Source: Burkholderiales bacterium
GTDB taxonomy: Bacteria > Pseudomonadota > Gammaproteobacteria > Burkholderiales > Burkholderiaceae_C
Reading direction: 5' to 3'
Length of the DNA stretch: 34,520 nt
NCBI GenBank assembly: GCA_030603635.1
Contig: JAUVXK010000020.1
Coordinates: 1-34,520, forward strand
Position numbers and translations under genes: made by a program. Under the pieces are notes generated by a model. That model saw only the letters and a list, made by a program, of their open reading frames with translations, was not told the origin of the DNA and made no database searches. Positions 1 to 34,520 of this stretch are shown here, in pieces. The number at the start of each line of letters is the position of its first letter. Position 1 is the stretch's first letter.

Positions 1-44
1 TCGCCCTCCAGGGCCACCGGCCACCAGCCTTCTTGCTCTTTCAT
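1..44 (-). CDS. 5' end of an unidentified gene, cut by the window edge
   Basis: An ATG at 44-42 on the minus strand is preceded by a good ribosome binding site (GGAGTGAGG, 4 bases upstream). The first 14 codons read MKEQEGWWPVALEG and stay open to the edge. The W-W-P-V-A stretch resembles the extreme N-terminus of Rieske-type aromatic ring-hydroxylating oxygenases, which often start with W(Y/H)PVA. Fourteen residues cannot establish a family. It lies just downstream of the purine-type transporter genes but is separated from them by a hairpin terminator, so it may have its own promoter or depend on read-through. Confidence 0.4.
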   Translation of the reverse strand, partial: MKEQEGWWPVALEG

Positions 45-60
45 GTGCCTCACTCCACGA

Positions 61-95
61 AAACACAAAGGCCGCCACAAGGAAGCGTGGCGGCC
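61..95 (-). terminator. Rho-independent terminator after the BMP lipoprotein gene
   Basis: A perfect 9-bp inverted repeat (GGCCGCCAC at 70-78 and GTGGCGGCC at 87-95) encloses an 8-base loop. Reading leftward it is followed by the T-rich run CTTTGTGTTTTC (58-69). It lies 41 bases beyond the BMP stop codon and just before the next gene's start, so it probably ends the transporter operon. Confidence 0.8.
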
Positions 96-136
96 TGGAT
101 CCACGCCGGGGCAAGCCCCGGCCACCGTTAAGGGTG

Positions 137-1273
137 TCAGTTGCCTGTGGGCACCCGGCCTTCGATGCCACGCACGAAGAAGTTCACGCCGTCTTTCCAG
201 GCACGATCGGCCGGCACGCCAGCCGCCAGCACTTCCTTGCCGGTGTTGTCGACGATCGGGCCCGTGAAGGGTTCGAAGGTACCGGCCTTCATGCCGGCCT
301 TGATTTCCTCGACCTTGGCCTTGGCTTCGGCGGGCACGAAGTCGGCGATCTTGATCAGGTCGTTCAGGTCTTCCATGACGCCCCAGACGGTACGCTTGGT
401 TTCCCAGGTGCCGTTGCGCAGTTCCTCGATCGACTTCACGTAGTAGGGCGTCCAGTTCACGATGGCCGAAGCCAGGTGGGCGTTGGGCGCAAAGGCGCTC
501 ATGTCGCTGTCCCAGCCAAAGGCGTACTTGCCGTTGCGCTCGGCGGTCTGCAGCACGGCAGTGGAGTCGGTGTTCTGCAGCAGCACGTCGGCCCCCTGGT
601 TGATCAGGGCCTGGGCGGCTTCGCTCTCCTTCGGCGGATCGAACCAGCTGCTCACCCACACCACGCGCACCTTCACGTCGGGCTTGACCGACTGGGCGCC
701 CAGCGTGAAGGCGTTGATGTTGCGCAGCACTTCAGGAATCGGGAAGGAACCGACGAAGCCCAGCGTACCGGTCTGGGTCATGTGCCCGGCGATCACGCCA
801 GCCATGTACGTGTCCTGGTAGAAGCTGGCGTCGTAGATGCGCATGTTGGGGGCGGTCTTGTAGCCCGTGGCGTGTTCGAACTTCACGTTGGGGAAGTCCT
901 CGGCCACCTTCAGCATGGTCTCCATGTAACCGAAGGACGTGCCGAAGATGATTTGGTTGCCCTGCTGGGCCAGATCGCGGAACACGCGCTCGGCGTCAGC
1001 CCCGTAGGGCACGCTCTCGATGTAGGTGGTCTGCACCTGGTTGCCGAAGTGGGCTTCCACCCCGCGGCGCCCCAGATCGTGGGCAAAGCTCCAGCCGGCG
1101 TCGCCCACCGGGCCGATGTAGACCCAGGCGGCCTTGGTCACCTGGGGTGCCTCGGGTGCAGCCGGTGCCGGTGCGGCCGCTTCTTCTTTCTTGCCGCAGC
1201 CGATGAGGGCGGCCCCGGCCAGCGCGGTGATCGCGGCCACCTTGATGAGTGAACGTTTGCTCAGATCGGTCAT
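137..1273 (-). CDS. BMP-family ABC transporter substrate-binding lipoprotein
   Basis: This 378-residue protein is the extracytoplasmic binding subunit of a purine/nucleoside-type ABC importer (BMP/PnrA-like family). A positively charged N-terminus and a hydrophobic stretch lead to a lipobox L-I-G-C with Cys26 as the lipid-modified residue, so it should be membrane anchored. A low-complexity Ala/Pro/Glu linker follows (about 30-45). The mature domain opens with the family signature YIGPVGDAGWSFAHDLGRRG (about residues 52-71). The start ATG is preceded by AAGAGGC. It is the last gene of the leftward cluster of two permeases and an ATPase, with a terminator behind it. Nucleoside or purine specificity is inferred from the family and the adjacent xanthine dehydrogenase genes; the exact ligand cannot be read from the sequence. 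Confidence 0.93.
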   Translation of the reverse strand: MTDLSKRSLIKVAAITALAGAALIGCGKKEEAAAPAPAAPEAPQVTKAAWVYIGPVGDAGWSFAHDLGRRGVEAHFGNQVQTTYIESVPYGADAERVFRDLAQQGNQIIFGTSFGYMETMLKVAEDFPNVKFEHATGYKTAPNMRIYDASFYQDTYMAGVIAGHMTQTGTLGFVGSFPIPEVLRNINAFTLGAQSVKPDVKVRVVWVSSWFDPPKESEAAQALINQGADVLLQNTDSTAVLQTAERNGKYAFGWDSDMSAFAPNAHLASAIVNWTPYYVKSIEELRNGTWETKRTVWGVMEDLNDLIKIADFVPAEAKAKVEEIKAGMKAGTFEPFTGPIVDNTGKEVLAAGVPADRAWKDGVNFFVRGIEGRVPTGN

Positions 1274-1314
1274 GTTTGCCTCTTGGTTGACAGGTTGGGG
1301 AGAACGGAAAAGGG

Positions 1315-2235
1315 TCAGGCACCGGGATGGAACGGCTTGCCTATCGAAGCTGGCATATTAGTACGAATCCACACCGGATTGCGCGAAATCAGCACCAGCA
1401 CCACCACCGTGGCGAGGTAGGGCAGCATGCTCAGGAATTCGGCACTGATCTGCACACCACGCCCCTGGAGGTAGAACTGCGCCATCGTCACCGCGCCAAA
1501 CAGGTAGGCACCAAGCAATACGCGTGCCGGTCGCCAGGTGGCAAAAGTGGTCAGGGCCAGAGCGATCCAGCCACGCCCGGCCGTCATGCCTTCGGTCCAC
1601 AGCGGGGTGTACTGCGTCGACAGGTAAGCGCCGGCCAGCCCGCACAGGCTGCCGCCCGCCACCACGGCCAGCCAGCGGATGAAGCGCACCGGATAGCCCA
1701 GCGCATGCGCCGAATCGGGGTTCTCGCCCACACTGCGAAGCACCAACCCGGCGCGGGTGCGGTACAGGAACCAGATCATGCCGGCGGCCAGTGCCAGCCC
1801 GACCCAGACCATGCCATCCAGCCGAGCCATGCCAGGGCCGATGACAGGGATATCGGCCCAGATCGAGGGGGTGCTGACCATCTTGCTCGAGAGGTTTTCG
1901 CGCGTGTAGGTCACGCCGGCAAACGCCGAGAAACCCACCCCGAACAGTGACAGCGCCAGCCCGGTCGCGTACTGGTTGGTGTTCAGCCAGATCACCAGCA
2001 CGCCGAAGATGGCCGCCAGAGCCGCCCCCGCCAGCATGCCGGCCCCCAGGCCCGCCAGGCCGCTGCCGGTATGCACCACCATGGCGAATCCGGCCAGGGC
2101 CGCACACAGCATCATGCCCTCGGCACCCAGGTTGACGATGCCCGCCTTCTCGTTGAGCAGCAGGCCCAGCGCCGCGATCGCCAGCACGGTGCCGGCGTTC
2201 AGCGACGTCGCCACATTCAGAAAGAACACTTCCAT
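1315..2235 (-). CDS. ABC transporter permease, branched-chain/purine type (second permease)
   Basis: This 306-residue, very hydrophobic inner-membrane protein belongs to the BPD_transp_2 permease family used with BMP-type binding proteins (YufQ/PnrD-like). The N-terminus carries the characteristic segment LLLNEKAGIVNLGAEGMMLC (about residues 26-45), followed by several membrane helices. A conserved cytoplasmic loop contains SVGENPDSAHALGYPVRFIR (about 168-187), where the ATPase docks. Its start lies 3 bases beyond the stop of the first permease, which indicates translational coupling. With the first permease it should form the heteromeric membrane channel of the importer. Confidence 0.93.
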   Translation of the reverse strand: MEVFFLNVATSLNAGTVLAIAALGLLLNEKAGIVNLGAEGMMLCAALAGFAMVVHTGSGLAGLGAGMLAGAALAAIFGVLVIWLNTNQYATGLALSLFGVGFSAFAGVTYTRENLSSKMVSTPSIWADIPVIGPGMARLDGMVWVGLALAAGMIWFLYRTRAGLVLRSVGENPDSAHALGYPVRFIRWLAVVAGGSLCGLAGAYLSTQYTPLWTEGMTAGRGWIALALTTFATWRPARVLLGAYLFGAVTMAQFYLQGRGVQISAEFLSMLPYLATVVVLVLISRNPVWIRTNMPASIGKPFHPGA

Positions 2236-2238
2236 GCG

Positions 2239-3303
2239 TCAGCCTCCCCGCCGCTTGAACACCACGCGGTAGTGGATCAGCGTGTCACAGGCGAGCAGCG
2301 CGAACAGCAGCAGCCCCTGGAACACCCCGTTGATGGACTTGGGCAGGCCCAGACGCGACTGCGCCAGTTCCCCACCGATGTAGAACATGCTCATGAGGAT
2401 CGCCGAGAAGACGATGCCTACCGGATGCAGACGGCCCACGAACGCCACGATGATGGCAGCAAAGCCGTAACCGACCGGGATATGGGGCGTGAGCTGCCCG
2501 ATCGGTCCGGCCACCTCCAGCGCGCCGGCCAGGCCCGCAGCCCCACCCGACACCAGCAACGCCACCCACAAGGCCTTGCGCGAGGAAAACCCCGCGTAGC
2601 GGGCCGCCGCCGGCGCCAGCCCGCCGACCTGCTGGGCATATCCGGCGTAGGTGCGGAACATGAAGAGCCACATCAGCGCGACGCCCACCAGACCGATGAT
2701 CACCCCGATGTTCGCCCGAAAGCCATCAAACAGGCGCGGCATCATCGCGGCGCGGTCGAAGCGCTGGGTTTGCGGCATGTTGAAGCCCATCGGGTCCTTC
2801 CAGGGGCCGAACACCAGGTAGTTGAGGATCTGGATGGCCACATAGACCAGCATCAGGCTGACCAGGATTTCGTTGGCGTTGAAACGGTCACGCAGCAGCG
2901 CCGTGACCCCGGCCCACAACATCCCACCGACCACTCCGCCCAGCAGCACGGCCGGCACCAGCCAGACGCCCCAGCTGCGGTCGGCCGACAGCGCCACGCC
3001 AGCGGCAAAGATAGCCCCGATCACGAACTGCCCCTCGGCCCCGATGTTCCACACGTTGGAGCGGAAGCACAGCGCCAGCCCGAGCGCAATGATCAGCAGC
3101 GGCGTGGCCTTGAGCGCCAGCTCCGACCACGCGTAGGGGGACTTGATCGGTTCCCAGAAGAAGATCTGCAAGCCCCGCACCGGGTCCTTGCCCAGCACGG
3201 TGAACAGGATCACTCCGATCACCACGGTGATGGCCAGCGCCAGCAACGGCGAGGCGTAGGTCCACAGTGGCGACGCCTGCGGACGGGGTTCAAGCCGCAG
3301 CAT
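2239..3303 (-). CDS. ABC transporter permease, branched-chain/purine type (first permease)
   Basis: This 354-residue membrane protein is the YufP/PnrC-like partner permease. Visible family features are the segment WNIGAEGQFVIGAIFAAGVA in the first half and the helix-breaking stretch IVAFVGRLHPVGIVFSAILM near the C-terminus. The N-terminal 15 residues are polar and cytoplasmic, followed by about eight to ten hydrophobic helices. The ATG lies inside the end of the upstream ATPase gene, a 14-base overlap, and its stop is 3 bases before the second permease. Together with the ATPase and the lipoprotein it completes a four-component importer. Confidence 0.93.
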   Translation of the reverse strand: MLRLEPRPQASPLWTYASPLLALAITVVIGVILFTVLGKDPVRGLQIFFWEPIKSPYAWSELALKATPLLIIALGLALCFRSNVWNIGAEGQFVIGAIFAAGVALSADRSWGVWLVPAVLLGGVVGGMLWAGVTALLRDRFNANEILVSLMLVYVAIQILNYLVFGPWKDPMGFNMPQTQRFDRAAMMPRLFDGFRANIGVIIGLVGVALMWLFMFRTYAGYAQQVGGLAPAAARYAGFSSRKALWVALLVSGGAAGLAGALEVAGPIGQLTPHIPVGYGFAAIIVAFVGRLHPVGIVFSAILMSMFYIGGELAQSRLGLPKSINGVFQGLLLFALLACDTLIHYRVVFKRRGG

Positions 3304-4834
3304 GGGCCACCTCCTGTTGGGGGGCGTCCCACAGCCCCGACATCCACTCCCCGATCTGTTCCACCGTGGCCTCGGCCCGCGGCACCGAAGGCGACAGGCG
3401 CCCCTTGGCGATCACGTGCAGGCGGTCGGAGATTTCGAACAGCTCCTCCAGCTCCTCGCTGACCACCAGCACCGCGCAACCGGCGTCGCGCAACGCCAGG
3501 ATTTCGCTGCGGATCTGCGCCGCGGCGCCCACGTCCACACCCCAGGTGGGCTGGCTGACGATGAGCACGGCGGGACTGGCCTCAATCTCGCGGCCCACGA
3601 TGAACTTCTGCAGGTTGCCCCCCGAAAGCGACCTGGCCGCCGCCCCCGGGCCATTGGCCTTGACCTTGAAGCGCGCGATGATCTCTGCGGCCTGCTGCTC
3701 CAGCTTGCCCAGTTTGAGCCAGCCCAAGGGGCCGATGGCGTCGCGCCGCGACAGCAACAGGTTCTGGGCCAGGCTGAGCGTGGGCACGGCCCCCCGGCCC
3801 AGCCGTTCTTCCGGCACGAAATGCAGACCGCGCTTGCGCCGCCTGCCGGGCCCCTGGCGCGACACGTCGGCCCCCGCCAGTTGGATGCTGCCCACGGGCG
3901 CACGGGGGTTCTCACCGGACAGGCAGGCCAGCAACTCCGCCTGCCCGTTGCCCGACACGCCGGCAATGCCCACCACCTCTCCGGCACGCACCTCCAGGCC
4001 GATGCCCTGCAGTTCGGTCCCGAAGGGGTCTTCGCTGCGAAGGTTCAGGCCTTGCACGGCCAGTACCACGTCGCCCGCTTGCTGAGGCCGGTGCGCCAGC
4101 TCCGGGGGCTCGGCCCCGATCATCAGCCGGCTGAGCGATGCGTTGCTCTCTTGCCTCGGGTCACACACGCCCGTGACCTTGCCCCCGCGCATCACGGTGC
4201 AGGCGTCGCACAGCTCGCGGATTTCGTGCAGCTTGTGGCTGATGTAGAGGATGCTGCAGCCCTCCTCGGCGAGCTGGCGCAGCACCACGAACAGCTTCTC
4301 CACCGCCTGGGGCGTGAGCACCGAAGTGGGTTCGTCAAGGATCAGCAGCTGGGGGCTGGCCAGCAGGGCGCGGATGATCTCGACGCGCTGCATCTCGCCC
4401 ACGCTGAGGGAATGCACCGGGCGCTCGGGATCGATGTCGAGCCCGTATTCACGCGCTTTCAAGCCGATGCTCTCGCTGACCTCGCGCAGGCTCAAGGACT
4501 TGTCCAGCCCGAGCCACACGTTCTCAGCCACCGTGAGGGTGTCGAACAGACTGAAATGCTGGAACACCATGGCAATACCCAGGGCACGCGCCTCCTGCGG
4601 ATTGCGGATGTGCACGGCCTTGCCGTTGAAGAGCATGGCGCCGTCGTCGGGCTTGACGGAGCCATAGATGATCTTCATGAGCGTGGACTTGCCGGCCCCG
4701 TTCTCGCCCAGCACGGCGTGGATGCTGCCAGGTGCCACGGTGAGCGAAACGTCGTCGTTGGCCACCACACCCGGGTAGCGCTTGGTGATCTGCGTGAGTT
4801 GCAGCCGGGGCGGGTGGTGCGTCGGAGGGGTCAT
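3290..4834 (-). CDS. ABC transporter ATP-binding protein with two nucleotide-binding domains
   Basis: From the chosen start the protein has 514 residues, normal for the tandem-domain sugar/nucleoside ATPases (YufO/PnrB-like). Domain 1 has Walker A GENGAGKST (residues 43-51), signature LSVGEMQRVEI and Walker B LLILDEPTSVL. Domain 2 has a degenerate Walker A (GIAGVSGNGQ), signature LSGGNLQKFIVG and a degenerate Walker B with SQPT in place of DEPT, which is common in this family. The frame extends 50 codons further upstream to 4984, but that part is Pro/Arg-rich and lies inside the LysR gene. I chose ATG 4834 because conserved sequence starts there and it forms an ATGA overlap with the LysR stop codon. 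It energises the two permeases. Confidence 0.93.
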   Translation of the reverse strand: MTPPTHHPPRLQLTQITKRYPGVVANDDVSLTVAPGSIHAVLGENGAGKSTLMKIIYGSVKPDDGAMLFNGKAVHIRNPQEARALGIAMVFQHFSLFDTLTVAENVWLGLDKSLSLREVSESIGLKAREYGLDIDPERPVHSLSVGEMQRVEIIRALLASPQLLILDEPTSVLTPQAVEKLFVVLRQLAEEGCSILYISHKLHEIRELCDACTVMRGGKVTGVCDPRQESNASLSRLMIGAEPPELAHRPQQAGDVVLAVQGLNLRSEDPFGTELQGIGLEVRAGEVVGIAGVSGNGQAELLACLSGENPRAPVGSIQLAGADVSRQGPGRRRKRGLHFVPEERLGRGAVPTLSLAQNLLLSRRDAIGPLGWLKLGKLEQQAAEIIARFKVKANGPGAAARSLSGGNLQKFIVGREIEASPAVLIVSQPTWGVDVGAAAQIRSEILALRDAGCAVLVVSEELEELFEISDRLHVIAKGRLSPSVPRAEATVEQIGEWMSGLWDAPQQEVAHAAA

Positions 4835-5865
4835 GCAACGGTCTGGTTGTGGGCGTGCTGGGCAGCACGGGGGGACCGACCGGCGCGGCGGGCACCGGCC
4901 GGGCGGGGCACAGGGGCTTCGTCCTGGGTGGGATCGTCCTGGCGCAGACTCGCCGCCACCGTCTTGATGGCATCGCGCAGCCACTGGGCGGCGGGCGAGG
5001 CGTGGGTGCGTTCATGCCAGAGCTGGTAATACATCAGGCGTGGGAACGGCACCGGGCACGGCAGGATCTCGACCGGCAGCCCGGCGACGAATCGCTCGCA
5101 GAACTGGCGCCCCGTGGTCAGGACAAGCAAGGTCGATGCCACCATGGCCGGGATCAGGCTGAAATGCGGACTGCGGGCGCAGATGTGCCGGTTCAGGCCC
5201 AGCGTGGCCAGGTGCACGTCGATCACGCCACGGGCACCAGGGTGGGTGGGCGTGGGCGCGATGTGCTCGGCCTGGAGCCAGTCTTCCACCGTCCAGCCCC
5301 GGCGCACGGCAGGGTGGTTCTTCGACACCAGACACACCACCTCGTCACCGAACAGGCGCCCCAGATGCAGGTCGCCCGGGGGTTGCGGCCAGTTGCCGAT
5401 GACCACGTCCACCTCCCCCTGGGCCAATCGACGGTGGTAGTCCGAATCCCCTGAAAGCGGGTGGATTTCGATGCCGCACAGCGGAGCGTGCCCTTTCAGG
5501 AAGGTCACGAGCTGCGGCAGGAAGAAAGGGTCCAGGTAGTCGCTCGCGGCCAGCGTGAAGGTGTGGCGCGCCGTGGCGGGGTCGAATCGGCGTGCATCGG
5601 AAAACATCACCTCTGCCGACTGCAGGATGTGGGCCGCCGGCTCGATCATGCGCAAACCCGCCGGGGTGGGCACCATCCCGGTGCCCGAACGCACCAGCAA
5701 GGGATCTCCGGAAAGCTCCCGCAGGCGGCGCAGGGCCGCACTCACCGCCGGCTGGTACATGCCGAGGCGCAAAGCCGCTCGAGACACATTGCGTTCAGTC
5801 AACACGGTGTGCAGGACCCGAATGAGATGAAGGTCTATCTTGTCGAAAAGCTGCTGGTCTTTCAT
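4831..5865 (-). CDS. LysR-family transcriptional regulator of the purine transport/oxidation locus
   Basis: From ATG 5865 the protein has 344 residues. The N-terminal helix-turn-helix region includes LIRVLHTVLTERNVSRAALR (about 12-31) followed by LGMYQPAVSAALRRLRELSG, and GDPLLVRSG marks the start of the linker helix. The rest is a periplasmic-binding-protein-like effector domain. The C-terminal tail is unusually Arg/Ala/Pro-rich. The frame could begin at 5982, but those 39 residues lack conservation and overlap the xdhA promoter region. Its stop shares an ATGA with the ATPase start, so regulator and transporter are probably one transcript. It diverges from xdhA, the classical LysR arrangement, suggesting that it controls both sides in response to a purine. 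The ligand is inferred. Confidence 0.9.
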   Translation of the reverse strand: MKDQQLFDKIDLHLIRVLHTVLTERNVSRAALRLGMYQPAVSAALRRLRELSGDPLLVRSGTGMVPTPAGLRMIEPAAHILQSAEVMFSDARRFDPATARHTFTLAASDYLDPFFLPQLVTFLKGHAPLCGIEIHPLSGDSDYHRRLAQGEVDVVIGNWPQPPGDLHLGRLFGDEVVCLVSKNHPAVRRGWTVEDWLQAEHIAPTPTHPGARGVIDVHLATLGLNRHICARSPHFSLIPAMVASTLLVLTTGRQFCERFVAGLPVEILPCPVPFPRLMYYQLWHERTHASPAAQWLRDAIKTVAASLRQDDPTQDEAPVPRPAGARRAGRSPRAAQHAHNQTVA

Positions 5866-5937
5866 ACCGCATCCCGCATGAAAGGCATACCATGGCGAAT
5901 ATGTTGCTGTCTCAAGAAAAACGCTAACCTGTTGCGC
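5866..5937. promoter_or_regulatory. Divergent regulatory gap between the LysR gene and xdhA
   Basis: These 72 bases separate two divergent starts and should contain both promoters and the LysR operator. A small dyad, CATA-N10-TATG at 5886-5903, is the clearest symmetry and could be the operator core, although it does not exactly fit the T-N11-A LysR box. I see no convincing -35/-10 pair. The region also contains an alternative in-frame xdhA start at 5878. Confidence 0.45.
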
Positions 5938-7509
5938 ATGAAGTCCTCTGTCCCGACCGCTGCGGCCGAAAGCACTTTGCAATTCGTCAGGCGCGGCACC
6001 GTGGTGTCGCTCCCGAATGTATCACCCACTCGCACGCTCCTGCAGGTGTTGCGCGAAGACCTCGGCCTGACCGGCACCAAGGAGGGCTGCAACGAAGGTG
6101 ACTGCGGGGCCTGCACCGTGGTGCTGGCCGAACGCGATGGCCAGGGCCTGCGTTACCGCGCCGTCAACAGCTGCATCCGCATGGCCCATTCCGTACACGG
6201 CCAGGCGGTCTGGACGGTGGAAGACCTCACCGCCGACCCGCTGATCGACCGTCAGGGCGGGGCCCTGCACCCGGCGCAGCAGGCCATGGTAGATGGCCAC
6301 GGCTCCCAGTGCGGCTTCTGCACGCCTGGCTTCGTCATGAGCCTCTTCGGCATGTACCAGAACCGGGTGCAGGCCGGCGAAAAAATCACACGCGATGTGG
6401 CGCAGGCCGACCTGTCGGGCAACCTCTGCCGCTGCACGGGCTACCGCCCCATCCTCGACGCCGCCCAACGCATGGCCGACCTGCCTGCGGCCAAGGTCCA
6501 GGAACGGGCTGTGCGCCGCTTGCTGGACCGGATACCACCGGCAGCGCGATCAGGCGACTACATGGCCCCCGGCACCCTGGAAGCCTTGCTGCGGGCCCGC
6601 CGCGAGCACCCACAGGCCCAGATCGTGGCCGGCTGCACCGACGTGGGCCTGTGGGTCAACAAGGGGCACCGGCAGTTCGGGCAGGTGCTGGACGTGACTC
6701 AGGCCGCCGAGTTGCGCCACATTGAACGCTACCCTCGCCACATCGCCATCGGGGCCGGGGTGCGCCTGTCCGACGCCTTCGCCGCCCTGGTGAAAGACCG
6801 CCCTGCCCTGGCCACGTTTGCCGAGCGCTTCGCCGGTCTGCCGGTACGCCAGTCGGGCACCTTGGTGGGCAACGTGGCCAACGGTTCCCCGATCGGCGAC
6901 TCCATGCCGCTGCTGATCGCCCTGGGCGCCAGCGTGGTGCTGATGCGCTGGACCGGCCAAGGCGCGCGGGGCCGTATCGTCCACCGCGAACTGGCCCTGG
7001 AAGACTTTTACACCGGCTACCGCCAGAACCGGCTGGCGCCTGACGAGATCGTGGCCTGGGTCAAGGTGCCCAAGGCTCGACGCGCCTACACCCCCGAGCG
7101 GACCAGCGGCGAATGGACGAGGGTGTACAAGGTCTCGAAACGCTTCGACGACGACATCTCCGCCGTGTGCCTGGCCATGAGTCTGCAGATCGAGCGCGGG
7201 CGTGTGGTGCAGGCGCGCGTGGGGACTGGCGGCGTGGCGGCCACGCCCGCCCGGGCCTGGCAGACCGAAGCCGCCTTGAACGGTCAACCCTGGCAGGCCG
7301 AAACGGTTCGCGCTGCCATGCGTACCCTCACCCACGAATTCGCCCCCATTTCCGACATGCGCGCCAGTGCCGACTACCGCCGTACTGTGCTGGGCAACCT
7401 GTTGTGGCGCGGCTGGCTGGAAAGCCAGTCCCCCTCCGCCTGGCCCCTCAACCTGGAACGCCCGTTCCCCCGGAACGACACCGCCCTCACCGGGGAGGCA
7501 CAGCCATGA
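5938..7509 (+). CDS. xdhA: Xanthine dehydrogenase small subunit (2Fe-2S and FAD domains)
   Basis: This 523-residue subunit carries electrons from the molybdenum site of XdhB through two 2Fe-2S clusters to FAD. The plant-type ferredoxin domain has Cys51, Cys56, Cys59 and Cys79, and the second cluster domain has Cys125, Cys128, Cys164 and Cys166. The FAD domain (about 190-370) includes AGCTDVGLW and the flavin-binding stretch SGTLVGNVANGSPIGDSMP. A CO-dehydrogenase flavoprotein C-terminal domain follows. I chose ATG 5938; no strong ribosome binding site is visible there, and ATG 5878 in frame would add 20 residues. Its stop overlaps the xdhB start as ATGA. It should oxidise hypoxanthine and xanthine to urate in the cytoplasm. 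Confidence 0.94.
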   Translation: MKSSVPTAAAESTLQFVRRGTVVSLPNVSPTRTLLQVLREDLGLTGTKEGCNEGDCGACTVVLAERDGQGLRYRAVNSCIRMAHSVHGQAVWTVEDLTADPLIDRQGGALHPAQQAMVDGHGSQCGFCTPGFVMSLFGMYQNRVQAGEKITRDVAQADLSGNLCRCTGYRPILDAAQRMADLPAAKVQERAVRRLLDRIPPAARSGDYMAPGTLEALLRARREHPQAQIVAGCTDVGLWVNKGHRQFGQVLDVTQAAELRHIERYPRHIAIGAGVRLSDAFAALVKDRPALATFAERFAGLPVRQSGTLVGNVANGSPIGDSMPLLIALGASVVLMRWTGQGARGRIVHRELALEDFYTGYRQNRLAPDEIVAWVKVPKARRAYTPERTSGEWTRVYKVSKRFDDDISAVCLAMSLQIERGRVVQARVGTGGVAATPARAWQTEAALNGQPWQAETVRAAMRTLTHEFAPISDMRASADYRRTVLGNLLWRGWLESQSPSAWPLNLERPFPRNDTALTGEAQP

Positions 7510-9818
7510 GCGCCACCGCCTGCGGCACCTCACTGCCCCACGAAAGCGCCATCGCGCAAATCACCGGCAGCGCCACCTATGTGGACGACATGCCTGAGCT
7601 GCAAGGCACGCTGCATGCCGCCCCCATCCTTTCGCCAATGGCACATGGCCGCCTGCGCGGGGTGGACGCCCGAGTCGCCCTGGCCATCCCCGGCGTGCGC
7701 AGCGTGGTTATGGCCGACGACATCCCCGGTGACCCCACCCTCGCCGCCTTCGCACACGACGAACCTGTGTTCGCGCTTGACACCGTGCAGCACGTCGGTC
7801 AGGTCATAGGCCTGGTGCTCGCCGACGACGTGGCAACGGCACGACGTGCCGCGCGGCAGGTGAAGCTCGACATCGAGGCACTGCCCGCCGTGCTCACCCC
7901 GCGGGAGGCTCACGCCCGCCAGAGCTATGTGCTGCCACCCGTGCACGTGACGCGTGGCAACGTCGCCAACGCCCTGAAGCAGGCGCCGCACACCCTCAGC
8001 GGATCGTTCGAGGTGGGCGGCCAGGAACACTTCTACCTGGAAGGGCAGATTGCCTACGCGGTGCCGCACGAACAGCAGCAGTGGGTGATCTACAGCAGCA
8101 CCCAGCACCCGGGCGAGGTACAGCACTGGGTGGCCCATGCACTCGGCCTGCACAACCACCGCGTGCGCGTGGAATGCCGGCGCATGGGCGGCGGCTTTGG
8201 TGGCAAGGAAACCCAGGCCGGCCATATGGCCGTATGGGCGGCGGTGGCGGCATACAAAACGGGGCGCCCCGTCAAGCTGCGGCTCGACCGTGACGACGAC
8301 TTCCTCATCACCGGCAAGCGCCACCCCTTTGCCTACGACTACACCGCGGGCTTCGACAACGAAGGCCGCCTGCTGGGGCTGGACCTGACGCTGCTGGCCA
8401 ACTGCGGCTTCTCGGCCGACCTGTCGGGCCCCGTGGCCGACCGCGCCGTCTTCCACAGCGACAACGCCTATTTCCTGGAGCACGTGGCCATCCACAGCTT
8501 TCGCTGCAAGACCCACGTGCAGAGCTTCACCGCCTTCCGTGGCTTTGGCGGACCGCAGGGCGTCATCGCCATCGAAACCATCCTCGGCGACATCGCCCGT
8601 TACCTGGGGCTGGACCCGCTGGCCGTGCGCCTGCGCAACCTGTACAGCCACGCCCCTGCCGGCCCCGGCCTCACCGCCAGCGGCCTGCGCGACACCACGC
8701 ATTACCAGATGCAGGTGGAAGACAACATCCTGGAGCCGCTGATCACCCGTCTGGCCAAAACCAGCCGCTACCAGGAGCGCCGCCACGAGATCGCCGCGTG
8801 GAACGTGGACAGCCCCATTGTCAAGCGCGGGCTGGCGCTCACGCCAGTGAAGTTCGGCATCAGCTTCACGGCCACTCTGTTCAACCAGGCAGGTGCATTG
8901 GTGCACGTGTACACCGACGGCAGCGTGATGGTCAACCACGGCGGCACCGAGATGGGCCAGGGCCTGCACACCAAGGTGGCGCAGGTGGTGGCCGACGAAC
9001 TGGGCGTGCCCTTCGAGCGCGTACTGGTGACCGCCAGCGACACCGCCCGCGTGCCCAACGCCAGCGCCACCGCCGCGTCCAGCGGCACCGACCTGAACGG
9101 CCGCGCGGCGCAGTTTGCGGCACGCAACGTGCGGCACAACCTGGCCGCCTTCGTCTGCGGGCTGGACGGCTGCGGCGCGGGCGAGGTGGAATTCCGCCAC
9201 GGCCAGGTCATCACACCCAAGGCCACGCGCGGCTTCACCGAGGTGGTGCACCAGGCCTACGCCAACCGCATCCAGCTCTGGAGCGACGGCTTCTACCGCA
9301 CGCCCAAGATCCACTACGACAAGGCCACCCTCACCGGGCGACCCTTCTACTACTTTGCCTACGGCGCGGCGTGCACCGAGGTCGCCATCGACACCCTCAC
9401 CGGCGAGACCCGCGTCCTGGCGGTGGACATCCTGCACGACGTGGGCCACAGCATCAACCCGGCCATCGACATCGGGCAGATCGAGGGCGGCTTCGTGCAG
9501 GGCATGGGCTGGCTGACGACCGAGGAGCTGGTGTGGAACGCTCAGGGCCAACTGGCCACGCATGCACCCAGCACCTACAAGATTCCCGCCACGGGTGATG
9601 TTCCCGAGCGGCTGAAGGTGGACCTGTGGCCCGAACCCAACCGCGAGGACAACGTGTTCGGCAGCAAGGCCGTGGGCGAGCCGCCGTTCATGCTGGCCAT
9701 CAGCGTGTGGGAGGCGATCCGCGACGCGGTGGCGCAGGCGCGGGGGGACGGCGAGCCGGTGCAGATGGACGCACCGGCCACGCCGGAGCGGGTGCTGCGG
9801 GCCTTGTCGGCGGGCTGA
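7506..9818 (+). CDS. xdhB: Xanthine dehydrogenase large, molybdopterin-binding subunit
   Basis: This 770-residue subunit holds the molybdenum cofactor and the substrate site. Visible family motifs are GQEHFYLEGQ, RRMGGGFGGKETQAG, FTAFRGFGGPQG, GGTEMGQGLHTKVAQ and, near the C-terminus, VGEPPFMLAISVWEAIRDAV, where the Glu of GEPP corresponds to the catalytic base. The ATG overlaps the xdhA stop (ATGA) and is preceded by GGGGAGG, a strong ribosome binding site. The frame is open further upstream inside xdhA, but nothing there is conserved with the family. The cofactor-insertion factor XdhC does not follow; the next gene is on the opposite strand 14 bases away. Confidence 0.95.
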   Translation: MSATACGTSLPHESAIAQITGSATYVDDMPELQGTLHAAPILSPMAHGRLRGVDARVALAIPGVRSVVMADDIPGDPTLAAFAHDEPVFALDTVQHVGQVIGLVLADDVATARRAARQVKLDIEALPAVLTPREAHARQSYVLPPVHVTRGNVANALKQAPHTLSGSFEVGGQEHFYLEGQIAYAVPHEQQQWVIYSSTQHPGEVQHWVAHALGLHNHRVRVECRRMGGGFGGKETQAGHMAVWAAVAAYKTGRPVKLRLDRDDDFLITGKRHPFAYDYTAGFDNEGRLLGLDLTLLANCGFSADLSGPVADRAVFHSDNAYFLEHVAIHSFRCKTHVQSFTAFRGFGGPQGVIAIETILGDIARYLGLDPLAVRLRNLYSHAPAGPGLTASGLRDTTHYQMQVEDNILEPLITRLAKTSRYQERRHEIAAWNVDSPIVKRGLALTPVKFGISFTATLFNQAGALVHVYTDGSVMVNHGGTEMGQGLHTKVAQVVADELGVPFERVLVTASDTARVPNASATAASSGTDLNGRAAQFAARNVRHNLAAFVCGLDGCGAGEVEFRHGQVITPKATRGFTEVVHQAYANRIQLWSDGFYRTPKIHYDKATLTGRPFYYFAYGAACTEVAIDTLTGETRVLAVDILHDVGHSINPAIDIGQIEGGFVQGMGWLTTEELVWNAQGQLATHAPSTYKIPATGDVPERLKVDLWPEPNREDNVFGSKAVGEPPFMLAISVWEAIRDAVAQARGDGEPVQMDAPATPERVLRALSAG

Positions 9819-9832
9819 CGCCGCGTCGGCAA

Positions 9833-10918
9833 TCAGAAGAGCGTCAGTTGCCCTGGCGCCCCCGGAGGCCGGAATGCGGAGACATCCAGCGCCCGTGCCT
9901 CGCGCTCGTAACCCAGCTTCGTGCAGGCCTTGGCGAAACGCTGGCGCAACAGGTCGGCCCAGGGGCCCTCGCCGGTCATGCGGCGCACAAAGGCGCTGTC
10001 GTAGTCCTTGCCGCCGCGCAGGTCGTGGATGCGCGCCATCACCCGCGCGGCCCGCTCCGGATAGTGCAAGTCCAGCCACTCGCGGAACAGCGGGCCCAGC
10101 TCCCACGGCAGACGCAACACAGTGTAGAAGGCACGGGTGGCACCGGCCTCGCGCGCCGCGGTCAGCACCTGCTCCATGTCGTCGTTGATGAAGGGAATCT
10201 GCGGCGCCACGCTCACGCCCACGGGCACACCTGCCTCGGCCAGCGTGCGGATGGTGCGCAGCCGCCGCCAGGGCGCGGGGGCCCGGGGCTCCAGCCGCCG
10301 GGCCAGTTCGGCGTCCAGCGTGGTGATCGTCACATACACCGCCGCCTGAGCGGCCTGACCCATGGGGGCGATGAGGTCCAGATCGCGCTCCACGCCGCTG
10401 CCCTTGGTCACCAGAGCCCAAGGGTGGCGTGCGGCGTGCAACACCTCCAGGGCGGCGCGCGTCAGGCGCAGCTCACGCTCGACCGGCTGGTAGGCATCGG
10501 TCACGGTGCCGATGGCGAGCGTCGCGGGCGTGTAGCCGGGGCGCGAGAGTTCATGCCGCAGCCGCTCAGCCAGTCCACGCTTGGCGATGATGACCGTCTC
10601 GAAATCGAGTCCCGGCGACAGGCCCAGGTAGCTGTGCGAAGGACGTGCGTAGCAGTAACTGCACCCGTGCTCGCACCCCCGATACGGGTTCAGTGAGCGG
10701 TCGAAGCCGATGTCGGGCGAGTCGTTGTACGCGATGGCGCTGCGCGCGTCTTCCCACCGCACCTCAGTCGCCGGTGGTGAGGTGGCCTCTTCGGCCGGGT
10801 CTGGCGTGCCCCAGCCGTCGTCGAACGCTTCACGCTCGTCAACCGCAAAACGGTGAGCGGGCCGGGAAGCACTGCCCCGGCCCTTGAAAGCCCGCCGGGG
10901 AGGGAACGCTGCCGACAT
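9833..10918 (-). CDS. PA0069-like radical SAM protein
   Basis: This 361-residue protein belongs to the radical SAM superfamily, close to the SplB/Rv2578c-like group annotated as PA0069 family. The 4Fe-4S motif is CEHGCSYC with Cys82, Cys86 and Cys89, preceded by SLNPYRGC. Later stretches YVTITTLD and GVPVGVSVAPQIPFINDD fit the barrel strands of this group. The N-terminus (GRGSASRPAHRF) is typical of the family. The substrate is unknown; members are often called DNA repair photolyase-like, but that is not demonstrated. It lies 42 bases downstream of acs on the same strand and may be cotranscribed with it. It converges tail-to-tail with xdhB. Confidence 0.88.
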   Translation of the reverse strand: MSAAFPPRRAFKGRGSASRPAHRFAVDEREAFDDGWGTPDPAEEATSPPATEVRWEDARSAIAYNDSPDIGFDRSLNPYRGCEHGCSYCYARPSHSYLGLSPGLDFETVIIAKRGLAERLRHELSRPGYTPATLAIGTVTDAYQPVERELRLTRAALEVLHAARHPWALVTKGSGVERDLDLIAPMGQAAQAAVYVTITTLDAELARRLEPRAPAPWRRLRTIRTLAEAGVPVGVSVAPQIPFINDDMEQVLTAAREAGATRAFYTVLRLPWELGPLFREWLDLHYPERAARVMARIHDLRGGKDYDSAFVRRMTGEGPWADLLRQRFAKACTKLGYEREARALDVSAFRPPGAPGQLTLF

Positions 10919-10960
10919 GGTGACCCTGCGATCCGGCAGCAGGCGCCCTCCGCCGCCCCG

Positions 10961-12955
10961 TCAGTTGGACTTGGCCAACTGTTCCAGGATGTGCGGGTTC
11001 TCCAGCGTGGAGGTGTCCTGGGTCACGGCCTCGCCCTTGGCGAGCGAGCGCAGCAGGCGGCGCATGATCTTGCCGGAGCGGGTCTTGGGCAGGTTTTCGC
11101 CGAAGCGGATTTCCTTGGGCTTGGCGATCGGGCCGATCTCCTTGGCCACCCAGTTGCGCAGCTCGTTGGCAATGGCCTTGGCCTCGTCACCGGTCGGGAT
11201 CGGGCGCTTGAGCACCACGAAGGCCACGATGGCTTCGCCGGTCAGGTCGTCAGGCCGGCCCACCACGGCGGCTTCGGCCACCAGGTCGGTCTTGCCCACC
11301 AGCGCGGACTCGATTTCCATGGTGCCCATGCGGTGGCCGGACACGTTCAGCACGTCGTCAATGCGCCCGGTGATGCGGAAGTAGCCCCGGTCTTCGGAGC
11401 GCACGGCACCGTCGCCGGCCAGGTAGTAACCCTTGAGCTCTTCGGGGAAGTAGCTCTTCTTGAAGCGCTCCGGATCGCCCCAGATGGTGCGGATCATGGA
11501 CGGCCATGGCTTTTTCACCACCAGGATGCCGCCCTGGCCATTGGGCATGTCGTTGCCCTGCTCGTCCACGATCGCGGTCATGATGCCCGGCAGCGGCAGC
11601 GTGCAGGAACCCGGCACCAGCGGTGTAGCGCCCGGCAGCGGGGTGATCATGTGGCCACCGGTTTCGGTCTGCCAGAAGGTGTCCACGATCGGGCAACGCT
11701 CACCACCGATGTGCTTGTAGTACCACATCCAGGCTTCGGGGTTGATCGGCTCACCCACCGACCCCAGGATGCGCAGGCTCGAGAGGTTCCAGTTCCTGGG
11801 GTGCACCTTCTCATCGGTGTCGGCCGCCTTGATCAGCGAACGGATGGCCGTGGGGGCGGTGTAGAAGATGGTGCACTTGTGCTTCTCGATCATCTGCCAG
11901 AAGCGGCCGGCGTTCGGATAGGTGGGCACGCCTTCGAACACGATCTGGGTGGCGCCAGCCGCCAAGGGGCCGTAGGCGACGTAGCTGTGGCCGGTGATCC
12001 AGCCGATGTCGGCGGTGCACCAGAACACGTCATCGTCCTTCAGATCGAAGGTCCAGTTCATGGTCAGGTTGACCCACAGCAGGTAGCCGCCCGTGGCGTG
12101 CTGCACGCCCTTGGGCTTGCCAGTGGAGCCGGATGTATAGAGCACGAACAGCGGGTGTTCGGCACCCACCATTTCGGCCGGACACTCGCTGGACTGGGCA
12201 GCCATCTCTTCGTGCATGAAGCTGTCGCGGCCGGCCACCATGTTGACAGCGGTCTTGGTGCGCTGGAACACGATCACGCTCTTGATGGTTTCGCAGCCGC
12301 CCATGGCCAGGGCTTCGTCGACGATGGCCTTCAGCGGCAATTCCTTGCCGCCACGCATCTGGTAGTTGGCGGTGATCACGGCCACGGCACCGGCGTCCTG
12401 CACGCGGTCCTTCAGCGCCCCGGCGGAGAAGCCGCCGAACACCACGCTGTGCGTGGCACCGATGCGGGCGCAGGCCTGCATGGCAATCACACCTTCCACG
12501 GTCATGGGCATGTAGATGACCACGCGGTCGCCCTTCTTCACGCCCTTGGCCTTGAGCACGTTGGCGAACTGGCTGACCTTGGCCAGCAGCTCCTTGTAGG
12601 ACACCCGGGTCACGGAACCGTCATCCGCCTCGAAGATGATGGCGGTCTTGTTCTCGCGCGGGGTGCCCATGTGGCGGTCCAGGCAGTTGTACGAGGCATT
12701 GAGCTCGCCATCCTGGAACCACTTGTAGAACGGCTTGTTCGACTCGTCGAGCACCTGCGTGAAGGGCTTGTGCCAGGTGAGCAGTTCCTGGGCACGCTTG
12801 CCCCAGAAGCCTTCGAAGTCCTGCTCCGCCTCGGCACACAGGGCGTGGTAGGCGTCCATCCCGGCGATGCGGGCGGCCTTGACTGTGGCCTCGCTGGGCT
12901 CGAACACGCGATTTTCCACCAGGGTGGACTGGATGGCGGTCGAAGTGTCGGACAT
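10961..12955 (-). CDS. acs: Acetyl-CoA synthetase (acetate--CoA ligase)
   Basis: This 664-residue ANL-superfamily enzyme activates acetate with ATP to acetyl-AMP and then acetyl-CoA. Motifs in order are the P-loop-like [51 protein letters not shown], and the C-terminal [14 protein letters not shown] with Lys629, the residue that in Salmonella Acs is acetylated by Pat. The length is normal for the family. The start ATG is preceded by GAGGAG. A 147-bp gap separates it from the divergent ion channel gene. Regulation by reversible Lys629 acetylation is possible by homology; no deacetylase gene is present here. Confidence 0.97.
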
Positions 12956-13062
12956 GAAAAGCTCTCCTCAGGATCTGTGAACGATGAACAACGGTCGAAT
13001 GTGCGCAATGTCTCTGACGAGGCTCTTACACCAGCACCGGCACCCGGCGTCCTACAATATCA

Positions 13063-13082
13063 GGTTGACCTACTCATCAACC
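13063..13082. promoter_or_regulatory. Inverted repeat in the acs/ion-channel divergent gap
   Basis: GGTTGA at 13063-13068 and TCAACC at 13077-13082 form a 6-bp inverted repeat with an 8-base spacer, 20 bases before the ion channel start. It could be an operator for the divergent acs and channel promoters. TTGATG on the minus strand inside it could be part of an acs -35 element, but no good -10 accompanies it. This is a weak candidate. Confidence 0.35.
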
Positions 13083-13102
13083 CCTCGGCCTGACCCACGA
13101 CC

Positions 13103-13993
13103 ATGCTGACGGAGTCTTCCGGCACGCCAGGCGCGCTGCGCAACAAGCTCAACCTGTTTCTGAACCTAGGCTGGGTTCAGCGCACCATTCTCGCACTGAT
13201 CATCGTCAACGCCGTCCTGCTCGGCCTTGAAACCTCCAGCAGCTTCATGGCCCATTCGGGCCACTGGCTGAAGGTGGCGGACAAGGCCATCCTCGCGGTG
13301 TTCGTGATCGAAATCACCGCCAGGCTGTACGTGCATCGCCTGTCCTTCTTCCGCGACCCCTGGAGCGTGTTCGACTTTGCCGTGGTGACCATCGCCCTGG
13401 TGCCGGCCAGCGGACCGTTCGCCGTGCTGCGCGCCCTGCGCGTGCTTCGGGTACTGCGGGTTCTGACCATCGTCCCCTCCATGCGCCGGGTGGTCGGGGC
13501 GCTGCTGTCGGCCATTCCGGGGCTGTCGTCCATCGCACTGGTGCTGCTGCTGGTGTTCTACGTGTTCGGCGTCATCGCCACCCACCTGTTCGGTCAGCAT
13601 TTCCCCGACTGGTTTGGCCATCTGGGCCGCTCGCTCTACACGCTGTTCCAGGTCATGACGCTGGAGAGCTGGTCCATGGGCATCTCGCGCCCGGTGATGG
13701 AAGCCGTTCCCTATGCCTGGGCCTTCTTCATCGTCTTCATTCTGTTCGCCACCTTCACCATGCTCAACCTGTTCATCGCGATCATCGTCAACGCGATGCA
13801 GACCTTCCAAGAAAGCGAGCACCAAGACACGATACAAACCGTGGAGCAGGTGGGACAATCCATTGAACACGAACTGCACGCCGAGGTCCAGTCGCTGCGA
13901 CAGGAAATCGGTGAACTCCGGGTGCTGCTGAGCGAGCGCCTCCCCCAGGCCGGCAGGCCTGTTTCCCACCCTTCCGAAGGAAGCCCCACATGA
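13103..13993 (+). CDS. Voltage-gated sodium channel homologue (BacNav/NaChBac type)
   Basis: This 296-residue inner-membrane protein has one six-helix channel unit, so it should work as a homotetramer. S4 carries Arg110, Arg113, Arg116 and Arg119 at every third position, the voltage-sensor pattern. The pore loop contains TLESWS (186-191), essentially the selectivity filter of prokaryotic sodium channels. A Glu/Gln-rich coiled coil (about 238-280) follows S6, as in BacNav tetramers. There is no strong ribosome binding site before the ATG. The stop overlaps the fumarase ATG by four bases, so the two genes are probably cotranscribed and translationally coupled. Sodium selectivity is inferred from the filter. 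Confidence 0.92.
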   Translation: MLTESSGTPGALRNKLNLFLNLGWVQRTILALIIVNAVLLGLETSSSFMAHSGHWLKVADKAILAVFVIEITARLYVHRLSFFRDPWSVFDFAVVTIALVPASGPFAVLRALRVLRVLRVLTIVPSMRRVVGALLSAIPGLSSIALVLLLVFYVFGVIATHLFGQHFPDWFGHLGRSLYTLFQVMTLESWSMGISRPVMEAVPYAWAFFIVFILFATFTMLNLFIAIIVNAMQTFQESEHQDTIQTVEQVGQSIEHELHAEVQSLRQEIGELRVLLSERLPQAGRPVSHPSEGSPT

Positions 13994-15540
13994 CCGCCAT
14001 CAAACAGGAAGACCTGATCCAGTCGATCGCCGATGCCTTCCAGTACATCAGCTTCTACCACCCGCTGGACTACATCCAGGCCCTGGGTGAGGCCTACGAG
14101 CGCGAGCAGAGCCCGGCCGCCAAGGACGCGATTGCCCAGATCCTGACCAACAGCCGCATGAGCGCCGAAGGCCACCGCCCGATCTGCCAGGACACCGGCA
14201 TTGCCGTGGTGTTCCTGAAGGTGGGCATGAACGTGACCTGGCCCGACGCCACCATGAGCGTGCAGGACATGATCAACGAAGGCGTGCGCCGCGCCTACCT
14301 GAACCCCGACAACCCGCTGCGCGCCTCGGTCCTGGCCGATCCGGCCGGCAGCCGCAAGAACACCAAGGACAACACCCCTGCCGTGGTGCACTACGAGATC
14401 GTGCCCGGCGACCAGGTCGAAGTCATCTGCGCGGCCAAGGGCGGCGGCTCCGAGAACAAGTCCAAGTTCGCGGCGCTCAATCCGTCTGATTCCGTCGTGG
14501 ACTGGGTGCTCAAGACCGTGCCCACCATGGGCGCCGGCTGGTGCCCGCCGGGCATTCTGGGCATCGGCATAGGCGGCACGCCCGAGAAGGCGCTGCTGCT
14601 GGCCAAGGAATCGCTGATGGCCCCGGTGGACATCCACGAGCTGATCGACAAGAAGAAGTCCGGTGCGTCGCTCACCCGCGTCGAAGAACTGCGCTTGGAA
14701 CTCTACGAAAAGGTCAACGCCCTGGGCATTGGCGCGCAGGGCCTGGGCGGCCTGACCACCGTGGTCGATGTGAAGATCATGGACTACCCCACCCACGCCG
14801 CGAGCCTGCCCGTGGCCATCATCCCGAACTGCGCGGCCACCCGTCACGTGCACTTCCATCTGGACGGCACCGGCCCGGCCCACCTTGAGCCGCCCAAGTT
14901 GGAAGACTGGCCCGCCGTGACCTGGACCCCGGACACGAAGAGCGCCACCCGCGTCAATCTGGACACACTGACCAAGGAGGAAGTGGCCTCCTGGAAGGTG
15001 GGTCAGAAGCTGCTGCTCAACGGCAAGATGCTGACCGGCCGCGACGCTGCCCACAAGCGCATTGCCGACATGCTGGCCAAGGGTGAAAAACTCCCGGTCG
15101 ACTTCACCAACCGCGTGATCTACTACGTGGGCCCGGTGGACCCGGTGCGCGACGAAGTCGTGGGCCCGGCAGGCCCCACCACCGCCACCCGCATGGACAA
15201 GTTCACCCGCATGATGCTGGAAAAGACCGGCCTGATCTCGATGATCGGCAAGTCCGAACGCGGCCCGGTGGCCATCGAGGCCATCAAGGACAACCGCAGC
15301 GCCTACCTGATGGCCGTGGGCGGCTCCGCCTACCTCGTGGCCAAGGCCATCAAGGCCGCCAAGGTGGTGGGCTTTGCCGACCTGGGCATGGAGGCGATCT
15401 ACGAGTTCGACGTGCAGGACATGCCGGTGACCGTGGCCGTGGACTCCACCGGCGACAACGTGCACGAGAGTGGCCCTGCCGAGTGGGGCAAGCGCATCGC
15501 CAGCGGCGAGTTCAAGGGCATCGCGGTCACGGCCGAATGA
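13990..15540 (+). CDS. Class I (4Fe-4S) fumarate hydratase
   Basis: This 516-residue iron-sulfur enzyme interconverts fumarate and malate in the citric acid cycle. The three cluster cysteines are Cys66 (RPICQDTG), Cys185 (GAGWCPPG) and Cys281 (IIPNCAATRHVHF). The N-terminal alpha half and C-terminal beta half (fused, as in FumA/FumB) are both present, the latter with VGPAGPTTATRMDKF and LMAVGGSAYLVAKAIK. It starts inside the ion channel stop codon (ATGA) and ends before a clear terminator. Being oxygen sensitive, class I enzymes are often paired with a class II FumC; none is in the window. The product could also be named FumA or FumB, so I give no symbol. Confidence 0.95.
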   Translation: MTAIKQEDLIQSIADAFQYISFYHPLDYIQALGEAYEREQSPAAKDAIAQILTNSRMSAEGHRPICQDTGIAVVFLKVGMNVTWPDATMSVQDMINEGVRRAYLNPDNPLRASVLADPAGSRKNTKDNTPAVVHYEIVPGDQVEVICAAKGGGSENKSKFAALNPSDSVVDWVLKTVPTMGAGWCPPGILGIGIGGTPEKALLLAKESLMAPVDIHELIDKKKSGASLTRVEELRLELYEKVNALGIGAQGLGGLTTVVDVKIMDYPTHAASLPVAIIPNCAATRHVHFHLDGTGPAHLEPPKLEDWPAVTWTPDTKSATRVNLDTLTKEEVASWKVGQKLLLNGKMLTGRDAAHKRIADMLAKGEKLPVDFTNRVIYYVGPVDPVRDEVVGPAGPTTATRMDKFTRMMLEKTGLISMIGKSERGPVAIEAIKDNRSAYLMAVGGSAYLVAKAIKAAKVVGFADLGMEAIYEFDVQDMPVTVAVDSTGDNVHESGPAEWGKRIASGEFKGIAVTAE

Positions 15541-15570
15541 CCCGCAGTCACCATCCCTGACGCCAGCAAA

Positions 15571-15598
15571 CCCCGGATCTCATCCGGGGTTTCTTTTC
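15571..15598 (+). terminator. Rho-independent terminator after fumarase
   Basis: An 8-bp perfect stem (CCCCGGAT at 15571-15578, ATCCGGGG at 15582-15589) has a 3-base loop and is followed by TTTCTTTTC. It is 30 bases beyond the fumarase stop. On the opposite strand the stem is followed by TTTG, so it may also help end the convergent gene whose stop lies at 15597. Confidence 0.92.
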
Positions 15599-16220
15599 AG
15601 TGCAGGTGACGCGGTTTGCGCGGCCCGCCATGGCCGCCTGCAGGGCCGGAACCCCGCGGCGGGCGCCCCAGCTGCATGGAATTGACCAGCGCGTCGAAAC
15701 GGTTGGTGAACAGCCGGTCGATCGCAACCACCACGTCGCTCAGCTCGGAGGCGTCGAAATGGCGCTCCATGAGGTGGACCACGTCCTGCACCAGCATGTC
15801 GCGCTGCACCTGCATGATGGCGGCGGGCGTGGGGCCCACAAAGCACATCACGAAGTCGTCGCGCGCCTCCTGGTCCGGGCTGGCCTCTTCCTCGTCGAAT
15901 TCGATGTCGTAGAACGAGACCTCGATCGGCGCACCCGTCGAAGCGATGTCGTTCAGGCCCATGCAGGCCTCGTCGATGGCCAGGCGGAAGTCCTCGTCAC
16001 CCTCCAGCGTCCAGCACATCTGCAGCAGGTGCTCCTTGGGGTCGAAGCGGATGCCGGGCTCGTCCTCGTAGTGGCTGGGGGCGGCATCGATGAGCGAACG
16101 CGCGCCCACGTACTTCCACAGCGGTTTGAGCGCTTCCTGGATGTGGGAGTAGTCCACGTCGTCGCGCAGGCGGATGTCGCCGTGGACATGGATCTCAAAA
16201 GGCGGGGGTTGATGGCTCAT
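15597..16220 (-). CDS. Conserved hypothetical protein, acidic, possibly DUF6806
   Basis: This 207-residue soluble protein has no signal peptide or membrane helix. It opens with FEIHVHGDIRLRDDV and has a very acidic centre (DIEFDEEEASPDQEARDD, about 104-121). It ends in a Gly/Pro/His/Arg-rich tail. I do not recognise an enzymatic motif. I recall similar proteins in Comamonadaceae under the family name DUF6806, but that is memory and unchecked. It lies alone between the fumarase terminator and tRNA-Leu, on the tRNA's strand, 68 bases downstream of the tRNA, so it may share that transcript. Confidence 0.8.
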   Translation of the reverse strand: MSHQPPPFEIHVHGDIRLRDDVDYSHIQEALKPLWKYVGARSLIDAAPSHYEDEPGIRFDPKEHLLQMCWTLEGDEDFRLAIDEACMGLNDIASTGAPIEVSFYDIEFDEEEASPDQEARDDFVMCFVGPTPAAIMQVQRDMLVQDVVHLMERHFDASELSDVVVAIDRLFTNRFDALVNSMQLGRPPRGSGPAGGHGGPRKPRHLH

Positions 16221-16288
16221 GGTGTTGCTCGCAATTAAGCGCCGAAGGCGCGTTCCTGCCCTTTTCGACAGGTTGCGATTGTAAGTCT

Positions 16289-16380
16289 TGGTGCCCCGAG
16301 CCGGAATCGAACCGGCACGCCGCCTTGCAGCAAGCGGCGGATTTTAAGTCCGCTGTGTCTACCAGTTTCACCATCGGGGC
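16289..16380 (-). tRNA. tRNA-Leu (anticodon UAA)
   Basis: Read leftward, the acceptor strands GCCCCGA and TCGGGGC pair. The anticodon stem GCGGA/TCCGC encloses CTTAAAA with anticodon UAA (16346-16344). A long variable arm typical of Leu (CGCTTGCTGCAAGGCG) precedes the T arm GCCGGTTCGATTCCGGC. The 3' CCA is encoded at 16291-16289. It lies between two hypothetical genes. Confidence 0.97.
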
Positions 16381-16401
16381 GCGGTCGCAGGACCAGGGGG
16401 G

Positions 16402-16407
16402 ATTCTA
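16402..16407 (-). promoter_or_regulatory. Candidate -10 element for tRNA-Leu
   Basis: TAGAAT on the minus strand lies 21 bases before the mature tRNA 5' end, a suitable distance for a short leader. No good -35 hexamer is seen 16-18 bases upstream. It lies in the gap after the stop of the upstream hypothetical gene. Confidence 0.45.
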
Positions 16408-16437
16408 GCCTTGCCCTGCACGCAGGCGGCAGCGCGC

Positions 16438-17043
16438 TCAACCCTGACCGGTCACCAATCCGCGGTAGGCGCGCCGGGTGGCGGCGGATACCGCGTCGAG
16501 CACCTGCTCGTAGGCGGTTCGGTGGCGGGCCAGCAGCCGCGCCGAAGCAACGGTCCTGGACTTGCAGAACCAGTGACAGGTGTGCTGCATCAGCATCATT
16601 TCGGCCATCAACCGGTGCGCCCGGGCCTTGGGGCCCAGGGCATCGGCGTTGTCCACGGCCGCCTGCAACCCACGGGCATGGATGTCGAAGGCCACCCGCA
16701 GATCGAAGGTCGACTGCGGCCACCACTTCTCCACACCGGGCAGGGCCCACCGACAGACACGAACCTCCTGCGCAGGCAGGCGGGCCATGTCGGCGCTGAA
16801 GCGGCCAAACTGTTCCGCCAGTTGCTTTTCGACACTTTCAAGGGTGGACCAGATCTGCGCCCGCCGCTCGGCATCGTCTTCGCCCAGGGCACGCAGGTAG
16901 CCGTTGGTGATCTGCTCCATCAGTCGCTCGATCTGGTAGGGGCGCAGATGCGTCGCCAGCAAGACGATGCGCCGGCGCTCCTGACGCAACTTGAGCGTGA
17001 ACAGCCCCAGGCCGAGGAGAAAGGCAAGAAGAAAGGCATCCAT
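16438..17043 (-). CDS. Membrane-anchored hypothetical protein
   Basis: This 201-residue protein begins with a short hydrophobic helix (residues 2-18, AFLLAFLLGLGLF) and then a charged stretch LRQERRR, so it is probably a single-pass protein with a cytoplasmic, mostly helical body. Segments such as HLRPYQIERLMEQITNGYLR and RAHRLMAEMMLMQHTCHWFC suggest helices, but I recognise no family. The ATG has no obvious ribosome binding site. It starts 34 bases after the hydroxypyruvate isomerase stop on the same strand, so it may be the last protein gene of the dinG-led transcript. Composition is like its neighbours. Confidence 0.75.
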   Translation of the reverse strand: MDAFLLAFLLGLGLFTLKLRQERRRIVLLATHLRPYQIERLMEQITNGYLRALGEDDAERRAQIWSTLESVEKQLAEQFGRFSADMARLPAQEVRVCRWALPGVEKWWPQSTFDLRVAFDIHARGLQAAVDNADALGPKARAHRLMAEMMLMQHTCHWFCKSRTVASARLLARHRTAYEQVLDAVSAATRRAYRGLVTGQG

Positions 17044-17077
17044 GGCTAAAGCCGCAAGTGTAGCGACCGCCGCGAGC

Positions 17078-17875
17078 TCAAAACCCCACGCCGTGGGCGG
17101 CCAGCCAGCTCAGACCGGCCTCGGTGCCATGGAGACCGGCGTCAGCAGGGCGGTACTCGCAGCCGACCCAGCCGTCGTAGCCGAGGTGGTCGAGCCACTC
17201 CAGCAGAAAGCGGTAGCGGATTTCACCGGTGCCGGGCTCGTGACGGCCGGGGTTGTCTGCGAGCTGGATGTGTCCGATGCGCGGCAGCAGGCGTTGCAGC
17301 GTGGCAGCCAGCTCGCCCTCCATGCGCTGGGCATGGTAGATGTCATACTGCAGCCGCACGTTGTCGGCCCCCACCTCGTCCATCAGCGCCACCACCTGAT
17401 CGCTGCGGTGGAGCAGAAAGCCCGGGATGTCGAAGGTGTTGATCGGCTCCAGCAGCAGGGTCAGGCCGGCACGGGCGAGCCGGTCGGCCGCATGGCGCAC
17501 GTTGTCCGTCAAGGTCTGCCAGGCGACGGTCGCCGATACACCGGCAGGCGGTACGCCCGCCAGGCAGTTCAGCCGGGGCACCCCCAGCGCCTGTGCGTAA
17601 ACCACCGCGCGCTCCACCCCCTCGCGGAACTCCGCCACGCGCGCCGGATGGCAGGCAATGCCCCGCTCGCCTGCGGCCCAGTCGCCCGCCGGCAGGTTGT
17701 GGAGCACGGCCTGCAAACGGTGATCGTGCATCCGCCGCACCAGTTCCTCCACGGGCCATTCGTACGGAAACTGGAACTCCACCGCCCGGAATCCGGCACG
17801 GGCGGCCGCCTCGAAACGGTCCAGGAACGGCCGGTCCGCGAAGAGCATGGACAGGTTGGCAGAAAGTTTCGGCAT
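17078..17875 (-). CDS. hyi: Hydroxypyruvate isomerase family protein (TIM barrel)
   Basis: From ATG 17875 the protein has 265 residues, close to the usual 258-265 of Hyi. It opens with PKLSANLSMLFADRPFLDRF, the family N-terminus. Barrel motifs include LEPINTFDIPGFLL with a metal-ligand Glu, LQYDIYHAQRMEG and IGHIQLADNPGRHEPGTGEI, all typical of the xylose isomerase-like fold with a divalent metal. I preferred this start over 17905 because GGAAG precedes it at good spacing and homology begins here. It should interconvert hydroxypyruvate and tartronate semialdehyde, or 2-oxo-tetronate as OtnI. Glyoxylate-pathway partners (gcl, glxR) are not nearby; its neighbour is the helicase 26 bases upstream. 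Confidence 0.88.
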   Translation of the reverse strand: MPKLSANLSMLFADRPFLDRFEAAARAGFRAVEFQFPYEWPVEELVRRMHDHRLQAVLHNLPAGDWAAGERGIACHPARVAEFREGVERAVVYAQALGVPRLNCLAGVPPAGVSATVAWQTLTDNVRHAADRLARAGLTLLLEPINTFDIPGFLLHRSDQVVALMDEVGADNVRLQYDIYHAQRMEGELAATLQRLLPRIGHIQLADNPGRHEPGTGEIRYRFLLEWLDHLGYDGWVGCEYRPADAGLHGTEAGLSWLAAHGVGF

Positions 17876-17901
17876 CGGGCTTCCTCGGGATATCGTGACG
17901 G

Positions 17902-20109
17902 TCACGGTGTGGTGGCGGGCTGCACCCGCTCAAAAGGCGGCAATCCGGCCAGCAGCAGTTGTCCATAGCGGGTCTGGGCAAGTCGTCGGTCGTAACACAC
18001 CACATGGGCCTCATCCTCCTCGGAGCGGATGGCCCTGCCCACCCATTGGGCGAGCCGGATCGCCGTGGCCGGCACCACCAGCTCCATGAAGGGATCGCGC
18101 CCGGCCTCGCGTAGCCACTCGGCACGCGCCTCGCCCACCGGGTCGTCGGGGGGCATGAAAGGCAGCTTGGTGATGAACAAATCCTCACACAGGCGTCCCG
18201 GCAGGTCCAGCCCCTCACCGAACGACTGCATGCCAAAGATGATGGAAGGCAGACCATCGGCCACCCGCTGCGCATGCCACTGCAGCAGGCGTTGCCGGGG
18301 GGTTTCGTTCTGGACCAGCACGCGTTCGCGCAGATCGGCCGGCAGGGCTTCGGTCGCCTGGCGCATCTGCTCGCGCGAGGTGAACAGCACCAGCGCGCCG
18401 TGGCGCACGTCGCGCAGGTCATGAATGAGGGCCTCAACCATCTCGCTTGTGAATGCGGCAGCATCCCGGGGGTCGGCCCGGGTCGAGGCCAGCACCAGCC
18501 GGCCCTGGCGTTGGAAATCGAAGGGGCTGGGCACCTCGAGGGTGACCACATCGGAATCGTCCGCCAGCCCGATTTCCCTGAGCAGGAAATCGAAACGGCC
18601 GCAGCTCGTCAGCGTGGCGGAGGTGAGCACGGCTCCGCGCACCACGCTCCACAGGTGGTGGCGCAGGGTGCCTCCCGGCAGCGTGGGGCTGGCATGGGCG
18701 TACAGCGCCATCCCCTCACCCGATCCCTGCAGGGTGAACCACTTGGCCACGGGCGGGGCGCCCTCTTGCGGAGCCTGCATCAGCCAACGCGTGGTCGCGT
18801 GCACGGCCTCCAGTCTGGGCGCCAGCGTGCCAAGCTGGGCATATTGGGTGGCGAGCCGCCGGGCCTCCTGCGGCTGGTCGCGCATCTCCGCACGCAGGGC
18901 CTTGCTGATGGCACGCAAGGCGTCCACGTATACCTGCGTGCTGTGGGCAAGCTGGGCCAGCGGGCTGTTCATGGGCTCGGGCAGGCGGCCACCGGCCACC
19001 CGCGCCCGGCCTGCGGGGTCGCCTGGGCGGCCGCTGCCCCCCCACCCACGCGCCGGCACGCGCAACTGGTCGCCGTACCGGTGCATGACGAGCCGCGCCA
19101 CGTCCTGCATGGCCTGGCGGATCAGCGCCGCATGTTTCGGGATGTCGGCGACCTCCTCCACGCCGAGCTGGCTGCCCGCTTTCAGGGCCCGGCTCGTCAG
19201 GCGGTCCAGCCACGTCAGGCGGCTCAGGTCCATGTGGCTGGCAAACTGGTCCAGCGCGGTGCCCGGCAGGTGGTGGGCCTCGTCGATCACCAGCAGGCAG
19301 TTGTCGAGTTCGGGCAGGGCACGTGAGCCCAACGAACTGAGCAGCAGGTCGTGGTTAACGACGATGACCTGTGCCCCCACCAGCGCCTTGCGCTGCTCGA
19401 AGTAGCTGCACTGCCCGTACACAGGGCAGTGGCGGGCCGAACAGGAGCTCACATCGGCAGCCACCGCCTGCCAGATGAGCGGATCGGGCGCCACGGCCAA
19501 GGTATCGCGGTCGCCGTCCCAACGACCGCTGGCGAGATCCGCGCCCATGGCGGCAAACGCCGCCTGCCTCTGGGCGCGCTCGTCCAGACCTGCCGGTCCC
19601 GGCGTCAGCGCGGAGAACAGATCGTCCTCCTCCGGGGATTCCTCGTCGCTGTCGTGCCCGCCTTCGCCGTGCTGCGTCAGGCGCTCCAGCTTGAGCTTGC
19701 AGACGTAGCGTCCACGTCCCTTGGCCAGGGCAAACCGGAAAGGTAGCGGCATCTGCGCGGCCAGCGCGGGCAGATCCTTGTGAACGAGCTGCTCCTGCAG
19801 GGCCACCGTGGCGGTCGAAATCATGACACGCGTGTTACGTGCCAGCGCCAGCGCGATGGCCGGCACGCCATACGCCAGCGATTTGCCCACACCGGTCCCC
19901 GCCTGCACGACGGCAATCGAGCGGGTCGGTGCGCCTTCGTCCCCCTCGGTGGCCTCGTCCGGCAGTCGACCGAGATCGGCAGCGGCGAAGGTCCTGGCCA
20001 CCTGTTCGGCCATCAACCGCTGGCCCTCGCGCGGCCGCAGCCCGGCGGTGCTGCTCACGACGCGGTCAAACGCATCCAGCGCCTCCCGCGCCATGTCTGT
20101 CCTGTTCAT
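17902..20109 (-). CDS. dinG: ATP-dependent DNA helicase, DinG/XPD type with Fe-S cluster
   Basis: This 735-residue superfamily 2 helicase has Walker A AGTGVGKS (about 70-77) and a DEAH box (276-279, VIDEAHHL). Four cysteines at 137, 223, 228 and 234 match the spacing of the DinG 4Fe-4S site, the last three in CSARHCPVYGQC. Late motifs include LTSATLTSCGRFDFLL, FGMQSFGEGLDLPG and QWVGRAIRSEEDEA, the Arg-finger motif VI. I chose ATG 20109; ATG 20127 would add 6 residues. DinG unwinds DNA and R-loops during replication conflict. I see no clear LexA box before the gene. A candidate DnaA box lies about 60 bases upstream. Confidence 0.93.
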   Translation of the reverse strand: MNRTDMAREALDAFDRVVSSTAGLRPREGQRLMAEQVARTFAAADLGRLPDEATEGDEGAPTRSIAVVQAGTGVGKSLAYGVPAIALALARNTRVMISTATVALQEQLVHKDLPALAAQMPLPFRFALAKGRGRYVCKLKLERLTQHGEGGHDSDEESPEEDDLFSALTPGPAGLDERAQRQAAFAAMGADLASGRWDGDRDTLAVAPDPLIWQAVAADVSSCSARHCPVYGQCSYFEQRKALVGAQVIVVNHDLLLSSLGSRALPELDNCLLVIDEAHHLPGTALDQFASHMDLSRLTWLDRLTSRALKAGSQLGVEEVADIPKHAALIRQAMQDVARLVMHRYGDQLRVPARGWGGSGRPGDPAGRARVAGGRLPEPMNSPLAQLAHSTQVYVDALRAISKALRAEMRDQPQEARRLATQYAQLGTLAPRLEAVHATTRWLMQAPQEGAPPVAKWFTLQGSGEGMALYAHASPTLPGGTLRHHLWSVVRGAVLTSATLTSCGRFDFLLREIGLADDSDVVTLEVPSPFDFQRQGRLVLASTRADPRDAAAFTSEMVEALIHDLRDVRHGALVLFTSREQMRQATEALPADLRERVLVQNETPRQRLLQWHAQRVADGLPSIIFGMQSFGEGLDLPGRLCEDLFITKLPFMPPDDPVGEARAEWLREAGRDPFMELVVPATAIRLAQWVGRAIRSEEDEAHVVCYDRRLAQTRYGQLLLAGLPPFERVQPATTP

Positions 20110-20154
20110 GGCACGCAAGTGTGGCACAAACGATACAAACTTCTCTCACAGGCC

Positions 20155-20160
20155 GCATAA
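20155..20160 (+). promoter_or_regulatory. Candidate -10 element for the GGDEF-EAL sensor gene
   Basis: CATAAT matches five of six bases of the -10 consensus. A transcription start about 7 bases downstream would exclude the upstream ATG at 20160 and favour the ATG at 20211. No good -35 is visible. Confidence 0.35.
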
Positions 20161-20166
20161 TGACTG

Positions 20167-20175
20167 TTATTCACA
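20167..20175 (+). promoter_or_regulatory. DnaA-box-like 9-mer between dinG and the c-di-GMP sensor
   Basis: TTATTCACA fits the DnaA box consensus TTATNCACA exactly. It lies between the divergent starts of dinG and the GGDEF-EAL gene, or inside the latter's coding region if the start is 20160. A single 9-mer can arise by chance. Confidence 0.4.
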
Positions 20176-20210
20176 CAGGGAGCGGTCACCATACAGGGCA
20201 ACACACCCAC

Positions 20211-23195
20211 ATGATTCCGAGCTCCACCCCCACGCCACCGGTCCTGGTGCGCGCCAACAGCGGTCTCGACCGCCTGTTGCAGGGGCTTTCCGTTTTCTGG
20301 ATTCCGGTGCTGGTCGGACTGCTGTCCGTGCTGGCCCTGCTGGCCTGGAACAACCAGTACGCCGCCGGTCCCGGCACCCCCGTGTTTTTCAAGGTCGCTC
20401 AGGACGACCAGCGCCAATGGACGCCTCAGGAGGCCCTGAACCAGCTCTACCAGCCGGGAAACACCCCCGTCCCGTGGCACGAGACACGGCTGTCCGAAGC
20501 CCCCGTGTGGCTGCTGTTCGACGTGCCTTCCCCCCCCATAGGCCGGCAGGGCGCCTGGATTGAATTTCCTTCCCGCCACGCCCAGCGCATGACGTGCTGG
20601 AACGCCTTCGGGCTGCAGCCCATCGGAGAGGCCACGCGCTCCGGCGCCGAGGGTGCCGCGCGGCCTTCACGAGCCGGTTTCGCGCTCGACCCGGCGGGCG
20701 CCTCCCGCGTGCTGTGCCGCGGCGAGTTCATCGGCCCGGCGCGGCTGGCCGTGCAGTCTTGGGACGAGGCCACCCTCACCACCAAGGAACGGGAATTCCA
20801 TCGCCACTCCGGGCTGCTCGACGGCGGCATCCTCACGCTCGCGCTGTTCACCCTCATTGCAGGGCTCATCAACCGCAACCGCACCTACCTGCTGTTCGCC
20901 GCCTGGCTGGTCATCAACCTGCGCATGGCGGCCCTGTCCATGGGATGGGACCACCAGTGGCTGGGCTACACCATTCCCGAAGCGTACCTGCCCCGCATGC
21001 GACTCGTCACGGTGGCGCTGTACTACGTGGTCACCTTCACCCTGTTCGCCAACCTGTTCCAGCAGGAGCTGAAGCAGGTCGGCCACCGGTGGATGATCAC
21101 GGCGGCCAAGTGGTCGTGCCTGCCGTTGCTGGCGCTGTCCTTCGTGCTGTCCTTTCCGCAATTCCTGCCCATCATCTGGGCCGCCACCGGGCTGGGAGCG
21201 GGGGCGCTGATCTTTCTGCTGGTGCGCATCCTCATCGTGTGCAACTCGCGCGTGGCAGGTTGGTACGCGGCTTCGATCGGGGTGGCCCTGTTCGCCAGCC
21301 TGTACGAGGTCGCAGCGGCGGCCCTGGGACTCAAAGGATTGATCGGGGCATTCAACAGCGTCACGGCCGCCCTGGCCTCCAGCCTGCTGGCTTCCATGGC
21401 CATCGCCGAGCAGATGCGACAGGCTCACCAGCAGCGGCTCGCCGCCCAGGCGGAGCTGCAGCACACCTACGAGGTGATACCCATCGGCCTGTTCACGCTG
21501 GACCTGCTGGGCCGCTTCACCAGCGCCAACCCCGCGATGCTGGCGATGCTGGAGACCGACGAACAGACCCTCAACCAGCAGACCTGGCAGGAGCGTTTCA
21601 CCTCCCAGGACTGGGAAGCCCTGATCGAGCGCACGCGGCGCGACGGTACGGCAGAACTCGACCTGGTGGTGCCACAGGGTGGACGACCCGAACGGCGTTT
21701 TCTGGTCAAGGCCGCCCTGGCCAGCGACAAGATCGAAGGCACCCTGCAGGACATCACCGAAAAGGCACAGGCCACCGAGCACCTGCGCTTCCTCGCCCAC
21801 CACGACACACTCACCAAGGTGCTGAACCGGCGCGGCATCGAACGCATTCTCGACATCGGTCTTGCCCAGCTCGGGCGGGGCAAACCCCTGTCCGTTGCCT
21901 ACCTGGACCTGGACCGCTTCAAGCTCATCAACGACCTCTACGGCCACGCCGCCGGCGACGCGGTCCTGCAGACCGTCTGCCAGCGTGCCCAGGCTCCCCT
22001 GAACCCCCAGATGCACCTGGGTCGCGTGGGCGGCGACGAATTTCTCATCGTGATGATGCAGACCCCGCTGGCCCAGGCCCAGGCGGTGTGCCACGAAATC
22101 CTCTCCAACCTGTCGGCCAGTGCCTGCCAGGTGGGCGACCGGGCGTTCCAGGTGCGTGGCTCCATCGGGCTGATCGAGGTCTCGCCCGGTACCCACGCCA
22201 AAGACATCCTCTCCACCGCCGACCACGCCTGTCGCCTTGCAAAGAAGGGCCAGGGCAACGGGCTTGTGGTGTTTGAGCAGGGCTCGAAGATTTTCACCGA
22301 ACACGAGGCCGAGCTGCACCTGATCGAGCAACTCGCCACCCACCAGTCGATCGACGGGCTGTACCTTGAAATGCAGCCCATCATGTCGCTGCGCTCGCCC
22401 TACGGCTCCCTGAACTTTGAGGTGCTGCTGCGCATGCAGGACGAGCACGGCCAGCGCATCCCCACCGAACGGCTGATCCACGCCGCCGAAAACGCCGGGC
22501 GCATGGGCGTGATCGACCGCTGGGTGCTCTCCACCACGCTGGACTGGCTGAGCCGCCACCAGGGTCAGCTCACCCACAACCAGTTCGTCTGCATGAACCT
22601 CAGCGGCGCGTCGCTCAACGACGAGCGCTTCATCGACGACGTCTTCGTCATGCTGGAGCGCCACCGGGACGTGGCGCCACGCATCTGCCTGGAAATCACC
22701 GAAAGCGTGGCCCTGCACGACACCAACAACACCCGCCGCTTCATCGACCGGGTGCGCGATGTCGGTGCCAAGGTGGCGCTTGATGACTTCGGTGCCGGTT
22801 ACACCTCCTTCTCCTACCTGAAGGACCTGCCCGCCGACCTCCTCAAGATCGATGGCAGCTTCATCGTCAACATGAACCGCCACCCCGCCAACGTGGCGAT
22901 TGTGGAAGCGATTGTCAGCCTGGCGCAGAACCTGGGCATGAAGACGATCGCCGAGTGGGCCGAAGACTACGAAACTGTCGAGACCCTGGCGGAGATCGGA
23001 GTGGACTACGTCCAGGGCTTCGTGGTCGCACGCCCGCAAAAGCCGGAAGTGCTGCTGACCGCCCAGTCTGGCGCCGACTTCATCGACAACGAGCCGCTGA
23101 AACAGTATCTCAGCACCCTGTCGCCCAGCGAACTGGATCACGTGGACCTGATCCTCGGCGAGGAACTGCCCCTGCCCTCGATCGACCGGCCCTGA
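20211..23195 (+). CDS. Membrane sensor with PAS, GGDEF and EAL domains (c-di-GMP turnover)
   Basis: From ATG 20211 the protein has 994 residues; ATG 20160 would add 17. A first membrane helix (about 24-46) leads to a periplasmic domain (about 47-205), then about seven helices (205-405), an architecture like 7TMR-DISM sensors. A PAS domain (about 415-520) precedes GGDEF (607-611, RVGGDEF intact). The inhibitory I-site RxxD upstream of it is absent (NPQM at that position). The EAL domain has EVL at 737-739 and retains MNLSG, LEITES, LDDFGAGYTSF, LKIDGSF and YVQGF, so it is probably catalytic. It could synthesise or degrade cyclic di-GMP; the balance cannot be read from sequence. It diverges from dinG and converges on the FeeM-like gene. 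Confidence 0.93.
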   Translation: MIPSSTPTPPVLVRANSGLDRLLQGLSVFWIPVLVGLLSVLALLAWNNQYAAGPGTPVFFKVAQDDQRQWTPQEALNQLYQPGNTPVPWHETRLSEAPVWLLFDVPSPPIGRQGAWIEFPSRHAQRMTCWNAFGLQPIGEATRSGAEGAARPSRAGFALDPAGASRVLCRGEFIGPARLAVQSWDEATLTTKEREFHRHSGLLDGGILTLALFTLIAGLINRNRTYLLFAAWLVINLRMAALSMGWDHQWLGYTIPEAYLPRMRLVTVALYYVVTFTLFANLFQQELKQVGHRWMITAAKWSCLPLLALSFVLSFPQFLPIIWAATGLGAGALIFLLVRILIVCNSRVAGWYAASIGVALFASLYEVAAAALGLKGLIGAFNSVTAALASSLLASMAIAEQMRQAHQQRLAAQAELQHTYEVIPIGLFTLDLLGRFTSANPAMLAMLETDEQTLNQQTWQERFTSQDWEALIERTRRDGTAELDLVVPQGGRPERRFLVKAALASDKIEGTLQDITEKAQATEHLRFLAHHDTLTKVLNRRGIERILDIGLAQLGRGKPLSVAYLDLDRFKLINDLYGHAAGDAVLQTVCQRAQAPLNPQMHLGRVGGDEFLIVMMQTPLAQAQAVCHEILSNLSASACQVGDRAFQVRGSIGLIEVSPGTHAKDILSTADHACRLAKKGQGNGLVVFEQGSKIFTEHEAELHLIEQLATHQSIDGLYLEMQPIMSLRSPYGSLNFEVLLRMQDEHGQRIPTERLIHAAENAGRMGVIDRWVLSTTLDWLSRHQGQLTHNQFVCMNLSGASLNDERFIDDVFVMLERHRDVAPRICLEITESVALHDTNNTRRFIDRVRDVGAKVALDDFGAGYTSFSYLKDLPADLLKIDGSFIVNMNRHPANVAIVEAIVSLAQNLGMKTIAEWAEDYETVETLAEIGVDYVQGFVVARPQKPEVLLTAQSGADFIDNEPLKQYLSTLSPSELDHVDLILGEELPLPSIDRP

Positions 23196-23216
23196 ATGCA
23201 GCCGGGCGGCTCTCGC

Positions 23217-23945
23217 TCAGTCGGGTTCGCCAATCTGCAGATCAGGGTGGTCGGTGTAGCACATGAAGTCGAGCATGGGGTGGCGAGCCGCCTCCCAGTG
23301 CTCGCGCACCCGCTTCACATCCAGGTACAGGACCCGGTGCGGCAGGTTGAACGCGTAGCTCAACGGAATGCCGCCCATGCCGGGAAACACGTCCTGGAAC
23401 AGCAGGCGCACGTACTGACGGTCCACCGGGCTGCGCGCCGCGATCACCATGTAATCCACGTCCCGGTCCAGACACAAAGCGTAAAACGCCTTGAACAGCG
23501 CCGCCTTCACCAGCCGGCCCGATACCGCATTCGTCACCCCCAGCCGGGTCGCCTCGGCCAGCCGCTTGCCCTGCATCCAGACCGGGAGTTCGATCGCACT
23601 TTGCAGCATCAGCGGGGCTGCGGCATTGGTCTGGATGCGCATGGTCCCCAGGGGCGATCCGTCCAGCTTGGACTCGGCCAGCAACAGGTAGCTGCCCGGT
23701 GCCGTGTCCGACGCTTCCGGTCGTCGAAATGCCGCGCACAGCGGTTCCGGCAGATGCCGGGCATATGCCGAATGCCGGATCTCGATGACCTTGGCCAGGT
23801 CGGCCTGCGTACGTGCGATGCGCAACGAAAACGGCCAACGCTCGGTGCGCAGCCTGCGGCCTTCATCGACATCGATGTCTGACCACGGTACCGTCTGGGC
23901 ATTCGACACCTGTTCCCCAACCCCTGTCACAGCCTGCGTATGCAT
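23217..23945 (-). CDS. FeeM/LuxI-like N-acyl transferase homologue
   Basis: This 242-residue protein resembles the FeeM N-acyl amino acid synthase and autoinducer synthase fold, a GNAT relative. Visible features are LRIARTQADLAKVIEIRHSAY (about 41-61, with Arg57 and Tyr61), LGTMRIQTN (99-107) and EATRLGV (131-137), the last resembling the E-S-R-F-V motif of LuxI enzymes. It ends in a conserved HRVLYLDVKRVREHW segment. GGAGGAG precedes the ATG at good spacing, so it should be well translated. No LuxR-type receptor, acyl carrier protein or export gene is adjacent. A GNAT function unrelated to signalling is equally possible. The N-terminal 35 residues are variable and polar. Confidence 0.75.
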   Translation of the reverse strand: MHTQAVTGVGEQVSNAQTVPWSDIDVDEGRRLRTERWPFSLRIARTQADLAKVIEIRHSAYARHLPEPLCAAFRRPEASDTAPGSYLLLAESKLDGSPLGTMRIQTNAAAPLMLQSAIELPVWMQGKRLAEATRLGVTNAVSGRLVKAALFKAFYALCLDRDVDYMVIAARSPVDRQYVRLLFQDVFPGMGGIPLSYAFNLPHRVLYLDVKRVREHWEAARHPMLDFMCYTDHPDLQIGEPD

Positions 23946-23959
23946 TCCGACTCTCCTCC

Positions 23960-23972
23960 GGCACGTGGTGCC
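23960..23972. promoter_or_regulatory. Palindrome just upstream of the FeeM-like gene
   Basis: GGCAC-GTG-GTGCC is a 5-bp inverted repeat with a 3-base centre, immediately upstream of the ribosome binding site of the FeeM-like gene. It could be an operator or a hairpin in the leader. It does not match a known lux box. Confidence 0.35.
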
Positions 23973-24086
23973 ACGATGAACTTGGACTGCGTTCCACTTT
24001 ACGCAGGAGTGGCCCAGGCAAGAGTCGGAAAACGGCTGTTTCAGCTGTCGGATTTTTTCCTACACGGCAGCCGCCAGAGCGTGGCT

Positions 24087-24092
24087 TACAAT
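24087..24092 (+). promoter_or_regulatory. Candidate -10 element for tRNA-Ser
   Basis: TACAAT lies 14 bases before the tRNA 5' end, a plausible distance with a leader of a few bases. The -35 region is weak. Confidence 0.5.
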
Positions 24093-24106
24093 CGGGCTCC
24101 GCTGCG

Positions 24107-24194
24107 GGAAGCGTGGCAGAGTGGTCGATTGCACCGGTCTTGAAAACCGGCAACGGGCAACCGTTCGTGAGTTCGAATCTCACCGCTTCCGCCA
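24107..24194 (+). tRNA. tRNA-Ser (anticodon UGA)
   Basis: Acceptor strands GGAAGCG and CGCTTCC pair. The anticodon stem CCGGT/ACCGG encloses CTTGAAA with UGA at 24141-24143. A long variable arm (AACGGGCAACCGTT) is typical of Ser, and the T arm reads GTGAGTTCGAATCTCAC. The discriminator G at 24191 is followed by an encoded CCA. Confidence 0.97.
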
Positions 24195-24212
24195 ACCGGC
24201 ACCCCCATGCAA

Positions 24213-24236
24213 AACGGCCCCTGAAGGGCCGTTCTT
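24213..24236. terminator. Bidirectional terminator between tRNA-Ser and sodB
   Basis: An 8-bp perfect stem (AACGGCCC at 24213-24220, GGGCCGTT at 24226-24233) has a 5-base loop. Rightward it runs into CTTGC, and leftward into TTGC, so it can serve both the tRNA and the convergent sodB gene. The T tracts are short. Confidence 0.75.
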
Positions 24237-24257
24237 GCTGTCGGGCGGGGCGTTGCT

Positions 24258-24839
24258 TCAGGCGAAGTTGGCCTCGGCAAACGACCAGTTCACCAGCTTG
24301 TCCAGGAAGGTTTCCACGAACTTGGGGCGCAGGTTGCGGTAGTCGATGTAGTAGGCGTGTTCCCACACGTCCACGGTCAGCAGAGGCTTGTCGCCGGTGG
24401 TCAGCGGCGTGCCGGCAGCGCCCATGTTCACGATGTCCACCGAACCGTCGGCCTTCTTGACCAGCCAGGTCCAGCCGGAGCCGAAGTTGCCCACGGCGCT
24501 CTTGACGAAGGCTTCCTTGAAGGCGGCGTAGCTGCCCCACTTGGCGTTGATGGCAGCAGCCAGGGCACCGGTGGGCTCACCACCGCCAGCGGGCTTCATG
24601 CAGTTCCAGAAGAAGGTGTGGTTCCAGATCTGGGCGGCGTTGTTGTAGATGCCACCGCTGGACTTCTTGACGATGGACTCCAGGTCCATGCTTTCGAACT
24701 CGGTGCCCTTTTGCAGATTGTTCAGGTTGACCACATAGGCGTTGTGGTGCTTGCCGTGGTGGAACTCCAGGGTTTCCTTGGAATAGTGGGGCTCCAGGGC
24801 ATCGATCGCATACGGCAGTGCGGGCAGGGTGTGTTCCAT
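24258..24839 (-). CDS. sodB: Iron superoxide dismutase
   Basis: This 193-residue cytoplasmic enzyme converts superoxide to hydrogen peroxide and oxygen. Metal ligands are His27, His74, Asp157 and His161 ([13 protein letters not shown]). Gln70 in [14 protein letters not shown] is the outer-sphere glutamine position typical of the iron type rather than the manganese type. The N-terminus ([19 protein letters not shown]) lacks a signal peptide. The start is preceded by GAGGAAG. It lies 52 bases downstream of xseA on the same strand and has a -10-like TACAAT in the gap, so it probably has its own promoter. Confidence 0.96.
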
Positions 24840-24876
24840 GTGCGGCTTCCTCGTCGTGTTGTTGAAAAGACCATTG

Positions 24877-24882
24877 ATTGTA
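24877..24882 (-). promoter_or_regulatory. Candidate -10 element for sodB
   Basis: TACAAT on the minus strand lies 37 bases before the sodB ATG, in the short gap after the xseA stop codon. The -35 region would fall over the end of xseA and is not recognisable. Confidence 0.4.
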
Positions 24883-24891
24883 GGGAAGGCA

Positions 24892-26193
24892 TCAGCTCCC
24901 TGGTGCCTTTACGGTCATCCTCACTGCACCATCGGCGAGTTGAGCCGTCAGATCCTGGCCCGGCCGAACCCTTTGCACCGATGTCACGGCGTGGCCGGAG
25001 GCGTCGGTGAGCAGCGCATAACCACGCAACAGCACCAGCTTCGGGTCCAGCAGCTTGAGCTGGGCCTCCAGGCGCTCCAGGCGCGAACGGCGGCGCTGCA
25101 GGTCTCGCGCCAACGCGACCACCCCGTCCCGTGGCCAACGCTCCAGTCGGGCAGTGTCGCGGTCCAGCCGTCGCCGAACCGCCTGCTGCAGCCGCAGCGA
25201 TGCTCCCAGCACTCGCTCACGCTCCTTGCCCAGCCGGTTCGACGGTCGTCCAAGCCGCTGCGCCAGGCGGTCGGTGCGCTGGGCCTGGGCATCGAGCCAG
25301 CGCCAGAGGCCTTGGCGCAGGCGGGTTTGCTGCAGTTCCACGGCCCCCAGCAGGGTATCGCGGGCCGGCGCGCACAGCTCCGCAGCGGCGGTGGGTGTCG
25401 GGGCGCGCACGTCGGCCACAAAGTCGGCGAGGGTGAAGTCCGTCTCGTGCCCCACGCCACAGATCACGGGCATGGGGGCCTCGGCCAGCTTGCGCACCAG
25501 CATCGGGCTGTTGAAGGCCCACAAATCCTCCAGCGAGCCACCCCCACGGACCAGCAGCAGCACCTCGCCTTCGCCTGTGGCCTGGTGGTACGCATAGGCC
25601 CGGTCCAGCGCAGCGCACAGCGCCTCAGGAGCCGCATCGCCCTGCACCGGGGAAGGAAACACCCGCACCGGGAGATGGGGAACGCGTCGTTCCAGCGTGC
25701 TGGCCACATCTCGCAACGCGGCGGCGTCCAGCGAGGTGACCACGCTCACACTGCGCGGCAGGGGCGGCAAGGGACGTTTGCGCGCCGTCGCAAACAAACC
25801 CTCCGCCTCCAGCGTGGCCTTCAGGCGCAGGAACTGCTCGTACAGATTGCCCTGCCCCGCCAGCCGCGCGTCCTCGACGATGAGTTGCAGGTCGCCGCGC
25901 GGACCGTATACGTCCAGCCGCCCCTCCACCTCGACCAACTGACCATCACGCCAATCCAGCCGTGTAGCGGCCGCCGAGCGGCGGAACATGGCGCATCGCA
26001 GCTGGCCCTGCTCATCCTTGAGGGTGAAGTAGCCATGCCCGCTGGCGGCGCGCGCGAAGCCGGACACCTCACCCCGCACGCGCACCGGGTTGAAGCGGGC
26101 CTGCAAGGCATCGGCGAGGGCGCGCAGCAGGGCCCCGACCGCCCATACGGGGCGCCCGGCACCGGCCGGTTCGGGGTCTCGGGGGATCAGCAC
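24892..26193 (-). CDS. xseA: Exodeoxyribonuclease VII large subunit
   Basis: From the GTG at 26193 the protein has 433 residues. An N-terminal OB-fold (about 10-115; [38 protein letters not shown]) precedes the catalytic core with [33 protein letters not shown] and [21 protein letters not shown] long Arg/Leu-rich coiled coil and C-terminal GYALLTD follow. It degrades single-stranded DNA together with XseB, which is not in the window. I chose this GTG because AGGAG sits 5 bases upstream. GTG 26196 and ATG 26283 are alternatives, the latter giving 30 extra poorly conserved residues. Confidence 0.94.
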
Positions 26194-26375
26194 CACGGCT
26201 CCTGAGGGCCCACATGTCCACACCTGTGTCCATCTGCGGCGTGAAACCGCACGCCTCTCAGCCAAACAGAGGTGTATTGACAAGTCGTTGATTTGCAGAC
26301 CATTTTCCCTACCGTTCCACCCTGGGCCCGGGGCACACCAGAGCGAAGCCCGAACTTTCCATCGGAAATCGACGA

Positions 26376-26398
26376 TTTACACACAAAGTTATCCACAC
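26376..26398 (+). promoter_or_regulatory. DnaA box pair upstream of exbB
   Basis: TTATCCACA at 26390-26398 is the perfect high-affinity DnaA box. ATTTACACA at 26376-26384 matches the looser consensus TTWTNCACA at eight of nine positions on the same strand, 14 bases away. They sit within the xseA/exbB gap, some 33 bases before the candidate exbB -10 element. No AT-rich unwinding element or origin genes are nearby, so this looks like a regulatory or titration site rather than an origin. Confidence 0.55.
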
Positions 26399-26430
26399 CC
26401 CCGGAGTCGCGGTGCCCTGCGCGGCTGCGC

Positions 26431-26436
26431 CATAAT
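26431..26436 (+). promoter_or_regulatory. Candidate -10 element for the exbB-kdsB cluster
   Basis: CATAAT matches five of six consensus bases and lies 41 bases before the exbB start, so transcription would start near 26443 and leave a leader of about 35 bases. The -35 region (around 26408) is GC-rich and unlike consensus. Confidence 0.45.
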
Positions 26437-26477
26437 GGGCTTTCTGCGATGTCGTGTTCTGAGCGAGGAGTCCTGCA

Positions 26478-27113
26478 TTGTTTTCGATCATACAAGCCGC
26501 CGGCTGGCCGATCTGGCCGCTGATCGCCTGCTCGGTCATCGGACTGGCGCTGATCATTGAACGCTTCATGAGCCTCAAGTCGGACCGGGTGGCCCCGCCG
26601 CAACTGGTGGAGGAAGCCATCATGGCCTCGCGCCACGGCGTACCACCGCCCCAGGTGGTCCAGCAGCTGGCGGAAAATTCCGTCCTGGGTGAGCTGCTTG
26701 CCTCAGGGTTCCGACACCTGCAAAACCACCCCGGCGCCACCGAAGACGAACTGCGCTCCGGGCTGGAATCGGCCGGTCGCCTGGCGGCCGCCAAGCTCCA
26801 GAAATACCTTGGTGCCATCGCCACCATCGCCTCCGCTGCACCGCTCATCGGCCTGCTGGGTACCGTCATCGGCATGATCGAGATCTTCGGCTCCCAGGCG
26901 GGAGCCGGCGGCCTCACGCCCGGTGGCGGCAACCCGGAGCAACTGGCCCACGGCATCTCCATCGCGCTCTACAACACCGCCTTCGGCCTCATGGTGGCCA
27001 TCCCGGCCCTGATCTTCTGGCGCTACTTCCGCGCCCGGGTGGACAGTTATCTGCTCCAGATGGAGGTGGGTGCCGAGCGCTTCGCCCACCACCTGCTCAC
27101 CCTTCGCCGCTGA
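26478..27113 (+). CDS. exbB: ExbB/TolQ/MotA-family proton channel protein
   Basis: This 211-residue inner-membrane protein uses TTG as its start: AGGAG at 26466-26470 is 7 bases upstream and no other suitable start is in frame nearby. A first helix (about 6-28, IIQAAGWPIWPLIACSVIGL) precedes a cytoplasmic domain. Two further helices lie in the conserved MotA/TolQ/ExbB stretch: AAPLIGLLGTVIGMIEIFGS and a segment from LYNTAFGLMVAIPALIFW. With ExbD it forms the proton-driven motor that energises TonB, or TolA as TolQ. TonB is not adjacent. It leads a cluster with exbD, lpxK and kdsB. Confidence 0.93.
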   Translation: MFSIIQAAGWPIWPLIACSVIGLALIIERFMSLKSDRVAPPQLVEEAIMASRHGVPPPQVVQQLAENSVLGELLASGFRHLQNHPGATEDELRSGLESAGRLAAAKLQKYLGAIATIASAAPLIGLLGTVIGMIEIFGSQAGAGGLTPGGGNPEQLAHGISIALYNTAFGLMVAIPALIFWRYFRARVDSYLLQMEVGAERFAHHLLTLRR

Positions 27114-27128
27114 ACGCCCCCACGAGCC

Positions 27129-27554
27129 ATGGCCATTCAGTTTCGCAACGGCAGCCGGGAAGAGCCTGAAATCAACCTCATCCCGTTCATCGACATCCTG
27201 CTGGTCGTGCTCATCTTCCTGATGCTGACCACCACCTACAGCAAGTACACCGAACTGCAGGTCAACCTTCCAGTGGCCGATGCGGAGCAACCGCGCGAGT
27301 ATCCCCGCGAAATCATCGTCGCGGTCGGCCAGGACGGGCGCTACGCCGTCGCGGGCCAGGTGCTGGACGGTGCCACGGTGGACGTGCTGGTCCGAGCCCT
27401 GCAGCAGGCAGCCCAGGACAGCCGCGAACCCGTGGTGATCATCAGCGCCGATGCCGCCGCCACCCACCAGGCGGTGGTCAACGTGATGGATGCCGCCCGC
27501 CGCTCCGGGCTGAGCCAGATCACCTTCGCTACCCAGCAAGCGCGTGGCCGCTGA
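27129..27554 (+). CDS. exbD: ExbD/TolR-family biopolymer transport protein
   Basis: This 141-residue protein has a short cytoplasmic N-terminus, one membrane helix (about 17-35) with the protonatable Asp22 in NLIPFIDILLVVLIFLML, and a periplasmic domain ending in DAARRSGLSQITFAT. It partners ExbB in the proton channel. It starts 15 bases after the exbB stop. Its last codons overlap the GTG start of lpxK by 11 bases, so translation is likely coupled. Confidence 0.94.
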   Translation: MAIQFRNGSREEPEINLIPFIDILLVVLIFLMLTTTYSKYTELQVNLPVADAEQPREYPREIIVAVGQDGRYAVAGQVLDGATVDVLVRALQQAAQDSREPVVIISADAAATHQAVVNVMDAARRSGLSQITFATQQARGR

Positions 27555-28659
27555 ATCGCCCCATCCCCCGTCTGCCCTGAACCGCTGGACGCAGGCGCTG
27601 CAACGGGCCTGGCTGCAACGGGGGCCGCTGGCCCGACTGCTCTGGCCCGTGGCCTGGCTGTACGGCCACCTGTGGGCCCTGCGGGCCCTGCTTTACCGCC
27701 AGGGGGTGCTGCACTCCACCCGGCTGCCGCTGCCCGTGGTGGTCGTGGGCAATGTGGTGGTGGGCGGTGCAGGCAAAACCCCCACCGTCATCGGGCTGGT
27801 GCGGCACCTGCAGCAGCAAGGCTGGCACCCCGGTGTGATCTCTCGCGGCCACGGGGGCCGACACAGTGCCCCCACTCCGGTCACCGCCACCAGCTCTCCC
27901 ACCGATGTCGGCGACGAACCCACCCTCATCGCCCGCGCCACGAGGGTGCCGGTCATGGTCGGGCGCCAGCGCGTGGCAGCCGCCCAGGCACTGATGGCGC
28001 AATCGCCGGAGGTGGACATCATCGTCAGCGACGACGGCATGCAGCACTGGGCCCTGCAACGGGACGTGACCCTCGTCGTCTTCGACGCGCGGGGCACCGG
28101 CAACGGCTGGCTGCTGCCGGCCGGCCTGCTGCGCGAGCCCTGGCCTGCGCCCGCCTGGGGCTCCGGTCCACTGTTCGTGCTCCAGACCGGCGGGCGAACG
28201 GCGGGGGCTCACCCAACCCATGCAGGCCCGGTGCCTGCCTACACCGCGCAACGGCAACTCGCAGCCCATGCCCTCAATGCCCAGGGCAACTCGCGTGCAC
28301 TGGCGGATTTTCAGCAACTTCCACGGGTGGGCGCCCTCGCCGGCATCGCCCAGCCGCAGGCATTCTTCGGCATGCTGCAGGTGCAAGGCCTGCGACTGGA
28401 CCACACCCTCGCCCTGCCCGACCATGCCGACACCACCGCCCTGTGGCAGGCCCTGGCGACGTTCGACGCCGACGTGGTCTGGCTTTGCACCGAAAAAGAC
28501 GCCGTCAAGCTCTTCCCCGCCCTGCCCCCCGGCACATTCCACCGGGTGTGGGCCGTGCCGCTGGAACAGACCCTGGAGCCGGCCCTGCTTCACGCCGTTG
28601 ATCACGCCCTGTCGCCCCTACAGAGGCTATCATCCCGCCATGGACACCAAACTCCTTGA
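27544..28659 (+). CDS. lpxK: Tetraacyldisaccharide 4'-kinase (lipid A biosynthesis)
   Basis: This 371-residue inner-membrane kinase phosphorylates the 4' position of the lipid A disaccharide to give lipid IVA. An N-terminal hydrophobic helix (about 36-58) anchors it. The P-loop is [20 protein letters not shown] (about 62-81). Later motifs are [25 protein letters not shown] and [13 protein letters not shown], all conserved in LpxK. The GTG start at 27544 lies inside exbD; I found no better start because homology begins soon after. Its 3' end overlaps the next gene by 20 bases. Its function with kdsB in the lipopolysaccharide pathway gives the cluster a common theme. Confidence 0.95.
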
Positions 28660-28843
28660 ACTGCTCGTCTGCCCGGTCACGAAGGGGCCGCTGGTCTACC
28701 AGCGCGAGACCCAGGAACTGATCTCGCGCAGCGCCCGGCTCGCCTACCCGATCCGCGACGGCATTCCCATCATGCTGGAAAACGAGGCCCGCGAGATCAC
28801 CGAGGAAGAGGCCGCGCGCCCGCCCGTCCGTCCTGCTGCCTGA
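28640..28843 (+). CDS. Trm112/YcaR-family small protein
   Basis: This 67-residue protein is the homologue of YcaR, usually encoded between lpxK and kdsB. It starts at ATG 28640 within the last codons of lpxK. The family core [14 protein letters not shown] and [18 protein letters not shown] is clear. In Escherichia coli the corresponding segments are CPVC and ELIC; here the second Cys is Thr (CPVT) and the third is Ser (ELIS), leaving one Cys. Zinc binding is therefore unlikely. The role is not established beyond its conserved place in this operon; Trm112 proteins elsewhere activate methyltransferases. Confidence 0.93.
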
Positions 28844-28851
28844 GCTTCGCC

Positions 28852-29643
28852 ATGCGCGCGACTCCGTTTCACGTGCTCATCCCGGCGCGGCTGGCCTCGA
28901 CCCGGCTGCCCCGCAAGCCCCTGGCCGACATCGCCGGCCTGCCCATGATCGTCCACGTGGCGCGCCGGGCCCTGGCAAGCAACGCCCTGTCGGTCACCGT
29001 GGCCGCCGATGACGCCGCCATCCTCAACGCCTGCAAAAGCGCCGGCATTGCCGCCGTCCTCACCCGGCACGATCACCCCAGCGGCAGCGACCGGCTGGCC
29101 GAGGCCTGCGACCTCATCGGTCTGGCCGACGAGACCGTCGTCGTCAACGTCCAGGGCGACGAGCCGCTGATGGACCCGCGCCTGATCCAAGCCGTGGCAT
29201 GGCAACTGCACGACCGCCCCGACTGCGTCATGAGCACGGCGGCCCATGCCCTGCACGATGCAGCCGACTTCGCCAACCCCAATGTGGTCAAGGTGGTGCT
29301 GGACCGCCAGGGCACCGCGCTCTACTTCAGCCGCGCCCCCATTCCCTTGTGGCGCGACGGTGCCCCCGGCCCCGCGTCGGGCCCGGCCCTGCCCGCCAGG
29401 CCCCCGGCCCTGCGCCACATCGGCATCTACGGCTACCGGGCGGGTTTTCTGCGACGCTTCCCCCGGCTCGAACCGGCACCCATCGAGCAATGCGAGTCGC
29501 TGGAACAGCTGCGCGTGCTGTGGCACGGCGAACGCATCGCGGTCCACGTCACCCACGAAGCCCCAGGCCCAGGCGTGGACACCCCGCAGGATCTGGAGCG
29601 CGTGCGCGCCCTGCTCGGGGGAGCGGCATACCCGCCACTGTAA
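28852..29643 (+). CDS. kdsB: 3-deoxy-manno-octulosonate cytidylyltransferase
   Basis: This 263-residue cytoplasmic enzyme activates Kdo with CTP to CMP-Kdo for lipopolysaccharide core synthesis. The N-terminal nucleotide-binding motif [18 protein letters not shown] (about 8-25) is intact. Further motifs are [26 protein letters not shown] with the metal-binding Asp, and [13 protein letters not shown], then [20 protein letters not shown] and [15 protein letters not shown]. The length is typical. It starts 8 bases after the Trm112-like gene. Confidence 0.96.
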
Positions 29644-29700
29644 GCCTCTGTCGGGGACGCGCATGCTATCCTCCGACGGTTATTCTCCATACGGGATCGC

Positions 29701-29721
29701 GGCGCCTTGGAGACGGGCGCC
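29701..29721 (+). promoter_or_regulatory. Hairpin in the kdsB-adk gap
   Basis: Two copies of the self-complementary GGCGCC (29701-29706 and 29716-29721) can pair across a 9-base loop in the likely adk leader. A TGCTATCCT extended -10-like element lies just upstream (29664-29672), so adk may have its own promoter in this 115-bp gap. The hairpin has no T tract and may be a weak stop or a leader structure. Confidence 0.35.
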
Positions 29722-29734
29722 GGCACGGATTTGA

Positions 29735-30415
<681 letters not shown>

Positions 30416-30418
30416 ACC

Positions 30419-31372
30419 TCAGAGCAGACGCAGCATCAACTCCAGCCGCGCTTTCGCCGGAGGCAAGGGCGTGGCGGAAATGGGGCAATCGGCCCCTTCG
30501 ATCACCCGGCCGTTGGCGCACCGCGTCGTGCGCCACACCTCCACACCCGAAGCCTTCGCTTCCAGCAGCGCGGTCTGGAGGTCGGCATGCAGGGTACCGT
30601 TGCCCGTGCCCGCCACCACCAACCCGCGCAACGGGCGGCTTTCTGTGGCCGCCCGGTTCTGCAGCAGCAAGGCCCTCACCATCGCCCCGCTCTGGCCACC
30701 GTGGCTGGTGATCCACTCCACACGGGGCCAGGCCGCAGCGGTCAGCAACTGGTCCAGCAAGCGGGGCTCGAAGGTTTCCGGGGTTTGTGGCCACGGGCGC
30801 CAGAGCGTCAGCCGTCCTTCCTCCAGCGCCGCCACCGGCCCCGCATCACCCGAGTCGTACACATCCAGCCGGTGGTTGTGCACCTTGCGTACGTCCAGCG
30901 CCGCGTGCACCCGGCCGGCGCACACCGCCATCACCCCACGCGCGCCTGGCGTGGCCGCCAGTCGCAACCCATCGGCCAGGTTTTGCGGGCCATCTCGAAG
31001 GGTGGCCGTGGCCGGGCGCATCGCGCTCACCAGCACCACAGGCTTCCCTGGGTTCAGCACACGCTGCAGCAGGTAGGCGGTTTCTTCCAGCGTGTCGGTG
31101 CCGTGGGTCACCACCAGGCCATGCACATCGGGCCGCATCAGGTGGCGTTGCGTGGCCTCCAACAGGCGGCGCCACACGTCGTCGCTCATGTCCTTGCTGT
31201 CGATCTGCGCCACCTGCACGGCTTCCACGGCATAGCCGGCTGGCACAGGCACATCGCCCAGCAGCTCCGAAACCGGGACCTCCCCCGCCTTGTAGCCGAT
31301 GTTGTCGGCGGCTGAAGCCGCACGCCCGGCTATGGTGCCACCGGTGCCCAGTACGATCAGTTTCTCAGTCAT
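30419..31372 (-). CDS. Asparaginase
   Basis: From ATG 31372 the protein has 317 residues. It hydrolyses asparagine to aspartate and ammonia. The first catalytic Thr is Thr13 in LGTGGTIAG, and the second motif is THGTDTLEETAYLL with Thr92 and Asp93. No signal peptide is visible, so it is probably cytoplasmic. The Lys corresponding to E. coli AnsB Lys162 seems absent; residues 131-152 contain no Lys. I preferred this start to 31447 because it begins the conserved segment and GGAGAGCAGG precedes it. It starts 19 bases after the epimerase stop, so they may be cotranscribed. Confidence 0.9.
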   Translation of the reverse strand: MTEKLIVLGTGGTIAGRAASAADNIGYKAGEVPVSELLGDVPVPAGYAVEAVQVAQIDSKDMSDDVWRRLLEATQRHLMRPDVHGLVVTHGTDTLEETAYLLQRVLNPGKPVVLVSAMRPATATLRDGPQNLADGLRLAATPGARGVMAVCAGRVHAALDVRKVHNHRLDVYDSGDAGPVAALEEGRLTLWRPWPQTPETFEPRLLDQLLTAAAWPRVEWITSHGGQSGAMVRALLLQNRAATESRPLRGLVVAGTGNGTLHADLQTALLEAKASGVEVWRTTRCANGRVIEGADCPISATPLPPAKARLELMLRLL

Positions 31373-31391
31373 CCTGCTCTCCAACCGCTCA

Positions 31392-33326
31392 TCAGCCCTG
31401 CGCCACCGCACCCTGCTCCAGGTACACCCAGTCCACGATGTCGTCACTGGGCTGGTAGCCGGCCACCAGTTGCTGCATCATCAGGCGGATCACGCCCACG
31501 TCGTTCACGTTCAGAGCCAACTCCAAGGCGTTGAGTCTGCCCTCGAACTCGGCCCAGGGAATGAACTCTTCGTGGGCTTTCATGATGCGGGGGTGCACCG
31601 TGGGCTTGGGGTTGTCGCCGATCAACAGCTCCTCGTAGAGCTTTTCGCCGGGGCGCAAACCCGTCACCTCCAGCGCAATGTCGCCCTCGGGGTTGTCAGC
31701 GTCTCTCACCGTCAGGCCCGAGAGCTCGACCATGCGCCGCGCCAGGTCGATGATCTTCACCGACTGCCCCATGTCCAGCACGAACACATCGCCACCCTTG
31801 GCCATGGCACCGGCCTGGATGACAAGTTGTGCCGCTTCGGGGATGGTCATGAAGTAGCGCGTCACCTCGGGGTGCGTGAGCGTGATGGGCCCGCCGTCGC
31901 GGATCTGCTGGCGGAACTTCGGCACCACCGAACCCGATGAGCCCAGCACATTGCCAAAGCGCACCATGCTGAACCTGGTGCCGGTGTGGGTCGCCGCCAG
32001 GGCCTGAAGGGCCATTTCGGCCAGGCGCTTGCTGGCCCCCATCACGTTGGTCGGGCGAACAGCCTTGTCGGTGCTGATCAGGACAAAGTCCGTCACGCCG
32101 GCTTCCAGGGCCGCCTGGGCCGTGCGCAGCGTGCCCAGCACGTTGTTCCTGATGCCGGCCGCCGGGTTGTGCTCCACCAGTGGCACGTGCTTGTAGGCGG
32201 CGGCATGGTAAACCGTGTCCGGGCGCCAGGTGGACATGATCTCGCGCATGCGGTCGTCGTCCTGCACCGAAGCCAGCAGGGGCACCAGCACCGGAGCCTG
32301 CGGCACCGTCTGCGAGGCGAGCTTGTGCTCCAGTTCCTGGTGAATGGCGTACAGGGCGAATTCGCTCTGCTCGATCAGCAGCAGCTTGGCGGGCGCCACG
32401 GCCAGAATCTGGCGACACAGCTCGCTGCCAATCGACCCCCCGGCCCCCGTGACCAACACCACCTTGCCGGTGATGTTCCTGGCCAGCAGGATGTGGTTGG
32501 GCATCACCGGTTCCCGACCGAGCAGATCGTCAATGTCCAACTCCTGCAGATCGGCCATGCTGATGCGGCCCTGCACCATTTCGCTGAGGTTGGGCAGGGA
32601 ACGCACCGCCACGCGTACCGGCCGCAGGTCAGCCAGAATGGCATTGCGCCGCTGTCGCGGCAGCGAAGGCATGGCCAGCAGCACAGTACGCACACCACGC
32701 GTCTGCACCAGGCCTGCCAGATCTTGCGGGCTGTGTATGGGCAGCCCATTGAGCACGTGGCCATGCAGGCGGTCGTCGTCGTCCAAGAATGCCACGACCT
32801 GCATGTCAGGGCTGTTGGCCAGCGCATTCGCCAGTTGCCTTCCCGTATTGCCTGCGCCGTAAATCACCGCCTTGGGGCGGTTCATTCGGGCCACAATGGC
32901 CTGGTAATCGCCCCCCAGCCAGTAACGGGCCAGTGCCCGGGTCGCGCCCACGGCCAGCAACAGCAGCATGGGCTGGATGATCCCGATGCTGCGCGGCACC
33001 CCGGGCAGGCCTATGGCTGTCACCAGCACCATGTAAAGCAAGGCATAAAAAGCAAACGCCCGCAGCACCATGTGCATCGCCGCCGTGCCCGAGTAGCGGA
33101 AGATGACGCGGTAAAACCCGTGGACAACAAACAACGGCAGCGCAATCAGTACCGATGCCAGCACCGCCCACAACGGCTGGAAGTTGCCCTCGCCTGACAA
33201 CCGCACCCAATCGTCGAGTCGCAGGTAGAAGGCCAGCCAGACGGTCAGCACGCACAGGGCCACGTCCACGCACAGCGCCAGGGCCCGCTTGCCCACGCGC
33301 GGCATGGCCAGCAGCATACTCTTCAC
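31392..33326 (-). CDS. FlaA1/WbpM-like nucleoside-diphosphate sugar epimerase/dehydratase
   Basis: This 644-residue membrane enzyme modifies a UDP-sugar for surface polysaccharide or protein glycan synthesis. Four membrane helices (roughly 15-35, 48-70, 85-106 and 112-134) precede a first Rossmann-like domain with IYGAGNTGRQL (155-165). The catalytic SDR domain has VTGAGGSIGSEL (292-303) and ISTDKAVRPTNVMGASKR (417-434). Met429 replaces the usual Tyr and Lys433 is retained, as in 4,6-dehydratases of the WbpM/PglF group. The start is GTG 33326, overlapping the upstream gene's stop; ATG 33317 is an alternative. No glycosyltransferases or flippases are in view, so the pathway is undefined. Confidence 0.92.
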   Translation of the reverse strand: MKSMLLAMPRVGKRALALCVDVALCVLTVWLAFYLRLDDWVRLSGEGNFQPLWAVLASVLIALPLFVVHGFYRVIFRYSGTAAMHMVLRAFAFYALLYMVLVTAIGLPGVPRSIGIIQPMLLLLAVGATRALARYWLGGDYQAIVARMNRPKAVIYGAGNTGRQLANALANSPDMQVVAFLDDDDRLHGHVLNGLPIHSPQDLAGLVQTRGVRTVLLAMPSLPRQRRNAILADLRPVRVAVRSLPNLSEMVQGRISMADLQELDIDDLLGREPVMPNHILLARNITGKVVLVTGAGGSIGSELCRQILAVAPAKLLLIEQSEFALYAIHQELEHKLASQTVPQAPVLVPLLASVQDDDRMREIMSTWRPDTVYHAAAYKHVPLVEHNPAAGIRNNVLGTLRTAQAALEAGVTDFVLISTDKAVRPTNVMGASKRLAEMALQALAATHTGTRFSMVRFGNVLGSSGSVVPKFRQQIRDGGPITLTHPEVTRYFMTIPEAAQLVIQAGAMAKGGDVFVLDMGQSVKIIDLARRMVELSGLTVRDADNPEGDIALEVTGLRPGEKLYEELLIGDNPKPTVHPRIMKAHEEFIPWAEFEGRLNALELALNVNDVGVIRLMMQQLVAGYQPSDDIVDWVYLEQGAVAQG

Positions 33327-34471
33327 ACAGCCACCTGCTTCAAAAATGCACGCGGATCGGCTGAAAACCGGTCAAAGTTCTCGGGTGACACAATCACGCG
33401 CAACGCATGGGGCACCTGCGCCACAAACGCATCCAAGCCTTTGGCCGATTTTTTTCGTCCCGACTTCACTTCAATGGCATACAGGGCATCGCGGTCCTGG
33501 TAAACAAAGTCCACCTCATCGTGGCGCTCGCGCCAATAAAACACCTGCCCGGGCTGCTGCACCAGTTCAGCCCCTACCGCCAGTTCGAAGGCCCTACCGC
33601 GTTCTTCGGTGTTCTTCGCCACATTCACCCCCGCAACCATACTGAACAGGGCCGGGCAAGCCGGCAGCATTTTGGGACTGGAACTGCGCGTCAACCACGC
33701 CTTGGGCGAATATTTCTGCAGTGCGTGCAACATAAACGCCCCACCATACAACGCTATATAGTGCTTGATCAGGTCGGTATTGCCCCTGTCCTGCAGTTGG
33801 CCCAGCAGTTTGGTGTAGCTGATCTCCTGGGCAGGGTAGGCACACAGAATCTGAAACGCCTGTCGAAACAAGGCGGGATTGGTCACTTTGTGGGTTTGCA
33901 AAATGTCTTTGCCAATCACCGCCTCCACAATCGCGTCCTTCATGTAGGCGTACCAGCGGTCTGGGTCGTGCTCCAGCGACACCGCCCCCGGGTAACCTCC
34001 AAATGCCAGGTAGCGCGGCAAATCGTAGTCGAATGCCGCCTTCAGTTCTGCATACGTCCAGTGGTGCACCCGCAGCAATTCGAACCGGCCGGCCAGACTT
34101 TCGGTCGTTCCCGCCTGTATCTGCAACGCACTTGACCCCAGCAGCAGTACCCGCAACCGCCCCGGCTTGGCGTCCCACAGGGCCTTGATCGTTTCGGGCC
34201 AGTTCGCCACTTTCTGGATCTCGTCCACCACCAGCAAGGCCCCCTCGCCATGCAGCAACGCCTGTTGCCACTGCTCCAGCAACCACGAGCGATCGCTGAC
34301 CAGTACATCGTCCGCATTGGCGTAGTGGTGCGGCCAGGCGCCTTGCGCGAGCAACTGGCGCACACCTGTGGTCTTGCCCACCTGCCGAGGCCCGACCAGC
34401 ACTTGAATGAACGGCTGCACAGCGCCCAAGCGCTGCGCCAATTGGCCCACAAACGCGCGTTGGTAAATCAT
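33323..34471 (-). CDS. ATP-binding protein with AAA_14 and DUF4143 domains
   Basis: This 382-residue protein has a Walker A GPRQVGKT (27-34) and Walker B LLVVDEIQ (79-86) in its N-terminal ATPase domain. The C-terminal DUF4143 part carries a PD-(D/E)XK-like pattern: Glu296 in RGRAFEL, Asp321 in DEVDFVY and Glu334-x-Lys336 in IEVKSG. DUF4143 ATPases are widespread, patchily distributed and of unknown function. Its composition is visibly more AT-rich than its neighbours, suggesting recent acquisition. No strong ribosome binding site precedes the ATG. The stop overlaps the GTG start of the epimerase by four bases. A palindrome sits in its upstream region. Confidence 0.9.
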   Translation of the reverse strand: MIYQRAFVGQLAQRLGAVQPFIQVLVGPRQVGKTTGVRQLLAQGAWPHHYANADDVLVSDRSWLLEQWQQALLHGEGALLVVDEIQKVANWPETIKALWDAKPGRLRVLLLGSSALQIQAGTTESLAGRFELLRVHHWTYAELKAAFDYDLPRYLAFGGYPGAVSLEHDPDRWYAYMKDAIVEAVIGKDILQTHKVTNPALFRQAFQILCAYPAQEISYTKLLGQLQDRGNTDLIKHYIALYGGAFMLHALQKYSPKAWLTRSSSPKMLPACPALFSMVAGVNVAKNTEERGRAFELAVGAELVQQPGQVFYWRERHDEVDFVYQDRDALYAIEVKSGRKKSAKGLDAFVAQVPHALRVIVSPENFDRFSADPRAFLKQVAV

Positions 34472-34489
34472 CGAATCACACAGAATTAC

Positions 34490-34520
34490 ATTTTACTAGA
34501 TTGATCTAGTGTATTCGATA
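34490..34520 (-). promoter_or_regulatory. Candidate promoter with palindromic operator for the DUF4143 ATPase gene
   Basis: On the minus strand a -10-like TAAAAT (34495-34490) lies 19 bases before the ATG. Overlapping its first base is the near-perfect palindrome ACTAGAT-TG-ATCTAGT at 34495-34510, 7-bp arms with a 2-base centre. A -35 would fall at the window edge (TCGAAT-like, weak). The dyad in the spacer fits a repressor site that blocks RNA polymerase. The protein that binds is unknown. Confidence 0.5.

Follow-up and report, generated by a model that had tools for sequence, protein, structure and literature searches.

The question raised by this locus is whether two genes that face each other, one for a putative acyl-signal synthase and the other for a membrane-bound c-di-GMP protein, belong together, and if so what the pair could do. 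The window, by which we mean the whole stretch of 34,520 nucleotides that was analysed, comes from a Burkholderiales genome (G000) of 2.93 Mb and 97.1% completeness. It carries on its minus strand, at 23217-23945, a gene for a FeeM-like acyltransferase of the GNAT/LuxI fold (242 aa, with an ATG start), and on its plus strand, at 20211-23195, a gene for a 7TM GGDEF-EAL protein. The convergent stop codons of the two genes are separated by 21 bases (23196-23216). The 7TM GGDEF-EAL protein has 994 aa when counted from the ATG at 20211, which is an assumed start, the open frame itself running from 19839. A sequence-only reading of this DNA had described the synthase as an orphan with no receptor nearby. 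This was wrong, because the 7TM GGDEF-EAL neighbour proved to be a conserved partner, which is found with the synthase in 77 of 80 loci.

The synthase and its FeeM-like relatives

The only Pfam family matched by the window synthase is PF21926 (FeeM, N-acyl amino acid synthase), at 39.3 bits where the cut-off is 27, a modest match; neither NCBIfam nor PF00765, the LuxI autoinducer synthase family, gave a match at E<=1, and no PilZ or other c-di-GMP-binding domain was found in it by Pfam. Likewise, all 47 synthases in our alignment, taken from 81 sequences (that of the window and those of 80 homologues), matched PF21926, and FeeM alone (E<=0.01). An AlphaFold2 model made from these 47 aligned sequences (pLDDT 86.5, pTM 0.83) had FeeM itself, 2g0b, as its top structural match (Foldseek E 4.5e-10), with a VIA Z of 19.6 and an rmsd of 2.6 over 173 aligned residues. 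GNATs other than FeeM reached a VIA Z of 15.7 at most, and the AHL synthases among the fold matches scored 15.3 (RpaI), 14.6 (BjaI) and 14.3 (LasI). The earlier description of a FeeM/LuxI-type protein was therefore borne out, and the structural comparison that it had proposed supports a fold nearer to FeeM than to LuxI. We read the GNAT rows in the fold searches with the synthase, like the GPCR rows obtained with the partner, as shared folds only. Searches of PDB sequences did not return FeeM, either with the window synthase alone or as a profile search with the 47-synthase alignment, where the best match was FolD, at a chance-like level.

The motifs that had been picked out from the letters are all present, and in full-length numbering they comprise R57, Y61, LGTMRI at 99-104 and EATRLGV at 131-137. 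Invariant in all 81 synthases are R57, Y61, R63, H64, P66, D80, D95, GTMRIQTN at 100-107, E131, R134, K152, C158, R171, Y178 and H203, and R103 and R134 may resemble conserved arginines of LuxI. Glu131 is the candidate catalytic residue, and from the alignments it is taken to be the counterpart of FeeM Glu95 (Glu103 in Nas354). This column was reached through the canonical relative L152 compared with 2g0b, where the Glu stands at chain index 96, the difference of one from Glu95 being taken as a numbering offset; it was reached as well by a profile-profile comparison with the canonical NasY-type synthases, which is a weak match (probability 19.7%, E 0.0012). Three of the canonical NasY-type alignment members have Asp in the catalytic Glu column. 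According to PMC4897644, the change of Glu103 to Ala in Nas354 abolished the phenotypes. We regard the window protein as a putative synthase of N-acyl amino acids or of other N-acyl products.

By the features compared here, the window synthase belongs to a subfamily of FeeM that is separate from the canonical one. The NPRH motif, invariant in 16 of 16 aligned canonical NasY-type rows, is absent from the window synthase and from the 47-synthase consensus, and the canonical C-terminal region or extension is missing from the subfamily. Its PF21926 scores lie at 29-44 bits (G125, G000, G292, G025 and G291), compared with about 50-196 bits for canonical members, and some of its members miss E 1e-5 with this model, e.g. 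in G030, which gave no match. PF21926 matches at E<=1e-5 were found in 104 of 300 genomes of the order, those listed for G079, G201, G262 and G320 being at other places in those genomes. None of 30 canonical FeeM loci has a window-type sensor within about 1.5 kb, and three of the 30 have another GGDEF/EAL gene nearby. At L181, L182 and L183 (G055:C14, G143:C17 and G100:C3; three genomes of one family), a GGDEF-EAL gene directly adjoins a canonical NasY-type gene, and in the two that were checked its architecture is GAF-PAS-GGDEF-EAL. The same loci also carry a ThiF/nitroreductase-like gene (by Pfam on L181 only) and resemble stieleriacine/tyrazolone clusters; they make up a second, independent link of NasY-type synthases with c-di-GMP.

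No other gene of this kind was found in G000. A match on C170 that looked like a second synthase was set aside as a member of Acetyltransf_5 (PF13444, 123.7 bits versus 21.1 for FeeM). The exosortase-linked NasP type (PEP-CTERM) was rejected because the exosortase family (PF09721) has 0 matches in G000, and a LuxI/LuxR system was rejected because the synthase has no PF00765 match and the LuxR autoinducer-binding domain (PF03472) has 0 matches in G000 at E<=0.001.

Upstream of the gene, the strong ribosome binding site that had been claimed is there: the Shine-Dalgarno sequence GGAGGAGAG (23951-23959, minus strand), which includes GGAGGAG, lies 5 bases before the synthase ATG and is kept in the Tepidicella loci L014 and L015. 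The closest synthase relatives are those of Tepidicella baoligensis (92%) and T. xavieri (77%). The palindrome noted directly upstream is real as well, and as evidence it is weak. The inverted repeat GGCAC-N3-GTGCC (23960-23972, minus strand) touches the ribosome-binding site and is kept upstream of the synthase in 3 of 80 loci (L014, L015 and L020), and the overlapping CGTGG-N2-CCACG at 23964-23975, of which the window has 2 copies against an expectation of 0.19, a count that one shuffle in 100 also reached, is broken in both nearest relatives. A further inverted repeat, CTGCGT-N8-ACGCAG (23987-24006, minus strand), is a possible operator and is kept in 2 of 80 loci, namely the Tepidicella relatives L014 and L015. 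As these palindromes are kept in close relatives only, and the energy of the upstream hairpin is unremarkable (RNA fold, z -1.34), we rejected them as strong evidence. A scan found no sigma-70 promoter upstream of the synthase. Between the synthase and a superoxide dismutase-like gene, so named from its sequence, lies a tRNA-Ser(TGA) at 24107-24194.

The adjoining 7TM GGDEF-EAL protein

The partner is predicted to consist, in this order, of an N-terminal helix, a RetS-like periplasmic jelly-roll domain, seven transmembrane helices, a PAS-like region, a GGDEF domain and an EAL domain. Its Pfam scores are 200.5 bits for EAL, 119.7 for GGDEF and 31.1 for 7TMR-DISM_7TM (cut-off 29), the last of which is matched by all 40 aligned sensors (E<=0.01; 40 of the 73 long partners entered the alignment). 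In the PAS-like region, the PAS models stay below the Pfam cut-offs (PAS_8 at 19.4 versus 21.8). The sensor model has a pLDDT of 87.8, and the periplasmic domain matches RetS 3jyb with a Foldseek E of 7.2e-5 and a VIA Z of 11.3 over 125 aligned residues. By sequence, 3 of 40 sensors match DISMED2 (PF07696), and the window partner is not among the matches listed. The seven helices match GPCRs with a top Z of 13.4, a value that helical bundles come near without kinship. Of 73 aligned partners, that of the window among them, 72 have an intact GGDEF motif and all 73 an intact E[VIA]L motif; the 73 rows are 72 loci and the window, L017, L049, L055, L064 and L089, which are cut by a contig end, being left out. 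Thus, of the earlier description of this neighbour as a convergent c-di-GMP sensor, the convergence stands and the word sensor says too little, since the domains are those of what looks like a bifunctional c-di-GMP enzyme.

The partner is also a candidate receptor. Conservation of at least 97% is reached by 14 residues of the periplasmic domain, among them S121-R122-H123 and a pair of cysteines, and by 31 residues of the 7TM part. The mean distance is 0.43 for the 7TM part, 0.52 for the PAS-like region and 0.62 for the periplasmic domain. Because the 7TM part is better conserved than the other sensor regions, we favour the 7TM or PAS-like region as the probable ligand site. The distance correlations range from 0.43 to 0.54, and no single sensor domain stands out.

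Inheritance of the pair

The 77 loci with a partner orthologue beside the synthase, either complete or truncated at a contig end, are counted among 80, the best 80 of 182 found. In 60 of the 77 the pair is co-directional and the synthase precedes the partner; the median gap is about 120 bases, and 58 of these 60 gaps are no longer than 500 bases. In the other 17 the genes are convergent as in the window, gaps and orientations being those of mechanical longest frames without curated starts. One other gene lies between synthase and partner in L033, and a second synthase copy in L080. The next best neighbour family reached 16 of 80 loci in a ranking that excluded frames overlapping or resembling the pair; an entry with 43 loci was discarded as a shadow frame of the second FeeM-like gene in L032. 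The flanking genes turn over while the pair persists. The partner tree requires one change of orientation and the weaker synthase tree three, and we claim no more than one inversion because the starred branches of the latter force only one; the pair has thus outlasted at least one such change.

The comparative genomics that the sequence-only reading had called for gave the same answer beyond these loci. In a survey of 40 genomes of relatives, the synthase was found in 10 (G000 included) and the partner adjoined it in 9, the exception being G013. Among 399 genomes drawn evenly from the Burkholderiales, 19 have the synthase, 21 the sensor and 19 both at E<=1e-20, with a Fisher p of 1.5e-30 that ignores kinship; these genomes are mutually related and partly overlap the 80 loci (e.g. 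G142/L088). In 18 of the 19 a single contig holds both genes, no more than about 1 kb apart, and in the 19th (G232) both are at contig ends. The pair is therefore patchy, in about 5% of genomes, and nearly always complete, as all 19 genomes with the synthase have the sensor. At class level, synthase and sensor each match G000 only, among 229 genomes. Of 72,556 plasmid records, 13 have the synthase and 13 the sensor, and they are the same 13, all from Paraburkholderia or Caballeronia. One of the P. graminis plasmids, pPHS1_P, is typed as conjugative, and there the pair is annotated as 'hypothetical protein' and 'EAL domain-containing protein'.

Single genes and extra copies also occur. Three of the 80 loci have no adjoining partner. 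In L027 the contig ends about 730 bases past the synthase, and the same genome carries the sensor on a different contig, at its end. In L037 and L046, from Polaromonas MAGs, the synthase is present, no sensor was found anywhere in the genome, and the two share a long tree branch. The gene in G013 (L139:6452-7171) is a more distant FeeM-like gene without a 7TM sensor. Two histidine kinase genes flank it, of which the one for a hybrid kinase is convergent with it; this is possibly a different sensor pairing. G377 (L141) has a second synthase copy away from the sensor. Sensors in genomes where no synthase was found, at G402:C1:69392-70576 and G374:C1:263601-264770, are candidate receptor solos. 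Tandem second FeeM-like copies near the partner, at L032:5730-6518 and L080:7681-8508, make product diversification possible.

A proposed signalling module and rival readings

The synthase hardly ever occurs without the receptor-like c-di-GMP enzyme, which suggests that the former makes a signal and the latter receives it. We give about an even chance to the reading in which the pair is a two-gene acyl-signal/receptor module that would work as RpfF/RpfR does, with other parts. The FeeM fold with its catalytic column, the pairing, and the lack of a LuxR autoinducer-binding domain in G000 all support it, and the conserved pairing strengthens the neighbour's standing as the candidate that senses the synthase product. 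Against it stand the modest sequence match to FeeM and the weak profile-profile comparison, the missing NPRH motif and C-terminal extension, the solitary genes, the c-di-GMP links of FeeM-family genes elsewhere, which suggest control of the synthase, the PAS scores under the Pfam cut-offs, and distance correlations that favour no one sensor domain. What the analysis shows is the two genes with their domains and fold predictions, the intactness of the catalytic motifs and the joint inheritance; the reaction, its product, the binding of the product by the partner and the direction of control are inferred. A cytoplasmic FeeM-like enzyme would take a fatty acyl group from the acyl carrier protein and attach it to an amino acid or a comparable amine, and the amphipathic acyl product would pass into the membrane or out of the cell. 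There the 7TM/periplasmic partner could sense it, with the 7TM bundle or the PAS-like region as the likeliest site. Sensing would shift the partner's balance between making c-di-GMP (GGDEF) and breaking it (EAL), and cell density or confinement would thereby set c-di-GMP. The synthase fold would be unrelated to that of RpfF, and the receptor would be membrane-bound and GPCR-like. Somewhat more tentatively, and a little short of an even chance, it can be hypothesized that this is an undescribed Burkholderiales family of quorum sensing, carried on chromosomes and large plasmids, in which a FeeM-type N-acyl amino acid signal would act through a dedicated GPCR-like 7TM receptor with its own GGDEF and EAL domains on c-di-GMP directly, and which would include receptor-only and synthase-only species.

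The main rival, and a strong one even at the rather low probability that we give it, runs the control in reverse. The 7TM GGDEF-EAL protein would sense an outside cue, and a local c-di-GMP pool would decide when the synthase makes a lipid of the membrane or a biosurfactant that serves life on surfaces, without any loop of signal and receptor. Nas343 and Nas354 carry a C-terminal PilZ-like, putatively c-di-GMP-binding domain and make N-acyltyrosine surfactants, as described in PMC4897644, and GGDEF-EAL genes flank the canonical NasY genes at L181-L183. The periplasmic domain is RetS-like; PMC8846402 gives DISMED2 as a predicted carbohydrate sensor, and the title of PMC8544897 names glucose-6-phosphate as the signal of SagS, which is discussed there with 7TMR-DISM. 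The co-directional order in 60 of 77 pairs would also fit. Against this reading, the synthase itself has no PilZ or other c-di-GMP-binding domain, 47 of 47 synthases matching FeeM alone, and the convergent order in 17 of 77 pairs shows that co-transcription is not required.

It is less probable still, and in our view improbable, that the two proteins are foremost physical partners, i.e. that the synthase binds the GGDEF-EAL protein and regulates it, or the other way round, in the manner of RpfF and the FI domain of RpfR, any small molecule being secondary. The regulatory RpfR-RpfF interaction reported in PMC6361424 is a precedent, and the near-strict co-occurrence across genomes and plasmids would be expected; a shared interaction domain was not identified. 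The least probable reading by far takes the synthase for an ordinary acetyltransferase that has an unrelated c-di-GMP enzyme as its neighbour through shared ancestry. GNAT folds are common and many GNATs do match the synthase model, but FeeM stands clear of the others (Z 19.6 versus 15.7), and this reading is already contradicted by the co-occurrence: the pair stays where the flanking genes change, recurs on 13 plasmids and is kept in both orientations. Because the two genes occur together in scattered members of the order, they make a good candidate for a form of cell-to-cell signalling not described before. Co-inheritance of the synthase and the 7TM GGDEF-EAL protein means that the questions about a signal module are testable together in harmless, genetically tractable bacteria; carriers include Paraburkholderia phymatum STM815 and Variovorax boronicumulans.

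RpfF has a crotonase fold, whereas the window synthase has a FeeM-like/GNAT fold and PF21926 matches only. The likeness to the RpfF/RpfR system of Burkholderia, which uses BDSF, lies in an acyl-signal synthase gene that adjoins the gene of a PAS-GGDEF-EAL-type receptor (PMC6361424 and PMC8846402), and rpfF and rpfR are likewise adjacent and convergent (PMC6361424). The same source gives 3-hydroxydodecanoyl-ACP as the substrate of RpfF and a free fatty acid as its product, and in its passage on RpfR this protein has FI and PAS domains before the c-di-GMP domains and no 7TM is named, whereas the window partner has periplasmic and 7TM domains. With LuxI/LuxR the window synthase has the GNAT-like fold in common and differs in lacking PF00765, as G000 does in lacking the LuxR autoinducer-binding domain. 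Among the open-licence literature matches listed, as far as their titles and abstract openings go, no FeeM-like/7TM GGDEF-EAL pair is described. The 7TMR-DISM receptors RetS, SagS and RgsP resemble the window partner in the RetS-like periplasmic domain and 7TM part; a dedicated adjoining synthase is not mentioned for them in the available text of the matches listed. With FeeM/NasY, the window synthase shares PF21926, the fold and the candidate catalytic Glu, and its subfamily differs by lacking NPRH and the C-terminal extension and by its lower PF21926 scores. Nas343 and Nas354 (PMC4897644) are again FeeM-type synthases tied to c-di-GMP, but there the PilZ-like domain is fused to the synthase, whereas in the window a membrane protein that would make and break c-di-GMP is encoded alongside.
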